Below are positions 1-62,353 of a stretch of DNA of 62,353 nt, one piece after another (the first letter of the stretch is position 1; each line of letters begins with the position of its first letter). The position numbers were made by a program, and so were the translations under genes. Below the pieces are notes generated by a model. That model worked only from the letters and a program-made list of their open reading frames with translations, searched no databases and was not told the origin of the DNA. This DNA comes from Nitrospira sp. (GTDB lineage: Bacteria; Nitrospirota; Nitrospiria; Nitrospirales; Nitrospiraceae), in NCBI GenBank assembly GCA_016788885.1, contig JAEURX010000047.1:1-62353 (forward strand), written 5' to 3'.

Positions 1-270
1 CCCAAGATTCGCGCCATGCAGATCATCGAAGAATTGGAGCCGGCGCGACGAGGGCCTTACGCCGGAGCCGTGGGATACTTCGGGTTCTCCGGCAATATGG
101 ACATGTGTATCAATATCCGAACCGTAGTGATCAAAGGCCGGCAAGCCTACATTCAAGCCGGCGCCGGGATTGTTGCGGATTCAGTTCCCGAACATGAGTA
201 CGAAGAGACTTGCAATAAGGCCAGGGCCATGATGAAAGCCATCGAACTGGCCGAGCAGGGGCTGGAATAA
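1..270 (+). CDS. trpE: Anthranilate synthase component I, C-terminal end (partial)
   Basis: Last 89 residues of TrpE, which makes anthranilate from chorismate using ammonia supplied by TrpG. The reading frame is open from base 1, so the gene starts outside the window. The visible part holds the end of the chorismate-binding domain: the [14 protein letters not shown] segment, the INIRT strand and the [17 protein letters not shown] block that close the active site in this family. It is first in a run of trp genes on the same strand, with trpG 89 bp downstream. Any leader or attenuator of the operon lies outside the window. Confidence 0.95.
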
Positions 271-273
271 ACG

Positions 274-349
274 CGTGAAACGTGAAGGTACCACGTGAAA
301 CGCGGGAACGGCGACCTGACGAGAGACGGTTCACGAACGACGAGCGACA
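274..349 (+). repeat. Degenerate 7-bp-phased repeat array upstream of trpG
   Basis: The spacer between trpE and trpG reads as consecutive 7-base units: CGTGAAA (274), CGTGAAG (281), a 6-base unit, CGTGAAA (294), then units mostly ending in ACG (CCTGACG 315, AGAGACG 322, GTTCACG 329, AACGACG 336). A similar 7-phased stretch, read on the minus strand, lies between prfB and lysS. The array fills the place where a trpG ribosome-binding site would be, and no good Shine-Dalgarno is visible there. Function unknown. Confidence 0.5.
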
Positions 350-359
350 AGCGGTGCCT

Positions 360-923
360 ATGTTGTTGATGATCGATAACTACGATTCCTTTACCTACAA
401 CCTCGTCCAATACTTCGGCGAGTTGGGAGAGGAGGTCGTCGTCTACCGCAACGATAAGATTTCTATTCCGGAGATAGAAGCCTTGAAGCCGCGCCGGCTC
501 GTCATTTCACCGGGTCCCTGTACGCCGACTGAAGCGGGTGTCTCGGTGGAGGCCATCAGATATTTCGGCGGCAAGTTGCCGCTGCTGGGCGTCTGCCTCG
601 GTCACCAATCTCTTGCGGTCGCCTTCGGCGGAGAGGTGATTCGCGCCGAGCGCCTCATGCATGGGAAGACGTCCATGGTCCGTCATGACGGCCGCACGAT
701 TTTTCGAGATCTCCCCAACCCGTTTGAAGCGACCCGCTATCACTCGCTCATCGTCAACCGAAAGAACCTGCCCGAGTGTTTTGAGATCAGCGCCGAAACC
801 GCCGAGGGTGAAATCATGGGGATGCGGCACAAGACGCTTGGAATCGAAGGGGTCCAATTCCATCCGGAGTCCATTCTCACCACTGCCGGCAAGGAGCTGT
901 TGCGCAACTTCCTGAAGTTGTAG
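360..923 (+). CDS. trpG: Anthranilate synthase component II (glutamine amidotransferase)
   Basis: Class I glutamine amidotransferase subunit that hydrolyses glutamine and passes ammonia to TrpE. The 187-residue product has the usual start [15 protein letters not shown], the nucleophile elbow GVCLGHQ with Cys79, and the catalytic His168/Glu170 pair in the QFHPES motif. The upstream in-frame start at 282 would add 26 residues encoded by a 7-bp repeat array and is rejected; ATG at 360 gives the family's normal N-terminus. It could also serve p-aminobenzoate synthesis, as TrpG/PabA often does, but its place between trpE and trpD favours tryptophan. Confidence 0.95.
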
Positions 924-961
924 CGCGCCCGTCGACGCGGCACCCGCCACCGGTTCGTACC

Positions 962-1978
962 ATGATCAAAGACGCAATCCACAAACTGGCCGAACGGGCC
1001 AACCTGACCGAGTCGGAGGCAGAGACGGTCATGGGCGAGATCATGGATGGCAGCGCCACTCCGGCCCAGATTGCGGCGTACTTGATGGGGCTGCGGATGA
1101 AGGGGGAGACCGTCGAGGAGATTGCCGGATCGGTGTTGGCGATGCGTGCGCGAGCGACCAGAATCCGGGTCCGGGATACACAGGTCGTGGATACCTGCGG
1201 AACCGGAGGCGATCGAGCCCATACGTTCAATATCTCCACGACGGCGGCCTTTGTGGTAGCCGGAGCGGGGCTGACGGTGGCCAAACATGGCAATCGTTCG
1301 GTGTCGTCCAAATCCGGCAGCGCCGATGTCCTGGCGGCGCTGGGTGTGGCTATCAACCTGCCGCCTGAGCGGGTGTCCGATTGCGTGAACGAAGTGGGAA
1401 TCGGGTTTCTCTTCGCGCCGCTGTACCACAGTGCGATGAAACACTGCGCCCAGCCGCGACAGGAATTGGGAATCCGCACCTTGCTGAATATCCTTGGGCC
1501 ACTCACCAATCCGGCTGGTGCCCGGTTGCAAGTGGTGGGGGTTTTCGACGCGGGGTTGACGGAGTTGTTGGCGAAGGTGTTGCTCCACCTTGGCGCCCAA
1601 CATTGTTTTGTGGTGCATGGGATGGACGGGTTGGATGAGATGACGGTGACCGATCGGACCAGAGTCTCGGAAGGGAAGGCTGGAGTGGTGTCGAGTTATG
1701 CCATCGACCCGTCTGAGTTCGGCCTCGCGCGGGTACGTCCGAAAGAGCTGGTGGGTGGAAGCGCGGAAGAGAACGCGGCCATTACACGAGAGATTTTCCG
1801 TGGGCGAAAAGGGCCGAAGCGCGACATCGTGTGCCTCAATGCGGCCCCTGCGCTTGTGGCCGGCCGCAAGGCGAAGACCCTGCAGGACGGATTTGAGTTG
1901 GCCCAACGGACGATTGATTCCGGCGCGGCGATGGAGAAATTGGAACAGTTGATCGACTTTACCAAGAAGGCCTCGTGA
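962..1978 (+). CDS. trpD: Anthranilate phosphoribosyltransferase
   Basis: Second step of tryptophan synthesis: transfers phosphoribose from PRPP to anthranilate. At 338 residues it is normal length. The PRPP-binding glycine loop DTCGTGGD is at residues 77-84 and the anthranilate/PRPP motif KHGNRSVSSKSGSAD at 108-122. The N-terminal helical domain and the alpha/beta domain are both complete. It lies 38 bp after trpG and 4 bp before trpC, consistent with one transcript. A long antisense open frame across it is a coding shadow. Confidence 0.97.
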   Translation: MIKDAIHKLAERANLTESEAETVMGEIMDGSATPAQIAAYLMGLRMKGETVEEIAGSVLAMRARATRIRVRDTQVVDTCGTGGDRAHTFNISTTAAFVVAGAGLTVAKHGNRSVSSKSGSADVLAALGVAINLPPERVSDCVNEVGIGFLFAPLYHSAMKHCAQPRQELGIRTLLNILGPLTNPAGARLQVVGVFDAGLTELLAKVLLHLGAQHCFVVHGMDGLDEMTVTDRTRVSEGKAGVVSSYAIDPSEFGLARVRPKELVGGSAEENAAITREIFRGRKGPKRDIVCLNAAPALVAGRKAKTLQDGFELAQRTIDSGAAMEKLEQLIDFTKKAS

Positions 1979-1982
1979 GATC

Positions 1983-2807
1983 GTGATTCTCGACCGGATC
2001 CTTGAACATAAGAAAGCGGAGATTCGTCATAAGAACAGTCGCGGCTACCTGGCGGAGCTGAAGACCAAAATCCGTGACGCGGGGCCGACGCTCGGATTCG
2101 CCGTCACGCTCGATGCGCGCCGCACGCCGACCAGGCCGGCCTTGATCGCCGAGGTCAAAAAGGCGTCTCCCAGTCTGGGGTTATTGCGGCCTGAGTTCGA
2201 GCAGCGGTTCGAGCCGGTCCGTATCGCCGAGGCCTATCGAGAGCATGGGGCGACGGCCGTCTCCGTTCTCACCGACAAAGACTTTTTCCAGGGGAATCTG
2301 GAGTATCTGGCCGACGTGAAGGAGCGGGTAGGGCTGCCGGCGCTGAACAAAGAGTTCATGGTCGCCGACATCCAATTTTACGAAGCGCGAGCCTATGGGG
2401 CAGACGCGGTGCTCTTGATTGTGGCGGGTCTGGAGAAACGCCAGTTGATCGACTTTGCGGCACTGGCTAAAGAATTGTCGCTGGACGTGTTGGTGGAGAC
2501 GCACCATGAGCGCGAGCTTGATACCGTGCTTGAATGGTTGCCGGATGTGCGGTTGATTGGCATCAACAACCGGGACCTCAAGACCTTCTCGACGGATCTC
2601 GGCGTCACCATACGGTTGGCAAAGCGGATTCCTGCCGACAAACTGATCGTGAGCGAGAGTGGTATTCACAAACGCGACGATGTGGTGCGGCTGGTGGAAG
2701 CCGGTGTGCATGCCATGCTGATCGGCGAGTCGCTGATCCGGGCACAGGACATCGGGGTGAAGACTCGTGAGCTGCTGGGTGACGAGCCCAAGAAGGAGGC
2801 GCAATGA
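1983..2807 (+). CDS. trpC: Indole-3-glycerol phosphate synthase
   Basis: Closes the indole ring by converting CdRP to indole-3-glycerol phosphate. The 274-residue (beta/alpha)8 barrel shows LIAEVKKASPS at 54-64, containing the conserved lysine and serine of the family, ALNKEFMV in strand 3, IGINNRDL near residue 200 and VSESGI before the C-terminal phosphate-binding GESL. It starts with GTG four bases after the trpD stop, so the two are probably translationally coupled. It is not fused to trpF, which is a separate gene further on. Confidence 0.97.
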   Translation: MILDRILEHKKAEIRHKNSRGYLAELKTKIRDAGPTLGFAVTLDARRTPTRPALIAEVKKASPSLGLLRPEFEQRFEPVRIAEAYREHGATAVSVLTDKDFFQGNLEYLADVKERVGLPALNKEFMVADIQFYEARAYGADAVLLIVAGLEKRQLIDFAALAKELSLDVLVETHHERELDTVLEWLPDVRLIGINNRDLKTFSTDLGVTIRLAKRIPADKLIVSESGIHKRDDVVRLVEAGVHAMLIGESLIRAQDIGVKTRELLGDEPKKEAQ

Positions 2808-3118
2808 ACAGGATCCTCGCGTGGAGCATGACGGTCGGCCTCTTGACCCTAGCCGGCTGCGTGAATCAGGAGATTCATGAATATTCCCCGAAGTGGGATT
2901 CCTGGATGGGCAGCAGCAAAGACGATCGCATCAAGGAGATGGGCATTCCCACCCGCTGCCATACATTCAAGGAAGGTGGTGAGGTGTGCGAGTGGATGGT
3001 CCCATTGCAGGACGGGCGTCAGGATCTGATCGGGCTCACGTTCACCCCCAAGGGACAGGTCTGCCAATGGTCCTATCGCGGATTTTACGGCATGCAAAAG
3101 AGCAAGCAGAGTTGCTGA
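2804..3118 (+). CDS. Small lipoprotein inserted in the trp operon
   Basis: 104-residue protein of unknown function. It has a lipoprotein signal peptide with a LAGC lipobox (Cys19), then a short soluble domain containing DRIKEMGIPTRCHTF and EVCEWMVP. That pattern (G-x-P followed by strands with W) recalls the SmpA/BamE-type lipoprotein fold, but the similarity is by eye only. Four further cysteines in the mature part could form disulphides. Its ATG overlaps the trpC stop by 4 bp and trpF begins directly after it, so it must be cotranscribed with the biosynthetic genes. No role in tryptophan synthesis is known. Confidence 0.8.
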   Translation: MNRILAWSMTVGLLTLAGCVNQEIHEYSPKWDSWMGSSKDDRIKEMGIPTRCHTFKEGGEVCEWMVPLQDGRQDLIGLTFTPKGQVCQWSYRGFYGMQKSKQSC

Positions 3119-3119
3119 C

Positions 3120-3755
3120 GTGACGATGGTCAAAGTCAAAATTTGTGGCCTGACGAATGCCGAGGATGCGGCGGTGGCAGTGGAGGCGGGTGCGGATGCC
3201 GTCGGGTTTGTCTTTCACAAGAAGAGTCCTCGCTGCGCAGAAACGGCGGCGGTCAAGGCCATTGTCAAGGAACTCCCGCCTTTCGTGTTGCCGATCGGGG
3301 TGTTCGTGAATGAGGATGCCAAGGTCGTGCGGGATATCATGGACAGTTGCGGTTTGGCCCTTGCGCAGTTGCATGGCGATGAAACGGCGGCCTATTGCGA
3401 GACGTTGGGCCGCCCCGTCCTCAAGGCCATTAGGCTCAGGGACCGTGCATCATTTCTGGCCTTGGCCGAATTCCAGGGGCGTGCCGGCGTGCGCGGGTTC
3501 TTGGTGGATGCATTTTCTCCGGATGCCTACGGCGGAACGGGGCAGGTGGCTGATTGGTCCTTGGCCGCCGAAGCCGCGGCGGTGGCCCGTATTCTCCTGG
3601 CCGGCGGCTTGACGCCGGAGAATGTCGCGCAGGCCGTCGGTCAGGTTCGTCCCTACGGCGTCGACGTGAGCAGCGGCGTCGAAGCGCGACCCGGAAAGAA
3701 GGATCACGCGAAGGTTCGGACGTTTGTACAGGCTGTCAGGATGGTGTCCCGTTAG
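3120..3755 (+). CDS. trpF: Phosphoribosylanthranilate isomerase
   Basis: Isomerises phosphoribosylanthranilate to CdRP, the step before TrpC. The 211-residue TIM barrel begins VKVKICGLTNAEDA with the catalytic cysteine of the KICG motif, contains LVDAF with the general-acid aspartate, and ends with LAGGLTPENV and VDVSSGVE, the phosphate-binding elements. GTG at 3120 abuts the stop of the preceding lipoprotein; ATG at 3126 is an alternative start. Encoded as an independent gene rather than fused to trpC. Confidence 0.95.
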   Translation: MTMVKVKICGLTNAEDAAVAVEAGADAVGFVFHKKSPRCAETAAVKAIVKELPPFVLPIGVFVNEDAKVVRDIMDSCGLALAQLHGDETAAYCETLGRPVLKAIRLRDRASFLALAEFQGRAGVRGFLVDAFSPDAYGGTGQVADWSLAAEAAAVARILLAGGLTPENVAQAVGQVRPYGVDVSSGVEARPGKKDHAKVRTFVQAVRMVSR

Positions 3756-3864
3756 CGCGTCGTCTTTCTGATCGGTTCGGGTCCCTATCAGGGAGCGCGA
3801 CGGTGGCGGACGTTTTCAGCAGGCTGTTATACTCTCGTTTTCATGATTAGCTGAAGGACACGCG

Positions 3865-5055
3865 ATGGCAATACCAGATCGACACGGGCGATTCGGACTC
3901 TATGGCGGGCGGTACGTCCCTGAGACCCTGATGCCGGCATTGCTGGAGCTCGAAGAGATGTATCAGCGTACGCGGCGCGACCGAACCTTTCAAACCGAGT
4001 TCAAACATTACTTAACAGAATATGTGGGACGGCCGACGCCGCTCTATTGTGCGCAGCGTCTGACAAAACGGCTGGGCGGGGCGAAGATTTATCTGAAGCG
4101 CGAGGATCTCTGTCACACCGGCGCGCACAAGATCAACAATGCGATCGGGCAGGCGCTTCTGGCGAAACGCATGAAGAAGCCCCGGCTCATCGCCGAGACC
4201 GGCGCGGGGCAACACGGTGTGGCGACGGCGACGGTCGCGGCCATGTTCGGTTTGGAATGCGAAATTTACATGGGCACGGAAGACATGCAGCGACAGGCGC
4301 TGAACGTGTTCCGGATGCGGCTGCTCGGCTCGAAGGTGACCGGCGTGGACGCCGGAAGCCGGACGTTGAAAGATGCCATCAGCGAAGCGATGCGGGATTG
4401 GACCACCAACGTGCGGACGACGCACTACGTGCTGGGCTCGGTCCTGGGCGCGCATCCCTATCCGATGATGATCCGGGATTTTCAGTCCGTGATCGGCCGT
4501 GAGGCCAGGAAGCAGATTCTCGCGACGGAAGGACGGCTCCCTGATTGTTTGATCGCCTGCGTCGGCGGCGGGAGTAACGCCATGGGGCTGTTCCATGCCT
4601 TCGTGGGTGACAAGAAGGTGAAGATGATCGGCGTGGAAGCGGGTGGTCTCGGTGTGGCGAGCGGGAAACATGCGGCCAGATTTGCGGGCGGACGTCCCGG
4701 CGTGCTCCAGGGCACCATGACCTATCTCCTGCAGGATGAGAACGGCCAGGTGAATCTCACCCACTCCGTGTCGGCTGGACTGGACTATGCGGCGGTTGGA
4801 CCGGAGCATAGTTATTTGAAGGAAACGAATCGTGCCGAATATACGTCGGTGACAGATGATGAAGCGTTGGCGGCCTTCGATCTGCTCGCGCGGGAAGAGG
4901 GCATCATGCCGGCGCTCGAAAGTGCCCATGCCATCGCGGAAGTCGTGAAGCGTGCCCCGAAGATGAAGAAAACGCAGATCCTTGTGGCCAACCTCTCGGG
5001 TCGTGGTGATAAGGATGTGCAGCAGGTAGCCAGAATCAAAGGCGTGACGCTGTAG
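3865..5055 (+). CDS. trpB: Tryptophan synthase beta chain
   Basis: PLP enzyme that condenses indole with serine. The 396-residue protein has the PLP lysine (Lys89) in [25 protein letters not shown], and the phosphate-binding loop [10 protein letters not shown]. It is the TrpB1 type that pairs with TrpA. It lies 109 bp after trpF; the spacer contains TTATACT near 3825, a possible -10 element without a clear -35. trpA follows after 169 bp that hold a palindromic repeat, so the two subunits of the complex are not tightly spaced as is usual. Confidence 0.97.
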
Positions 5056-5058
5056 CAG

Positions 5059-5181
5059 AAGGTTGAAAACGGCTTCCAGCGTTGTTCTCGCGGCGTGCAG
5101 AGGCTCGACGTACGCATCTGAGTACGCCTCACCTCTTTCCTTGCTGCGGCCTTGCCGGGCAGCCCGATTGAACATCCTGCC
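5059..5181. repeat. Imperfect palindromic intergenic repeat between trpB and trpA
   Basis: About 120 bp with related inverted ends: the left end (GGTTGAAAACGGCTTCCAGC) resembles the reverse complement of the right end (ATGTTCAATCGGGCTGCCC). The centre holds opposed GTAC-containing arms (GAGGCTCGACGTAC facing GTACGCCTC). It encodes no protein and begins three bases after the trpB stop. From memory, very similar elements occur in many copies between genes in Nitrospira; this could not be checked here and no second copy was seen in this window. It could fold as RNA and affect trpB/trpA message stability. Confidence 0.6.
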
Positions 5182-5224
5182 AAGGACATGCTGGTGGATG
5201 AGTGAGAGACAGGAGTAGATCGAG

Positions 5225-6025
5225 ATGAATCGTTTAGATCAGGCATTCGGTCGATTGAAAGCACATGGAGAGAAGGCGCTCATTACGTACATCATGGCGG
5301 GTGATCCTTCGTTGCAGGACACCGAGCAATTGGTGCTGGAATTGGAGCGTGCCGGTGCCGACATCATCGAACTGGGTGTGCCCTTTTCCGATCCGATCGC
5401 CGATGGACCGGTGATTCAGCAAGCGGCAGAGCGTGGTCTGCAGAGCGGCACATCGCTCCGTAAGATTCTGGAATCGGTTCGCCGCTTGCGCGCGACGACG
5501 CAAATTCCCATCGTGCTCATGGCCTACTACAACAACATTCACGCCTTTGGTGAGGCGGAGTTCTGCGGGAAGGCGGTCGAGGCGGGCGTGGATGGCGTCA
5601 TTGTGCCGGACATGCCTCCCGATGAAGCCGGTCCCTTACGTGGTCCGGCCGATGCCGCGGGGCTCCACCTGATTTTCCTCTTGGCCCCCACGAGCACGTC
5701 TTCGCGCCGGGCATATGTCGCCAAAGAGTCCGGCGGATTTGTCTATTATGTTTCCCTCACAGGCATCACTGGCGCTAAACTGAACGACATGGCGGGGGTT
5801 CGGGAGAACGTCGCCAAGATCAAGAAACATACGAAGACCCCCGTCGCCGTAGGATTTGGTGTTGCGACTCCGGAGGATGCTGCAACCGTTGCGCGCGTCG
5901 CCGACGGAGTCATCGTCGGCAGCGCGATTGTTCGTCGTGTGGGAGAGCATGGGCAGGATGGCCGACTCGTTCAGGAAGTGGGGAGCTTCGTGCGTTCCCT
6001 TAAGGCCGCGATGCAGCCGGCCTAG
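5225..6025 (+). CDS. trpA: Tryptophan synthase alpha chain
   Basis: Cleaves indole-3-glycerol phosphate and channels indole to TrpB. The 266-residue barrel contains the catalytic Glu49 in IIELGVPFSDP and Asp60 in PIADGPVIQQA, then YYVSLTGITG and the phosphate-binding VGFGVATPEDA and VIVGSAIV. A good Shine-Dalgarno (AGGAG) precedes the ATG. It completes the pathway from chorismate within this cluster. Confidence 0.97.
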   Translation: MNRLDQAFGRLKAHGEKALITYIMAGDPSLQDTEQLVLELERAGADIIELGVPFSDPIADGPVIQQAAERGLQSGTSLRKILESVRRLRATTQIPIVLMAYYNNIHAFGEAEFCGKAVEAGVDGVIVPDMPPDEAGPLRGPADAAGLHLIFLLAPTSTSSRRAYVAKESGGFVYYVSLTGITGAKLNDMAGVRENVAKIKKHTKTPVAVGFGVATPEDAATVARVADGVIVGSAIVRRVGEHGQDGRLVQEVGSFVRSLKAAMQPA

Positions 6026-6218
6026 GCGTGCGGCGATACCCTCATTCCGTTCTGTTTCCGCGAACCCCAGTCAGATTCAACTCCAATCGGTTCTCTATTC
6101 TCACATCCGGACCGCCCGGGTGCCGTCTTTCCCCGATTCCAGAGTCATTGCTCGCCCGAATCAGATAGGACGCTGTCTCCTGTCTGGCAATCATTGACGC
6201 TTCACATGAGGAGATGCC

Positions 6219-7277
6219 ATGGCCGTCGTTCGCCGTAAGATTGCTCGCAGCAGCCGCAAGACCACCGCAAAAAAACCTCCCGTCGGTTCGCGCCGGAAGA
6301 CCGTGTCGAGGGTGCCGGCTCCTGTGCGAGAGGACCGTGTATTGCAGACGCTCCAGCAGGCACTCTTCAAGAGCTTGGCGCATGCTGAAGGGGAGGGACG
6401 TTCGCCGATCGGAGTTGCGGCTGTATTCGTGCAATCGTTTCTGCAACTGACGAAGGTTCACGCGATTGCCGTCTATGTCCGGGATGAACAGACTCGTGAA
6501 ATGACCTGCCTGGCGGAAGCGGGCAGCAGTGAGGCCTCCGTGGCCGGGCAATGGCAAGCCGGCCTGACGCAGGCGGAGCAGCAGGCGCGGGTCAGTCTCG
6601 GTGAGTTACACGGCATCCGCCTGCATCGCATCGGTCGCATGGACGGCGTGGTGATGTTCCAGGCCGGGAAGTCTCAACGCGTGCCTGCACGAGCCGCTCT
6701 GTCGCTGTTGACGGCGATCGAACCCTGGTTGTCGGTGTTGCTGGACCATGCTCGATTGACCGTGAAGTATGCCGCAAAGATTCTGCGTATTCAGCATATG
6801 GAGCAGGTCAGCGATCTGTTGAATTCTTCACTGGGCGAGGAGGAGAAACTGCGGCGAGCGTTGGATGCGGCAATTCGACTCGTCGAGGCAGAAGCAGGGG
6901 CCTTGTTTCTGGGTACCGGCGATGGGTCGTTAAGGCTGTCGGCGCTCGGTGGGGAACGAGCCACCGGGCTGACCGTGCTGCAATCGATGATTGCGGCCGG
7001 GGTGCATCGTACGGGGCAAGCCGTGTTGATTACCCAGGGCGCACAGGATGTGCGGCTGGCTCCTGGCCAAGGGTGGCAGGCGGTTCTCCAGGTCGCCTCC
7101 CTGGTTTCGGTGCCGGTTCGCATGGGGGCTCGGGCCGTAGGTGTGCTGGAAGTCGTGAATCGGCGGAGCGGAAAGCCGTTCAGCAATTGGGATGTGCTGG
7201 AGCTTGCGAGTCTGTCGAATCAGTTCGGCTTGGCGATCGACAATTTGCGCAGGCGACCGGTCGGTGAGGAGGCGTGA
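6219..7277 (+). CDS. GAF-domain protein
   Basis: 352 residues. The first 35 are rich in Arg/Lys/Ser. Residues of about 45-170 look like a degenerate GAF-like sensor segment (LTKVHAIAVYVRDEQTREM). Residues of about 195-345 form a recognisable GAF domain (LEVVNRRSGKPFSNWDVLELASLSNQFGLAIDN). No kinase, GGDEF, HTH or phosphatase output domain is present, so it is probably a ligand- or partner-binding sensor. A moderate Shine-Dalgarno (GAGGAGATGCC) precedes the ATG. The 193 bp separating it from trpA contain nothing recognisable; cotranscription with trp is possible but not shown. Confidence 0.8.
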   Translation: MAVVRRKIARSSRKTTAKKPPVGSRRKTVSRVPAPVREDRVLQTLQQALFKSLAHAEGEGRSPIGVAAVFVQSFLQLTKVHAIAVYVRDEQTREMTCLAEAGSSEASVAGQWQAGLTQAEQQARVSLGELHGIRLHRIGRMDGVVMFQAGKSQRVPARAALSLLTAIEPWLSVLLDHARLTVKYAAKILRIQHMEQVSDLLNSSLGEEEKLRRALDAAIRLVEAEAGALFLGTGDGSLRLSALGGERATGLTVLQSMIAAGVHRTGQAVLITQGAQDVRLAPGQGWQAVLQVASLVSVPVRMGARAVGVLEVVNRRSGKPFSNWDVLELASLSNQFGLAIDNLRRRPVGEEA

Positions 7278-7293
7278 ACGAAACGTCTGGATC

Positions 7294-7899
7294 CTAACGC
7301 TTTTCGGGCGGCATGTACTTGATCATGTCCGTGGCGAGCTTCGTGGCAAGATCTTTCATGTCCGGGCGGATGAACAAATAGCTTTCCTGCACCTGGTGCC
7401 GGGCTTTCCACACAATCGCCCCGTTCACGGCATCGACCAGGCGCATGCTCAATCCCACGCGGGCGATATTGTCGCCTTCTTCCCGCGTATACTCCCAGGC
7501 ATTGACCTTCACGACCAGCAGCGAGTCTGCGCCCAGGGCATGGCCGATCTTAATGGCTGAGTTCTTGTCGGATTGGCCGGTCGTCTCCATGCGGGAAAAA
7601 TAGGTGACGAGCGCGTCGAACGCATCCTTGGTCGTCTGGAAGGTGTCGGTGACTTGATCGGGAGGGACGACCTTTTCGACGCGGCGACTCTTGATGAGCA
7701 CCTTCGCGACCACTTCCTCGACGTCTTCGCGCGCACTATCGTAGGTGCCGGAGATCGGGAGGATCGCCATGGTTTTCGGGTAGAATCCACGAGCCGCCGG
7801 CCCTTCCCACATTTCCTGTAACCCGCCGCAGCCAGTCACAAGCCCCGAGAGCGTTAGGCAGAACACCACACTAAATCGTAAGAAGGTCCGTCGTGTCAT
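7294..7899 (-). CDS. Lipoprotein, GNA1162/LpoB-like
   Basis: 201 residues from ATG at 7899. The signal peptide ends in the lipobox VTGC. The mature part reads FYPKTMAILPISGTYDSAREDVEEVVAKVLI and later GHALGADSLLVVKVNAWEY, a pattern of lipoproteins with a TolB-N/LpoB-like fold (GNA1162, DUF799-type): a conserved ILP start, a helix, then a strand after GADSLL. Such proteins sit at the outer membrane; function in this organism unknown. An upstream start at 7938 would add 13 residues and push the signal peptide inward, so it is less likely. It follows the TraF-like gene on the same strand. Confidence 0.75.
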   Translation of the reverse strand: MTRRTFLRFSVVFCLTLSGLVTGCGGLQEMWEGPAARGFYPKTMAILPISGTYDSAREDVEEVVAKVLIKSRRVEKVVPPDQVTDTFQTTKDAFDALVTYFSRMETTGQSDKNSAIKIGHALGADSLLVVKVNAWEYTREEGDNIARVGLSMRLVDAVNGAIVWKARHQVQESYLFIRPDMKDLATKLATDMIKYMPPEKR

Positions 7900-7945
7900 G
7901 GTTTGTCTAACAAGTGTAGCAGATTGGTTCACAGCCAACAGCGCC

Positions 7946-9091
7946 CTAGAAGGTCAATGCAATGGACCCGGAAGCTAAAGCGGCCTGATCTCTAAAATCA
8001 TACCCGCCGGCGATATCGACGCGCAAGGCGAAGATGCGAAGCCCGAAGCCTGCCGTTGGGATGAACGGGGTCTTGGCATCCTGCATGTTCTTGAAGGCAC
8101 CGAGTCGGAACGACAGCAGTTCGGACAGAATCGTTTGTTCAGCCCCCAGGCTCAAGACCTGGCTGTAGACGCCGGGAGTCAGGGTATTGTTCTTGGTAAT
8201 ATCGACATCTGCGGTGAGCGTCAGCGAGTTATACGGGTTGACTGCGATGCCCGTGCGCACCTGCGGCAGCAGTTTGAATTTGTCGCCGTTCGGCGCATCG
8301 AACGTGGGCGCGTTAATGTCCTTCGCGACGATTCCCATCCGTAACCAGGAGGAGGGCCGGAACATGGCGCCGACATCGATGCCGAGTGCGGTGGAAATCT
8401 TGGCGCGCCCGATGTCTTCGAAGACTTTGACGTCGTCGCTCGCACCCCGAATATTGGTGGCACCGGTATAGGCCGCGCCCTGGATCACCTTCCCCGTGAT
8501 GCCGATCGAGAACATGCGGTCCATGAAGGCATAGGCATAGGACAGCGCGGCCTGTCGCACTTCCAATCCGTTCATGGCGAATTGGCCGTTGACGGTCAGG
8601 TTCGAGCCATTGTTCGTAAACCCGACCGGACTGCGCAGGAAACCTCCCGCCGTCGCAACATCGGACACGTTAAACCCCAGCGCATGTTCGCCGAAGTTGC
8701 CCTTGACGTAGAATCCGCCCGAGGCGGCTGCGGTGAGATTCGTGCCCGGTCTGTTCATGCGATCGAGCTGCTGCTGGAGGCGCGCGATGTTGCCGGCAGA
8801 GGTGTCGTTCAAATTGAGATTGTTGATTTCCTTCAACGTGTCGAAGACGTCACCGCGATCGATGAACTGGCCGCTGCCCTGAATCCGCATGTCGAACTTC
8901 TTACTCATCGCCATGCCGGCTGGGTTCCAGTAGGTGGCGAGGGAATCCGACGTGGTCGCGACTCCGGCCCCGCCCATACCCATCTGCCGTGAGCCCACGA
9001 ACACGAATTCGACTGCTGCGGCCTGAATCGGCAGCAAGACGACGAGCATCCAGGCGACGATGGGAAGGCTGCGACGGCAATGTGACAGCAT
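7946..9091 (-). CDS. TraF/FadL-like outer-membrane beta-barrel protein
   Basis: 381 residues with a cleavable signal peptide ending IQAAAVEF. The mature N-terminus FVGSRQMGMGGAGVATTSDSLATYWNPAGMA is the hallmark of the TraF_2/PorV/FadL-like barrels (GARAxGMGGAxVA..NPA). The rest is alternating beta strands and the C-terminus ends in Phe (SGSIALTF), as outer-membrane barrels do. Despite the family name it need not be linked to conjugation. The start at 9091 (ATG) is preferred over TTG at 9100; both fit the promoter at 9132-9160. Substrate unknown. Confidence 0.8.
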   Translation of the reverse strand: MLSHCRRSLPIVAWMLVVLLPIQAAAVEFVFVGSRQMGMGGAGVATTSDSLATYWNPAGMAMSKKFDMRIQGSGQFIDRGDVFDTLKEINNLNLNDTSAGNIARLQQQLDRMNRPGTNLTAAASGGFYVKGNFGEHALGFNVSDVATAGGFLRSPVGFTNNGSNLTVNGQFAMNGLEVRQAALSYAYAFMDRMFSIGITGKVIQGAAYTGATNIRGASDDVKVFEDIGRAKISTALGIDVGAMFRPSSWLRMGIVAKDINAPTFDAPNGDKFKLLPQVRTGIAVNPYNSLTLTADVDITKNNTLTPGVYSQVLSLGAEQTILSELLSFRLGAFKNMQDAKTPFIPTAGFGLRIFALRVDIAGGYDFRDQAALASGSIALTF

Positions 9092-9131
9092 AGGAATCAA
9101 GGGACTCTGGGTGACAGCGGTCGAATAGCGC

Positions 9132-9160
9132 AGTCTACGAAAAGATGCTCAACCCGTCAA
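9132..9160 (-). promoter_or_regulatory. Sigma-70-type promoter for the TraF-like gene
   Basis: Reading the minus strand: -35 TTGACG (9160-9155), a 17-base spacer and -10 TAGACT (9137-9132). Transcription would start near 9125, about 35 bases before the proposed ATG at 9091. Confidence 0.55.
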
Positions 9161-9231
9161 GAAGCCGTGGCTGAATTTGAGGGCGTCGTCGAAATCTGTG
9201 GGGGTACGTCACCGTGCCGTGCAGCAGTTCC

Positions 9232-9900
<669 letters not shown>

Positions 9901-9986
9901 GAAACCATGTTGTCCAATACTGATATGGCGGAGTCGCTGTGCCGCGGCACTATCGTCGCGCCACGCCCCGGTCACTCACAGCGTGA

Positions 9987-11264
9987 TCATTCATATCTCA
10001 GCGCGGCAGCCGGATCGAGTTTTGCCGCCTGGAGTGACGGATATAGGGTGGCGGCAAAACTGATGAGAATGGCCGAGCCTGCGACGAGTAACACATCCGA
10101 TCCAAGGACATGCACTGGAATTTTCGAAATGTAATAAACGGTCGGATCGAAGGTCCAGAAGGTTTGGATCAACCAGAGGAACGCGTATCCGAGCGGCACG
10201 CCGATGGCCGCGCCGGAACAGCCGATGATCAGGCCGTTCAGCATAAAAATACGCATGATCCCTTTGCGTGTGGCTCCCATCGCTTTGAGAATGGCGATCT
10301 CGCGTTGTTTTTCGGTCACGATCATGGTGAGCGTGCTGACGATGTTGAACGAGGCCACGATCGTGATCAGCACGAGCAACAGGAACATCATCGTCTTTTC
10401 CAGCTTGAGGGCCGAGAACAGGTTGCGATTCATCTGCATCCAGTCGCGCGCCCAGAAGGCGAAGCCAAGCTGCTGTTCGATCGAGCGGGCCACGTCACTC
10501 GCGCGGAACACGTCGGCGACCTTCACCTCGATGCCCGTGACCGTGGCGCCCATGTTGAAAAACTTTTGCGCCTCCGCCAACTCGATGTAGGCCAGGGAGG
10601 AATCGTATTCGTACATGCCGGATTGAAAGATGCCGACGACGACGAATTGCCGGATTTTTGGCGTCATGCTGGCGCCCGTAATCGGCCCCACGGGTGACAC
10701 CACGTTCAGGGTGTCGCCGGGGAAGACCCCAAGGCGCATCGACAGCTCTTTCCCGAGAATGATGCCGGGCCGCATGGCCGTATCCGGACCGTTCGGTTCC
10801 CGTTCTTTCTCGGGAATGACGACTTTGCTCGTGTGTGAGAGGTCGTCCAGGTTGCCGGTGATGAGATTATGGGCGAGTTCAGTCACCGTGCCTTCACGCG
10901 CAGGGTCGATGCCGCGCAGGATGATGCCCTGAACCCCTGAGGAGGAGGTCAGCAGCACCTGCCGAAAGATAAACGGAGTGGCGGCAACCACCTCCGGAAC
11001 AGCGGCGACCTTCTTGACCTGCTCTTCGTACTCGGACATGGACTCCTTCATGCGGTCGTTCACGAGGATGTGCGCCGTGGTGCCGAGGATCTTCGCCTGG
11101 ACGTCCTCCTTGAACCCGGTCATGATGCCGACCGTGCCGATCAACGCGGCCACGCCGAGCGTGATCCCGACGATGGAGACGATGGTATTGAACGAGATGG
11201 TGCGATTGCGTCGTTTCGCGCGCAGGTATCGGAGGCCGATATAGATTTCGTAGGGCAGCGCCAT
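9987..11264 (-). CDS. lolC: Lipoprotein-releasing ABC transporter permease
   Basis: 425-residue FtsX-type permease of the LolC/E family. It has one N-terminal membrane segment (residues about 20-45, TISFNTIVSIVGITLGVAALIG), a large periplasmic domain, and three membrane segments in the last 150 residues, with the FtsX-type ALKAMGATRKGIMRIF coupling region. A single permease gene is present, so the complex may be a LolC/E homodimer with LolD, as in many bacteria outside the enterics. It starts 3 bp after the lysS stop. Confidence 0.9.
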   Translation of the reverse strand: MALPYEIYIGLRYLRAKRRNRTISFNTIVSIVGITLGVAALIGTVGIMTGFKEDVQAKILGTTAHILVNDRMKESMSEYEEQVKKVAAVPEVVAATPFIFRQVLLTSSSGVQGIILRGIDPAREGTVTELAHNLITGNLDDLSHTSKVVIPEKEREPNGPDTAMRPGIILGKELSMRLGVFPGDTLNVVSPVGPITGASMTPKIRQFVVVGIFQSGMYEYDSSLAYIELAEAQKFFNMGATVTGIEVKVADVFRASDVARSIEQQLGFAFWARDWMQMNRNLFSALKLEKTMMFLLLVLITIVASFNIVSTLTMIVTEKQREIAILKAMGATRKGIMRIFMLNGLIIGCSGAAIGVPLGYAFLWLIQTFWTFDPTVYYISKIPVHVLGSDVLLVAGSAILISFAATLYPSLQAAKLDPAAALRYE

Positions 11265-11267
11265 GTC

Positions 11268-12749
11268 TTACTTTTCAGGCCTCAGTTGCGGGAAGAGCAC
11301 CACATCCCGGATGGAGGCCTGATTGGTAAAGAGCATGACCAGCCGATCGATCCCGATGCCTTCACCGGCCGTGGGCGGCATGCCGTATTCGAGGGCCCGC
11401 AGGAAATCTTCGTCCACTCGATGGGCCTCCTCGTCGCCGGCGGCATGTTGCGCCGCCTGAGCCTCGAAGCGTTCCCGTTGATCCAGCGGGTCATTCAACT
11501 CGGAAAACGCGTTGGCCAGTTCGCGCCCCGCGATGTAGAGCTCGAACCGATCGGTCAAGGACGGATCGGAATCCTTCCTGCGCGCGAGGGGGGAGATCTC
11601 AATCGGATAGTCGGTGATGAAGGTCGGTTGTTGCAGTTGTGGCTCGACCGTCTCCTCGAACATGTCGTTCAGGATGTTGACGAGGGAAGCTTGAGGATCG
11701 ACGTCGACGCCAAGCCGCTTGGCAGCCGCAAGGGCCTCGTCGCGATTCTTGAGCACCGAGGGCGGTAAGCTGTTCACCTCTAAGATTGCCTGGTGGTACG
11801 ACCAGCGTCGCCAGGGCGAGCCCAGTTGGATCTGTGTGCCCTGATACTCGATCGTTGTCGTGCCGAAAATGTCCTGGGCCAAACGGCTGAAGAGTTCTTC
11901 CGTCAGCACGATGAGGTCATGGTAGTCGGCATAGGCGACGTAAAACTCCAGCATCGTGAATTCAGGGTTGTGGATCGTCGAGATCCCTTCATTTCGAAAG
12001 TTGCGGTTAATTTCGAAGACGCGGGGAAATCCACCCACGATCAAGCGCTTGAGATAGAGTTCCGGCGCGATTCGGAGATACAGCTCGGCGTCCAATGCAT
12101 TGTGGTGGGTGACGAAGGGTTTGGCTGCCGCGCCGCCGGGAATCGGATGCATCATCGGCGTTTCCACCTCCAGGAACCCGCGCTCGTTGAGAAATGCGCG
12201 AATGCCTGAGACGATTCGGCTGCGCAGGGCAAAGATCTGGTGCACCTGCGGATTGGCGATGAGATCCACATACCGCTGACGGTATCTGGTCTCGACATCG
12301 GTGAGGCCGTGCCATTTTTCCGGTAGGGGACGGAGGGCCTTGCTCAAAAAGGTGAGGGTCTTGGCTTCGACGGTGAACTCATTGGTCTTGGTGCGGAACA
12401 GGGTGCCGGTCACGCCGATCCAATCGCCCAAATCCAGCCCTTCGGAGATCTGGTGAGTCTGCTCACCCAGCGTATCTTTCTTCAAATACACCTGCAGGCG
12501 TTCCGAGCCGTCCTGTAACACGGCAAAGGCAGCCTTGCCGAACCGGCGTAGTCCGACGATGCGGCCGGCGATGGTGCACCCGATCTGTTCCTGCTCGAGC
12601 GTGTCTTTCGTTTTCTCGCCGTGCAGGCGGACGAGCTGCCCGGCCCGGTCCTTGACCTCGAAACGTGTGCCGTAGGGGGCCACGCCGAGCTGGCGGAGCT
12701 GATCCAGTTTCTTGATGCGTTGCTGACGCTGATCGTTCAATTCATCCAT
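11268..12749 (-). CDS. lysS: Lysyl-tRNA synthetase (class II)
   Basis: Charges tRNA-Lys. From ATG at 12749 it has 493 residues: an N-terminal OB-fold anticodon-binding domain (residues about 50-150) and a class II catalytic core with motif 2 (FRNEGISTIHNPEFTMLEFY) and motif 3 (GEGIGIDRLVML). An in-frame ATG at 12770 would add seven residues that lie inside a 7-bp-phased repeat array; the GAGAG sequence just before 12749 favours the shorter form. It sits between prfB and lolC; prfB-lysS adjacency is common in bacteria. Confidence 0.95.
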   Translation of the reverse strand: MDELNDQRQQRIKKLDQLRQLGVAPYGTRFEVKDRAGQLVRLHGEKTKDTLEQEQIGCTIAGRIVGLRRFGKAAFAVLQDGSERLQVYLKKDTLGEQTHQISEGLDLGDWIGVTGTLFRTKTNEFTVEAKTLTFLSKALRPLPEKWHGLTDVETRYRQRYVDLIANPQVHQIFALRSRIVSGIRAFLNERGFLEVETPMMHPIPGGAAAKPFVTHHNALDAELYLRIAPELYLKRLIVGGFPRVFEINRNFRNEGISTIHNPEFTMLEFYVAYADYHDLIVLTEELFSRLAQDIFGTTTIEYQGTQIQLGSPWRRWSYHQAILEVNSLPPSVLKNRDEALAAAKRLGVDVDPQASLVNILNDMFEETVEPQLQQPTFITDYPIEISPLARRKDSDPSLTDRFELYIAGRELANAFSELNDPLDQRERFEAQAAQHAAGDEEAHRVDEDFLRALEYGMPPTAGEGIGIDRLVMLFTNQASIRDVVLFPQLRPEK

Positions 12750-12751
12750 CG

Positions 12752-12820
12752 GTACTCTCTCGTCGTTCATATCTCGTCGCGCGTGGTTCGCGTACGGTGT
12801 TCCACGAGCGACGCGTCACG
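12752..12820 (-). repeat. Degenerate 7-bp-phased repeat array between prfB and lysS
   Basis: On the minus strand the spacer can be read as 7-base units such as AACGTGA, CGCGTCG, CTCGTGG, TACGCGA, GCGACGA, GATATGA, ACGACGA. The composition (CGTGA, ACGACGA) and 7-base phase match the array upstream of trpG. It runs from the prfB stop to the lysS start region. Confidence 0.45.
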
Positions 12821-13964
12821 TTAAAGGTCGTCGTCTTTCATGGCGATCGGCTCGGGTGCCTTGCCGCCGGTCATTTTTCTTTGGAGATAGGCTTCGATGA
12901 ATCCGTCTAGTTCGCCGTCCATGACGGCGGACACCTGGCCGACCTCATGTCCGGTCCGATGGTCTTTGACCATTTGGTATGGCTGAAACACGTAGGAACG
13001 GATTTGACTGCCCCAGGCGATATCCTTTTTCTCGCCGACAATCGCGTTGAATTCGGCTTCCTTCTTACGTTGTTCCAGCTCAAACAAGCGGGCGCGCAAA
13101 ATCTTCATGGCTCCGTTGCGGTTTTGGAGCTGGGACCGCTCGTTTTGGCATTGCACGACGATACCGGTCGGGATGTGTGTAATGCGAATGGCGGTTTCCA
13201 CTTTGTTGACGTTTTGCCCTCCGGCGCCGCCGGCGCGGAACGTATCAATCCGGAGGTCCTTGTCTTCGATCACGACCTGCACATCATCGTCCAGCTCGGG
13301 ATAGACAAACACGGAGGCGAAGGACGTATGGCGGCGTTTGTTTGCGTCAAACGGGGAGATCCGCACCAGGCGATGCACGCCGGCTTCGGCTTTCAGATAG
13401 CCATAGGCGTAGGGGCCGTTGACGGACAATGTCGCGCTCTTAATGCCGGCTTCTTCGCCAGCCTGCAAATCCAGGGTTTCGACCTTGAATCCTTTTTGTT
13501 CCGCCCATCGCACATACATGCGGAGCAGCATTTGCGCCCAGTCCTGAGACTCGGTGCCACCGGCGCCAGGGTGGATGGCAAAGATCGCGTTGTTCGCATC
13601 CAGTTCGCCCGAGAGCAACAGTTCGATGCGAAACTGGGCGACGGATTTTTCGAATGGGTCGAGTTCGGCCGTCAGCTCCTGCTCCAACCCGGCGTCCCCC
13701 GATTCCAGCGCTAATTCCAGCAGCGCCTCGATGTCGCTTTGGCGGCGTTCGGTGTCCCGCCATCGGGAGAGTTCGCGGTCTAACGCAGCTTTGCGGCGAT
13801 TGACCTTGGCGGCGGCCTGCGTATCTTTCCAGAAATCAGGCTGGGAGGTTTTGAGTTCGATGTCGTTGAGTTCAGCCGTCATCCGAGCCAGGTCAAAGAT
13901 GCCCCCGTAATTGAGCCAACTGTTCGCCAAGGGTGCGCACACGGGTCCGGACATCATCTAACAT
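12821..13964 (-). CDS. prfB: Peptide chain release factor 2 (programmed +1 frameshift)
   Basis: RF2 terminates translation at UGA and UAA. The true start is ATG at 13964 (Shine-Dalgarno AAGGAA); 23 codons later an in-frame TGA (13895-13893) interrupts the gene. Translation continues after a +1 shift into the main frame ([11 protein letters not shown]...). The main frame has the stop-recognition SPF tripeptide ([11 protein letters not shown]), the peptidyl-hydrolysis GGQ motif ([12 protein letters not shown]) and the usual C-terminus. The joined product is about 380 residues. An ATG at 13957 that opens the second frame alone is an artefact. It is 18 bp after lnt. Confidence 0.95.
13892..13907 (-). 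promoter_or_regulatory. prfB +1 programmed frameshift site
   Basis: On the minus strand the site reads CGGGGGCATCTTTGAC: a Shine-Dalgarno-like GGGGG three bases before the slippery CTT, followed directly by the in-frame UGA and then C. This is the classical bacterial RF2 autoregulation signal. When RF2 is scarce the ribosome pauses at UGAC and slips from CUU to UUU, restoring the RF2 frame. Confidence 0.93.
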
Positions 13965-13982
13965 GGCACGTTCCTTTCTTTC

Positions 13983-15617
13983 TCACGCTGGTCGCCCGGC
14001 TGGTTCTCCACCGGCGGGTTCCGTGTCGTGCGAGAAGTAGCCGGTCAGGCACAAAAGCGCGATGAGTATAGCACAGGCATACGCAAAGAGATCACCGTAT
14101 TGGGAGTAAAAGGTCTGTTGATGGCTGACGGGAATCGTCCCCCGCAGCGCCTCTTGGGTGAAGATCGATGACTGCTGCAACACGCGGCCATACGGATCGA
14201 TGAATCCGGAGATGCCGGTATTCGCCGCCCGCGCGAACGCGACATGGTTTTCCACGGCGCGAAAGACGACCATGCCGAAGTGTTGATAGGGTGCCGAGGA
14301 TGGGCCGAACCACGCGTCGTTTGTCACCGTGACCATGAAGTCGGCGCCGTTCGCCGCGAACTGCCGCACGAGGTTGGGGAAGATCACTTCGTAACAAATC
14401 ACGACGCCGAACTTGAGATGGAAGTCGGGGTTGGTCGCGGCGGCTGCCAGCGGAGGAGATTTCTCATGGGGCTTGAACATCAACAGGGTCGAGCCGGGAC
14501 CGGCTTCGAAGTCCCCGATTCCTTCCACAAGCTTATCGAGAAAGAACAGCAGCGAGTTATGAAACGGAATGTATTCACCGAAGGGCACGAGGTGTTGTTT
14601 GTCGTATCGACCCAGGATTTGGCCGTCCGTCGCGAGGAGGTACGCGCTGTTGAGAAGGAACGGGCGGCCGTCCGGGTGCCGCCGCAAGGCCGGACTGCCG
14701 AACAGGAGAGGCGCTCCGGCGCGCCGTACCATGTCGCCCACGAGGAGCCGGTATTGTGGCTCCATCTCATACACGAAGGGCGTGGCGGCTTCCGGCCATA
14801 CGATGAGATCCAGGTTGTCGCCGAGTCCCGTCGTGAGGCGATCGAATCGCGACATCGTTTCCTGCCGGAATGCGACATCCCATTTTTGAGCCTGTTCGAC
14901 GTTCGGTTGCACGACTCCGACGGACAACGTGCGAGCCTGCACATGCTGAGCGGCCGACAGGAGTGTGGTGCCGTAAAACAGGGCCACCCCGAATCCGGCG
15001 CCGGCGGCGACCGAGGAGGGCCAGGGGAACGAGCGAATCTGAAAACCACGATAGGCCTTGAAGCTCCAGATCAGTGTTTCCGCCAGGGCGGCATTGACCA
15101 ACACCAGAAGAAACGAGACGCCATAGACGCCGAAATGATCGGCAAACTGGATAATGGGCAGCCACTGATATTGAGAGTACCCGAAGAGCGCCCAGGGCAG
15201 GCCGGAGAGAAAGTACGTGCGGATCAACTCCAGGGTGACCCAGAGAAAGGGTGCCGGCAGAAACCCCAAGGTGGGAAACGCCGTTCTGATCCACGACAGG
15301 GCTCCGGCATAGACGGCCAGATACAGCCCGAGATAGATCGTGAGCAACAGCATGACGAGTGTGGCAATCGGGAAGGGTACTTTGCCGTACACGTTCATTG
15401 CGGTGATGACCCAGAACATCGCTCCCGTAAAGGCGACCGACCCCGCAAGCCAACCGACACGGAACGCGCGCCGTGGAGCAGCATATTCCACCGCGATATG
15501 CAGGGGAACCAAGGCGAACCAGGCGATGAGGCCGAAATCAAATGCCGGAAAGGAGAGGGGGTAGAGAAAACCGCTCGCGCAGGCAAGCAGAATGAGGCGT
15601 GCGCGGGAGATGGTCAT
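13983..15617 (-). CDS. lnt: Apolipoprotein N-acyltransferase
   Basis: Adds the third acyl chain to lipoproteins before LolCDE release. 544 residues from ATG at 15617: a six- to eight-helix membrane region (about 1-215), a periplasmic nitrilase-type domain (about 220-505) with the catalytic triad in IVWPEAATPF (Glu), YDKQHLVPFGEY (Lys) and VICYEVIF (Cys), and a C-terminal helix. A TTG start at 15653 lies exactly on the predicted -35 box, so it is rejected. First gene of the lnt-prfB-lysS-lolC-lolD run. Confidence 0.93.
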   Translation of the reverse strand: MTISRARLILLACASGFLYPLSFPAFDFGLIAWFALVPLHIAVEYAAPRRAFRVGWLAGSVAFTGAMFWVITAMNVYGKVPFPIATLVMLLLTIYLGLYLAVYAGALSWIRTAFPTLGFLPAPFLWVTLELIRTYFLSGLPWALFGYSQYQWLPIIQFADHFGVYGVSFLLVLVNAALAETLIWSFKAYRGFQIRSFPWPSSVAAGAGFGVALFYGTTLLSAAQHVQARTLSVGVVQPNVEQAQKWDVAFRQETMSRFDRLTTGLGDNLDLIVWPEAATPFVYEMEPQYRLLVGDMVRRAGAPLLFGSPALRRHPDGRPFLLNSAYLLATDGQILGRYDKQHLVPFGEYIPFHNSLLFFLDKLVEGIGDFEAGPGSTLLMFKPHEKSPPLAAAATNPDFHLKFGVVICYEVIFPNLVRQFAANGADFMVTVTNDAWFGPSSAPYQHFGMVVFRAVENHVAFARAANTGISGFIDPYGRVLQQSSIFTQEALRGTIPVSHQQTFYSQYGDLFAYACAILIALLCLTGYFSHDTEPAGGEPAGRPA

Positions 15618-15624
15618 TGCCGCT

Positions 15625-15653
15625 AACTTAACGAAAGCATTAGAGAGATTCAA
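15625..15653 (-). promoter_or_regulatory. Promoter for lnt, placing the start site at the ATG
   Basis: Minus strand: -35 TTGAAT (15653-15648), 17-base spacer, -10 TAAGTT (15630-15625). The expected first base of RNA is near 15618, one base before the lnt ATG at 15617. If correct, the lnt message is leaderless. Confidence 0.5.
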
Positions 15654-15716
15654 CAGGCCACTGCGAGAAGGGCTTGCCGGGCCCTTCAGCGTGCCGATGC
15701 GGCTCAGTCGGTAAGG

Positions 15717-16115
15717 TCAGTGGCCTGGTCGTCCACCGGGCGGCGCGATCCGGCCCGGAAACCCGGAGGCGGTCGGTTGCTGGGGTTGCGGATTGGCCAT
15801 TGCTTTGGGGGAAAGCGGGAGGAGCGGTGCGGGCGTGAGCCGATTCGGCGGTGGCGTGGTTCCAAGGGGCGTGAGTACGCCCGACGAGGCACCGGAGAGC
15901 GCATTGATGCCGGGGGACGGCAGTCCCGTTCCCACTGTGGTGGGGTGCGTGATGCCATGAGCATCCGAGTAGATGGCGTCGCTCCCGCTGAGGGGAGATA
16001 ACAGACCGTTCGTGCCGTCCGGCTGTCGAACCGGGGATGATTGGGCGCTGGTGTGGGAGATCGGGCCCAGGAGTGAGCCGCATGTCAGGAGTAGGATAAG
16101 CCTCATCGTGAGCAT
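15717..16115 (-). CDS. Small secreted Pro/Gly/Ser-rich protein
   Basis: 132 residues. A signal peptide (MLTMRLILLLTCGSLLGPISHTSA) precedes a low-complexity mature chain rich in Pro, Gly, Ser and Thr (TPPPNRLTPAPLLPLSP). No known domain or catalytic motif. AGAGGA precedes the start. It resembles in style, but not clearly in sequence, the secreted protein at 28597-29019. A longer overlapping frame on the same strand (15640-16425) lacks a signal peptide and a ribosome-binding site and is taken as a shadow. Unknown function. Confidence 0.55.
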   Translation of the reverse strand: MLTMRLILLLTCGSLLGPISHTSAQSSPVRQPDGTNGLLSPLSGSDAIYSDAHGITHPTTVGTGLPSPGINALSGASSGVLTPLGTTPPPNRLTPAPLLPLSPKAMANPQPQQPTASGFPGRIAPPGGRPGH

Positions 16116-16265
16116 GGTGCGTCCTCTGAGAGCGCGAGTGAATCAAGACTGACAGGCCCATGGTCATTGTATCAGACGGCTCGCCGCTTCCCCGCACATG
16201 ATCCTGTTGCTCTTTTGCGAATGACGATGGCCGGGAAGCCGCACCGGTCCTCAACTTTTCCCGTA

Positions 16266-16294
16266 TTGACCGATTTTTTCCCCAGGCGTAGACT
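16266..16294 (+). promoter_or_regulatory. Sigma-70-type promoter with a long leader
   Basis: TTGACC (16266-16271), 17-base spacer, TAGACT (16289-16294). The first downstream gene of any size starts at 16626, so the transcript would have a leader of about 325 bases. Confidence 0.5.
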
Positions 16295-16523
16295 GATTTC
16301 AGCAATTCAGTACCACCCTTTCTGCAGGTGGTCACATGGTCCTCCGTGGCGAACATGACCGCCGCTGTGACCAAGCCAGCCTTGGCCCGAGAGGGCTCTG
16401 CGGCGTTTCCCCTCAACAACCTCACGCTTCAGCAATGTTCGGCTCGCCTGTTGTGCTTCGTGCGACCGAAACCACCATACATGCCGGTCAGTGTCACCAC
16501 GTTGAAAAAAAGGAGGTCTGTCT

Positions 16524-16556
16524 ATGCAGGCTGGACTCCAGGTCTGTGTCGTGTAG
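16524..16556 (+). CDS. Possible 10-residue leader peptide
   Basis: The mini-ORF MQAGLQVCVV is preceded by a near-perfect AGGAGG at seven bases. It ends 69 bp before the 315-residue membrane protein gene at 16626. It may be a regulatory upstream ORF or chance; no run of a single amino acid suggests attenuation. Confidence 0.25.
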   Translation: MQAGLQVCVV

Positions 16557-16625
16557 AGAACGGCGTGCCGGTGTCCTACCTGCGTGCCGCGCGCCGAGCT
16601 AGGCTGAGGCAGGAAGGAGGGTGCC

Positions 16626-17573
16626 ATGGGACGAAAATATGACCTCGTCGATGTCATGGCTGCCATCGGACTGGTAGCGACCTTGTTTGGAGGATATCTA
16701 CTCGTGACGGCTGCCGATGGATTCTGGCAGGCTCCCAGTACTCCCCGTATGAGCAGTGCCATCGCCGGGACCGACCCTGCCGCCGGAATGCAGTATCTGC
16801 AGCCGGTGCTCGGGCAAGCGATCGTGCAGGACCTGTTGCTTGATCGGGAGGCCGAGGCGGTGCTGTCCGCTTCCAGTATGGAGTTAAATCGTGCAGTCGT
16901 GGAATCACAAGCTATGGAGACGTCTATCCTGAGTCCCTTGGTGGTCGCGGAATTGCGCGCCTACGGACAGGACGTCGATCATCGTGCGCGTATGCAATAT
17001 GTCATGGGCAAGTCCGTGGTGAATCAGACCAGGCGAGGAATCTTCAGCGGGATCTTGTCTGTGGAGCAGGACGGTGGAGAGTTCAATCGCAACCTGATTC
17101 GTACGGCCGAATTGACGGGACAACGGATGCATGACGAGTTCGTCGCGACCAGGCAGGCGGCGCTGGGACGGTCGATCGTCGATGCCATTGTGGACGAAGA
17201 ACGGATGACCGCGGCGTCGCAGGAACGGGTCGGTCGAGCTGTCGTCCAGGTGACGCAGGCGCAGGAAGGGTATGCCGAAGCCAAGGCGGAGCGGCAGATT
17301 CAGCTGGCGAGCGCGACGGTCGCGGCGGTTCGTACCGATGCGTTGATGGATCGGTTGGCGCGGCTGGAGGAGATGTCGCAGGAACGGACGATGGTCTCGT
17401 ATCACAGGAATGCGACCGCAGATGTCTCGCGCGGATTACTGATCCTGGCCTGCGTGGGTCTGATCGCCTTGTTCGTCGGCGGGTTGGCGTTCAGCACGCG
17501 CAAGGACGAGATGCAGAGCATCCCGATCTGGAAGCTGGACACGCTACTGCACTTGCACCGGTCGGGACGATAA
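16626..17573 (+). CDS. Two-helix membrane protein with long helical middle
   Basis: 315 residues of unknown function. One membrane segment lies near the N-terminus (residues about 11-31, VMAAIGLVATLFGGYLLVTA) and one near the C-terminus (about 267-290, GLLILACVGLIALFVGGLAF). Between them is a mostly helical, Glu/Arg/Gln-rich stretch likely to form coiled coil. A good ribosome-binding site (GGAAGGAGGGTGCC) precedes the ATG. A perfect hairpin and a 40-residue membrane microprotein follow directly, suggesting a small membrane operon. No conserved catalytic motif was recognised. Confidence 0.75.
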   Translation: MGRKYDLVDVMAAIGLVATLFGGYLLVTAADGFWQAPSTPRMSSAIAGTDPAAGMQYLQPVLGQAIVQDLLLDREAEAVLSASSMELNRAVVESQAMETSILSPLVVAELRAYGQDVDHRARMQYVMGKSVVNQTRRGIFSGILSVEQDGGEFNRNLIRTAELTGQRMHDEFVATRQAALGRSIVDAIVDEERMTAASQERVGRAVVQVTQAQEGYAEAKAERQIQLASATVAAVRTDALMDRLARLEEMSQERTMVSYHRNATADVSRGLLILACVGLIALFVGGLAFSTRKDEMQSIPIWKLDTLLHLHRSGR

Positions 17574-17579
17574 CGGCGT

Positions 17580-17612
17580 CCCCCTGGGAATCGATGGACG
17601 ATTCCCAGGGGG
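17580..17612 (+). other. Perfect 14-bp hairpin
   Basis: CCCCCTGGGAATCG (17580-17593), a 5-base loop and the exact reverse complement (17599-17612). It starts 7 bases after the stop of the membrane protein gene. No T-tract follows, so it is not a standard intrinsic terminator; it may stabilise the upstream RNA 3' end or limit read-through into the microprotein gene. Confidence 0.7.
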
Positions 17613-17627
17613 CTGAGGAGGGTGACC

Positions 17628-17750
17628 ATGTCGTGGGAAAACTGGGCTGTGGCGATCGGCCTCGGCGCGCTCTTGATGATGTTCTTCGTGCTGATGGAAA
17701 TGTTCTTCGCCGGCCCTCGCCATCCGTTGGATCACTCGCAGCATAAATAG
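17628..17750 (+). CDS. 40-residue single-helix membrane microprotein
   Basis: MSWENWAVAIGLGALLMMFF is followed by VLMEMFFAGPRHPLDHSQHK: one hydrophobic helix and a short His-rich tail (three His in the last ten residues). The ribosome-binding site GGAGGG is at good distance. It follows the 315-residue membrane protein by 54 bp, with a hairpin between. Too short for domain assignment; function unknown, possibly a small subunit or regulator of its neighbour. Confidence 0.65.
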   Translation: MSWENWAVAIGLGALLMMFFVLMEMFFAGPRHPLDHSQHK

Positions 17751-17835
17751 TCGGTCGCGGTGAGGACGAAGGGCGACGGGCTCGTTGCGCATCGAGAAAC
17801 GGCGCGTCATCCCCGTCGTTATGAAGTTGAGGTGT

Positions 17836-18177
17836 TCAATTTAGGCAGGACCAGAGGCCCGGGAGCATCACTTTGGCCATGGCTTTGAGTTCCGATTCTG
17901 ATTGAGGCGGGACTCCCGAGAGAGCGATGCCGAAGTCGTGTCCTTTCGACCAACGGACCGTTGCTCTACGCACAAGCATGGGCGTGTCCGGAGTCGGTTG
18001 GATGACAATGACGACCAACTCCATGCCCACCGTGACCGCTTCCCTTCCTCGAATCCGTCCCCCGACATTGGTAAAATCTTCGGTGACACCGATGGTCTGA
18101 AATGCGCCATTCGAATAGTAGATCGGGTATTGGACGTGGATGCGTTTGGTCCCACGGTCACGATATGCCGTATTCAT
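17836..18177 (-). CDS. PilZ-domain protein
   Basis: 113 residues that are essentially one PilZ-like beta-barrel. It begins RGTKRIHVQYPIYYS, then VTEDFTNVGGRIRG (in place of the usual D-x-S-x-x-G), GMELVVIVIQP and VRRATVRWSKGHDFGIAL. The RxxxR part of the c-di-GMP motif is weak (RGTKR), so nucleotide binding is uncertain. Two more PilZ proteins are encoded at 61183-61943. Its start overlaps the end of the VanZ-like gene by 20 bp, implying cotranscription. Confidence 0.8.
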   Translation of the reverse strand: MNTAYRDRGTKRIHVQYPIYYSNGAFQTIGVTEDFTNVGGRIRGREAVTVGMELVVIVIQPTPDTPMLVRRATVRWSKGHDFGIALSGVPPQSESELKAMAKVMLPGLWSCLN

Positions 18178-18682
18178 GTCGATTCGATTCCTTTCGTCCG
18201 CCGGTACGTGTTCTTCCTTCTCTCCGCAAGCATCGCTTCAGGAGAGAGCCTGCGGGTTGCTGATACCACATCAGTGCGGCGGCCATGAGGCCGCCCATGC
18301 AATCATGTACGATGTCGGGGAGGGACGCTTCACGGCTGGGAGTTGTTCCCTGTGCGACCTCGGTCCAAATTCCAAAAACTACAGTGAAGAAGACCCCAAC
18401 CGGGGCGGCGTACGGCAACGGCCATCCGCGCCGACGCAATCCCCAGATGACCAACCAGGTGAGCATGCCGTAGGCGGGGATGTGCGCCTCATCGCGCCAG
18501 TTTGTCGGCACGATGTCGATGATGTGTCCGGTTACCCCCATGCCTGGTGCAGCTACGGCGAGCCCCAGGAGTAACACCATGTACCCTATGATGACGGCAC
18601 CGACGAACAACATGTGTGGGATCGTCTCCGGCAACGGCTTGTAACCAGCGGAGAGTACCGTGCAGTGTGGAAGAATCACCAT
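18158..18682 (-). CDS. VanZ-like membrane protein
   Basis: 174 residues with four predicted membrane helices. WRDEAHIPAYGMLTWLVIWGLRRR, then a loop and FTVVFGIWTEVAQGTTPSREASLPDIVHDCMGGLMAAAL, fit the VanZ/YcaK-type pattern, including the E-x-x-Q and the D-x-x-x-N/D-x-x-G motif of the last helices. Known VanZ proteins confer low-level teicoplanin resistance, but most homologues have no known role. The C-terminal 30 residues are basic and overlap the PilZ gene start. Confidence 0.75.
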   Translation of the reverse strand: MVILPHCTVLSAGYKPLPETIPHMLFVGAVIIGYMVLLLGLAVAAPGMGVTGHIIDIVPTNWRDEAHIPAYGMLTWLVIWGLRRRGWPLPYAAPVGVFFTVVFGIWTEVAQGTTPSREASLPDIVHDCMGGLMAAALMWYQQPAGSLLKRCLRREGRTRTGGRKESNRHEYGIS

Positions 18683-18778
18683 CAGCCGTTCGGCCGAAGC
18701 GCTAGTGCTTTGGAGGGGCGGAGTTCGCGAGAGATCGGGGAACGTTGCGGGGCGTCGGAGCGGGCGGGCTGGGGTGTT

Positions 18779-19291
18779 TCAACCTTTTTTGTCGGGGGTC
18801 TGGTGATGCCACTCGTTGGGTGTGCTCGCGTAGGCCTGATAGGCCTGGCCGAATCCGAGTACCAGATGCGCATCCTGCATCTTCAGCTCCCACAAGGCAA
18901 AGTCGCCGAACCCGAACATCATCTTCGACTGGGGGAACTTCTTCAGATATCGTGTTTTGACCGACTCATAGGCGTCGTGTTCGACGGGGAGGAGGCTTGC
19001 GGTTCCCATCAAATTTAGCCGTTGCAGGGCCAGGGGGTTTTTCTCCGGCTCATCGGGTTCCGCAATGAACAGACTGACACGAGAATCCTTCAACAAATGT
19101 TGGGTATGCAGCGCCAGGCGGCTGAGGTGGAGGTAGACATGCGACCAATCCTTGTCCAGCAGATAGGGGACATGTGAGCCAAACGGGTGTCCGTTTCTGA
19201 GGGTCAGCAGGACGCCGGTTCGCAACTGTGCGATCAGCTGTTCGTAGGCGGCTTGAATTTCCTCATTTGGCTTGGGCTCTTGCATCGGCAT
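18779..19291 (-). CDS. Pyridoxamine 5'-phosphate oxidase-like flavin-binding protein
   Basis: 170 residues, a split-barrel PNPOx-like/HugZ-type domain: GVLLTLRNGHPFGSHVPYLLD, then HLSRLALHTQHLLKDSRVSLFIAE and LMGTASLLP, and a C-terminal LVLGFGQAYQ. Such proteins bind FMN, F420 or heme. The true substrate cannot be told from sequence and it need not act in vitamin B6 synthesis. A strong ribosome-binding site (GGGAGGTGACACG) precedes the ATG. Confidence 0.8.
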   Translation of the reverse strand: MPMQEPKPNEEIQAAYEQLIAQLRTGVLLTLRNGHPFGSHVPYLLDKDWSHVYLHLSRLALHTQHLLKDSRVSLFIAEPDEPEKNPLALQRLNLMGTASLLPVEHDAYESVKTRYLKKFPQSKMMFGFGDFALWELKMQDAHLVLGFGQAYQAYASTPNEWHHQTPDKKG

Positions 19292-19460
19292 CGTGTCACC
19301 TCCCTCGGTTCATTGTAGCTGGCCGTTCGCAATTGTCCAGCGGGAGCGGCATGCGCTCGAGCATGCCGCTCATCCCGCTTTGCCTGGCGCAACACAGCAG
19401 GATATGATGGAGCGGCAAACGACCAATGGACCGGCCGAGACGGGAAGGGAGAGGCAGACG

Positions 19461-19862
19461 ATGAAACAGTGGCACTGGGGCGTGATGGTAGCAGGGGTAT
19501 GTATGTCGATCGGGCTGACCGGCTGTGGCGGAAAGCACGCGGAGATCAAAGAAGACCGGCTGACCGTCGGACGGGTACAGGGCGAAGTGAAGGTCGGCAT
19601 GTCGGCTGCGCAGGTGGCTGAATTGCTGGGCTCGCCGAATATCGTGACCACGGACGACAAGCGCCGTGAGGTGTGGATCTACGACAAGGTCTCGACCGAT
19701 CGTGTCGACACGTCGAGTTCTACCTACGCCGGATTGATTATTCTGGGCGCGAACTCCAGCGACCATTCCAGTTCGCAGCGTCAACGGACCTTGACGATCA
19801 TCATCAAATACGACGAAGAGAAGAAGGTTCGCGATTTTGCCTACAACTCGACGCAGTTTTAA
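19461..19862 (+). CDS. BamE/SmpA-like lipoprotein
   Basis: 133 residues with a lipoprotein signal ending LTGC. The mature part has VKVGMSAAQVAELLGSPNIVTTDDKRREVWIYDK, the G-M-x-x-x-x-V-x-x-x-L-G-x-P...W-x-Y pattern of the SmpA/OmlA (BamE) domain. True BamE is part of the outer-membrane assembly machine; this protein's Ser-rich middle (SSSTYAGLIILGANSSDHSSS) is unusual, so an exact BamE role is not claimed. Its end overlaps the next lipoprotein gene by 26 bp and it heads a run of four lipoproteins. Confidence 0.75.
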   Translation: MKQWHWGVMVAGVCMSIGLTGCGGKHAEIKEDRLTVGRVQGEVKVGMSAAQVAELLGSPNIVTTDDKRREVWIYDKVSTDRVDTSSSTYAGLIILGANSSDHSSSQRQRTLTIIIKYDEEKKVRDFAYNSTQF

Positions 19863-20457
19863 GCCGACGGTTCAAGTGGGAGCGCGAGTCGTGGCGGCCA
19901 TCGTCGTTGCCCTGGGTTGGCCGCTGGTGGTGAGCGGGTGTGCTCAGCAGCGGGCTCAACCGGCTGAGTTTTTTCAATTGACGCCGGAAAGCAGCGCGAA
20001 TCGAGCCATGCAAACGCGGGTGTTCGAGACTCCCACCGATCACGAATTGTTGTCGGCCTCGGCGGCCGCCCTGCAGGATCTCGGATTTCAGATCGAGGAG
20101 AGTGTGGGGGAGGTGGGGTTCCTGCGGGCGGCGAAAGAACGGAGTGCGCGCGAGTACGGGCAGTACCGGAATCGGTTTTTCGTGTGGCTGCTGACGCTCG
20201 GCCATGTCCTCATTCCAATCGACCTGCACCAGAAGATTGCGGCGACCATCGTGGCCAGGCCCGTCGCCGAAGACCACTCGCGGCACGAGGTGCGGATCAT
20301 CTTCTATCGCGTGGTGTGGAAAGGGGACGGGCAGGCCGACCGCAATTACATCCCGCCGGGCGAACAACAAATGGAGATGATTCGCGATCAGGACATCTAT
20401 CAGCAATTTTTTGCGAAACTCTCCAAGGCGGTCTTCCTGGAGCCGCATGCAATCTAA
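19837..20457 (+). CDS. Lipoprotein, tandem family member 1
   Basis: 206 residues with a signal peptide and VSGC lipobox. Shared core with the next two genes: TRVFET...AALQDLGFQIEES...G and a C-terminal YQQFFAKLSKAVFLEP. This member has an extra segment in the middle (YRNRFFVWLLTLGHVLIPIDLHQKI) that may touch the membrane. Function unknown. The start is inside the previous gene, suggesting translational coupling. Confidence 0.75.
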   Translation: MPTTRRSFKPTVQVGARVVAAIVVALGWPLVVSGCAQQRAQPAEFFQLTPESSANRAMQTRVFETPTDHELLSASAAALQDLGFQIEESVGEVGFLRAAKERSAREYGQYRNRFFVWLLTLGHVLIPIDLHQKIAATIVARPVAEDHSRHEVRIIFYRVVWKGDGQADRNYIPPGEQQMEMIRDQDIYQQFFAKLSKAVFLEPHAI

Positions 20458-20469
20458 GCGCGAGGACAC

Positions 20470-20907
20470 ATGAACTGGACGTGGAGCTTTCAGGCGATGG
20501 TGCTGGCGGGGGGCATGATACTGCTACACGGGTGTGTCGCGCCGGAGCCTCGGCAGGAACTCTTCGCGCCGACCGATGCACAAATGAAAATCCGGAGCGC
20601 GCAGACGCGTTCGTTCGAGGTGAAAGATCAGACCGTCGCCATGCGAGGGGTCATTGCGGCCTTGCAGGATCTGGGGTTCATCATCGAACGGGCCAACGAA
20701 CCGCTCGGACTCGTCACGGCGGCCCGCTTCGCCGAACCCAACTATTACGACGTGCTCGGCGTCACGGTGACGGTGCGGGCCCAGGAGGCCGGGAAGACCA
20801 TGATTCGGGCCAATGCGATCTATAACAGTAAGCCCATCGACGATCCCAAGGTCTATCAGAATTTCTTTGCGGCGGTCGAGCGGTCGTTGTTTTTGGTGAA
20901 GGATTAG
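20470..20907 (+). CDS. Lipoprotein, tandem family member 2
   Basis: 145 residues with lipobox LHGC. The minimal member of the family: TRSFEVKDQTVAMRGVIAALQDLGFIIE, a short beta segment with VTVTVRAQEAGKTMIRANA and the end VYQNFFAAVERSLFLVKD. It starts 12 bp after member 1 and ends 3 bp before member 3. Unknown function. Confidence 0.75.
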   Translation: MNWTWSFQAMVLAGGMILLHGCVAPEPRQELFAPTDAQMKIRSAQTRSFEVKDQTVAMRGVIAALQDLGFIIERANEPLGLVTAARFAEPNYYDVLGVTVTVRAQEAGKTMIRANAIYNSKPIDDPKVYQNFFAAVERSLFLVKD

Positions 20908-20910
20908 CCG

Positions 20911-21519
20911 GTGCGGCGTCTGTTGCGCTCAGAAACGATCAGCACAGGACCTGTCAGGTTCGTCCGCGGCCTCGCAATGGCTGGTGTTCTGTTGGTGCTC
21001 CTGTCGGCAGCTGCCTGTTCGCCCTATGAATGGCGTCACGAAAACCAGTGGGAGTCGCGTGATCAGATCTGGCTGTCTGAAGCCAGTCAGGTGAAAGTGC
21101 GAGCCGCGCAAAGTCGTGTCTTCGACACCACCGATCGTCTGAAAACCATCCAGGCAGTCGTGTCGGCGTGTCAGGATCTGGGGTTTGCCGTGGAGGTGCT
21201 CGATGAAACGTTGGGCATCGTCTCTGCTAAGAAGTTCGACGACTATGAATCCTCTCGCCTCCGTGACGCGTCCTATCATCTCTACCGGGACGATGGTCTC
21301 CTCATACTCACGCGGCAGTTCCGAAGCTGGGGCCCCTTTTACCATCGCAGCAATCTTGTGCGCCTGACCGTGACGGTTCGGCCGCGAGGGACGACGCAAC
21401 TGGTCGTGCGGGCCAGCGCGCAGTATTATTTGAAAGCCGTCGAATCTCCTGAACCATACCAACAGTTCTTCCGCACCCTCGAGCAGGCGCTGTTCATACA
21501 GGCAAATATGCTTCAGTAG
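20911..21519 (+). CDS. Lipoprotein, tandem family member 3
   Basis: 202 residues. The N-terminal region is longer than usual before the membrane segment; the lipobox is SAAAC. Core: SRVFDTTDRLKTIQAVVSACQDLGFAVEVL, LVRLTVTVRPRG and the end YQQFFRTLEQALFIQANM. It starts with GTG three bases after member 2. An internal ATG in-frame at 20977 (MAGVLLVLLSAAAC) is a plausible alternative start with a more standard signal peptide. Confidence 0.72.
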   Translation: MRRLLRSETISTGPVRFVRGLAMAGVLLVLLSAAACSPYEWRHENQWESRDQIWLSEASQVKVRAAQSRVFDTTDRLKTIQAVVSACQDLGFAVEVLDETLGIVSAKKFDDYESSRLRDASYHLYRDDGLLILTRQFRSWGPFYHRSNLVRLTVTVRPRGTTQLVVRASAQYYLKAVESPEPYQQFFRTLEQALFIQANMLQ

Positions 21520-21567
21520 GCAGCCTGTGCCCCACGACCGATCTGAACGGCTGGAGTCGATTGAGGA

Positions 21568-22287
21568 CTAGCTGCTCGATTGGCCGACGGCGATCTTCTG
21601 ACCTCCGTTCAGCTTTCCGGACGTGAAGACCGGATCGAGGTTAAACGCGACACTGATGCGAGGTGCGACCCCCCGGTAGGTATTGACCGCATGAAACAGC
21701 CAGCCAGGAAACAGCAGACATTGGCCGGAGGTGGGGGTATACGAGATGCTGGTACCGGCATCATGCAACTCGGTCATGCTGTATTGCAGGTAGGGCGCCA
21801 GCATGCGCGGCAGGCAGCCGCGTGGATCGTAAATCTGTAATTCGCCGCCCTTCGTCTCCTGCGGACACACTTCACCGACATCGACGTAATAGACCCCGGC
21901 CCAAAAACTGCCCGGGTGTGAGTGGGCCGCATTGGCGCCGCCATTCCGTTGTACGTTCGCCCACACCTCGACCACATCCCAATCAGGCCGGCAGCCCCCA
22001 TGCCCGCAGCGTTCAGAGAGAGTCGTGACTTGTTTGGCGACTTCGATCACCGGAGCAAATAACGCGCGTAACGGCTCACCCGCCCACTCCAGCATCGACA
22101 GGTCGTGGGGAGAAGACCAGCCGATGACCTCCGTATCCCGATGGGGCGGAACGGAGGCCTCTCGTTGCAAAATCAACGTGGAGAGTGTTGCGTTGATGCG
22201 TTCGTGGTCAGCCGGAATGAAGGCCAGCAGAGGCGTGGAGAAGAGCGGAGTAATGTGGATCTCGATCTCGGTCGGCATGGAGGACAT
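21568..22287 (-). CDS. Putative 2OG-Fe(II) oxygenase (TIGR02466-like)
   Basis: About 239 residues. The core VWANVQRNGGANAAHSHPGSFWAGVYYVD, followed by GGELQIYDPR and much later GQCLLFPGWLFHAVNTYRG and RISVAFN, matches the double-stranded beta-helix family of putative 2OG-Fe(II) oxygenases: His-x-His in the first motif, the distal His in LFHAV and Arg for 2-oxoglutarate. The substrate is unknown. Start uncertain: ATG at 22287 or 22278; a TTG at 22338 is less likely. Confidence 0.8.
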   Translation of the reverse strand: MSSMPTEIEIHITPLFSTPLLAFIPADHERINATLSTLILQREASVPPHRDTEVIGWSSPHDLSMLEWAGEPLRALFAPVIEVAKQVTTLSERCGHGGCRPDWDVVEVWANVQRNGGANAAHSHPGSFWAGVYYVDVGEVCPQETKGGELQIYDPRGCLPRMLAPYLQYSMTELHDAGTSISYTPTSGQCLLFPGWLFHAVNTYRGVAPRISVAFNLDPVFTSGKLNGGQKIAVGQSSS

Positions 22288-22472
22288 CCCATACTGCGCT
22301 ACGACCGTCGATTCGCCGCACGGTAGCTGCCCGTGCAAACGAATGTCAACCTAGGGATTTGCCCAGGGTTGGCGATTGTCATCAGGAATGGCCCATCGGG
22401 ATGGGCACGAGTGTATGTATGAGGATCTGCAGCCAAGACCTCCCCGCTGTTCGCGAGAGGCCGACAGCCGGC

Positions 22473-22502
22473 TTGACAGCTCTTCATAGGGAGGCCTAGC
22501 CT
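22473..22502 (+). promoter_or_regulatory. Possible promoter for the 60-residue protein gene
   Basis: Consensus -35 TTGACA (22473-22478), 18-base spacer, weak -10 TAGCCT (22497-22502). It lies about 90 bp upstream of the ATG at 22592. Confidence 0.4.
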
Positions 22503-22591
22503 GAATCGACGAGTGGGTGTGCTCTCACTTGGGGGCACGGCCGTCAGTGTCGGTGCAGAATCAGGTGCGCGCCAAGAAAGAGGAGCGAACG

Positions 22592-22774
22592 ATGAAAAAC
22601 GTGGAGATGACCGTTGAGGGAACGCTGTTGACCATCAAGGTGGATTTATCGAAGGAATTCGGGCCGTCGGCTTCGGGGAAGACGATCATCATCGCGTCCA
22701 CTGAGGGCAATGTGACGATTCCAGGGCGAGAGGAGAAGGTCGGATTGAATATCTATCGCAAAAAGCCTGCATAA
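22592..22774 (+). CDS. 60-residue conserved small protein
   Basis: Starts MKNVEMTVEGTLLTIKVDLS and continues KEFGPSASGKTIIIASTEGN, ending with a basic NIYRKKPA. It looks like a small, mostly beta protein with no signal peptide; SASGKTIIIAS resembles a P-loop superficially but lacks the full Walker A pattern. A good ribosome-binding site (AAAGAGGAGCG) decides the ATG at 22592. Function unknown. Confidence 0.7.
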   Translation: MKNVEMTVEGTLLTIKVDLSKEFGPSASGKTIIIASTEGNVTIPGREEKVGLNIYRKKPA

Positions 22775-22940
22775 CAAGGTGGGCTGTGATCCGGCGTCGA
22801 GACGTTCGCCTTCCGGCGAGTTTCGTGACGCACTGGATGCAGCCCGATATCCTGCTGGATTCTTGTCGTTGAAAAGAGGACAATGGCTCACAGAGCGCGG
22901 GAACGGTCGTATCAAGACCTCTTCGGTTTCGTTGACCGCC

Positions 22941-24467
22941 ATGCTGATGTCCACGCCACTGGCTGCGCAGCCCTCTCCCACGATCCTCGTCGTGGATGAC
23001 GATCCCGACATTACACTCGTCCTGCAGGATCTTCTCGAACATGCCGGATATCGCGTGCAGGTGGCAGGGACTGGCGCGGAGGCTCTCACCAAGGTCAAAG
23101 CCGAGTCTATCTCCGCGGTGCTGCTGGATCTGATGCTCCCTGACATGGACGGGCTCTCTGTGTTGGCACTCCTCAAAGAACACGATCCGCTGTTGCCGGT
23201 GATCATGCTGACCGCGTTTGTCGAAGTGGCGAAGAAACATGCGTCTCTCACCGAAGGGGCCTTCGGGTATCTCACCAAACCCTATGACGGGGAAGAGGTG
23301 AAAGCGCTGATCAAGCGGGCCGTCGGGGTCAAACATCTGTCCCTGGAAGCCGCCTCGGCCAGGCAAGCACTCACCGCCAGCGAAGAGCGGTTTCGAGAGG
23401 TCGTCCAGACGGCTCCTGATGCGATCGTGCTGGCCAATGGCGAGGGGGCCATCTTGTCATGGAACAGCGCGGCCGAGCGCCTGTTCGGCTATCCTGCCGT
23501 TGAGATCCTGGGGCAGTCCTTGACGCGGATCATGCCGGAACGGTACCGGGCCGATCATGAGCGGGCACTGGCGAGAGTGCGGACGACCGGTGATCTGCGA
23601 CTGAAGGGCACTGTCGTCACGATGCACGGCTTGCACAAGGACGGCAGGGAATTTCCGATTGAAATGTCGCTCAGCAGTTGGATGTCCGGCGGGCAACGTG
23701 TGCATTGCGGCATTGTGCGGGACATTACGGCGCGCAAAGAGGCGGAGGCGCGCCTGCTCCAACAGCAGATCGAGCAACAGGTTCTCTTGGATTTAATCCC
23801 GGCCATGGTCTGGTACAAGGATTCGCACAATCGTATTGTGCGCGCGAATCGCCGTGCCGCCGAGTCCTTGCACAAAACCGTCGCCGAGATTGAAGGGCGT
23901 CACACCGATGAGTTTTATCCTGAGGAGGCCGAGCGGTATCATCAGGACGATTTGGAAGTGATCGTGTCAGGTCGGGCGAAACTCGGTATCGTTGAGCCGT
24001 ATCAAACGGGCTCCGGTGAAAAACGCTGGGTGCAGACCGACAAGGTTCCGTATCTGGACACGAAGGGCAATGTGATCGGGGTGTTGGTGTTTGCACAGGA
24101 TATTACGGAGCGAACACGGCAGGAGGCAGCCTGTCGGGAACGGGAAGAGTTGCTGCGTCTCGTGATGGCGGCATCGGTAAATAGTCTTCTCGTGTCGGAT
24201 GCCGAGGGGAAGATTGTGTGCGCGAACGCTGCTGCCGAACAGCAATTCGGGTACGAGACTGACGAGCTACGCGGCCGGCTGCTCGCACAGGTCTTCGTCG
24301 ATCCGCCTCGTGATCAAGGCCTGGGGACGGAGATGAGCGCGGATCAGCGAGTGGGCAGGCGTAAGGATGGGACAGCATTTCCCGCCGGGGTAGAGGTCAG
24401 GCGGCTGGAAACGGCGAAAGGAGTACATCTCGTGGTGGCGGTCACTCCTGCGGATGGGGCGGCATGA
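22941..24467 (+). CDS. Response regulator with three PAS domains and no output domain
   Basis: About 508 residues. A receiver domain (ILVVDDDPDITLVLQDLL; phospho-acceptor Asp in VLLDLMLPDMDG; lysine in YLTKPYD) is followed by three PAS modules: one beginning ALTASEERFREVVQTAPDAI and ending IVRDITARKEAEA, a second from LLDLIPAMVWYKD to VFAQDITERTRQ, and a third from LLRLVMAASVNSLLVSD to the end. No histidine kinase, GGDEF, EAL or HTH follows; the stop overlaps the next gene's ATG by 4 bp. The start is uncertain (22941 or 22947); the frame is open back to 22779. Confidence 0.85.
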   Translation: MLMSTPLAAQPSPTILVVDDDPDITLVLQDLLEHAGYRVQVAGTGAEALTKVKAESISAVLLDLMLPDMDGLSVLALLKEHDPLLPVIMLTAFVEVAKKHASLTEGAFGYLTKPYDGEEVKALIKRAVGVKHLSLEAASARQALTASEERFREVVQTAPDAIVLANGEGAILSWNSAAERLFGYPAVEILGQSLTRIMPERYRADHERALARVRTTGDLRLKGTVVTMHGLHKDGREFPIEMSLSSWMSGGQRVHCGIVRDITARKEAEARLLQQQIEQQVLLDLIPAMVWYKDSHNRIVRANRRAAESLHKTVAEIEGRHTDEFYPEEAERYHQDDLEVIVSGRAKLGIVEPYQTGSGEKRWVQTDKVPYLDTKGNVIGVLVFAQDITERTRQEAACREREELLRLVMAASVNSLLVSDAEGKIVCANAAAEQQFGYETDELRGRLLAQVFVDPPRDQGLGTEMSADQRVGRRKDGTAFPAGVEVRRLETAKGVHLVVAVTPADGAA

Positions 24468-24937
24468 ATTTTCGCTTTGCGTTCATCGTTCTGGTTCTCT
24501 GTTTCATCGCCCTATTGCTCGTGGTGGGGATTCGCACGGCGATTCTATGGTTGCGGATTCACTATCCGCTGCGCGCGAATACCATTCTTGCCGGTGCATG
24601 CATCGTGGCGGTTGCCGCGGGCGTGATGCTGGTCGTCGAACTGACGGATCAGCCGCGGTTCCGAGCGCATGATCTGCTGACCCTGCAGGAGCCGGTCGTG
24701 GCAAAGACGGTCCCTGCTGATCGAGGGGCAGGTAGCCTGACGTGCGTGGTGGATGTGCATGAACATCTCGGTGTCGTGGACGTGGACATCGAGCAGGGTC
24801 TGCTGAGAGCGAAGGTGGAAAGTAATAATACCGCCGGACCGGCATTTTGTCCGATCGGATCGGATGTGCGCATCGATCTCACGTGGCTTCATCGTCTGTC
24901 GGTGACCCGTCGACAGACTCAGATGAGCGGCTCCTGA
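24464..24937 (+). CDS. Small membrane protein with NfeD/OB-like C-terminal domain
   Basis: 157 residues: two N-terminal membrane helices (residues about 5-27 and 41-60), then a soluble part SLTCVVDVHEHLGVVDVDIEQGLLRAKVE...PIGSDVRIDLTW. The strand pattern G-V-V-x-V...G-x-x-V-x-I resembles an NfeD-type OB fold, but this is a weak match by eye. It overlaps the REC-PAS protein gene by 4 bp (ATGA), so the pair is translationally coupled and may be functionally linked. Confidence 0.6.
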   Translation: MNFRFAFIVLVLCFIALLLVVGIRTAILWLRIHYPLRANTILAGACIVAVAAGVMLVVELTDQPRFRAHDLLTLQEPVVAKTVPADRGAGSLTCVVDVHEHLGVVDVDIEQGLLRAKVESNNTAGPAFCPIGSDVRIDLTWLHRLSVTRRQTQMSGS

Positions 24938-25347
24938 CCGCGCCGGTGACCGCTCTTGACTCACCAGTGAAGCGCGGCCTATCGTACGCGGGTGGGGGGA
25001 GTTAACGCCCCGGGGGAATATGTACAACAAGGGGATCGAGTGTTGAGGATGGTGTGCATGCCCGGCTCGTACCGGGAAGCCTGAAGTCCTCCCGAGGTCT
25101 CCGCCGTATCTACCTCTCCTCGGTAGGTGCGTCCTCCTCCCACCCAAATTACCCCGCATCGAACATGCTGTTCGTTCCGCATTCCTGCCTGCGTCATGTG
25201 ACGTCGCCCGTGTGTTGACTGCCGCGACGAGAATCCCCTCAAGGCTTGACTCTCCGGATCGTTCCCTGTAAACGACGAAGAGGATACGTATTGCTTCAGC
25301 CGGGTCTGCCATGCCGCCCGTTGTGAATTCCTTGCTTGAGAGGTTGA
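24938..25347. other. 410-bp intergenic region upstream of topoisomerase VI
   Basis: No convincing gene. Holds at least two promoter-like sequences on the plus strand: TTGACT (24956-24961)-N18-TATCGT (24980-24985), and the closer one at 25246-25274. A CCCCGGGG palindrome lies near 25009. Antisense open frames here carry no ribosome-binding site or family signature. Confidence 0.5.
25246..25274 (+). promoter_or_regulatory. Sigma-70-type promoter for topVIB-topVIA
   Basis: TTGACT (25246-25251), 17-base spacer, TAAACG (25269-25274). The transcript would start near 25281, about 67 bases before the subunit B start codon. Confidence 0.45.
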
Positions 25348-27462
25348 ATGGCCATCAAGACATCACGCTCACGTGCCGCTTCCTCCGCACCTGCAGCCGC
25401 ATCCGATTCGAGTGAGCCAGCCGCGACGCCGTCCCGTAAGAACGCTGAAACCGGAGCACCGTCCGCTTCCGGGGTGACGGCCGTGGAAATGGGGGCCCGG
25501 CAACGGGAGATTTCCGTCTCCGAATTTTTTACGAAGAACCGGCATCTGCTTGGATTCGACAACCCCCGCAAGGCGCTGCTGACCTGTGTCAAAGAAGCCG
25601 TCGACAATTCGCTGGATGCCTGTGAGGAAGCCGGGATCCTGCCGGATGTGACCGTGAAACTGGAGGTCGTGACGACCGGTCAGACTCCGGTCGCGCCGAG
25701 TCAGGCGACCCGATTTCGCATCACCGTCACCGACAATGGTCCGGGGATTGTCCGGCAGCAGATTCCGCGCGTGTTCGCCAAGTTGCTGTACGGCTCAAAG
25801 TTTCACCGCATGCGGATGAGCCGCGGGCAGCAGGGCATCGGGATTTCCGCCGCCGGCATGTACGGGCAACTGACGACCGGGAAACCGGTCAAGGTGATTT
25901 CCCGCACGGGTCCGCGGGCGGCGGCCCACTATTTCGAGGTGCAGATCGACACGAAGAAGAACGAGCCGCTGGTGCACGACAATAAACAAATCGAATGGCA
26001 TCAGCCGCAAGGGACTGAGGTGACCCTCGAGGTTGAGGGGCGGTATCAAAAGGGGCGGGCGTCGGTCGACGAATGGTTGGAGCAGACGTCAATTGCCAAT
26101 CCGCATGTGCGGCTGGTCTACCACACCCCTGAGGGTGAGACGAAGGAGTATCCTCGCACCTATCATGAATTGCCGCCGTCGCCGAAGGAAATCAAGCCCC
26201 ACCCCTACGGCATTGAATTCGGCGCCCTGCTGAAGATGCTGCAGGATACCAAGAGTCACACCGTCGCCGCATTTTTGGCCAGCGACTTTTGCCGTGTGTC
26301 TCCGGCGTTGGCGGAAGAGATGTGTAAAGCGGCCAAACTGTCGCCCAACACCAAGCCCCGTGACGTGAAACATCAGGCCGCGGAGATCTTGTACAAGACC
26401 ATCCAGGCCACCAAGATCATGGCGCCGCCGACGAACTGTATTTCCCCGATCGGAGAAAAGGCGATCCTGTCGGGTCTGTACAAGCAGATCAAGGGCGAGT
26501 TTTACACCGCGGTCAGTCGTCCGCCGGCGGTGTACCGGGGGTATCCGTTCATCATCGAGGCCGGACTGGCGTTCGGGAAAGGTCCGGAGGAGGCGACAAA
26601 GCCTCAGCAGGCCAGTGCGCCGCTCGCGGAAGGTGAGGACCACGGGCATGAAACGGAGCTAGCGCGGGTGATTCGGTATGCGAACCGGGTGCCGTTGCTC
26701 TATCAGCAATCCGCCTGCTCGACCTTCAAGGCCGTGCTTAGCACCACCTGGCGGAACTACGGTGTGAGCCAGTCGCGGGGCGCCTTGCCCGCCGGCCCGA
26801 TGGTGATTTTCGTGCACATGGCCTCCGTCTGGGTTCCCTTCACGAGCGAGTCGAAGGAAGCCATTGCGGACTATGACGAGATCCAGAAAGAAATCACGCT
26901 GGCGCTGCGTGAGGCAGGACGGCGATTGGGGATCTTCCTGCGGAGGCGTGAGCGGGCTGCGAGTGAATTCCGTCGCCGGAATATCTTCGATTTGTATATC
27001 GAGGAGGTGGTCGCCGCCTGTAATCGTTTGAAAGGTGGACACTTACCTGTCGAAAAATTGAAAGGGCAGCTGCATAAGATCGCGAGCTCGCGTACGGGCG
27101 GCATCAAGACCGATGAAGCGTTGGGGAAGACAGGTGCGGGACCTGAAGGATTGCCGCATTCGATCATCGTGACAGCTGAAGGAATCGAAGGCGAGACGGA
27201 GATTGCGCAGCAGGCTCCCGCGGCAGACGCCGGCACTCCGGTGTCGATGCCTGCGGATTCCGTCTCGGGACGGGATGCACCGGCAAAGACCAAGCGGGCC
27301 GCCAAGCCTAAGGCGGAACCCATGACACGCAAGGGGACCAGCAAGGCTAAGGCCGCAGGCGGGCAGCAGGACATGTTCGCCGTCGAGCCGACTCCGGCAA
27401 AAAAGGCGGCACCCCGTCGGCCATCATCCGGTGCAGCCAAGCCCACCCGTAAGAGGACATAG
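25348..27462 (+). CDS. top6B: DNA topoisomerase VI subunit B (GHKL ATPase)
   Basis: ATPase subunit of the archaeal-type type IIB topoisomerase. 704 residues: a disordered Ala/Ser/Pro-rich N-terminus (1-45), the GHKL ATPase with KEAVDNSLDACEEAG (Asn87 for Mg/ATP), VTDNGPGI at 128-134 and the lid SRGQQGIGISAAGMY at 158-172, an H2TH-like segment, and a transducer domain ending near residue 560. The last ~110 residues are Ala/Lys/Pro-rich (TKRAAKPKAEPMTRKGTSKA), longer than archaeal subunits of about 530 residues. Subunit A follows 8 bp downstream. Topo VI relaxes and decatenates DNA using ATP. Confidence 0.95.
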   Translation: MAIKTSRSRAASSAPAAASDSSEPAATPSRKNAETGAPSASGVTAVEMGARQREISVSEFFTKNRHLLGFDNPRKALLTCVKEAVDNSLDACEEAGILPDVTVKLEVVTTGQTPVAPSQATRFRITVTDNGPGIVRQQIPRVFAKLLYGSKFHRMRMSRGQQGIGISAAGMYGQLTTGKPVKVISRTGPRAAAHYFEVQIDTKKNEPLVHDNKQIEWHQPQGTEVTLEVEGRYQKGRASVDEWLEQTSIANPHVRLVYHTPEGETKEYPRTYHELPPSPKEIKPHPYGIEFGALLKMLQDTKSHTVAAFLASDFCRVSPALAEEMCKAAKLSPNTKPRDVKHQAAEILYKTIQATKIMAPPTNCISPIGEKAILSGLYKQIKGEFYTAVSRPPAVYRGYPFIIEAGLAFGKGPEEATKPQQASAPLAEGEDHGHETELARVIRYANRVPLLYQQSACSTFKAVLSTTWRNYGVSQSRGALPAGPMVIFVHMASVWVPFTSESKEAIADYDEIQKEITLALREAGRRLGIFLRRRERAASEFRRRNIFDLYIEEVVAACNRLKGGHLPVEKLKGQLHKIASSRTGGIKTDEALGKTGAGPEGLPHSIIVTAEGIEGETEIAQQAPAADAGTPVSMPADSVSGRDAPAKTKRAAKPKAEPMTRKGTSKAKAAGGQQDMFAVEPTPAKKAAPRRPSSGAAKPTRKRT

Positions 27463-27470
27463 GACAGGTT

Positions 27471-28577
27471 ATGGCACAGGCAAAACCCAAGAAGAACGGC
27501 ATCGTAGGCAAGAAGCTGGTCGGCATGGCCGATGTGGTGATTGCGGCGGCACAACGTGCAAAAGACCCCACCTTCGAGATTCCGATCCGTGCGTTGTCGA
27601 ATGTGTCGTTCAATCCCCGTCGCGGGCTGATCGAAATGGGGGACAAGAAGCAGTCCCGTTCGTTCTTCAACGTCGGCATGGCAAAAAAGTTCATGCAGAC
27701 CATGCTGGTCGCGGATGCGTTGGCCGAGCTGCAGCAGGCCGATCTGACAACCTCGTTGAGGGAAATCTACTACCGCACGAAGCACACGATCCAAGACTCG
27801 CACGAAAACACGTTTGATACGCAGGACGAGTCCGACCCGATCATCGAGGATCTCGAAGTGTCGTTGGTGGCCTTGCGTGAGGAACTCCACGTGCGAGCGG
27901 AGAACAGTGGGAGCATCGTCGGGCCGGTGGTCTTTGGCGATGACGGCGATCGGGTGGATTGCGCCAAGCTGGGCAAGGGCGGCTATTCCGTACCCTCCAT
28001 CGTCGAGCCGGAGTATCTCGAAATCCGTCGTTGCACGGCCGATTTTCTTCTCTTGGTGGAAAAGGGCACCCAGTGGAACCGGCTGTCGGAAGACAAGTTC
28101 TGGCGGCGCTACAATTGCGTGCTGCTGACCGGCAACGGTCAGCCGCCGCGCGGTGTCAGACGGCTGGCGCGCCGTCTGCATGAAGAATACAAATTGCCCG
28201 TCTACGTGCTGGTGGACAACGATCCCTGGGGGTACTATATCTATTCCGTCGTGAAGCAGGGGTCGATCAATCTCGCGTTTGAAAGCCAACGGATGGCCAT
28301 TCCGAAAGCGAAATTTATCGGGCTGTCCAGCGCGGACCCGGAACGGTACGAGTTACCGCGCAACGTGGGGATCAAACTGAACGAGAAGGACATCACCCGC
28401 GCGAAAGAACTGCTGAACTATCAATGGTTCCAGAAGCCCGCGTGGCAGCAGGAAATCAAACGCATGCTCACGAGCGGGCTGAAGTACGAACTCGATGCGT
28501 TAGCCAACAAAGACTTTCAGTACTTGACCAAGAAGTACCTGCCGAGAAAATTGAAAGAGAAGGATTGGCTGGACTAG
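27471..28577 (+). CDS. top6A: DNA topoisomerase VI subunit A (Spo11-like)
   Basis: DNA-cleaving subunit of topoisomerase VI. 368 residues: a winged-helix domain with the tyrosine pair in SLREIYYRT (Tyr100/Tyr101; one of them is the DNA-linking residue) and a Toprim domain with Glu197 (LLVEKGTQW) and the D-x-D motif in YVLVDNDPWGYYIYS (Asp249, Asp251). TGNGQPPRGVRRLARRLHEE matches archaeal subunits well. All catalytic residues are present, so the enzyme should be active. Cotranscribed with subunit B. Confidence 0.95.
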   Translation: MAQAKPKKNGIVGKKLVGMADVVIAAAQRAKDPTFEIPIRALSNVSFNPRRGLIEMGDKKQSRSFFNVGMAKKFMQTMLVADALAELQQADLTTSLREIYYRTKHTIQDSHENTFDTQDESDPIIEDLEVSLVALREELHVRAENSGSIVGPVVFGDDGDRVDCAKLGKGGYSVPSIVEPEYLEIRRCTADFLLLVEKGTQWNRLSEDKFWRRYNCVLLTGNGQPPRGVRRLARRLHEEYKLPVYVLVDNDPWGYYIYSVVKQGSINLAFESQRMAIPKAKFIGLSSADPERYELPRNVGIKLNEKDITRAKELLNYQWFQKPAWQQEIKRMLTSGLKYELDALANKDFQYLTKKYLPRKLKEKDWLD

Positions 28578-28596
28578 TGCCGGCCGTGAGGGGATC

Positions 28597-29019
28597 GTGA
28601 GGACACAGGGGCTGGTCCGGCGGTTGATGCATGTGCAGGCGTTCGGCGTCGGGCTCGGTGCGTTGTTGTGGCTGGCGCCCGCGCTCGGGATCGCGCAGAC
28701 GACCTCGCCGCCTTCCCCTCAACAAACGCCGCAGGGCCAGAGCGCTCAGACTCCTGGAATTCAGCCGCTGATTCAGAATCCCTTCGCGCAGCAATCCACC
28801 ATCTCGTCGACCGCCTCCGGGGCCAGTGCGCCCCAAAGCAACACCGTGCCATCCAGCCAAGGCAAGTCGTTCGGGACTATCGGCAAAGGGTTGCCGGGAA
28901 TGACAGGCGGGCCGGCCCTGAACGCTCCCCTGGGATCGCAGGATCCTTCCTCACGCTATATGCGGCCCACCGTGATTCCGCCGCTGTTCTGCGATCCAGC
29001 CATCAACATTCCTTGCTGA
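28597..29019 (+). CDS. Secreted Gln/Pro/Ser-rich protein
   Basis: 140 residues from GTG. An N-terminal hydrophobic signal (FGVGLGALLWLAPALGIAQ) is followed by low-complexity Gln/Pro/Ser/Thr sequence (TTSPPSPQQTPQGQSAQTPG) and a C-terminus with two cysteines (PPLFCDPAINIPC). No recognised domain. It lies 20 bp after the topoisomerase VI genes and may be read from the same transcript, though no functional link is evident. Confidence 0.5.
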   Translation: MRTQGLVRRLMHVQAFGVGLGALLWLAPALGIAQTTSPPSPQQTPQGQSAQTPGIQPLIQNPFAQQSTISSTASGASAPQSNTVPSSQGKSFGTIGKGLPGMTGGPALNAPLGSQDPSSRYMRPTVIPPLFCDPAINIPC

Positions 29020-29069
29020 TTGGCGCGGTCGAGGAAACGAGCGAGCCGAGACTTTGCCTTTGAGGTCTT

Positions 29070-29504
29070 TCAGGATTTTCGCGTGAAGGTGCCGCGTGGT
29101 TCGATCCGGATGCTGCCGGTCGGCGTCATGGCGCCCTGAGGGTTCTCGGCGTCCAGCCACACGTTGAAGCGGACGGTGCCGGGTTTGCCGAAGCAGAGAC
29201 TGGCGTATTGCAGCGGCGCGATCGTCACCGTGTCCTGCGCCACACCGAATTGGGAGAATCCCCTCCCGCACTCGAGACGTGTTGGATTGCCTTCTTCGAG
29301 CAGCCGTAACCGGACTGGTTCGGAATTCAGATTCTGCCAGCGAATCTCATCGCCGATCTGTACAATCAACTGTCGAGGGGCGATGTCCGTTCGGATATTG
29401 AAGTACCGAACGGTGCCTGTGAGCTTGGAGTTGGGTGTTGTGGTGCACCCGCTGACGAAGCCGGCCGTGAGAAGCAGTAGACAGCATGCAATGACGGTAC
29501 GCAT
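29070..29504 (-). CDS. Cupredoxin-like lipoprotein
   Basis: 144 residues from ATG at 29504 with lipobox VSGC. The mature part has the beta-sandwich pattern of plastocyanin-like domains (PRQLIVQIGDEIRWQNLNSEPVRLRLLE ... APLQYASLCFGKPGTVRFNVW). A complete blue-copper ligand set (His...Cys-x-x-His/Met) is not visible: there is no His in the usual places, so copper binding is doubtful. It is divergent from the DUF1800/DUF1501 genes. Confidence 0.6.
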   Translation of the reverse strand: MRTVIACCLLLLTAGFVSGCTTTPNSKLTGTVRYFNIRTDIAPRQLIVQIGDEIRWQNLNSEPVRLRLLEEGNPTRLECGRGFSQFGVAQDTVTIAPLQYASLCFGKPGTVRFNVWLDAENPQGAMTPTGSIRIEPRGTFTRKS

Positions 29505-29602
29505 GGGCGATCCTACAAAAACCGCGCAGGCCTGCGCCACTAGGATTGTTACCAGGTGAGGGCGAGGCAGAAGTACCTGTCAACCAGCGAGACCTCGGAT
29601 CG

Positions 29603-29630
29603 TTGTCCTGCATAACAATCACGGTATTGT
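29603..29630 (+). promoter_or_regulatory. Possible promoter for the DUF1800-DUF1501 operon
   Basis: TTGTCC (29603-29608), 16-base spacer, TATTGT (29625-29630). It predicts a start site near 29637, only about 7 bases before the ATG at 29644. Confidence 0.35.
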
Positions 29631-29643
29631 GCGAGCACCGCCC

Positions 29644-30966
29644 ATGACGCTGACCTTCGATGAAGCCCGTCATCTCCTGTCCCGTACAGGTTTCGGTGGA
29701 TCTCTCGACGACATCAGACGATTCATGACATTCGATCGCCGGGCTGCGGTTGCGCAGGTGCTCTCCATCACCACGACCAAGGCTCGTACTCCGCCGCCGG
29801 TGTGGATCCACGGGTTGCCTCCCTTGCACCACAGGCGTGCGCGGTGGAGCGAGCAGGAGCGGAAAACCTTCCATGAGCAACTGAAAATTCAGGGCCGGGA
29901 ATTAAAAACCTGGTGGTATCGTGAGCTTGTCACGACGCCCAATCCGCTCTTGGAGCGGATGACGCTCTTCTGGCACAACCACTTCACCTCGAGTGTGCAC
30001 AAGGTCAGATGGCCCGCCTTCCTCTATCAGCAGAACGTGCTCTTGCGGCTTCATGCGATGGGGTCCTTTCGGACGCTGCTTCATGCCATTGCGAAGAATC
30101 CCGCCATGCTGCTCTATCTTGATACACAGACGAACCGCAAGGAACATCCGAACGAAAACTTTGCCCGAGAACTCTTCGAGTTGTTTACGCTCGGTGAGGG
30201 GCATTATCACGAACAGGACATCAAGGAAGCGGCGCGCGCTTTTGCCGGATGGCACCTGGATCTGCGCACCGGGGCATTTCGTGTCGATGTGCGACATTTC
30301 GACGACGGGCAGAAAACCCTATTCGGCAAGACCGGCCGTTTTGAGGGCGACGACGTATTGTCGCTGACGCTGGAGCAGCCTCAGGTCGCCCGCTATCTCA
30401 CGGGGAAGCTCTGGAGAGAGTTTGTGTCCGATGAACCGGAGCCGGATGAACTGGCGCGCCTCGCCGAGTCGTTCAGGCGAAGCAACTACGAGATAGGCCC
30501 ATTGTTGCGTGACCTCTTCCTGACGCCACAGTTCTGGGCGCCGGAGAATCGCGGTGTCCTGATCAAGTCTCCGGTGGAACTGTTGGTGGGCACCATGAGG
30601 CTCTTCAATGTTCCGATAGAAGACGCCTCACATCTGATCGGTGTCGCTCGCCGGATCGGCCAGGATGTGTTTGATCCGCCTAACGTGAAAGGTTGGCCGG
30701 GCGGGACTCGCTGGATTACCACGTCCACGCTACTGGATCGGCACCAGGTCCTGCATCGGATGATCCGCGGCCATGAATTGGGCCATCCGCAAGGCATGGG
30801 CGAAATGAATCCGTCGCATGGGGAGAACTGGCTTGCCACGGCACCTCTCGATCTGGTGCAAGCGACGCTGCTTCCGTTGGCGCCGGTACAGCCGGTCGTA
30901 CTCGAGGAGGATCGTACCCAAGTCGTCCATCAGTTGGTCTTGGATCCGGTGTATCAGTTGAAGTGA
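29644..30966 (+). CDS. DUF1800 family protein
   Basis: 440 residues. The start MTLTFDEARHLLSRTGFGG and the central ERMTLFWHNHFTSSVHKVRWP, NPAMLLYLDTQTNRKEHPNENFARELFELFTLGEGHYHEQDIKEAARAFAGW are the hallmark blocks of DUF1800. Members are commonly paired with DUF1501 proteins, as here; no biochemical activity is known. No signal peptide is obvious. An upstream in-frame GTG at 29629 overlaps the predicted -10 box and is less likely. Confidence 0.9.
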   Translation: MTLTFDEARHLLSRTGFGGSLDDIRRFMTFDRRAAVAQVLSITTTKARTPPPVWIHGLPPLHHRRARWSEQERKTFHEQLKIQGRELKTWWYRELVTTPNPLLERMTLFWHNHFTSSVHKVRWPAFLYQQNVLLRLHAMGSFRTLLHAIAKNPAMLLYLDTQTNRKEHPNENFARELFELFTLGEGHYHEQDIKEAARAFAGWHLDLRTGAFRVDVRHFDDGQKTLFGKTGRFEGDDVLSLTLEQPQVARYLTGKLWREFVSDEPEPDELARLAESFRRSNYEIGPLLRDLFLTPQFWAPENRGVLIKSPVELLVGTMRLFNVPIEDASHLIGVARRIGQDVFDPPNVKGWPGGTRWITTSTLLDRHQVLHRMIRGHELGHPQGMGEMNPSHGENWLATAPLDLVQATLLPLAPVQPVVLEEDRTQVVHQLVLDPVYQLK

Positions 30967-30975
30967 GGTTCCCTC

Positions 30976-32184
30976 ATGACGAATCGAATGACCCGTCGCG
31001 CTCTCCTGAAGGCCGGGCTGGCCCTGCCGCTGTTGTTGTGGCGTGCTTCGCCGCCGGCGCGAACATGGGCCGCTGAAGCCAGGACCTCCTCCGGTGTCGG
31101 TTCGATTCGAGAGCGGATCCTGCTGCTGGTTGAACTGCATGGTGGAAACGACGGGCTGAATACCCTCATTCCCTATGCGAGTGAGGCGTACTATCGTGCT
31201 CGTCCTCAACTGGCTATTCCCCGCGATCAGGTTCGTCAATTGACCTCGAACGTCGGACTGCACCCTGCGCTCTCATCCCTGATGCCTCTCTGGGAAGGGA
31301 AAGAGATGGCCTGGGTGCAGGGTGTCGGCTATCCCAGGCCGAACCGGTCGCATTTCCGGTCGATCGAGATTTGGGATACGGCCTCGGATAGTGAGCAGGT
31401 CCTGGATCAAGGATGGTTGTCAGGCTTCTTCGAACGTGTTCCATTGCCGGCGCGATTTACGGCGGAGGGAATTGTGCTGGGCAAGGGGGATGCCGGTCCA
31501 CTGAGTGGAGGAACGGCGCGCACCATTGCGCTCCACGATCCCGCACAGTTTCTGCACCAGGCCGGATCGGTCAAGCCGGCCGTGTTCAGGACGACAAATC
31601 GAGCATTGGCGCATATTCTGGACGTGCGACGGGAGATTACCCACGCCGCGAATGATTTGCAGGGCCGTATTCAGCAGGGTCCCCTCGTCGAACAGGCATT
31701 TCCCGTGCATCGCTTCGGGAGACAGATGGAACTGGCGGCCAGGTTGATTGCCGCCAAGGTTCCGGTTGCGGTGATCAAGGTAACCCATGGAAGTTTTGAT
31801 ACCCACGCCGGCCAGTTGGCCACTCACCATCGGCTGCTGGAGGAACTGGCTCAGGGGCTGGTGGCCTTTCGTGCGGCGATGGAGCAACTGGGGCTTTGGC
31901 AGGACATCCTGGTGATGACCTATTCGGAGTTTGGCCGCCGAGTCGCCGAGAATGCCAGCCATGGAACCGACCATGGCACGGCGGCGCCGCACGTGTTTCT
32001 GGGGGGGCGAGTGAAAGGCGGACTCTATGGGGCGGCTTCGTCACTGACGGATTTACAGGACAATGATCTAAAGCATACCGTGGATTTTCGGAGCCTGTAT
32101 GCGACGGTGGGCGAGAAGTGGTGGGGGGTGTCTGGCGCGTCGATCGGTTTTGGGCGTTACCCGGTGCTCGACGTGTTGGCTTGA
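30976..32184 (+). CDS. DUF1501 family protein with Tat signal
   Basis: 402 residues. The N-terminus MTNRMTRRALLKAGLALPLL is a twin-arginine signal, so the protein is exported folded. The body has the DUF1501 pattern: LLLVELHGGNDGLNTLIPY, NRSHFRSIEIWDTA, HGSFDTHAGQLATHHRLLEEL, VMTYSEFGRRVAENASHGTDHGTAAPHVF. The many His/Asp/Glu residues in these blocks resemble the alkaline-phosphatase-like superfamily, to which DUF1501 is thought to be related. It starts 9 bp after DUF1800. Confidence 0.9.
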   Translation: MTNRMTRRALLKAGLALPLLLWRASPPARTWAAEARTSSGVGSIRERILLLVELHGGNDGLNTLIPYASEAYYRARPQLAIPRDQVRQLTSNVGLHPALSSLMPLWEGKEMAWVQGVGYPRPNRSHFRSIEIWDTASDSEQVLDQGWLSGFFERVPLPARFTAEGIVLGKGDAGPLSGGTARTIALHDPAQFLHQAGSVKPAVFRTTNRALAHILDVRREITHAANDLQGRIQQGPLVEQAFPVHRFGRQMELAARLIAAKVPVAVIKVTHGSFDTHAGQLATHHRLLEELAQGLVAFRAAMEQLGLWQDILVMTYSEFGRRVAENASHGTDHGTAAPHVFLGGRVKGGLYGAASSLTDLQDNDLKHTVDFRSLYATVGEKWWGVSGASIGFGRYPVLDVLA

Positions 32185-32194
32185 GCCGCGGGGC

Positions 32195-32223
32195 TTGATT
32201 TCACGCAGGATTCTTCCTATCCT
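32195..32223 (+). promoter_or_regulatory. Promoter for the Cys-rich secreted protein
   Basis: TTGATT (32195-32200), 17-base spacer, TATCCT (32218-32223). The start of transcription near 32230 leaves about 20 bases before the ATG at 32251, containing the AAGGAGG ribosome-binding site. Confidence 0.55.
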
Positions 32224-32250
32224 GGCGGACTCAGACAAGGAGGACGCCCC

Positions 32251-32625
32251 ATGCTGAAGCACAGACTGCGAGACATTCGAATGGTGTTGGCCGGCGGATT
32301 GGTGTCGTTGGTCCTGACATGGACGGGGGTGACGTTGCCCGTACAGGCGGAGATGCTCGGGGTGTCGAATGAGGCGTCCGGCAGTCAGTCGTCCGCACAC
32401 CGCAATACTGCACTGCAACAGACTCCGGCCCCGGTGGAGCCGTCGCTGCCGCTGCTCGTAGCTGAGGGGTCTAATTCCTGCGAGATCGTTTCCTGCGGCA
32501 TGGGAATCAAACAAACCTGCCAGATCACCTGTCCGGCCGATAAGACGCCCAAGTGCAGCTGCGACTGCGAGCGGAGCTTCGGTCCGATGTGTATGGACTA
32601 TAAGGCGAACTGTCGCTGCGAGTAG
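32251..32625 (+). CDS. Secreted cysteine-rich small protein
   Basis: 124 residues. The signal peptide (GLVSLVLTWTGVTLPVQAE) and a Ser/Gln/Pro linker are followed by a C-terminal domain of about 50 residues with ten cysteines (CEIVSCGMGIKQTC, CSCDCERSFGPMC, NCRCE). The spacing suggests several disulphides or a metal site outside the cytoplasm. No known family is recognised. It has its own promoter and a strong AAGGAGG ribosome-binding site. Confidence 0.7.
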   Translation: MLKHRLRDIRMVLAGGLVSLVLTWTGVTLPVQAEMLGVSNEASGSQSSAHRNTALQQTPAPVEPSLPLLVAEGSNSCEIVSCGMGIKQTCQITCPADKTPKCSCDCERSFGPMCMDYKANCRCE

Positions 32626-32640
32626 GGCTGTTGCCGCCGA

Positions 32641-32850
32641 TCACTCACTATCTGGTACAGAAGATTCTGACCCGCTCACCGTCAGGCTCGGTCCTGCCAC
32701 GCGGTATTGTTCTCCCGCCCACGCTCCCAGATCGATGATTTGACAGCGCTCGGAACAAAACGGACGCCAGGGATTGCCTTGCCAGGTGGTCGGCTGGTGG
32801 CATTCAGGACAGCGGCGTTGGGAAGAGGGAGAAGGAGACACGGCCTGCAC
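32641..32850 (-). CDS. yacG: DNA gyrase inhibitor YacG
   Basis: 69-residue zinc-binding protein. CPECHQPTTWQGNPWRPFCS and ERCQIIDLGAWAGEQYRV give the four zinc cysteines (C-x2-C ... C-x3-C) and the conserved IDLGxWxxExYR tail of YacG. In E. coli YacG binds GyrB and inhibits gyrase. Here it shares the window with topoisomerase VI, but they are not adjacent. Its stop is 15 bp from the convergent Cys-rich gene. Confidence 0.9.
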   Translation of the reverse strand: MQAVSPSPSSQRRCPECHQPTTWQGNPWRPFCSERCQIIDLGAWAGEQYRVAGPSLTVSGSESSVPDSE

Positions 32851-32873
32851 CTCTCGGCTGCTGATGGTTGGCG

Positions 32874-33548
32874 TTACTCTACCATCCTGGTGCCGAAGGC
32901 GGCAAATAACTCGCCGGTCAGGTAGGCCGTCTGTGCCGTGTCACGCCAATGTTTTCGGCGCATATAGTCGTTGAGCACCCGACCGTCGGCCGAGCGGTGG
33001 ACATGCGGTTGCGCAACGTTCATCCGGTACCGCTCGATGGCGCCGGCGACCCGGCTGATGAACACGATCGTGCCGTCGCGCTCGACCGCCTCCACGATTC
33101 CCACATGGGTCAGCGGGTCGTTGACGAGGCCATCGCCATTGAAGTCCCACGTATCGTTGAAAAAGACCAGATCGCCTGCCTGCACGATCGGCCCCCGGTG
33201 GAGACGTCCGTGTGTCCGTAGATGGCTGTAGATGAGACCGACGCCGTTTGATGGTCCCTCAGAGGTGCTGCCTTCATACAGATCGATGCCATGCGCCAGG
33301 TAGATGGCGCGTGTCACGCCGGCGCAATCATAGTTGATGCGCCGTCCCTGGCTCTCGATCGCTTTTGCGCCGACCAGGTTCGCGGCGGTCCGGACGATGG
33401 CCTGCTGGCGAGCATCGGCTGTGGTGGTGCGGCAGCAGTCAGGCAATGGGGTGATCATATGGCGGGGGACCTGCGATGAGGGGGTTGCGCAGGCGCTCAA
33501 GGCCGCAATCAGGAGCAGGTTGAACAGGGTGCGAACAAGTACCGGCAT
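32874..33548 (-). CDS. NlpC/P60-type lipoprotein (putative cell-wall peptidase)
   Basis: 224 residues with a lipoprotein signal (LSAC). The papain-like core has YDCAGVTRAIYLAHG (catalytic Cys after Asp), GDLVFFNDTWDFNGDGLVNDPLTHVGIVEAVERDG (catalytic His in THVGIV) and NGDG, a calcium-like loop. These fit NlpC/P60/CHAP amidases that cut peptidoglycan stem peptides. It may trim the cell wall from the outer membrane. It runs in the same direction as yacG, 23 bp upstream of it. Confidence 0.75.
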   Translation of the reverse strand: MPVLVRTLFNLLLIAALSACATPSSQVPRHMITPLPDCCRTTTADARQQAIVRTAANLVGAKAIESQGRRINYDCAGVTRAIYLAHGIDLYEGSTSEGPSNGVGLIYSHLRTHGRLHRGPIVQAGDLVFFNDTWDFNGDGLVNDPLTHVGIVEAVERDGTIVFISRVAGAIERYRMNVAQPHVHRSADGRVLNDYMRRKHWRDTAQTAYLTGELFAAFGTRMVE

Positions 33549-33653
33549 ACTGCTTCAAGTATAGCTGGTCCGTGGCTTTCCTGGATCCGACCAGATGCCA
33601 CTCGCTTCGGGCTGCCCGGCCAGCGTTCAATCAGGCAGCCTCCGAGTCTGCCG

Positions 33654-35306
33654 CTACGCCCCTGCGGCGGTGAATACCTGCTTGATCAAGGCCTGCGCAT
33701 CGTCCTGAATCCGGCGGAGGTGGGCCTGCCCCTTAAAGCTCTCGGCATAGAGTTTATACACATCCTCGGTGCCGCTTGGGCGAGCCGCGAACCATCCGTT
33801 GGCGGTGGTGACCTTGAGTCCTCCAATGGAGGCGTGATTGCCCGGCGCATCGGTCAACATGGCGGTAATCGCCTCTCCCGCGAGTTCACGGCGTTGGACT
33901 TGTTGCGGGGAGAATTTCTGGAGCGCGGCTTTTTGTGCTCTGCTCGCCGGGGCATCGATCCGCTCATAGATCGGTTCGCCCAGTGAAGCGGTCAAGTCGT
34001 GATACAGCACAGACGGGTTCTTTCCGGTGACCGCCAGCATTTCCGCTGCGAGCAGATCCATGATGATCCCGTCCTTGTCGGTCACCCAGGTGGTGCCGTC
34101 GAGGCGCAGAAAGGCGGCGCCCGCGCTTTCTTCTCCACCGAATCCCAATGACCCGTCGCTGAGCCCCGGGACGAACCATTTGAAACCGACCGGTACCTCA
34201 ACCAATCGGCGTTGTAGTGATCGGGCCACGCGATCGATGATGCTGCTGCTGACCACCGTCTTGCCGATGCCTGCGCCGGGTTGCCAACCGGGACGATGAG
34301 TGAAGAGGTAGGCAATGGCGGCGGCCAGGTAATGGTTGGGGTTCATCAACCCGGCATCGGGGGTGACAATGCCGTGTCGATCCGTATCGGTATCGTTGCC
34401 GAAGGCCAGATCAAACCGGTCTTTTAAGGTGATCAAGGAGGCCATCGCGTGGGGGGATGAGCAGTCCATGCGAATCTTGCCGTCCCAATCCAGCGTCATG
34501 AAGCGGAAGGTGGGGTCGACGCGATCATTCACGATCTGCAGGTCCAGTCCGTACCGTTCGGCGAGCGGACGCCAGTAGGCGACGGCTGCGCCGCCTAGCG
34601 GATCGACGCCGAGCCGCAGTTTGGCCGCCTTGATCCGGTCGAGATCGACGACCTTGGCCAGGTCAGACACGTAAGCGTCGACAAAGTCATGGCGTGAGGT
34701 GGTGGAGGCCTTGATCGCCTGTTCGTAGGGGACGCGCGTTACCCCGTGCAGCTTTGCCGCCAGCAATTCGTTGGCTCGGGTTTCAATCAGCTTCGTCACG
34801 TCGGTGTCGGCGGGGCCGCCGTGGGGCGGATTGTATTTAAAGCCGCCGTCTTCAGGCGGATTGTGCGAGGGCGTCACGATGATGCCATCGGCACGGCCGG
34901 CTGTTCGGCCACGATTCGTGGTGATGATGGCATGGGAAATCACCGGGGTCGGGGTATAGCCGTCCTGTTGGTCGAGACGGACGTGAACCCCGTTTGCCGC
35001 CAAGACCTCCAATGCGCTTCGTTGAGCCGGAGCGGAAAGGGCATGGGTGTCCTTGCCGATGTAGAGTGGGCCGGTCGTCCCCATCTTGCTCCGGTACTCA
35101 CAGATGGCCTGCGTGATGGCCAGGATATGTGCTTCGTTGAATGTGCGCTTGAGGGACGAGCCGCGATGCCCGCTCGTGCCGAAGCTCACCCGTTGCTGGG
35201 GATCAGCCGGATCGGGCAGTTCCTGGTAATAGGCCTGTTCGAGTGTGTCGAGTGCAACGAGTTGTTCCGGTTGTGCCGGTTGTCCGGCGCGGGGATGGTG
35301 AGCCAT
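33654..35306 (-). CDS. pgm: Phosphoglucomutase (alpha-D-glucose-1-phosphate specific)
   Basis: Interconverts glucose 1- and 6-phosphate. 550 residues: N-terminal [22 protein letters not shown], the phosphoserine loop [17 protein letters not shown], a metal loop in the expected place ([13 protein letters not shown]), substrate-specificity [12 protein letters not shown] and phosphate-binding [10 protein letters not shown]. The match to the E. coli Pgm type is close throughout. It links glycolysis to UDP-glucose, glycogen and envelope sugars. Confidence 0.97.
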
Positions 35307-35394
35307 GGATTCCTCTGGAGGATGTGATGATGGACGCAGGATTGATGAACGGCAGTATATACGGCTCGATCGTGAATGTCAGTGGCGTGCTTGG

Positions 35395-35424
35395 TTGCGC
35401 GGTCCTTGGCCCGGGTGTTAAGAT
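35395..35424 (+). promoter_or_regulatory. Promoter for the glutaredoxin-like gene
   Basis: TTGCGC (35395-35400), 18-base spacer, TAAGAT (35419-35424), about 28 bases before the ATG at 35453. Confidence 0.45.
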
Positions 35425-35452
35425 CCGCTCACGTTGAGGAGAAAGGTTGATT

Positions 35453-35719
35453 ATGCCGAATATTACCTTGTTGCATTCACCAACCTGCGGAGCCTGTCCT
35501 TCGGCGAAGCGCCTGTGGAAGGAACTGAGGGTGAAGTATAGCTTTAGCTATCGCGAGGTCGACATCACGACCCCAGATGGGCAGGAGTTGGCGAATCGAC
35601 ATTCGGTCCGGGCGGTGCCCGCGACTATTATCGATGGCCGTCTGACCTTTGTCGGGGTGCCGCCTCGTCAGAGCGCCGAAAAAGCGCTGCAGCTGAAAAT
35701 GAAACCGCAGGGCGCGTGA
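35453..35719 (+). CDS. Thioredoxin/glutaredoxin-like protein
   Basis: 88 residues from ATG at 35453 (GAGGAGAAAGG upstream); an in-frame TTG six bases earlier is unlikely. The redox motif is C-G-A-C (SPTCGACPSAKRLW), followed by YREVDITTPDGQELANRHSVRAVPATIIDG, with the cis-proline (VPAT) of the thioredoxin fold. It is probably a small cytoplasmic disulphide reductase or sensor; the partner is unknown. It starts a short run with the zinc-ribbon microprotein. Confidence 0.85.
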   Translation: MPNITLLHSPTCGACPSAKRLWKELRVKYSFSYREVDITTPDGQELANRHSVRAVPATIIDGRLTFVGVPPRQSAEKALQLKMKPQGA

Positions 35720-35731
35720 GATCGGAGCCAT

Positions 35732-35896
35732 ATGACTCTTCCAGATGACGATGATTTCGAGTTGCCTGTCCTTCCCATGATCGACAAGGGGCCGCCTCCC
35801 GAATGCGGCACCTGCGGCGACCCGATGAAGTTTATCGACGGCGACTGGGCCTGTGTCGATTGCAACGGCGAATTGCTTGGCCCCGAAACCGGGTAG
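35732..35896 (+). CDS. 54-residue zinc-ribbon microprotein
   Basis: Too short for ordinary ORF calling but with a clear ATG, a GGAG site and a conserved-looking product: an acidic N-terminus (MTLPDDDDFELPVLPM), then CGTCGDPMKF and WACVDCNGEL, a C-x2-C...C-x2-C zinc ribbon. It starts 12 bp after the glutaredoxin-like gene stop. Function unknown; may be a metal- or redox-linked adaptor. Confidence 0.65.
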   Translation: MTLPDDDDFELPVLPMIDKGPPPECGTCGDPMKFIDGDWACVDCNGELLGPETG

Positions 35897-36003
35897 CCGG
35901 TCGTTCGGATGTCGCCCGCACCCTGTGAGGTGGACGACCGGAGCCGGCAGATGAGTGAGGTCCTCTCCGCTTCGCAGTTCATGTTCGACGACTGACGGTT
36001 TCC

Positions 36004-39000
36004 ATGCTCCGCCTCGTTACCGGCCCATTTCATCCCACCCTCGAATCTCAACTCGTTCACGATCTTCGTGCTCTCAAGTCGCAGGACCCGCAAGCTGCCG
36101 TGGCGCTTATCGTGCCGTCGGATCAGCTGCGGCGTGCCCTGAAGCAGCTTTTGGTCAGGCGGCACGGGCTCGCTCTGTTCAATGTCCACATCTTGTCTTT
36201 TCACCAGCTCGCGCTACAGCTGAATGGTGAGCAGCAAGGTCGAGCAGGAACTGTCAGAGAGAAACCTCAGCTTGAACTGGTGACGGATGTGTTCTTCGAA
36301 CACTTGCTGCAGCACCTCAGCCGGCGACGCCTCCCGCAGACCGATGCACTTCATCTTGAGGAGTTGGCGCCGGGCGCCTGGCCGGCACTGTGGGCCAGCC
36401 TGCGTGACGTGAAGGATGCGACGATCGATTCACGCGTCGCGCTCCGCGCGGTGGAGGAGGGGCAGTTTGCGGCGGAGGATGAGCCAAAGCTCAAGGGATT
36501 ATTTACCTTGTCTGCGGCAATCCGGGAAGGGGCGTCAGCGTTGGGAGTCGGGTCGCCGGACGATCTGGCCGCGCTGGTGACAGAGGAGGCCCCGAACTCA
36601 CCCTTCCTGAATCGTCTCAGCGGGCTGTGGTACTACGGTTCCTACGACTTGACACAAACGCAATTGACTCTGCTGGAAACTCTGGCCGGCTCATTTCCTG
36701 TGACGGTGTACTTCCCCGTGGGGCCGGCGCCCGGTTATGCCTTCGCGCAACAGTTTCTCGAGCGGCACCTCTATCCGATGGCCGGAACGGCGCAGCGCGC
36801 GGCGTCCTCCTCCTTGCAGACGAACCTGTTCGATTGGGCGGAAACGAACGTATCGGTTGAGGTTCGCAATGCCGTGGGCGTGGACGATGAATTGACGCTC
36901 GTCTGCAAGGAGATCCTGACATTAGTCGAGTCGAACCGCTATCGCTTCGAAGAAATCGGCGTGGTGGGTCGGACCCTTGTGCCCTACCAGTCGTCCCTCG
37001 CGAGAATCTTCGACCAGCACCGCATTCCCTTTGTGTCGAGTGCAGCGCTGCCGCTGTTGCAAGAGCCGGTCGTGAAGACGCTCCTTCAGCTGGCCCAGTT
37101 GAAGTCGAATGGGTTGCATCGAACCTCGATGTTGGAGGTGTTGACGTCCCCGTGGAACCGTCGATTGATGGCCGGTGGCGGTAGGCTTGCGCCTCGTCCC
37201 GATCAGTGGCGGCTGGCGGCGCAGGTGTTGGGTATCACGCGGGGTGAGGAGGAATGGCGACGGCTGGAACATGTGACACAGCTGGAATCCTGGCCGGACG
37301 AAGGCTCGCCTCGATGTACAGACCAACAGGAGCCTTTTCCCGTCGATGCCAGGCAACTCCGATGGCTCTGGAACGGTCTCTCCCCTCTGCTCGACGACCT
37401 GAGGGGCCTGCCGGAGTCCGGGGGGTATGCCGCGTTGACGGAGGCCTTCTGTGCGCTGGCAGAACGCCACTGTGCGATCGACCTGGAGACAGAGCCATCC
37501 GGTGACGCGGCGACGCCAGGAGAGGACGCGCAAGACGTACAGGAGGCGCTGGTGGGTGTGTTCGCCCAGATGCGGATGCTGGACCGGCTTGGGCTTACCG
37601 TCAGCTGGAAGGAATGGATCGACACGTTCCTGACCGTCCTGGAACGCACGAGGTATGCTCTCGCACCATCCTCTCACCAGGGCGTGCACGTGCTGGATGC
37701 CATGGCGGCAAGGGGCGTGGGATTCCGTGCACTGTTTGTCATCGGGATGAATGAAACGGTGTTTCCCCGGGCCATCCAGGAGGACGGGTTTCTTCGTGAC
37801 CGGCATCGGCTTATTTTGAGTGAGACGTTGGGCTATAAGATCGATCAGAAGCTGCAGGGCTATGGGGAAGAAGCGCTGCTGTTCGAACTCCTCTCGGCCT
37901 CCGCGCGGGAACGCGTGTATCTCTCGTATCAGCGCGCCGATGCCGCCGGGCGTCCCCTGGCCCCATCGGGGTATCTGGATGCGATCGGCGCGGTGTCGAA
38001 GGCCGGCCTCGCGGACTCGATGTTTCCCTTGCCACGCCGATGGTCGGAGCGTCGTGACTTGCCGCTGTTTGTCCCGCCGCTACTGACGAGGGAGGAGTTG
38101 ACGGTGAGTGCGGTATTGAGGGGACGCGATGTGTCGGCGCTGTTGGATCTTGTCGGGCGCGAGGGGACGGTGTTTTCCCATGGCGTGGCTGCTCTGGGCG
38201 TTATGGAACAAAGTCACGCGCCGTTGAGCGGCTACGATGGCATGCTGCAGGATCCGATCATGCATTGGCAGCGGGTCTGTGAAAAAGGATTCTCACCGAC
38301 TGCTCTGGAAACCTATGCCCGTTGTCCCTTCCAGTATTTTGCCGCCCAGGTATTGGATCTCACATCGGTCGGCCAGGAACCCTCGATGGAACTGCCGCCG
38401 CCGGCCATGGGGCACCTGTGCCACGACGCATTGCGACGGTGTTACCAGGCCCTGATTGCCCAGGGCCTGGCGTCGACCGGTTTCTCGACAGGGGCGGTCA
38501 CGACCGCCGTGACACAGGCGGTCGAGCAGACATTCGCCGCCTACGCGGAGCGACACGGCACGGGATATCGGCTGACGTGGGACATGGCGCAGGAGCGGGT
38601 GCGGCGGGTTGTGACGGCAGTCTTGGCCGATGATTGCGGAGCGGCGGCTTCCGGGTTTGTCCCGTTCGCCTGTGAAGTCGAGGCGAAGGGAACGCTCCCG
38701 GATGGGACCGTGGGCATGACCGTATCTATGCGTGGTCGACTGGACCGTGTCGACCGGCATCCGGTCTCCGGTGTGGTAAGAGTCATCGACTATAAATACC
38801 GTGCGAATAGCCGGGTCGAGGCGAAGGATCGCAATCTGCTCCAGGCGGCTATACGGGCTCATCGCCTGCAACCGGCTTTGTATGCCTTGATGACCCTTGC
38901 CGAGCCTCTCGATGGTGCAAGGCACGCCCTTCCCGAACGGGTTGAATTTGTGTACCTGCTGCCGCAAGGTGAACCAGCCGTCGATCGGGCGTCTTTTGAC

Positions 39001-39234
39001 TCGTCTGCTTGGCAGGGGCCATCCGGGCCGTTGCTGAGTCGGGCGGTGCAGACGTTACTGAACGGCATCCGGGAGGGCCGGCATTTTATTGTGCCGGATG
39101 AGACCCATTGCAGTCATTGCGACTATTCCGCACTGTGTCGTCGTACGCACCAGCCTACCTGGTGGCGAGCCTACCGTGCGGCGGCGGCGAAAGAGCTTCG
39201 AGAGATACGGTCGCAGAAGGTGGCGCGTGACTGA
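36004..39234 (+). CDS. addB: AddB-type helicase/nuclease subunit
   Basis: 1076 residues. The N-terminal helicase-like part lacks a Walker A motif (VTGPFHPTLESQ where AddB has one), so it is an inactive helicase. The C-terminal PD-(D/E)XK nuclease has GRLDRVDRHPVSGVVRVIDYKYR (about residue 910). Four cysteines, one at about 772 (YARCPFQYF) and three at about 1035-1044 (HCSHCDYSALC), match the 4Fe-4S staple of AddB. With AddA it would resect double-strand breaks for RecA. Its end overlaps addA by 8 bp. Confidence 0.9.
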   Translation: MLRLVTGPFHPTLESQLVHDLRALKSQDPQAAVALIVPSDQLRRALKQLLVRRHGLALFNVHILSFHQLALQLNGEQQGRAGTVREKPQLELVTDVFFEHLLQHLSRRRLPQTDALHLEELAPGAWPALWASLRDVKDATIDSRVALRAVEEGQFAAEDEPKLKGLFTLSAAIREGASALGVGSPDDLAALVTEEAPNSPFLNRLSGLWYYGSYDLTQTQLTLLETLAGSFPVTVYFPVGPAPGYAFAQQFLERHLYPMAGTAQRAASSSLQTNLFDWAETNVSVEVRNAVGVDDELTLVCKEILTLVESNRYRFEEIGVVGRTLVPYQSSLARIFDQHRIPFVSSAALPLLQEPVVKTLLQLAQLKSNGLHRTSMLEVLTSPWNRRLMAGGGRLAPRPDQWRLAAQVLGITRGEEEWRRLEHVTQLESWPDEGSPRCTDQQEPFPVDARQLRWLWNGLSPLLDDLRGLPESGGYAALTEAFCALAERHCAIDLETEPSGDAATPGEDAQDVQEALVGVFAQMRMLDRLGLTVSWKEWIDTFLTVLERTRYALAPSSHQGVHVLDAMAARGVGFRALFVIGMNETVFPRAIQEDGFLRDRHRLILSETLGYKIDQKLQGYGEEALLFELLSASARERVYLSYQRADAAGRPLAPSGYLDAIGAVSKAGLADSMFPLPRRWSERRDLPLFVPPLLTREELTVSAVLRGRDVSALLDLVGREGTVFSHGVAALGVMEQSHAPLSGYDGMLQDPIMHWQRVCEKGFSPTALETYARCPFQYFAAQVLDLTSVGQEPSMELPPPAMGHLCHDALRRCYQALIAQGLASTGFSTGAVTTAVTQAVEQTFAAYAERHGTGYRLTWDMAQERVRRVVTAVLADDCGAAASGFVPFACEVEAKGTLPDGTVGMTVSMRGRLDRVDRHPVSGVVRVIDYKYRANSRVEAKDRNLLQAAIRAHRLQPALYALMTLAEPLDGARHALPERVEFVYLLPQGEPAVDRASFDSSAWQGPSGPLLSRAVQTLLNGIREGRHFIVPDETHCSHCDYSALCRRTHQPTWWRAYRAAAAKELREIRSQKVARD

Positions 39235-42200
39235 AAGTACACAAATTCCAGACCAGGCGGCACGGGAAGCTGCCGCGACGACCTTCGATCGCAACGTAGT
39301 GGTCATTGCCGGGGCGGGAACCGGAAAGACCACGTTGCTAGTCAACCGGCTGCTCTATCTCCTCATGCGTCATACCGACCCGCTGGATCTCTCGCGCATC
39401 GTGGCATTGACCTTCACGAACAAAGCCGCCACTGAAATGAAACTCCGGTTGCGTGAACGGTTGCGCGGGTTGATAGAGGCCGGTTGTCGGGACGCGTCGC
39501 CGCCGCAGAGTGGAACGGTCTCGATTGACGACCTGCGGCTTCGCTACGGCTGGACGACCGACGACATTGTCGCCAGAGCGACGGCTGCCTGGCGAGATCT
39601 GGAAAAGGCGCAGATCGGGACCTTGCACAGCTTCGCCGCCCACCTGTTGCGTTTGTATCCGATCGAAGCGGGCGTGACACCGACGTTCCAGACGGATGAG
39701 GACGGCTCGCGTTTCGATGAACATTTCAGCGCGGAGTGGGCCCGGTGGTTGGAGGTGGAATTGGGGAACGATGGCCAGGATCACGATCGTTGGCGACAGC
39801 TGCTGACGTCCTGGAGTCTGGACGACATACGAGGGCTCGCCTACAGCCTACACAGCGATCTCATCGATCTCGAGGGACTACGGCAGCAGATGGGGGAGGA
39901 GCGGCTGAGTCCCGGCGTGTATGCATGGTTCCTTGCGAGGCAAGAACGGGCCGAACAGCTCTTGGCCCGGTATGATAGCCCCAAACCGCGCAAGATCGAA
40001 TTGATGCTGGCGGCAATGGCGGCACTGTTCGAGACCCTTCTGACCGGAGGGCTTGGTGCCCTGAAGACCTTCCCGGATGAATTTCGCGAACTGCTGGCGA
40101 AGGAACTCGGCAAGGCCCCGACCGGCTGGTCGGACGTGGATGCTGCAGACGTCGAGTCGTTGCAGCGGATCGCCAAGCGGCTGCTGAAGGTCGATCAGGC
40201 CGCGCTCTCGACCCTGTTGGATGTACTCGCTCCGTTTGTCCGCTCGGTACGACGATCGTTTGTGGATTCCGGTTGGCTCACCTTCGATGGTCTGGTCGGC
40301 AAGGCCCGCACGTTGCTCCGGGAGCATCCGACCATTCGGGAGCAATTGAAGCGCGAGTACCGTGCGTTGCTGGTTGATGAGTTCCAGGATACCGATCCCG
40401 TTCAGTACGAAATTGTTTTATACCTGGCAGAGCGCCAGGGTCGTCACTCGGCATCCTGGCGTGAGATCGACCTTGAGGCGGGCAAGTTATTCATCGTCGG
40501 CGACCCGAAACAATCCATCTACGCATTTCGCCGGGCCGATATCGAAGCGTTCGACTATGTGGTGGACCGGATGGAGCGTGACGGGGCGCTGCGCTGCGAA
40601 TTGGCGACGAACTTTCGCAGCCATGCTCAGGTGCTGGAGGTGGTGAACGGCGTATTTAATACGCTGTTGATCGCGGAGCCCTCGATTCAGCCTCCGAATG
40701 TGCCGCTGGTCGTGCAGCCGAATCGATCCAACCAGATGCGACAGTCCGGCGTTGAACTGCAACTGGTCGTATCGGAAGAGGACGACGATGTGGATTCCTC
40801 CTCGGCCACGCGCATGGAGGCGGAGCAGATCGGGCGCACTCTCTCCCATGTGCTGGGTGGATTCGACGAAGCTGGTGGGACGGCCGGGGCGAATATGTCG
40901 TTGCGGCCAGGCCATGTTGCGCTCCTTTTTCGAAAATTGACCCAGTCAGAACCGTACCTGGAAGCTCTTCGACGGCATGGCATTCGGTACGTCATCGACG
41001 GGGAGAAGCACTTCTATCGGCGTCAGGAGGTGATCGACCTGGTGAACCTTCTGCGCTCCATCGGCGATCCGTACGACGGCATTGCGCTGGCGAGCGTCCT
41101 GCGCTCGTCGTTGGGAGGGCTTCCCGATTCCGCCTTGGTGCAGCTCAAGGAGTTGAGGGCTCTGGATTACCGCGAAACCGAGCGGATCCTCACCTGGAAG
41201 AGTCCACATGCCGATCCGATCAGGCGCTTGTATGGTGTGCTGACCCGGTTGCATGAGCGGGCGTCACGTGTGCCGCTGCCCCAGGTGCTGGATCTCATCT
41301 TTCAGGAACTGCCGTTGCTGGAATTGGCTGCCGCCTCCCTCCATGGTGAACAGGCCATGGCCAACCTACTCAAGGTCAGGCTCATGGCTGCGGCCCTGGC
41401 GGATCGTCCCGCCCTCACGCTGCACGGATTCATCGACCTGATGTGTGCACGGCTCAGGGAGGAACCCGATGAGGCGGAGAGCGCCCTCTCTGAGGATACG
41501 CTGGATGCCGTACGAGTGTTGACGATTCATAAGGCGAAGGGCCTCGAGTTTCCGCTGGTGATTCTGGCTGGCTTGCACCATGGAGATGGTGCCGGACGAG
41601 GCCGTTCCGGGCCCCTGATTTGGCATGATTGGTCGACCGGCATTCAGGGGCTGGACTTTGGTGAGTGCTCGTCGGTTGGTGCGGTTGTGGTGGCAGAGAA
41701 GGCTCGTGCACGCGAACAAGCTGAGCGCCGCCGTCTGTTTTATGTTGGTATGACCCGTGCCCGGGAACGATTGGTGTTGTCCGGAGCCCTGTCGAAGCGA
41801 CCGGTGCGTGGCGCTCTGCTCGAGTTATTGGAGGAAGCCGCCGGGACCGAGCTCGACGGGCAAGAGCGGGCGGTCATCTCATTGGCCGGCGTCGAGTTGC
41901 CGCACACGATTCTCAAGGGGAGCGGCCGGGTACCGTCGAAAGAACGAACCAGGCCGGCCATCTTGCAAGAAGAGGTGGTAGAGACGGAGGTTTCCCGTCG
42001 GTGGGAGGAGCGCGACCGCATCTGGCGAGCGTATCGATCGGAAGCGCCGATTGTCTCGCCTTCCGACTTTGTCCGCAAGCCGCTGCAGCTCTCCACAGCG
42101 AATGCAAGGACAGTGAAGCCTGGGCTGGCAGGGAAGACTCTCGGGACCATGGTGCATCGATTGCTTCAGCATTGGGATTTCGCTGCGGAGGTGGAGTCAC

Positions 42201-42604
42201 AACTGGCGGCCATGAATGTGACGGCTCTTGGGCCGGATGATCAGGTCCAGCAATCCGTGATGGAGGAGATTGGCCAAATCGTTCGTTCGTTTGCTCAGTC
42301 AGCACCCTACGATCGATTGCGGCGGGCGACAGTGATCGGCCGGGAGGTTCCGTTCCTGATGCCGTGGAACGAAGGCCGGCAGATCCTCGAAGGGGTCATC
42401 GATCTCTTGTATCGCCTCGACGGGAAGCTCTGGATTGCGGACTACAAGACCGATAGGGTCCCGCCCGATCAGATCGCGGCGAGGGCCGAGGCTTATTGTG
42501 AACAGGCACGGTTGTATCGGGAAGCGGTCGCACGCTCACTGGGAGAGCCGGTGGCAGGTTTTGAATTTATTTTCCTCCGGCAAGGAGTCTCGATCGCGGT
42601 CTAA
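39227..42604 (+). CDS. addA: AddA-type UvrD helicase/nuclease subunit
   Basis: 1125 residues from GTG at 39227; the frame is open to 39089 but that part lies wholly inside addB. UvrD-family SF1 helicase: Walker A VIAGAGTGKTTLLVNRLL, motif Ia ALTFTNKAATEMKLRLRE, Walker B LLVDEFQDTDPVQY, motif III GDPKQSIYAFRRAD, motif V VRVLTIHKAKGLEFPLVI and VI GMTRARERLVLSG. The C-terminal PD-(D/E)XK nuclease is EGVIDLLYRLDGKLWIADYKTD. Both subunits thus carry a nuclease, as in AddAB rather than RecBCD. Confidence 0.93.
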   Translation: MTESTQIPDQAAREAAATTFDRNVVVIAGAGTGKTTLLVNRLLYLLMRHTDPLDLSRIVALTFTNKAATEMKLRLRERLRGLIEAGCRDASPPQSGTVSIDDLRLRYGWTTDDIVARATAAWRDLEKAQIGTLHSFAAHLLRLYPIEAGVTPTFQTDEDGSRFDEHFSAEWARWLEVELGNDGQDHDRWRQLLTSWSLDDIRGLAYSLHSDLIDLEGLRQQMGEERLSPGVYAWFLARQERAEQLLARYDSPKPRKIELMLAAMAALFETLLTGGLGALKTFPDEFRELLAKELGKAPTGWSDVDAADVESLQRIAKRLLKVDQAALSTLLDVLAPFVRSVRRSFVDSGWLTFDGLVGKARTLLREHPTIREQLKREYRALLVDEFQDTDPVQYEIVLYLAERQGRHSASWREIDLEAGKLFIVGDPKQSIYAFRRADIEAFDYVVDRMERDGALRCELATNFRSHAQVLEVVNGVFNTLLIAEPSIQPPNVPLVVQPNRSNQMRQSGVELQLVVSEEDDDVDSSSATRMEAEQIGRTLSHVLGGFDEAGGTAGANMSLRPGHVALLFRKLTQSEPYLEALRRHGIRYVIDGEKHFYRRQEVIDLVNLLRSIGDPYDGIALASVLRSSLGGLPDSALVQLKELRALDYRETERILTWKSPHADPIRRLYGVLTRLHERASRVPLPQVLDLIFQELPLLELAAASLHGEQAMANLLKVRLMAAALADRPALTLHGFIDLMCARLREEPDEAESALSEDTLDAVRVLTIHKAKGLEFPLVILAGLHHGDGAGRGRSGPLIWHDWSTGIQGLDFGECSSVGAVVVAEKARAREQAERRRLFYVGMTRARERLVLSGALSKRPVRGALLELLEEAAGTELDGQERAVISLAGVELPHTILKGSGRVPSKERTRPAILQEEVVETEVSRRWEERDRIWRAYRSEAPIVSPSDFVRKPLQLSTANARTVKPGLAGKTLGTMVHRLLQHWDFAAEVESQLAAMNVTALGPDDQVQQSVMEEIGQIVRSFAQSAPYDRLRRATVIGREVPFLMPWNEGRQILEGVIDLLYRLDGKLWIADYKTDRVPPDQIAARAEAYCEQARLYREAVARSLGEPVAGFEFIFLRQGVSIAV

Positions 42605-42619
42605 GTGAAAGGAGGGGAG

Positions 42620-43024
42620 ATGCGGCGCATACTTTTGGCAGCGGTGACGATCATTACCTGTATCGGTTGTGCTGGGCCACGCAAGGCGGAGGTGCGGCCA
42701 CTCCATGCACCGGCTGGTACGAGTGCGGCAGTGAGTCAGCAGTTGGAGCAGGGAAATCGATTATTGGCGCAGGAGGACTGGGCGGGGGCCAGGCAGGTCT
42801 ATCTGGACACGATCCAGGCCGACCAATCGTTGGCGGAGGCTCATTACAATCTGGCCTTAACGTTGGAAAAATTGGGCGAGAAGGCCGAAGCCAGGAAACA
42901 CTATGTCGCTGCGGCGAACTTGGCTCCCGGCAACAAGGTCATCTGGGACGCTCCACCCCTGCGGAAATACGACAGCGAGCTTGGGTTGAACAAGAAGTCC
43001 TGGATGGACGCCAATCCAAAGTAG
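42620..43024 (+). CDS. TPR lipoprotein
   Basis: 134 residues from ATG at 42620 (strong AGGAGGGGAG site). Signal peptide with lipobox CIGC, a short linker, then two TPR-type repeats (QGNRLLAQEDWAGARQVYLDTIQADQ and AEAHYNLALTLEKLGEKAEARKHYVAAANLAP). It probably acts as a periplasmic scaffold. It begins 15 bp after addA and converges with lgt. Confidence 0.8.
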   Translation: MRRILLAAVTIITCIGCAGPRKAEVRPLHAPAGTSAAVSQQLEQGNRLLAQEDWAGARQVYLDTIQADQSLAEAHYNLALTLEKLGEKAEARKHYVAAANLAPGNKVIWDAPPLRKYDSELGLNKKSWMDANPK

Positions 43025-43052
43025 TCTCCGGCTTGGGTAGGGATGCGTCACC

Positions 43053-43886
43053 CTAGAGCGGGGCTGCGGAGCCGGAATCGGTCTGAAGCGGCCGCTTGCG
43101 CTGGGATGCGATAGCCAGGATGACCGCACCCGCGACGATCATCGGAATGCTCAGCAGTTGTCCCATCGAGATCGAACCGACGAGAAAACCGATCTGTGCG
43201 TCTGGTTCGCGAAAAAACTCCACCACGATTCGGCAGACTCCGTAGCCCATCAGGAACGCCCCAAACACGGTTCCCGACGGGGGAAGCCGGCGGGTGATCC
43301 ACCACAACACCGTAAACAGCAAGAGCCCTTCGAGGAAGGCTTCGTACAGCTGGGAAGGGTGTCGGCACACCATCCCGCCTGCGGGGAAGACCATGCACCA
43401 GTCCACGTCCGTGGGGCGACCGTATAGCTCACCGTTGATGAAGTTGCCGATTCGCCCCAGCCCAAGACCGACCGGGGTCACACCGGCGGCAAGATCAGCC
43501 ACGGTCAGCACCGTCATGCCCTGGCGTTTGGCGAATAAGATCAATGCGACGATCGTCCCGATCAATCCGCCGTGGAACGACATGCCGCCTTCCCATACGG
43601 CCAGGATCTTGAGGGGATTCTCCAGATAATAGGAGAGGTTATAAAAGAGCACATATCCTAATCGCCCGCCGGCGAACACTCCGACCGCTGCGTACACGAT
43701 CATGTCGTAGACGTGATCCTTATCGAGCGGTAATCGTTGTGCCTTGGCTCGCGCCCCAATGATGAAATAGGCCAGCGTGAGTCCAATCAGATACATCAGG
43801 CCGTACCAGCGGAACTGCAGTGGGCCCAAACGCAAAAACACGGGGTCGATGTCGGGATAGGGAATGGCGTGCAACCAAGGCAGCAT
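43053..43886 (-). CDS. lgt: Prolipoprotein diacylglyceryl transferase
   Basis: First enzyme of lipoprotein maturation: moves diacylglycerol onto the lipobox cysteine. 277 residues, about seven membrane helices, with the Lgt signature GLGRIGNFINGELYGRPTD and the family N-terminal block FRWYGLMYLIGLTLAY. ATG at 43886 has a GGAG site; the frame extends to 43901. The promoter at 43911-43939 fits this start. Together with lnt and lolCD elsewhere in the window this gives most of the lipoprotein pathway (lspA not seen). Confidence 0.95.
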   Translation of the reverse strand: MLPWLHAIPYPDIDPVFLRLGPLQFRWYGLMYLIGLTLAYFIIGARAKAQRLPLDKDHVYDMIVYAAVGVFAGGRLGYVLFYNLSYYLENPLKILAVWEGGMSFHGGLIGTIVALILFAKRQGMTVLTVADLAAGVTPVGLGLGRIGNFINGELYGRPTDVDWCMVFPAGGMVCRHPSQLYEAFLEGLLLFTVLWWITRRLPPSGTVFGAFLMGYGVCRIVVEFFREPDAQIGFLVGSISMGQLLSIPMIVAGAVILAIASQRKRPLQTDSGSAAPL

Positions 43887-43910
43887 AGAAGGACTCCACA
43901 TAGTTTCGCG

Positions 43911-43939
43911 ATCTTATGTGAGCGTGATCGACATTGCAA
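43911..43939 (-). promoter_or_regulatory. Promoter for lgt
   Basis: Minus strand: -35 TTGCAA (43939-43934), 17-base spacer, -10 TAAGAT (43916-43911). RNA would start about 18 bases before the ATG at 43886. Confidence 0.55.
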
Positions 43940-44126
43940 GGCACGCCGCGAACCCGCGCCGGACAAGGCCTGAGCCGTGGGCATGAGTTTTCCTTAGGCG
44001 TACCTGTCGCTTTTCTGAAACGGTTGTCTCCTCTCGATGTCCACAAAACAGCACCCTTTATGAGGCGCCTTTAACCTGTCCTTACCGAATCCTGCAAATC
44101 CGGCTCAAAACTTCCGTGACCATGGT
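43940..44126. other. Intergenic DNA between the divergent lgt and YtxH genes
   Basis: Part of a 327-bp gap. No ORF, RNA gene or terminator was recognised here; the promoters at its two ends are listed separately. Confidence 0.4.
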
Positions 44127-44143
44127 CTGGCACAATTGATGCT
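44127..44143 (+). promoter_or_regulatory. Sigma-54-type (-24/-12) promoter for the YtxH gene
   Basis: CTGGCACAATTGATGCT matches the CTGGCAC-N5-TTGCW consensus except for one base (ATGC for TTGC). The essential GG (44129-44130) and GC (44141-44142) are spaced correctly. RNA would start near 44154, 60 bases before the ATG at 44214. A sigma-54 activator (GlrR type) is encoded at 59771-61186. Confidence 0.6.
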
Positions 44144-44213
44144 GTCTATAACGATAGCTACTCGCCGAGTCAGTGAACCATCAACCTTGTTGTATGAGAG
44201 GGAGGAAGTCACG

Positions 44214-44465
44214 ATGTCTACCAAGGGGCGTGAAGCAGCCAAGATTGCAGCAATCATCGGTGGCGGGGCGGTGGTGGGCGCGGCGTTGGGTGTACTGTTG
44301 GCGCCGAAGTCCGGTGCGGAGACGCGGCGCGATGTCGCCCGATATGCCAAGAAAGCGCAGCTTCAGGCAACCCGCTTCAGCCGTTCCGTTAAGACCGGCG
44401 TGTCCACCATGGTGGAACGTAGTAAAGCTCTGGTGAAGAGAGACGATCACAAAGAAGCCGCTTAG
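44214..44465 (+). CDS. YtxH-domain protein
   Basis: 83 residues. A glycine-rich hydrophobic segment, IAAIIGGGAVVGAALGVLLAPKSGAETRRD, is the YtxH/GvpP-type signature (G-x-x-x-G-x-L-x-A-P-x-x-G-x-E-x-R), followed by a basic amphipathic helix. In other bacteria such proteins are small membrane-associated stress-related proteins; the role here is unknown. The preceding GGGAGGAAG decides the ATG. It has a predicted sigma-54 promoter. Confidence 0.85.
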   Translation: MSTKGREAAKIAAIIGGGAVVGAALGVLLAPKSGAETRRDVARYAKKAQLQATRFSRSVKTGVSTMVERSKALVKRDDHKEAA

Positions 44466-44567
44466 CGGCAGGTGAGAAGGGGAGCCGGCCGGATACAATG
44501 TCTAGCACTGGTCTGTCCTCGTAGCGGACAGGCCGGTGCATAGCCATGAAGATCTTGATCCTGCGGC

Positions 44568-44596
44568 TTGACCCTCCGATACCCGGGTGTTAGATT
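44568..44596 (+). promoter_or_regulatory. Promoter for tRNA-Leu
   Basis: TTGACC (44568-44573), 17-base spacer, TAGATT (44591-44596), ending 22 bases before the mature tRNA. Confidence 0.6.
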
Positions 44597-44618
44597 TCGC
44601 CGCGACGCATTGTCCTCT

Positions 44619-44707
44619 GCGGGAGTGGTGGAATCGGCAGACACCCAGGACTTAAAATCCTGTGTCATACCAATGGCGTGCGGGTTCAAGTCCCGCCTCC
44701 CGCACCA
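44619..44707 (+). tRNA. tRNA-Leu (anticodon UAA)
   Basis: 89 nt class II tRNA with an encoded CCA end. Acceptor GCGGGAG (44619-44625) pairs with CTCCCGC (44697-44703); discriminator A, then CCA. The anticodon stem CAGGA/TCCTG encloses loop CTTAAAA with TAA at 44653-44655. A long variable arm follows and the T-arm CGGGTTCAAGTCCCG is standard. It reads UUA (and UUG by wobble). Confidence 0.97.
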
Positions 44708-44928
44708 CAATGCCTGCGTCAAAGGATCTTCCTGCCCCCACGATCGTTTCCCATTGACGCCGCTTCCTCCTTCTCACAGAATCCATTTCGGCGGCTGATT
44801 TCAGCAAGGGGCGTGGCAGGGCTGCTCGGCCGAATGAGCCTGCAGGGGATGATCCGATGGAGCGCTTGTGGGCGAGAAGGGAGGCGGGAATTGTGAGGCG
44901 CACAGAGGTGCGCCCCGCTCGGTTGGCG
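44708..44928. other. 221-bp spacer after tRNA-Leu
   Basis: No gene or terminator could be supported. Short open frames on both strands lack ribosome-binding sites and family features. Confidence 0.4.
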
Positions 44929-45273
44929 TTAGAGCCCCCGCACCGACCGGATCGGCTTCATGTAGTTTTGATCCTCGGTTCCCAAATCTTCATGACAGAT
45001 GCGCGAATCCGTCGACGCTTTCACCTTGTCGATGATGTTGTGTGACTGCAGCGCCTGCTTGAGGGTATCCGGGGTGGGATAGCTGTCCATGATCACGGCG
45101 GGGCAAACAATCAGGGTTCGTTCGACGACCTGGTTGAGAATGACTTTGAATTTGGTGTCGGCCAATGGGTCTCTTCTTGGCACCACCGCCTCAACGATGT
45201 AGGGAGACTGAAATTCCGTCTCGAGAAACTCCTTAATGATCTGGACTTTCCGTCGTGCGTAGTCGTCTGTCAC
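44929..45273 (-). CDS. Hypothetical protein, 114 residues
   Basis: Soluble mixed alpha/beta protein with a start MTDDYARRKVQIIKEFLETE and no signal peptide or membrane segment; ends KPIRSVRGL. The GTG at 45273 is decided by AAAGGAAC eight bases upstream; the open frame to 45315 has no site. No family recognised. It stands alone between tRNA-Leu and a divergent zinc-ribbon gene. Confidence 0.6.
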   Translation of the reverse strand: MTDDYARRKVQIIKEFLETEFQSPYIVEAVVPRRDPLADTKFKVILNQVVERTLIVCPAVIMDSYPTPDTLKQALQSHNIIDKVKASTDSRICHEDLGTEDQNYMKPIRSVRGL

Positions 45274-45705
45274 GATGCGTGTTCCTTTCAGGCTTCGCGT
45301 TTGCCCTGGGGGCAAACCAGGGGATGTCTCTCTGGGTTCAGTTTTTGCTCAATCAGATACATGCGTCATCACATGCCGATCTTAAGAGATACGCATGGCA
45401 AAATCCAAGACTGTTTGGCGGCGGTGTTCCCTGAATGCCCTCAGCCACCGCTATGTGCCGGATAGATTCGCGGCCATTCAGCGTTCTATGGGCGATCGCA
45501 CAACGCGTCTTCTCACGCCTGGATGGACGATCCGCTTTCTCTGTGTGCTCAACAGGTTAGGCCACGACCCCGCCTATGGTCGGGAGGCATGGCCTCAGCG
45601 GGAGATGATCTGCTCACGCGCCGAGGTGTCTGGTGAGGTCTGATATACTTGCCATAGTTAACCATGGCGCTGTAGCCGTGATGGACAGGTGGGGGAGATC
45701 CAAAC
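45274..45705. other. 432-bp divergent intergenic region
   Basis: Separates two divergent hypothetical genes. One open frame (45395-45643, 82 residues, starting MAKSKTVWRRCSL) has an ATG but a poor ribosome-binding site and unconvincing composition, so it is not called. TATACT near 45650 may be a -10 for the downstream gene but lacks a clear -35. Confidence 0.4.
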
Positions 45706-46209
45706 ATGGTACGACGCGCCGCAGAGGTGTCTGTGCAGCAGGATGAAGGCTCAGGAGGCGGCAGCAAGCCGATCGGACCGGCTTGCACATCGGGCCATCC
45801 TCCCCTGGCCTCCTCTTCAGACGGCCGCCAGCTCTTGCGCTGTCCTGTCAAACAATGTGACGGGTTGCTCACGGTCAGTGAGAGAGACTACCACTTCCGC
45901 ACAGGACTCGAGACTTGGGTCTGCAGTGTGTGCGGGCATCGGGGGTATCGCTCACGGGAGGGAGTCATTCCCTTGTTCCGCGGGGGCCATGAGTTCAAAT
46001 TCAGTTACGGACCGTCCACGCATACGATCACGGTGGTACTCAGTTCCGCATCCGTCAACTTGTGGGGCACACACGGTGTGAATGAGGAACAGCTGGCGAA
46101 GATGGCGGCCGAGTGGGCGCTGTTGTGCGGGAATATCAAAAAGCCGGTTCATCTCGGACTTCCCTCCGAAGAGTTTGCCGAGTTCTATATCTACTTTTGC
46201 GGTACCTGA
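45706..46209 (+). CDS. Zinc-ribbon hypothetical protein
   Basis: 167 residues. A low-complexity Gly/Ser start is followed by a zinc ribbon: CPVKQC at about residue 46 and CSVCG at about 73, then GGHEFKFSYGPSTHTITVVLSS and a C-terminal alpha/beta segment. No enzyme motif is seen. The weak start context leaves the exact N-terminus open; the part from residue about 35 on is the reliable one. Confidence 0.55.
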   Translation: MVRRAAEVSVQQDEGSGGGSKPIGPACTSGHPPLASSSDGRQLLRCPVKQCDGLLTVSERDYHFRTGLETWVCSVCGHRGYRSREGVIPLFRGGHEFKFSYGPSTHTITVVLSSASVNLWGTHGVNEEQLAKMAAEWALLCGNIKKPVHLGLPSEEFAEFYIYFCGT

Positions 46210-46316
46210 CGGGCTTTCGGCTCTCGTGCAGGCACTGTGAGTGTCAGGCTACCGTTCCTCCCGGTTGGCTTCTTTTCACTCTCAGGCATTTTCTGCGGCT
46301 CTCCCTCGCAGGACGG

Positions 46317-46883
46317 TCACCATTTTCCCAACCAGTTTCGACACCCGGCATAATAGGATGCAATCGCGATAGCGAGGACGAACAGTGTCTGCATGACGTG
46401 CTGCACGAGCACGCTCGGGTCGATCGTCCGGGTGACGAAGAGAATGCCGGAGGCCACCAGGGTGACGACGAAGGTGGTGCGCTTCGGACAGAGACTGCCA
46501 TCGCGCTTGCTCTGCATGGCCAGCATGATCCACACACAGGCCCAGCCGATGGCACCTACGACCAGGGCTGCGGCCAGGTCCGTCAGGCCAACCATCAGGC
46601 TGCTGAGACCCAGTTCCATCTTGGGGCGTCGCGGCAGTTCGATGCGGATGCGATACAACTCTCCAACTGAAAGCGCCAGCCAGATCAGGAGGATTCCAAG
46701 CACGAAACTGCCGCGACCCATTTCGTCGGAAAACATCCGCTTCTTAGGGGTGGCATCGCCGACGGATTTGAGCGGGAAGCCTTGAAAGTGCGGAGTGAAA
46801 TCGTACCCGCATTCGCAATACTGTGCGGCATGGGGATTCGCCAGCAGGCAGCGCGGACATTCCAGCGGGATAGGTGCACTCAT
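46317..46883 (-). CDS. Zinc-ribbon membrane protein
   Basis: 188 residues. The N-terminus has CPRCLLANPHAAQYCECGYDF, a zinc-ribbon-like knuckle on the cytoplasmic side, then four predicted membrane helices (residues about 55-75, 95-130, 140-155, 160-180). Function unknown. The start overlaps the upstream end of an unlikely extension of the divergent DUF423 gene. Confidence 0.65.
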   Translation of the reverse strand: MSAPIPLECPRCLLANPHAAQYCECGYDFTPHFQGFPLKSVGDATPKKRMFSDEMGRGSFVLGILLIWLALSVGELYRIRIELPRRPKMELGLSSLMVGLTDLAAALVVGAIGWACVWIMLAMQSKRDGSLCPKRTTFVVTLVASGILFVTRTIDPSVLVQHVMQTLFVLAIAIASYYAGCRNWLGKW

Positions 46884-46948
46884 TTTGCCACGACACTCAT
46901 GGTAGAATCGCGCGCTCAGTTCTTGATCATGGTTTTCAGGAGGGCCCT

Positions 46949-47344
46949 ATGCCTGGTTCACCGCGCCCGTTGCGTTTCGCGTCTCTCGGCGCGCTCTTCG
47001 CCGCCACATCCGTTGCCGCCGGGGCATTCGGGGCGCATGCGCTCAAGTCGATTCTCGATCCGTCGATGTTGGCCGTCTATGAAACGGCGGCACGGTATCA
47101 AATGTATCATGCTCTCGGCTTGTTTGTCGTAGCCTGGGTCTGGCGAGAAACGGAACATCCGTTGGCGATCAAGGCCGGCTGGTTGTTGTGCACCGGCATT
47201 GTCTTGTTCAGTGGAAGCTTGTATCTCGTCGCACTGGCCGGGATCAAGTGGATGGGGGCGTTGACTCCGTTGGGCGGGGTCTCGTTTATCAGCGGATGGA
47301 TCTGCGTTGCGCTTACCGCCTGGCGAGCCGGTCGCGATCAGTGA
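46949..47344 (+). CDS. DUF423 family membrane protein (YgdD-like)
   Basis: 131 residues with four membrane helices. The segments AATSVAAGAFGAHALKSIL, TAARYQMYHALGLFVVAW, FSGSLYLVALAGIKWMGALTPLGGVSFISGW are the DUF423 signature. Function unknown in all bacteria. The start at 46949 has a clear AGGAGG; an extension to 46874 would add 25 unrelated residues. It overlaps the convergent downstream gene by 7 bp at the stops. Confidence 0.9.
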   Translation: MPGSPRPLRFASLGALFAATSVAAGAFGAHALKSILDPSMLAVYETAARYQMYHALGLFVVAWVWRETEHPLAIKAGWLLCTGIVLFSGSLYLVALAGIKWMGALTPLGGVSFISGWICVALTAWRAGRDQ

Positions 47345-48315
47345 TGCTGACGTCGTGGTGATACCGGTGCCTTTCCTGCTCCGTCGTTGAAGCAACTCGC
47401 CGTACGTTTCCCGGTGATCGATCCCCATCCCCCCGCCGTATTGACGAACGTGCCTTCCAATCGCTGTCCCTCCGCCGAAAAGAGCAGACTGTCTTCCTGT
47501 ACTCCGGCTCGGGTTTCCCATCGCAGATAAACGCTGTCGCCGAGGACCGTAATTTCCGCGGGACTGTTCGAGGACACCGCTCCCGGAGGCGCAAAGATCA
47601 CGGAGGTTTTCTCTTCACGATGATTTTGATGATTGTGAATCGACCATTGCCAGGTGCCGCAGAGTCGTGTGAGGCCGCGTTGTTGTCGGACCTGATCCTT
47701 CCAATTGTAGATGCGAAACCATTCGCGATGCGCGGTTTCGATCGCCCAGGTCTCGATGCGGGCTGCGGCTCCGCCGAGTTGGGCGGCCGTGTCTTCAGTC
47801 AGTGGCTCGTTGATGAGTGTCGGGATTGGTCGGAGTGATGATTCAAGCGGGGTGCCTTCGGTGAGCCACGCCATCTGAGCGTCGACCTGGTGTTGGAGTG
47901 CCTGTCGTTGCTCGCTCCCGGAGGTCGGCCCCAGATCTTTGGTTGCGTACGCCAATTGCCAGGCGGCGAGCGCACGAACCAGATCATTGGCCGAACGTGT
48001 GAGATCCGTAATCAGCAATTCCCGGCTCATCGTCGGGGTGAGCCCCTTGGCCCCGACGGTCATGGCTGCGTCCTGCAACCCCAACTGCGGGCCGATGGCC
48101 GTCTTGAACAATCCGAGTGTCTCGCCCTGTGCGGGCAGCGCCGCCAATTGAGCGGCATTGGCTTTCGCCACCTCATGGAATGCCGGCAGGCGGTTCGTCA
48201 GTGTCGGCTGAGTTGGTGGTGGTGTCGGCTCTTCAGCTTGGGCGGCGACTGGAGCAGAGAACAGGGTGGTCAGCGCGCAGGCGAGAAGCAGGCTACACAC
48301 GGCATGATTCGGCAT
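47338..48315 (-). CDS. Secreted hypothetical protein
   Basis: 325 residues from ATG at 48315 (the frame opens at 48336). Signal peptide MPNHAVCSLLLACALTTLFS then APVAAQAEE, a helical middle part, and a C-terminal beta-rich domain (LCGTWQWSIHNHQNHREEK, SVYLRWETRAGVQEDSLLFSAEGQRLEGTF) that looks lipocalin- or barrel-like. No catalytic motif seen. It is probably periplasmic. Transcribed away from the DLH gene's stop on the same strand, 48 bp after it. Confidence 0.6.
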   Translation of the reverse strand: MPNHAVCSLLLACALTTLFSAPVAAQAEEPTPPPTQPTLTNRLPAFHEVAKANAAQLAALPAQGETLGLFKTAIGPQLGLQDAAMTVGAKGLTPTMSRELLITDLTRSANDLVRALAAWQLAYATKDLGPTSGSEQRQALQHQVDAQMAWLTEGTPLESSLRPIPTLINEPLTEDTAAQLGGAAARIETWAIETAHREWFRIYNWKDQVRQQRGLTRLCGTWQWSIHNHQNHREEKTSVIFAPPGAVSSNSPAEITVLGDSVYLRWETRAGVQEDSLLFSAEGQRLEGTFVNTAGGWGSITGKRTASCFNDGAGKAPVSPRRQHH

Positions 48316-48363
48316 GACTGAGGGGGCTTTCTCCATTGGACGGTGCGAGTGGCGTAGTGGCGG

Positions 48364-49155
48364 TTAGGCTCCCTGGAACGAGGTTTTGAGGAATGCCACA
48401 GTGGCGTCCCAGGCTTGCGCGGTGGCGTCGGCATTGTAGCCTCCCTGCCTGGTTTCGTCGCAGAACGCATGGGTGGTACCGGCGTAGGTCTTGATCTCGA
48501 TGCGTTTCCCTTGACCCGCGGCCGCGCGGAGAAGATCCACGTCCTGCTGGGTCGCCCACGTATCCTGTTCAGCTTGGTGATACAGCAGCGGGCTCATCAT
48601 GTTGGTCAGTTGGTCGGGCGCCGTCACCTTCCCATAGTACGCCACGGCTGCGCGCAGGCGCTTGCGTTGGCAGGCGAACTGGATGGCCAGGGATGCGCCA
48701 AGGCCGAACCCAACGACGGCGTGAACGTTCCGTTTGATGCGTTCGGTCGTATTGAGGTATTCGCAACAGGTGTTGATGTCCTGCAGGAGGAGCTTGTCGT
48801 TGCATTTGGCCGCTAAGGCCTCCGCCACTTCGGCATTGGCCGTGACCATGCCTCCGAGCCGGCCGTATAACTTCGGAATGATGACGCCATACCCTTCGCA
48901 GGCCAAGCGAGCCCCCAGGGCCGTGATCTGAGAGTTCAGTCCCCACCAGTCGTGCAGGAGAACGATTCCGGGGTAGGAAACCTTATCTTGCGGCCAGAAC
49001 TGAATACACTCGACGTGGACGTCTTTGCTTACCCGCGTGCGGATGTATGGATCAACCATTGCATCCGTCGGCGTCGGAATCGCCATTCCGCTCGGGAAGC
49101 GAGCCGTACCAGTTCCGATTTGATCCAGCGAAAAGGGGGCGGTCTGCGTCGTCAT
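48364..49155 (-). CDS. Dienelactone hydrolase-like protein lacking the nucleophile
   Basis: 263 residues with an alpha/beta-hydrolase fold of the DLH family: VSYPGIVLLHDWWGLNSQ, the helix region IPKLYGRLGG, the nucleophile elbow AVVGFGLGASLAIQ (149-153 is G-F-G-L-G), and the C-terminal THAFCDE with the catalytic His. The family normally has Cys or Ser at the third elbow position (G-x-C-x-G); here it is Gly151. The substrate is therefore uncertain and it may be a non-hydrolytic relative. It runs towards the secreted protein gene. Confidence 0.8.
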   Translation of the reverse strand: MTTQTAPFSLDQIGTGTARFPSGMAIPTPTDAMVDPYIRTRVSKDVHVECIQFWPQDKVSYPGIVLLHDWWGLNSQITALGARLACEGYGVIIPKLYGRLGGMVTANAEVAEALAAKCNDKLLLQDINTCCEYLNTTERIKRNVHAVVGFGLGASLAIQFACQRKRLRAAVAYYGKVTAPDQLTNMMSPLLYHQAEQDTWATQQDVDLLRAAAGQGKRIEIKTYAGTTHAFCDETRQGGYNADATAQAWDATVAFLKTSFQGA

Positions 49156-49266
49156 GGGTAATACGGTCCTTTCTCGTGTGATCGCGCGTCCGACGATGGT
49201 CGTTCGGTACTATAGGGAGCGGATTTGGGCAATGTCAATCGAGGCGGGAAGCGGTGACGGGCCGCC

Positions 49267-49295
49267 TTGACCGCTGATGGCGAGGTCGGTAGAGT
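49267..49295 (+). promoter_or_regulatory. Promoter for the oxidoreductase gene, nearly leaderless
   Basis: TTGACC (49267-49272), 17-base spacer, TAGAGT (49290-49295). RNA would start near 49303, four bases before the ATG at 49307. It also overlaps the alternative upstream ATG at 49277, arguing against that start. Confidence 0.5.
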
Positions 49296-49306
49296 GCGCG
49301 GCAACC

Positions 49307-50296
49307 ATGTCACCGGATGTACGTTCTCCGCTCGGAATCGGGCTGATCGGGCTCGGCCATCATGGCACCCGCTATGCCAAACACCTCGTTCAGGATCTGC
49401 CTGACACACGTCTGGTCGCTGTCTGCCGGCGTCGTACTGGAGTGGGGAGCGGGCTGGCCGTTGCTCCTGCGGTGCCCTGTTACGCTGACTATCATGACTT
49501 GATTGCCGATCCCTTGGTGGAGGCCGTCGTAGTGGTGACCCCTCCGGCACTGAATCGAGAGATTTGTGTCGCGGTCGCCCGGGCAAAGAAGGCCTTGCTC
49601 GTGGAAAAACCGTTGGCGACGACGGCGGACGACGCGCGAGTGATCGCGCAGGCGGCGCGTGCCTGCGGACAGGTCATGATGACGGCCCAGACGTTGCGAT
49701 TCGATGCCGCGGTGCAGACCTTGCGCCAGCGGCAGGCTCAGGTCGGCCTGCCTCAATACCTCAGCCTGGCCAGCCGCATGGAACCACACGGCATGAGCGA
49801 AGAGGCCCGTGGGTTCGGCGGTCGAGGTTGTTTGCTCGAGACGGGGATCCATTTGCTTGACCTGGTGCGGCTGCTGACGGGAGAGAACATCCACACCGTC
49901 TCGTGTGAGATGGACGTGGTTCCTCCGGATGGAGCGGAGCGGAGGGTGCTCGGGCGCCTGACTACGGAGCGGGGCCTGCGTTGCCTATTGGATGTGTCGC
50001 GCGTGACGTCAGGACGGGTTGGGCGAATCGAACTCGTCGGCGCCGAGGGGCAGCTTTCGGCCGACTGGTGCGGGCAGCGAGTCACTCAGGTCTCATCCCG
50101 GCACGGTGCCGGAGACTGGCCGACCAGGATGGAGCCGACGGTGTTGAGCACGTTACAGGCCTTCGTGCGTGCCATCCGCGACGGCCTACCGCCTCCGGTG
50201 TCGATCGAAGACGGCAAGCGTGCGGTTGAAATTGCCGAAGCCTGTTATGCGTCGGCCCGCCAGGGTGGACAGGCGGTTCGAGTGGACTATCGGTAA
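49307..50296 (+). CDS. Gfo/Idh/MocA-family oxidoreductase
   Basis: 329 residues. The N-terminal Rossmann fold has GIGLIGLGHHGTRYAK (G-x-G-x-x-G), the ADYHDLIADPLVEAVVVVTP block and the EKPLATTADDARVIAQ motif with the conserved lysine of the family. The C-terminal alpha/beta domain includes GGRGCLLETGIHLLDLVRLL with His. NAD(P)-dependent sugar or sugar-alcohol dehydrogenase; the substrate cannot be told. The start at 49307 is preferred because of the promoter at 49267-49295. Confidence 0.88.
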   Translation: MSPDVRSPLGIGLIGLGHHGTRYAKHLVQDLPDTRLVAVCRRRTGVGSGLAVAPAVPCYADYHDLIADPLVEAVVVVTPPALNREICVAVARAKKALLVEKPLATTADDARVIAQAARACGQVMMTAQTLRFDAAVQTLRQRQAQVGLPQYLSLASRMEPHGMSEEARGFGGRGCLLETGIHLLDLVRLLTGENIHTVSCEMDVVPPDGAERRVLGRLTTERGLRCLLDVSRVTSGRVGRIELVGAEGQLSADWCGQRVTQVSSRHGAGDWPTRMEPTVLSTLQAFVRAIRDGLPPPVSIEDGKRAVEIAEACYASARQGGQAVRVDYR

Positions 50297-50297
50297 G

Positions 50298-50534
50298 CTA
50301 GGTTTCCGCGACAATGTGGGTATCGGTTTCCTCCACGCCGTCGATCGCGTGAATGCGCGTGATGACGACGTCGGACAGTGACCGTTCATCCGCCACATTG
50401 ATAAACACGAAAATATCCGGTTGCCCGAAACAGGCGTGAATTTGTTCGACGCCGGCAATACCCTTGAGTGCTCCGAGCACCGACTTTCCCTTGCCCGCCT
50501 TGACCTTAATCAGAATGTACGCTTTGGTTGCCAT
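50298..50534 (-). CDS. Stand-alone Lrp/AsnC ligand-binding (RAM) domain protein
   Basis: 78 residues. It begins MATKAYILIKVKAGKGKSVL and continues ALKGIAGVEQIHACFGQPD, VFINVADERSLSDVVITRIHAIDGVEETDTHIVAE: the whole AsnC/Lrp C-terminal RAM domain without any HTH. Such single-domain forms can form ring oligomers and bind amino acids. The convergent oxidoreductase gene ends 1 bp away. Confidence 0.85.
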   Translation of the reverse strand: MATKAYILIKVKAGKGKSVLGALKGIAGVEQIHACFGQPDIFVFINVADERSLSDVVITRIHAIDGVEETDTHIVAET

Positions 50535-50605
50535 GTTGCCTCCTTGGGATACGGGTCGTGAACCGTGTGAGTGTTGTGGGTGACGATTGTTGCCGTGAGT
50601 GCAGG

Positions 50606-51250
50606 CTAGTCGACTTTGGCCCCCGGCATCTCCCGACGGCGTTGAGCATAGACCTGCTGGAAGGTGGTGCCCTTGGTGGAAAATGCGCTGTTGCTTTGGC
50701 GGTAGAGTTCCGCCAGCAGATCGAAATCCTGTTTCCCGATATTGAATTCCCGGAATCCCTCGCTGATACCGTCGGCGATCCAGGCATTATTCTGTTGTCC
50801 GGCCGCAATCACAGCTTCGAACGTGTCTGCCGACCAGCCGGCGAGACGGAAGGCTGCCTCAACCTCTTCCGCATGGTCACCGAGCGTGGCTCGATGCGCA
50901 TCCCTAAAAAACTGCCGGATGGCTGGATGCTCGCTCTTGAGGAAGGCGGATTGGAATTGAATGACGGCTTTGATGATTCGGTTTGCCTGCGGGGTCCCTT
51001 CCGGTGGAAGAATTCCGGCGTCTTCAAACGTCGCCAGCATAGCCATGACCGAGCCGATATACACCGACGACGTGCGGCTGGATTGGACGACGGTGTGCAG
51101 GGGGAGAGCCTGGCTGGTCGTCAGGGGGGGACCCCAGGCTTCAAGAGCGAAGAGCCCACTGAGGGCGAACAGCACAAGCGTGAGCTGCAGGTGGAGCGTG
51201 CGGCCTGGCGAGCGACATACGGGAAGTTCCGACGACGTGACCCTGTTCAT
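50606..51250 (-). CDS. Hypothetical exported or membrane-anchored helical protein
   Basis: 214 residues from ATG at 51250. A hydrophobic N-terminal segment (TLVLFALSGLFALEAWG) is a signal or anchor; the rest is mostly helical (SVYIGSVMAMLATFEDAG, IIKAVIQFQSAFLKSEHPAIRQFF, DTFEAVIAAGQQNNAWIADG). No domain or catalytic motif was recognised. An open frame to 51292 is not supported by a ribosome-binding site. Confidence 0.55.
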   Translation of the reverse strand: MNRVTSSELPVCRSPGRTLHLQLTLVLFALSGLFALEAWGPPLTTSQALPLHTVVQSSRTSSVYIGSVMAMLATFEDAGILPPEGTPQANRIIKAVIQFQSAFLKSEHPAIRQFFRDAHRATLGDHAEEVEAAFRLAGWSADTFEAVIAAGQQNNAWIADGISEGFREFNIGKQDFDLLAELYRQSNSAFSTKGTTFQQVYAQRRREMPGAKVD

Positions 51251-51365
51251 GCAAGCGGGAGAACCGTACCGATGATCACGTGGGGTCGGCATGAGGGCAT
51301 TATACAGAAGCGGTGCAGGGCACGCTACCGCGTGACAATGGGGCCAAGGGCGCAGGGGCGCGCGA

Positions 51366-51395
51366 TTGAATTCGTGCGGAGTGACTGCCTATAAT
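51366..51395 (+). promoter_or_regulatory. Promoter for comM
   Basis: TTGAAT (51366-51371), 18-base spacer, perfect -10 TATAAT (51390-51395), about 78 bases before the comM start. It is the best promoter match in the window. Confidence 0.65.
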
Positions 51396-51472
51396 CGCGC
51401 GACTGGAGCCGGTTTTCGGGTAGTTGACTCTCGGTTGACACGTGATGCGAACGACGGCGTTCGGGGGGACTT

Positions 51473-53002
51473 GTGCTGGCCAATGTGTTGAGTGCTGCGA
51501 TTGTGGGAGTCGATGCGCATCTGGTGGACGTCGAAGTCGACATTTCCGCCGGGCTGCCTCAGTTCTCCATCGTCGGGCTTCCCGATGCCACCGTGCGTGA
51601 GAGTCGTGATCGTGTGCGGGCGGCCCTCAAGAACAGCGGGTTTCATTTTCCCGTCAAAAAAGTCACGGTCAATCTCGCCCCCGCCAACATCAAAAAAGAA
51701 GGTGCCGGCCTCGATCTTGCGATTGCCCTGGGTATTCTGGTGGCTGAAGACATCATTCCGTCTGAGGCCGTGAAGGGCTATGTGTTCGTGGGGGAGTTGT
51801 CGCTGGATGGCCGTGCCAAGCCTGTACCGGGTGCCCTGTCAATTGGTGTCGTCTGCCGGCAACGGCATCGTATGTTGATATCAGCCGACAATGCCGAAGA
51901 AGCAGCGCTGGCCGATGGCACCGAGGTGTTCCCGATTCATACGCTCCCCCAGGCTGTGGAGTTTTTGCGCGGAGTGCAGACGATTGCTCCGCAAGCCTCC
52001 TCCTCGGAGCGGGCAGCGGGTTCTGCGCGGGCCGAGGAAGAGGACTTTGCCGATGTGAAGGGGCAGGCCCATGCGAAACGAGCCTTGGAGGTGGCGGCGG
52101 CTGGAGGCCATAACCTCTTGATGATAGGGCCTCCTGGTTCAGGGAAAACGATGTTGGCCCGACGCCTGCCGGGCATCTTGCCGCTATTGAGGCAAGACGA
52201 GGCGCTGGAGACCAGTCGCATCCACAGCGTCGTCGGGCAGCTGGCCCAAGACCAGCCGCTGCTTCGGCGCCGACCGTTCCGTGCTCCGCACCACAGCATT
52301 TCCGAGGCCGGTCTCATCGGCGGCGGCTCGTTGCCGCGTCCCGGTGAGGTGTCTCTGGCACACAACGGCGTGCTGTTTCTGGATGAGGCCGGCGAATTCG
52401 GTCGCTCAACCCTTGATGCGTTGAGGCAGCCGCTGGAAGATGGCCATGTCACTGTGACGCGTGCCAGTGGATCCTTGCGGTTTCCAGCCCGGTTTATGTT
52501 GGTGGCTGCGATGAATCCCTGTCCCTGCGGGTACTATGGCGATCGCGCCAGAGACTGTGTCTGCAGTGTCACGCAGGTACGACGCTATCGGGGGAGACTA
52601 TCCGGTCCGCTCCTGGATCGGCTTGATCTTCAAATCGAAGTCCCGGCAGTGCCCATCCGCGCATTAGGGGATGACACAGTGCCGACCGACTCGTCGGAAA
52701 CCATCCGGGCGAGGGTGGTGGCGGCTAGGGCTCGACAAGCGGAGCGGTACCGGGGCGACGGGATGTACACGAATGCGCAATTGAAACCGCGCCACCTGAA
52801 GCAGTATTGTGCACTGGATCCTCAGGGACGGGACCTGCTGGAGCAGGCCATGGCTCGCCTGGGGTTTTCGGCTCGGGCGCACGGGCGTATCCTGCGGGTG
52901 GCCAGGACTATTGCCGACTTGGCCGAGTCTGATAGTATCGGTCCGGTGCATCTGGCCGAAGCCATTCAATATCGAAGTTTCGATCGTCGAGTGGAGTTGT
53001 GA
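51473..53002 (+). CDS. comM: ComM/YifB family Mg-chelatase-like AAA ATPase
   Basis: 509 residues from GTG. N-terminal Lon-protease-like domain (ANVLSAAIVGVDAHLVDVEVDISAGLPQFSIVGLPD), AAA module with Walker A GPPGSGKTMLARRLPGIL, RRPFRAPHHSISEAGLIGGG, Walker B NGVLFLDEAGEF, a zinc-like insert MNPCPCGYYGDRARDCVCS and the sensor 2 region. ComM is a hexameric branch-migration helicase for natural transformation. Downstream gene overlaps by 4 bp. Confidence 0.93.
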   Translation: MLANVLSAAIVGVDAHLVDVEVDISAGLPQFSIVGLPDATVRESRDRVRAALKNSGFHFPVKKVTVNLAPANIKKEGAGLDLAIALGILVAEDIIPSEAVKGYVFVGELSLDGRAKPVPGALSIGVVCRQRHRMLISADNAEEAALADGTEVFPIHTLPQAVEFLRGVQTIAPQASSSERAAGSARAEEEDFADVKGQAHAKRALEVAAAGGHNLLMIGPPGSGKTMLARRLPGILPLLRQDEALETSRIHSVVGQLAQDQPLLRRRPFRAPHHSISEAGLIGGGSLPRPGEVSLAHNGVLFLDEAGEFGRSTLDALRQPLEDGHVTVTRASGSLRFPARFMLVAAMNPCPCGYYGDRARDCVCSVTQVRRYRGRLSGPLLDRLDLQIEVPAVPIRALGDDTVPTDSSETIRARVVAARARQAERYRGDGMYTNAQLKPRHLKQYCALDPQGRDLLEQAMARLGFSARAHGRILRVARTIADLAESDSIGPVHLAEAIQYRSFDRRVEL

Positions 53003-53229
53003 AGGAATCTCCCGTTATTCATACGGCCCGTGTGTTTGCCTGGTGGTTTATCGTCGGTGCCACCATGGCGTTAGCCGTGATTCTGCTTCAAGGGGGGATG
53101 CGTGAGGCGATGCAGGCGCAGGGATCGGTCTGGGAACTCAAGTTGGTCGAGTTTCTGACGACGATCTTGGGTGGCGGGTTACTCGGCGGGTGTATCGCAT
53201 TGATTCTCGATCGTATCAAGAAGGCCTGA
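52999..53229 (+). CDS. Small two-helix membrane protein
   Basis: 76 residues from GTG overlapping the comM stop by 4 bp. Two membrane helices: WWFIVGATMALAVILLQGG and EFLTTILGGGLLGGCIALIL, ending with basic DRIKKA. No family recognised. Translational coupling with comM suggests cotranscription, not necessarily shared function. Confidence 0.6.
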   Translation: MKESPVIHTARVFAWWFIVGATMALAVILLQGGMREAMQAQGSVWELKLVEFLTTILGGGLLGGCIALILDRIKKA

Positions 53230-53270
53230 CCGGCGTCGTCGGATGTCGTGCAGCATAAGGGGTGGTGAGT

Positions 53271-53696
53271 ATGGATATTGAGGTTGGGTCGAATTTGTAT
53301 CGGAACTCCAACGGGATCATCGATATCGAAGGAGTTCCGCAATTTGAAGTCGCCATCAAAGAACCCTCTCGGGCGTTGCTCGTGAATTTTGCCCTCTTCG
53401 ACGAAGTCGGGCGGATGATGGCCAAGGTTGTGGACAGCAATCTCACCTTCAACGAACGTCGCGCCTATCAACTGGCCAAGAGCCCGACCAGCGTATCCCT
53501 GAAACATGAAGAGTCGGGGACGGTCGTGTTCGCCTTGGAACTGACAGACGGTAATCGGGTCGTGTTCAGCCGAGGGTCATTCCATACCATCAAGGGCCAC
53601 CGCCTGGACGTGTCGCAAAGCGAGTGGCGCATTGATAAAAAGCGATTCAGCGGGAAAGAGACGGATACGAAGGGTGGGGCGGTGTTCCTCGGATAG
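53271..53696 (+). CDS. Beta-rich hypothetical protein
   Basis: 141 residues from ATG at 53271 (a weaker upstream start at 53262). Mostly predicted beta: VPQFEVAIKEPSRALLVNFALFDEVGRMMAKVVDSN and VVFALELTDGNRVVFSRGSFHTIKGHRLDVS. No signal peptide. It resembles a small jelly-roll or TTR-like fold in outline only. It converges with clpB 22 bp away. Confidence 0.6.
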   Translation: MDIEVGSNLYRNSNGIIDIEGVPQFEVAIKEPSRALLVNFALFDEVGRMMAKVVDSNLTFNERRAYQLAKSPTSVSLKHEESGTVVFALELTDGNRVVFSRGSFHTIKGHRLDVSQSEWRIDKKRFSGKETDTKGGAVFLG

Positions 53697-53718
53697 CCGC
53701 CCTCACGCTGCCTTCGCC

Positions 53719-56328
53719 TTACTGCGAGACTGTTTGTGGTGCGACCGTCGGCACGATCACAATCTGCCCGTCTTTCAGATCAACCACCGCCGTATCTCCA
53801 TCCCGTAACTCACCCTTGATCAGCTGACGTGCCATCGGTGTTTCGATCTCCTGCTGGATAAGCCGCTTCAGCGGTCTTGCTCCGTAGACCGGATCATAGC
53901 CGCGGCGACCGAGATTCTGGAGGGCATCTGGAGTCACCGTCAGCGTGATCCGCCGTTCCAGCAATCGGGCCCGCAACCGTTCCAGCTGGATTTCCACGAT
54001 CTTCGTCAGATGTTCGTGCCCCAGCGCGTGGAACACCACGATTTCATCCACTCGATTCAGAAACTCGGGCCGGAAGTGCATGCGCAACTCGCCCGTCACT
54101 TGCGCCTTCATGGCGTCGTACGTGGCTCCAGCCTGTTGTGCCTCCAGAATATGCTGACTGCCGATGTTCGAGGTCATGATCAGCACCGTGTTCTTAAAGT
54201 CCACGGTACGCCCTTGTGAGTCGGTCAGCCGTCCATCATCGAGGACCTGTAAGAGGATGTTGAAGACGTCGTGATGCGCCTTTTCGATCTCATCGAACAG
54301 GATGACCGAGAACGGATGTCGACGGACAGCCTCGGTCAACTGGCCCCCTTCTTCGTAGCCCACATATCCGGGAGGTGCGCCGATGAGACGGGCAACCGTG
54401 TGTTTCTCCATGTACTCGGACATGTCGATCCGGATCAGGTTCGATTCGTCGTCGAACAGGGTCACGGACAGTGCACGGGCCAGTTCAGTTTTTCCGACGC
54501 CGGTGGGGCCAAGGAATAAGAATGAGCCGATCGGTCGATTCGGGTCCTTGATGCCGGAGCGTGCCCTCACGACGGCATCGGCCACGGCCGTCACGGCCTG
54601 CTCCTGTCCCACGACGCGGAGGTGTAGGAGTTCGTCGAGTTTGAGAAGTTTTTCCATTTCTCCTTCAACGAGACGGGTGACGGGGATGCCGGTCCATCGA
54701 CTGACGACCGCTGCAATATCTTCTTCGTCCACTTCTTCCTTCAGCAGTCGGGTCTCATTTTGCTTTTTGCCGAGCGATTGCTGCTCCAGTTCCAATTCCC
54801 GTTCCAGCCTCGGCAGTTCGCCATACCGCAATTCTGCCACCTTGTTGAGGTCGTAGGCTCGCTCGGATCGGTCGATATGTTGCTTGACCTCTTCAATCTG
54901 CTGACGGATTTTGCGAAGCTTGCTGACTGAGTTTTTTTCGGATTCCCAGCGCGTTTTCAGCGCCTGAAGATCTCTATTTTTTTCCGCTAGTTCCTTTTCG
55001 ATAGACTGCAGCCGAGCTTTGCTCCCTGCGTCGGTTTCCTTTTTGAGCGCTTCGCGCTCGATTTCCAATTGCAGCACCTTGCGTGACACTTCGTCGAGTT
55101 CGGCGGGCAGGCTGTCGATCTCCGTCCGGAGGCGCGCAGCGGACTCGTCGACTAGGTCGATGGCCTTGTCGGGGAGAAAGCGGTCGCCAATATAACGGTT
55201 CGAGAGTTTTGCTGCCGCCACCAGCGCGGCGTCCTTGATGCGCACTCCGTGATGCACCTCGTACCGTTCTTTGAGGCCGCGCAATATCGAGATGGTATCC
55301 TCGACGCTTGGCTGATCGACGAGGACGGTCTGGAATCGGCGCTCCAGGGCCGCGTCTTTCTCGATGTGTTTGCGATATTCATCAAGCGTGGTGGCGCCGA
55401 TCAGATGCATTTCACCTCTTGCCAACATCGGCTTGAGAAGATTCGCCGCATCCATTGCGCCTTCCGCAGCTCCGGCTCCCACGACCGTATGGAGTTCGTC
55501 GATAAAAAGCAGGACCTGGCCCTGCGCCGCCTGGATTTCCTTGAGTACCGCCTTCAATCGCTCCTCGAATTCGCCACGGAACTTGGCGCCGGCCACCAAG
55601 GCTCCCATGTCCAGCACGACTACACGCTTCTGCTTGAGCCCTTCCGGCACATCGCCCTTCACGATGCGTTGCGCTAACCCTTCGACGATGGCCGTTTTGC
55701 CGACGCCCGGCTCGCCGATGAGCACCGGATTATTCTTCGTGCGACGGGAGAGAATTTGAATGGTGCGGCGAATTTCGTCATCGCGCCCAATGACCGGATC
55801 CAGCTTTCCCTGCCCGGCGAGCTTCGTCAGGTCCCGACCATATTTCTCCAATGCCTGATAGGTGCCCTCCGGATCCTGACTGGTCACTCGCTGGTTCCCT
55901 CGGACTTGCTGGAGCGCGGTGAGCAGGCGCTCGCGTGTCAGATTCAGCCGACGGAACACGCCGCCCTCTTCCACCATGGCCAGGACGACGTGTTCCACAC
56001 TCATGAAGTCGTCCCGCAACTCCTTCATGTGGTCTTCGGCTTTCGTGAGGAGCGATCCTAATCGTGAGGTAAGATGTATTTGCCCGGGAGCTGCGCCTGG
56101 CCCTTGAACTTGCGGCACTTTTGCCAACGCCTGCTCCGCAGCTTGCCGGACGGCAGCAGGGGAGACACCGGCCTGCTCAAATAAAGAACTGGCGACCCCT
56201 CGGTCCTGCTCCAACAGCGCCATGAGCAGGTGTTCGACATCAATTCCTTGATGTCCCCGCCGCACGGCAAGCGCTGAGGCACTCTGCAGGGCTTCTTGTA
56301 GCTTGACGGTCATCCGGTTCATGTCCAT
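53719..56328 (-). CDS. clpB: ATP-dependent chaperone ClpB
   Basis: Hexameric disaggregase that works with DnaK. 869 residues: N-terminal Clp repeat domain, AAA module 1 with Walker [18 protein letters not shown], a long coiled-coil middle domain (residues about 410-525), AAA module 2 with [14 protein letters not shown] and [22 protein letters not shown], and the D2 small domain. The middle domain and the lack of a ClpP-binding loop make it ClpB rather than ClpA/C. It is transcribed alone. Confidence 0.97.
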
Positions 56329-56371
56329 ATGGCGAACTCCTGGGTGGGTAAGTCTCTCTCTCTATTGGGAG

Positions 56372-56399
56372 AACATAATCATACCCAGGGCCAAGTCAA
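56372..56399 (-). promoter_or_regulatory. Possible promoter for clpB
   Basis: Minus strand: TTGACT (56399-56394), 16-base spacer, TATGTT (56377-56372), about 43 bases before the clpB ATG at 56328. Whether it is read by the main or a heat-shock sigma factor cannot be told. Confidence 0.4.
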
Positions 56400-56558
56400 T
56401 AGTGGCATGATGGCTAATCCCGTTCGATGTGAGCCGCCCTCACGAGGGCCTATCGACTTGACCTGTCGATGGAATACGGCTTATTGTCCGCGTCCATGTG
56501 GGGTCTGGAGCCCTCCCGGGATTGCTTCCATAATCACTTCTCCTGCGATGTCTAAGCC

Positions 56559-57377
56559 ATGTTGACGATCGTAACTTCTACCCTGCAGCTCTATCGGGAC
56601 GCGTTTCACGCCACAGGCCGATCCCTGGTTCGTGGCTGGTTGGTCATTCTTTCCGTGGTGGTCTTCACCATGCTGATGTTGTTGGCGCATCAAATCGCCC
56701 GTCCGCTTGGCATGCTCGGCGGCTTCCTGCTTGGCGCCGTCAATGCCCTGCTGATCGGAGCCACGTTGAGTCTGATTGAACAGGCTATCAAGGGGATGCG
56801 GACCATCACCTTCAGTGACGTGTTGGAGAGCATGGGGCATTATTTTTGGGATGTCATCAGCGTGGGGTTTGTCCTCTGGATTCCTACGATGTTGTTGGAT
56901 ACGAGTTTGCGTGCAAACCCAGACAGCCAGTTTTTGGTGACCGCCTGTCTGCTGCTCGTATTCATCCTGTTGAACCCCGCGCCGGAAGTCATTTATCTCA
57001 CCAGGCACGATTCCCCACTCGATGTCCTGAAGCGAAGTTATGATTTCGTGATCGACAATTGGATTGAGTGGTTCCTGCCGATGGCGTTGGTGTTGGCTCC
57101 CTTGGGGCTCTCGCTTTTCTTTAAACTTTCCAGTCAGCTGGGCAGAGGCGCCGGTCTCGATTTCATTCAACTGGTCTTTGTTCCTTTTACCGTGCTGAGC
57201 GCCTGGTTAACCGATCTTGGAATTTCCGCCAGCCTCACCGGTCTGGTGGCGCTGCTGTTGACCCCGCCGTTGATGGTTTCGATGCTTCTGTTCCGCGGGC
57301 ACTTGTTCGCCGCCCTGTCGTCCACATCGAGGCGGCAACGGCTGTATCAGTCGCAATTCTCTGACTCTGCTCGATAG
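56559..57377 (+). CDS. Multi-helix membrane protein of unknown function
   Basis: 272 residues with about six predicted membrane helices (e.g. WLVILSVVVFTMLMLLAHQI, GMLGGFLLGAVNALLIGATL, FWDVISVGFVLWIPTMLL, FLPMALVLAPLGLSLFF, LTGLVALLLTPPLMVSMLLF). The short polar insert DVLKRSYDFVIDNWIEWF is typical of DUF975-like families, but no firm family match can be made. It is followed by the GlrK gene. Confidence 0.65.
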   Translation: MLTIVTSTLQLYRDAFHATGRSLVRGWLVILSVVVFTMLMLLAHQIARPLGMLGGFLLGAVNALLIGATLSLIEQAIKGMRTITFSDVLESMGHYFWDVISVGFVLWIPTMLLDTSLRANPDSQFLVTACLLLVFILLNPAPEVIYLTRHDSPLDVLKRSYDFVIDNWIEWFLPMALVLAPLGLSLFFKLSSQLGRGAGLDFIQLVFVPFTVLSAWLTDLGISASLTGLVALLLTPPLMVSMLLFRGHLFAALSSTSRRQRLYQSQFSDSAR

Positions 57378-57434
57378 GAGATGCTTCCTTCGTCCGAAGT
57401 CTCCCTCGGCGTTCTGCACAATTTGGAGAACTTG

Positions 57435-57463
57435 TTGAGGGGATGGCTGAAGTGGTGTATGGC
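57435..57463 (+). promoter_or_regulatory. Possible promoter for the glrK-qseG-glrR operon
   Basis: TTGAGG (57435-57440), 17-base spacer, TATGGC (57458-57463), 57 bases before the GTG start at 57520. Weak -10. Confidence 0.35.
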
Positions 57464-57519
57464 TAGACCTACACTCCTGAATGCCTGGACTCGCATGATT
57501 GACGGGAAGGGCTCACATC

Positions 57520-58992
57520 GTGCGCCTCTCGATCTTTTGGCGGCTGATTCTGACATACCTGGTGATTATTGCCGTCATGACCGCGGTGAACGTCTATGCG
57601 TTGCTCCAGATCCGGACGCTGGCAGGGTTAAATACCGAAGTTGCTTCTCATCATCACCCAGAAATCGATTCGGCGAAGCGGTTACTGGCATCGTTGTACG
57701 AACAGGTACAAAGCGAGAAGAAGTATGTAGCGGTACCGGCATCGACGTTTCTGGAGCACTTCGATGGGGAGAGCAAAGAGTTTCAACTGGTCTTACAGGG
57801 GCTCTTGGCCCAGGAGGCATCGGAGTCGGAGACGCGTCTGTTGAGGGATGTGGAACTGATACAACAGAGCCATTTGGCTCTTTTTCAGGCTCAGCTTGCA
57901 GAGCCAAAGGGACAGTCAGCGCAGGCGGCTGCCGGGTATGATGCACGGCGGGATACGCTGACGGCAAAGATGACCGCGGCACTTCAGCACTATATCGGTC
58001 TGCACGAAGCGCGCATCGCCGTTGGTGTGAAAGCCTCCCATGCCAGCGCGGCTCATGCAGAGTCGCTTACGAGAAATTTGGTGCTGGTCGCGCTTCTGTT
58101 CGGTCTCGGTATGGCCGCGGTCGCAAGTTACAACATTCTTCGCCCGTTACGCCGTTTGCAGGCCACGATTCAGGAAATGGGGCAGGGGAATTTTCGCGCG
58201 ACCTTGGATGGTCAGGCGCCACGAGAACTGCGGGAGTTGGGCGATACCGTCAAATGGATGGGCGCGAGGCTTCAACAACTAGACGACATTAAAAGCGAAT
58301 TTCTCGCTCACGTCTCGCATGAACTTCGAACCCCGATGGCATCGATCCAGGAGGGAACCCATCTGTTACTTGACGAGATTCCCGGCCCATTGACGCAAGA
58401 TCAACGAACGACGCTTCGCATCATGTCGGACAGTAGCCGGCGATTGATGTACCTCATCTCGACCATTCTGGATCTGTCGAAGATCGAATCCGGCATGATG
58501 GAATACCGGTTTGTGCCGACGGATCTACGCCGAGTGGCCGATATTTCTCTCAATAAAATCCGCCTGCTCGCGGATGCCAAGCAGGTTCAACTGCTGGTGG
58601 AGGCCCCCGTAGAACGTTATTGGGTCAGGGCCGATAGCACCCGTATCGAACAAGTGCTCGACAACGTGCTGTCAAATGCGTTGAAGTACAGCCCTGAGGG
58701 AGCAGCCGTCAAATTACAAATGACCCCGCAGCGCGAGGAAGGCTTGCTCCATGTCGATGTGTCGGATTCGGGCCCCGGCATACCGGCAGAGGAAGTCCCG
58801 CATATCTTTGAGCGGTTTTATCAGGGCCGCACAAAGACGAGGCATGCGTCGGTGGGAAGCGGACTGGGGTTGGCTCTTGCGAAAAAGGTTGTGGAAGCCC
58901 ATGGTGGACGAATTTGGGTGGAAAGTGAAGTGGGAAAAGGAACAACCGTGCGGTTTATCCTGTGCCTGACGAAACCTGGGATGTTGGTCTAG
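57520..58992 (+). CDS. glrK: GlrK-type sensor histidine kinase
   Basis: 490 residues from GTG at 57520 (GGAAGGG site; TTG at 57499 is less likely). Architecture: membrane helix (about 8-28), periplasmic helical sensor (30-180), second helix, HAMP (about 205-258), HisKA with His267 in SHELRTPMASIQEGTHLLLD, and an HATPase with NALKYSPEG, DSGPGIP and GLGLALAKKV boxes. The text after the phospho-His (EGTHLLLDEIPGPLTQDQ) is close to E. coli GlrK/QseE. It is 1 bp from the lipoprotein gene, forming a three-gene operon with a sigma-54 regulator. Confidence 0.88.
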   Translation: MRLSIFWRLILTYLVIIAVMTAVNVYALLQIRTLAGLNTEVASHHHPEIDSAKRLLASLYEQVQSEKKYVAVPASTFLEHFDGESKEFQLVLQGLLAQEASESETRLLRDVELIQQSHLALFQAQLAEPKGQSAQAAAGYDARRDTLTAKMTAALQHYIGLHEARIAVGVKASHASAAHAESLTRNLVLVALLFGLGMAAVASYNILRPLRRLQATIQEMGQGNFRATLDGQAPRELRELGDTVKWMGARLQQLDDIKSEFLAHVSHELRTPMASIQEGTHLLLDEIPGPLTQDQRTTLRIMSDSSRRLMYLISTILDLSKIESGMMEYRFVPTDLRRVADISLNKIRLLADAKQVQLLVEAPVERYWVRADSTRIEQVLDNVLSNALKYSPEGAAVKLQMTPQREEGLLHVDVSDSGPGIPAEEVPHIFERFYQGRTKTRHASVGSGLGLALAKKVVEAHGGRIWVESEVGKGTTVRFILCLTKPGMLV

Positions 58993-59762
58993 TGCGAAGT
59001 TTGCGCGACAAAGGAATCCTGCTATTGCTCGGCACTCTGTCGGCGTGTAGTACCGTTCCTCCGCCCTCTCTGCACAGTCCGTATTTCCCAGGGGAAGGGG
59101 GAGATGGAAAACTCTCACAGGTCCTTATACGTAAGGATCCTCAGGTGGCCGCCAAATGTGCTAGTAAAAATACCTGTGATCATGTATTCTTCACCCGCGC
59201 GTTGGCCTCTTTGTATGAAAGTCGAGAGACGGCTATTCAATACTTCGAAAAGGTCATCGCTGTCGCGCCGAAAAGTCAGATGGCCGTCTCGAGTCGCCTA
59301 TGGTTGCAGTTGCTTCGGACCGGCGAACTGCCTTCCGATCCGTCGTGGTTGCGATCGGTGATGAATGGACCGGCTATAGCTCAGACGCAGAGTGTTCTCT
59401 CTCAGACGATTGAGAGAACTGTTCGTGACCTCCTTGATCGGGAACTGACCATTCAACAGCTGCGGGCGTTGCAGGACAGCGAGGCGCAGTCACTTGAGGC
59501 GATGCAACGTGAGTTGCAGGATCAGGAGCGGAAGGCAGAGCTGTTTAATTCCAGGCGAGAGTCTCATCGAATGTCGGTCGATCCGACTATGCTTCAGAAT
59601 CTCCAGCGGCAGGTTACTGATCGCGATCGGAAAATAGAAGAGCTGACGAGTCAGTTGGAAGCGTTGAAGCGTATCGATCAGGAGATGCGAGGAAAAACTC
59701 GCCCGATTAAACCACCGTCCAATCTTCTGCCTCCCCAGCAGTCGGAGCAGGTCAAACCCTAG
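58992..59762 (+). CDS. QseG/YfhG-type lipoprotein
   Basis: 256 residues from GTG sharing one base with the kinase stop. The signal ends in lipobox LSAC. The mature part has a helical region with DHVFFTRALASLYESRETAIQYFEKV and a C-terminal coiled coil (LQNLQRQVTDRDRKIEELTSQLEALKRI). In E. coli the lipoprotein between glrK and glrR (QseG/YfhG) sits at the outer membrane and modulates the kinase; the position and type match here though sequence similarity is modest. Confidence 0.7.
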   Translation: MRSLRDKGILLLLGTLSACSTVPPPSLHSPYFPGEGGDGKLSQVLIRKDPQVAAKCASKNTCDHVFFTRALASLYESRETAIQYFEKVIAVAPKSQMAVSSRLWLQLLRTGELPSDPSWLRSVMNGPAIAQTQSVLSQTIERTVRDLLDRELTIQQLRALQDSEAQSLEAMQRELQDQERKAELFNSRRESHRMSVDPTMLQNLQRQVTDRDRKIEELTSQLEALKRIDQEMRGKTRPIKPPSNLLPPQQSEQVKP

Positions 59763-59770
59763 GGACCGTT

Positions 59771-61186
59771 ATGGAGCAAGAACGCATTCTTGTTGTGGAT
59801 GATGACGAAGGTCTCCTGCACCTGTTGAGGATGCGTCTTTCAGCGCTGAGGTTCTCAGTAACACCCTGCACGAATGGGCAGGACGCCTTGGCGGCTGCGC
59901 GGCAGGAGACGTTTGATATTGCGGTGACCGATCTGCGGTTGAGAGCAGAAGATGGGCTGGCACTGACCGAAGAGCTGCTCCGCATTCAACCGGGCTTGCC
60001 GGTCATTATTCTTACGGCCCATGGCAGCATACCGAATGCCGTGGAGGCGATGCAGCGGGGCGCCTTTGGGTATTTGACCAAACCGTTTGATGATAAGGAA
60101 TTAAAGGCGACCATCGACAAGGCACTGATCCAGTTGCGAATGACCCGTGAGATTCAACGATTGAAGTCGTTAGTCAAAGAACTGTACGGCTTAGAAAACG
60201 TCATTGCGAGAAGTCCGGCGATGCAACGCTTATTTCAGCAGGTTGCTCAGATCGCCGATTCTGATGCCACTATCCTTCTCACCGGCGAAACTGGAACTGG
60301 CAAAGAGGTGCTTGCGCGAGTGCTGCATGCCAACAGCCGACGCTCAAAGGGACCTTTCGTGGCTCTGAATTGTGCGGCGGTCAGTGAGAGTCTTTTCGAA
60401 AGTGAGTTGTTCGGACACATTCGAGGAGCATTTACGAATGCTGTGACTGCAAAACAGGGCCTCTTTCAAAGTGCGAATGGCGGCACGCTGTTTCTCGACG
60501 AGATCGCAGAAATGTCGCTTCCTATGCAGGTCAAGTTGCTGAGAGCGGTGCAGGAGCGGGAGGTGCGCGAAGTAGGGGCGGGTTATGCGACGAAGGTCGA
60601 TGTGCGAATTATTACGGCGACCAACAAAGACTTGGCAGAATGCGTGAAAGCAGGAACCTTTCGCCACGACCTGTACTACCGAATATCCGTTGTTCCGTTA
60701 GCCATCCCGCCCTTGCGAGAACGAAAAGATGATATTCCGTTGCTTGCTCAGCATTTTTTAATACACAGTGCTAAACGTGCCAATAAGGATGTGCGTGGGT
60801 TTACCACTGCGGCCATGCATCGACTCATTGCCTATCCATGGCCGGGAAACGTGCGGGAACTTGAAAATGTAGTTGAGAAAGCGGTGGTGATGTCTCGGCA
60901 AGACATGATAGTGCCCGAATTGCTCCCCTCAGTCGGTGTATCGACAGACATTGGCCTCAAGCCTTTGACTGAGGCCAAAGAAGAATTTGAACGTTCCTAT
61001 TTGCGCAATGTGTTGCAGATGACGGGTGGGAACATTTCACGAGCTGCTCAATTTGCGGGGAGGTATCGGGCTGATTTTTATAAAATGTTAAAGAAGTATG
61101 GGTTGCACCCTTCTATGCTGAAAGAGCGCCATGACTTTGACTCAACCGGGATTGAGAATGAAGAGGAGGAGGTAAAAGACGCCTAG
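59771..61186 (+). CDS. glrR: GlrR-type sigma-54 response regulator
   Basis: 471 residues. Receiver domain with Asp54 in IAVTDLRLRAED; AAA+ module with Walker A GETGTGKEVLARVLH, the sigma-54-contacting loop reading GAFTNA instead of GAFTGA, Walker B GGTLFLDEIAEM; and a C-terminal Fis-type HTH (GGNISRAAQFAGRYRADFYKMLKKYGL), closely similar to E. coli GlrR's HTH with its RTEFYKLL-like end. It should activate sigma-54 promoters; one candidate lies at 44127-44143. Its stop overlaps the convergent PilZ gene by 4 bp. Confidence 0.9.
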   Translation: MEQERILVVDDDEGLLHLLRMRLSALRFSVTPCTNGQDALAAARQETFDIAVTDLRLRAEDGLALTEELLRIQPGLPVIILTAHGSIPNAVEAMQRGAFGYLTKPFDDKELKATIDKALIQLRMTREIQRLKSLVKELYGLENVIARSPAMQRLFQQVAQIADSDATILLTGETGTGKEVLARVLHANSRRSKGPFVALNCAAVSESLFESELFGHIRGAFTNAVTAKQGLFQSANGGTLFLDEIAEMSLPMQVKLLRAVQEREVREVGAGYATKVDVRIITATNKDLAECVKAGTFRHDLYYRISVVPLAIPPLRERKDDIPLLAQHFLIHSAKRANKDVRGFTTAAMHRLIAYPWPGNVRELENVVEKAVVMSRQDMIVPELLPSVGVSTDIGLKPLTEAKEEFERSYLRNVLQMTGGNISRAAQFAGRYRADFYKMLKKYGLHPSMLKERHDFDSTGIENEEEEVKDA

Positions 61187-61524
61187 CCCTGCATGTGAGA
61201 GCCTGCGTGAAGATGGCGGCCAACGAGGCGTGTTAGCCGTCTGCTTGCCGAATGGCGTATCTTCGTTATTCGAACTCCGAAATTCTTTCCGCTGACCCAC
61301 TGTACGACCGCTTCTTCAATCTCCAACGGTTTTTTATCTTCTGGATGATCCAGCCGCAGTGTGACCTTCATCCCTAATCTGACCTGATGGTCGCCTTGAA
61401 TGCGCCAGCCTCCCGGCGAAATGTCCCAAACGATACCCTTTCCCAGAAAATCTTCCGAAAGATAGTAACAGGAACTGCACAGCAGGACCCGCTGATAGGT
61501 GCGCAACTTAAAATGATTAGCCAT
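61183..61524 (-). CDS. PilZ-domain protein
   Basis: 113 residues from ATG at 61524 (AGGAG site). PilZ-type barrel: TYQRVLLCSSCYYLSEDFLGKGIVWDISPGGWRIQGDHQVRLGMKVTLRL and VVQWVSGKNFGVRITKI. The D-I-S-P-G-G-W motif is the canonical (D/N)-x-S-x-x-G of c-di-GMP binders; the N-terminal RxxxR is weak, so binding is possible but unproven. The next PilZ gene lies 53 bp upstream on the same strand. Confidence 0.85.
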   Translation of the reverse strand: MANHFKLRTYQRVLLCSSCYYLSEDFLGKGIVWDISPGGWRIQGDHQVRLGMKVTLRLDHPEDKKPLEIEEAVVQWVSGKNFGVRITKIRHSASRRLTRLVGRHLHAGSHMQG

Positions 61525-61577
61525 GTGCGGCACTCCTGCGAAATCCAACCTAGATGCCGGTCACTCTACCCGATTGA

Positions 61578-61943
61578 TTACCTGCCAGTGGCGCCGAGAA
61601 GAAGAACGCGTTCGCTCCAGCGAGGTGCCTGATGTAGGATGGGATGCTTCTTCACTAACTGTTCTAGACGGCGTTGCTCTTCCTGAGACGTGCGAATAAA
61701 CTCCACCCCAAGTCTACAACCATCGACCCATCTGACGGCTGCAAGAGCCACATGCAGCGGTGTGGCGTGGTCTGGGAGAAACAGCCTCAGTTGAATGTAC
61801 TCCCCCACGGTCATTTTCTTAGGGCTTTCGAGAAGGCAGCCTGGGAGTGAAAGGTCTAGAATTCGCCCTTCCCCGACGATATTCTCACCCGCAAACATCA
61901 CTGAACAATTCATCGCCACACGCTGACTATATCTGCTCTGCAT
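61578..61943 (-). CDS. PilZ-domain protein
   Basis: 121 residues, preceded by a strong AGGAGG. PilZ-type barrel: RYSQRVAMNCSVMFAGENIVGEGRILDLSLPGCLLESPKKMTVGEYIQLRLFLPDH and ALAAVRWVDGCRLGVEFIRT. The L-D-L-S-L-P-G motif is canonical and YSQR supplies part of the RxxxR site. Likely cotranscribed with the PilZ gene at 61183-61524, the pair running toward glrR. Confidence 0.85.
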   Translation of the reverse strand: MQSRYSQRVAMNCSVMFAGENIVGEGRILDLSLPGCLLESPKKMTVGEYIQLRLFLPDHATPLHVALAAVRWVDGCRLGVEFIRTSQEEQRRLEQLVKKHPILHQAPRWSERVLLLGATGR

Positions 61944-62138
61944 GATGCCTCCTTCCTGCTTCGCTCAGGGCCTCTGGGCATGTAGCTGCGCTGTTGAATC
62001 AAACTATATTCTAAGGTGGCGTTGAGGCCTAGTCCCCAGAATTGTTAACCCTTTGGTGGGAAGAAATTTACGGAACTGGATGATTCGAAGTATCGGGTTA
62101 TATAAGGCTATTTGACGATTGAAAAATCAAAGCCGCTA
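61944..62138. other. Spacer upstream of the PilZ pair and before the IS element
   Basis: AT-richer than the surroundings (around 61990-62110). On the minus strand TTAGAATATAG near 62005-62015 may hold a -10 element for the PilZ genes, without a clear -35. No gene seen. Confidence 0.35.
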
Positions 62139-62353
62139 TGGGTGACCCAAAACCCGAAAAGTAGCCCAGGGGGAGCTTGAGGAAATGGCCGGCGGCGTGG
62201 TCTTCTTTACCACAAGGAGGACCCGACGATGGCACGACGACGAGGGCATACGGAAGAGCAAATTCTGGCCGCCTTGCGCCAGGCCGAGAGTGGCACGACG
62301 GTCGCAGAAATCTGTCGTACGGTGGGCATTAGCGAGCAAACATTCTACGTGTG
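62139..62353 (+). mobile_element. Left end of an IS3-family insertion sequence (partial)
   Basis: The sequence from about 62139-62143 on (TGACCCAAAACCCGAAAAG) has the look of an IS3-family left inverted repeat starting TG, about 85 bases before a typical orfA. The right end is beyond the window, so the terminal repeat cannot be matched and the boundary is approximate. Confidence 0.6.
62229..62353 (+). CDS. IS3-family transposase OrfA, N-terminal part (partial)
   Basis: The first 41 residues of OrfA: MARRRGHTEEQILAALRQAE, then SGTTVAEICRTVGISEQTFY. This is the helix-turn-helix (HTH_Tnp_1) that begins IS3/IS911 transposases. AAGGAGG at 62214-62220 precedes the ATG. The gene runs off the window, where OrfB by frameshift would normally follow. 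Confidence 0.88.
   Translation, partial: MARRRGHTEEQILAALRQAESGTTVAEICRTVGISEQTFYV

Follow-up and report, generated by a model that had tools for sequence, protein, structure and literature searches.

What is the role of a run of four small lipoprotein genes in a Nitrospira genome, and do these genes belong together? The question is raised by positions 19461-21519 on the plus strand of contig JAEURX010000047.1 (assembly GCA_016788885.1), from which a stretch of 62,353 nucleotides (hereafter, the window) was analysed. According to the ORF calls in the window, the unit consists of four genes, denoted here in their order as E, A, B and C (Table 1). A preliminary description of this DNA considered A, B and C as paralogous lipoproteins following a BamE/SmpA-like lipoprotein, and proposed that they might form a hetero-oligomer. 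The position of the trio is as described: E lies directly upstream of A and exceeds the Pfam cut-off for BamE.

The trio was also called “tandem, overlapping-spaced”. The tandem order on the same strand stands; the overlap among A, B and C does not, since A and B are separated by 12 nt and B and C by 3 nt. The sole overlap in the operon is that of E and A, which amounts to 26 nt if A begins at the TTG codon at 19837. Where A starts is uncertain, since the codons at its beginning overlie the 3' end of E; the GTG at 19877 is an alternative. A promoter and terminator scan gave nothing informative.

Table 1. Coordinates of the genes, shared motifs and variable segments of the E-A-B-C unit in the window.
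Feature	Position	Strand	Description or basis
E	19461..19862	+	BamE-domain (PF04355) lipoprotein, 133 aa, lipobox LTGC
A	19837..20457	+	predicted helix-grip lipoprotein, 206 aa from TTG, lipobox VSGC, Cys codon 19939
B	20470..20907	+	short, predicted helix-grip lipoprotein, 145 aa, lipobox LHGC, Cys codon 20533
C	20911..21519	+	predicted helix-grip lipoprotein, longer middle loop, 202 aa, GTG start, Cys codon 21016
Shared block QDLGFQIE in A	20074..20097	+	motif search
Shared block QDLGFIIE in B	20665..20688	+	motif search
Shared block QDLGFAVE in C	21172..21195	+	motif search
C-terminal helix motif YQQFFAKLSKAVF in A	20398..20436	+	motif search
C-terminal helix motif YQNFFAAVERSLF in B	20854..20892	+	motif search
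C-terminal helix motif YQQFFRTLEQALF in C	21457..21495	+	motif search
Most hydrophobic 15 mature residues of A (FFVWLLTLGHVLIPI), variable middle	20176..20220	+	hydrophobicity peak
Conserved middle loop of C (YHLYRDDGLLILTRQFRSWGPFYHRSN)	21274..21354	+	alignment of C sequences

The genes around the unit may be described briefly. Directly downstream of C, on the opposite strand, a putative 2OG-Fe(II) oxygenase is encoded (21568-22338; TIGR02466, PF13759), which is no constant neighbour of the module in other phyla. Upstream of E the minus strand carries a HutZ/HugZ-like flavin-fold protein (18779-19291; below the equivalog cut-offs) and a PilZ-domain protein (17836-18177; PF07238, 30.8 bits). 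Farther away, at 25348-27462 on the plus strand, lies a gene for subunit B of DNA topoisomerase VI (660 bits to NCBIfam NF003218); this enzyme is known above all from archaea.

The common origin of A, B and C is evident from several comparisons. Pairwise BLASTP gave 1e-8 for A-B (this match partly covers the signal peptide), 6e-7 for A-C and 2e-23 for B-C. The three motifs that the preliminary description had quoted as common to the trio are all present in the window proteins; in the comparison of profiles, where the shared blocks might have vanished, hhalign on alignments of the genus orthologues gave instead probabilities of 98.2 % (A-B), 97.5 % (A-C) and 99.6 % (B-C). Chance similarity is thus ruled out by the BLASTP and profile-profile scores. 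In all four proteins the signal peptide ends in a lipobox cysteine that is invariant in the genus alignments. The claim of paralogous lipoproteins with a common core holds. The lipobox of C in the window is weak (AAAC), and the C orthologues have better ones. The lipobox tally included 68 rows for A, 86 for B, 85 for C and 80 for E, rows without the motif or the box being omitted; for A it was repeated with 62 rows kept.

The preliminary description could name no function for the trio, and no described family was found for it: A, B and C fall outside every family in Pfam, NCBIfam, PHROGs and PADLOC. Scans of Pfam, NCBIfam and PHROGs gave nothing usable for these proteins; their relatives produced only below-cut-off matches in Pfam and NCBIfam, mostly to signal peptides or short stretches, and searches of solved structures with family members by sequence returned matches at the level of chance. 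PADLOC had zero matches for E, A, B and C of the window and two weak matches for one Acinetobacter protein. The module is undescribed in the literature searched (open-licence papers only). A likeness of the family to hypothetical proteins of proteobacteria, which we had presumed, was then tested by plasmid searches.

The next question is whether the genes are kept as a set. Among 90 loci (L054-L143), 83 contain E, A, B and C in this order on one strand. Four of the seven exceptions (L073, L079, L106, L107) end within the operon at contig ends; in L117 the gene E is on the opposite strand and divergent; L136 (genome G299) keeps A-B-C, with no E at the locus or elsewhere in the genome; and L127, from N. 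moscoviensis, is degraded. The latter copy (L127:5500-6924) is decayed: E is missing (also from the genome), A and B are devoid of signal peptides, and C looks whole. At L082:6562-10763 the in-place C is split over two frames, and about 4.3 kb downstream there is an intact C-like ORF, possibly a duplication followed by decay; this locus was counted as ordered despite the broken in-place copy. Within the genus, B was found in 26 of 29 genomes, and 24 of the 26 loci read have all four genes, whereas contig ends truncate the remaining two (L021, L025); at L029 the gene C is split over two frames.

Beyond the genus the module is patchy. In the family Nitrospiraceae 43 of 98 genomes match, of which 41 have three or more copies and two (G061, G087) have only fragments, not counted as sets; the module is dispensable, being absent from over half of the family's genomes. 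For the phylum Nitrospirota the figure is 45 of 245 genomes, namely 41 with three copies and four with one copy, in each case behind E. In the phylum of G301 (L143), 10 of 77 genomes match (seven triples, two doubles and one spurious), and in that of G297 (L125), 6 of 282 (five triples and G345 with odd remnants). These remnants (L175:3415-4658) are two overlapping ORFs weakly related to the family, near which no E was detected, and perhaps represent a diverged or decaying pair. A search around the genome of L142 gave 4 matches among 190 genomes; it overlaps the search of 282 genomes (G345, G454, G473 and others), so that both concern one phylum and are not additive. The loci L142, labelled Proteobacteria, and L136 are apparently of the same phylum as the Myxococcales MAG with L125; the other MAG labels are as deposited and may be wrong. 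A scan of GTDB contigs yielded 132 relatives, and the best 80 of the 132, which were kept, are labelled Nitrospira, Nitrospinota, Myxococcota, Planctomycetota, a Geobacteraceae and a proteobacterial MAG. The named proteobacterial records with relatives are from Azospirillum, Acinetobacter and Vibrio. With the set in order in 83 of the 90 loci and 41 of the 45 matching Nitrospirota genomes carrying triples, the members are not mostly singletons devoid of a conserved neighbourhood, and the expectation that A-C are kept together in other genomes holds across several phyla.

Beyond the module itself, no gene recurs across phyla in the 18 loci compared; some flanks are common to the Nitrospinota loci, but to these alone. 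The gene neighbourhood was therefore rejected as a clue to function, since nothing besides E-A-B-C recurs in these 18 loci. Of the ORFs that recur beside the module in other phyla, none was recognised as a BAM gene. Viral contigs (query A7) and phages (query an E only) contained no relative.

The preliminary description mentioned E as a lipoprotein that the trio follows and underrated it: E is more than a mere neighbour of A-C. It is the constant partner of the module, kept also where only one or two of the paralogues exist. It stands beside all four single-copy genes of Nitrospirota and the one of Vibrio, and it was present in 11 of 11 further loci. Six of the 21 genomes picked to test E contain it, and all six have A-B-C or the single copy. 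E was also sought in 13 Nitrospiraceae genomes that are without the set, and none has it; G061, one of these 13, is among the genomes with fragment matches. When plasmids were searched with E as the only query, six records came up, identical to those obtained with A, with the second gene of Azospirillum and with the single form. As to the domain, E scores 25.7 bits against Pfam BamE PF04355 (cut-off 23.2), the sole above-cut-off match in the genome, and stays below the cut-offs that NCBIfam sets for true BamE and OsmE. The BamE equivalog NF008585 (cut-off 93 bits) had no listed match for E of the window, and three relatives of E score 19-24.7 bits against it.

The forms with fewer copies suggest how the module may have arisen. 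In four Nitrospirota genomes of other families (L171-L174) and on a Vibrio replicon (L160), E is followed by a single helix-grip gene. The two-copy form, with E, A and one further gene, occurs on Azospirillum and Acinetobacter plasmids and in two Nitrospinota genomes; of these four cases, Acinetobacter has a further gene that fits the B profile best, and in the other three the C profile fits best. Two single-copy pairs (L171:2823-5001 and L172:3341-5754) were seen by eye near tyrosine-recombinase-like genes, a hint of mobility. On the same contig as the former, an ORF at L171:7541-7858 consists of a repeated stretch of 20-odd residues and, judged by eye, is perhaps a CRISPR array read as protein.

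A tree was built from 54 rows, comprising 44 A/B/C rows picked for spread, rather than all loci, and 10 others; the two-copy genes of the Nitrospinota genomes were left out. The A rows (16) fall on one branch with support 100/99, and the C rows (14) on one with 100/98; the B rows (14) need one change, with weak support (79/27) and presence in 90 % of the bootstrap trees. Each of the three branches spans several phyla. The A genes of Azospirillum and Acinetobacter join A, their second genes are neighbours of C, and the B/C side of the tree is where the single-copy genes branch off. Independent lineage-specific duplications of A-C are ruled out by this tree, and from its topology the triplication therefore predates the spread over phyla. 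The distance matrices of the four genes correlate with Mantel r of 0.75-0.88 over 44 loci, a value reached in 0 of 999 permutations; for this sample L117 was dropped by hand, six loci lacking a gene were omitted, and the resulting 83 were thinned to 44. Such correlated distances fit transmission as a unit, and shared descent without contact would also yield them. The relatives with one and two copies suggest that the module began as a pair of E plus one gene, that duplications enlarged it before it reached the various phyla, and that the set was then inherited or transferred as a whole.

The middle segments were said to differ within the trio, and they do diverge: A has a hydrophobic stretch, C an aromatic/charged loop, and B is short. 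The conserved cores differ chiefly between the third and fourth strands. In each of the 28 aligned A sequences the hydrophobic peak falls at mature residues 74-82, with a median Kyte-Doolittle mean of 2.03 for the best 15 residues; the peaks of B and C are lower and mostly in the core helix. In the alignments the loop of C is conserved and B is the short form, i.e., the bare domain. These differences agree with different contacts for each of the three proteins.

AlphaFold models were obtained for mature A (28 sequences, mean pLDDT 69.7) and mature C (45 sequences including B rows, mean pLDDT 74.1, most of the core above 80-90). Both consist of a strand, a helix, antiparallel strands and a closing helix, and the predicted placement of A and C in the helix-grip fold class is supported. 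The top Foldseek matches in the PDB are BamC, at 6e-4 for A and 3e-5 for C (ranks 1-11). A specific tie to BamC is unsupported because the second aligner ties BamC (Z 8.0-9.8) with Flpp3 (9.1-10.3) and with KA1 and Bet v 1-like folds (about 8-10).

Our preferred reading, which we hold with about equal belief and doubt, is that E-A-B-C is one operon for an outer-membrane lipoprotein module with E constant and A, B and C non-redundant, perhaps an accessory similar to BamC/BamE. All four lipoproteins would be anchored in the outer membrane. That they assemble into one complex is somewhat probable, and a hetero-oligomer may reasonably be inferred from the retention of the set and the co-variation of its genes. 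E would be the common subunit, A, B and C would occupy different positions set by their middle loops, and the hydrophobic stretch of A might be buried in the membrane or in a partner. A-B-C without E in L136/G299 and the divergent E of L117 count against this reading. As to the job of the module, we propose, tentatively and by analogy with BamC and BamE, that it might assist as an accessory in assembling outer-membrane proteins; its scattered occurrence speaks against a role in BAM, as does the finding that none of the recurring neighbours was recognised as a BAM gene. It is rather unlikely, in our opinion, that the module is a portable accessory in which a BamE-type protein and one to three single-domain BamC-like lipoproteins move as a block among Nitrospirota, Nitrospinota, Myxococcota, Planctomycetota and proteobacteria and dock on the BamA-BamD core of these hosts. 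If it were true, BamC- and BamE-like partners would extend beyond the proteobacterial BAM.

Alternatively, the helix-grip domains might take up lipids or other hydrophobic ligands in the grip pocket, in the manner of Bet v 1-type proteins; the module would then serve as an outer-membrane lipid carrier or sense envelope stress, with no relation to BAM. The models align with Bet v 1-like folds as well as with BamC, A has its hydrophobic stretch, and the recurring neighbours include no recognised BAM gene; however, the constant partner carries a BamE domain and no other gene is a constant neighbour, and we consider this explanation unlikely. In another explanation, A, B and C have a promoter and an ancestor in common and are nevertheless separate lipoproteins, which would act with different partners and form no single complex. 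The strong divergence of the middle segments and the A-B-C of L136 would be natural under this assumption; nevertheless, the trio stays together in all 41 Nitrospirota genomes with more than one copy, its order is kept in 83 of 90 loci, and the 13 Nitrospiraceae genomes without the set are without E as well (G061 having a fragment match of the set), and we consider independence of the three likewise unlikely.

The least probable explanation is that the module is a passenger of mobile elements involved in surface exclusion, phage defence or plasmid upkeep. It would account for the 8 kb Acinetobacter plasmid, where the module lies beside a toxin-antitoxin pair, the IS5 transposase near it in Azospirillum, the recombinase-like genes seen by eye near L171 and L172, and the patchy presence across phyla. 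We find it quite improbable, considering that E, A, B and C have no PADLOC match, that the viral contigs (query A7) and phages (query an E only) gave no relative, and that 26 of the 29 genomes of the genus have the module with the mature sequence conserved.

The observations define a lipoprotein family without a name and, over several phyla, a strict partnership of genes. A unit of BamE plus helix-grip proteins in other phyla either widens the picture of BAM or represents a parallel system recruiting the same folds, and the one-, two- and three-copy forms offer a natural series for how paralogous envelope subunits specialise.

Three known systems are close enough for comparison. Flpp3 of Francisella is likewise a single-domain lipoprotein and has the top score of the second aligner (Z 9.1-10.3), but its sequence identity to A and C in the fold alignments with the models is 5-8 %. 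With the BamE/OsmE domain lipoproteins (PF04355), E shares a score above the Pfam domain cut-off; it differs in being tied to helix-grip genes rather than to BAM genes and in missing the NCBIfam cut-offs for BamE and OsmE.

BamC (NlpB of E. coli, PF06804) is an outer-membrane lipoprotein with the helix-grip fold that is predicted for A and C; it is the best Foldseek match of both models and works beside a BamE, as A-C adjoin E. A 2026 review reports contact between BamC and BamE in E. coli (PMC13067283). A BamD-like (YfiO) protein is encoded elsewhere in the genome of the window. According to that review, the BamC chain comprises two helix-grip domains, and its N-terminal lasso wraps round BamD, whereas the A and C models have one domain of about 120-150 residues, B is shorter still, and only about 20-35 residues separate the lipid cysteine from the first strand in A, B and C. 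PF06804 matched none of A, B and C, nor anything in the whole genome, with a positive E. coli control; hhalign against E. coli BamC gave probabilities of 0.2 and 0.8 % (a weak test with one single BamC sequence) and detected no kinship. Direct membership of A-C in BamC is ruled out by the domain number, the lasso and the profile. BamC itself is reported solely from beta- and gamma-proteobacteria (PMC3359395). We rate the arrangement as new and its kind as known: lipoproteins of the outer membrane that act as partners and use BamE and helix-grip domains.
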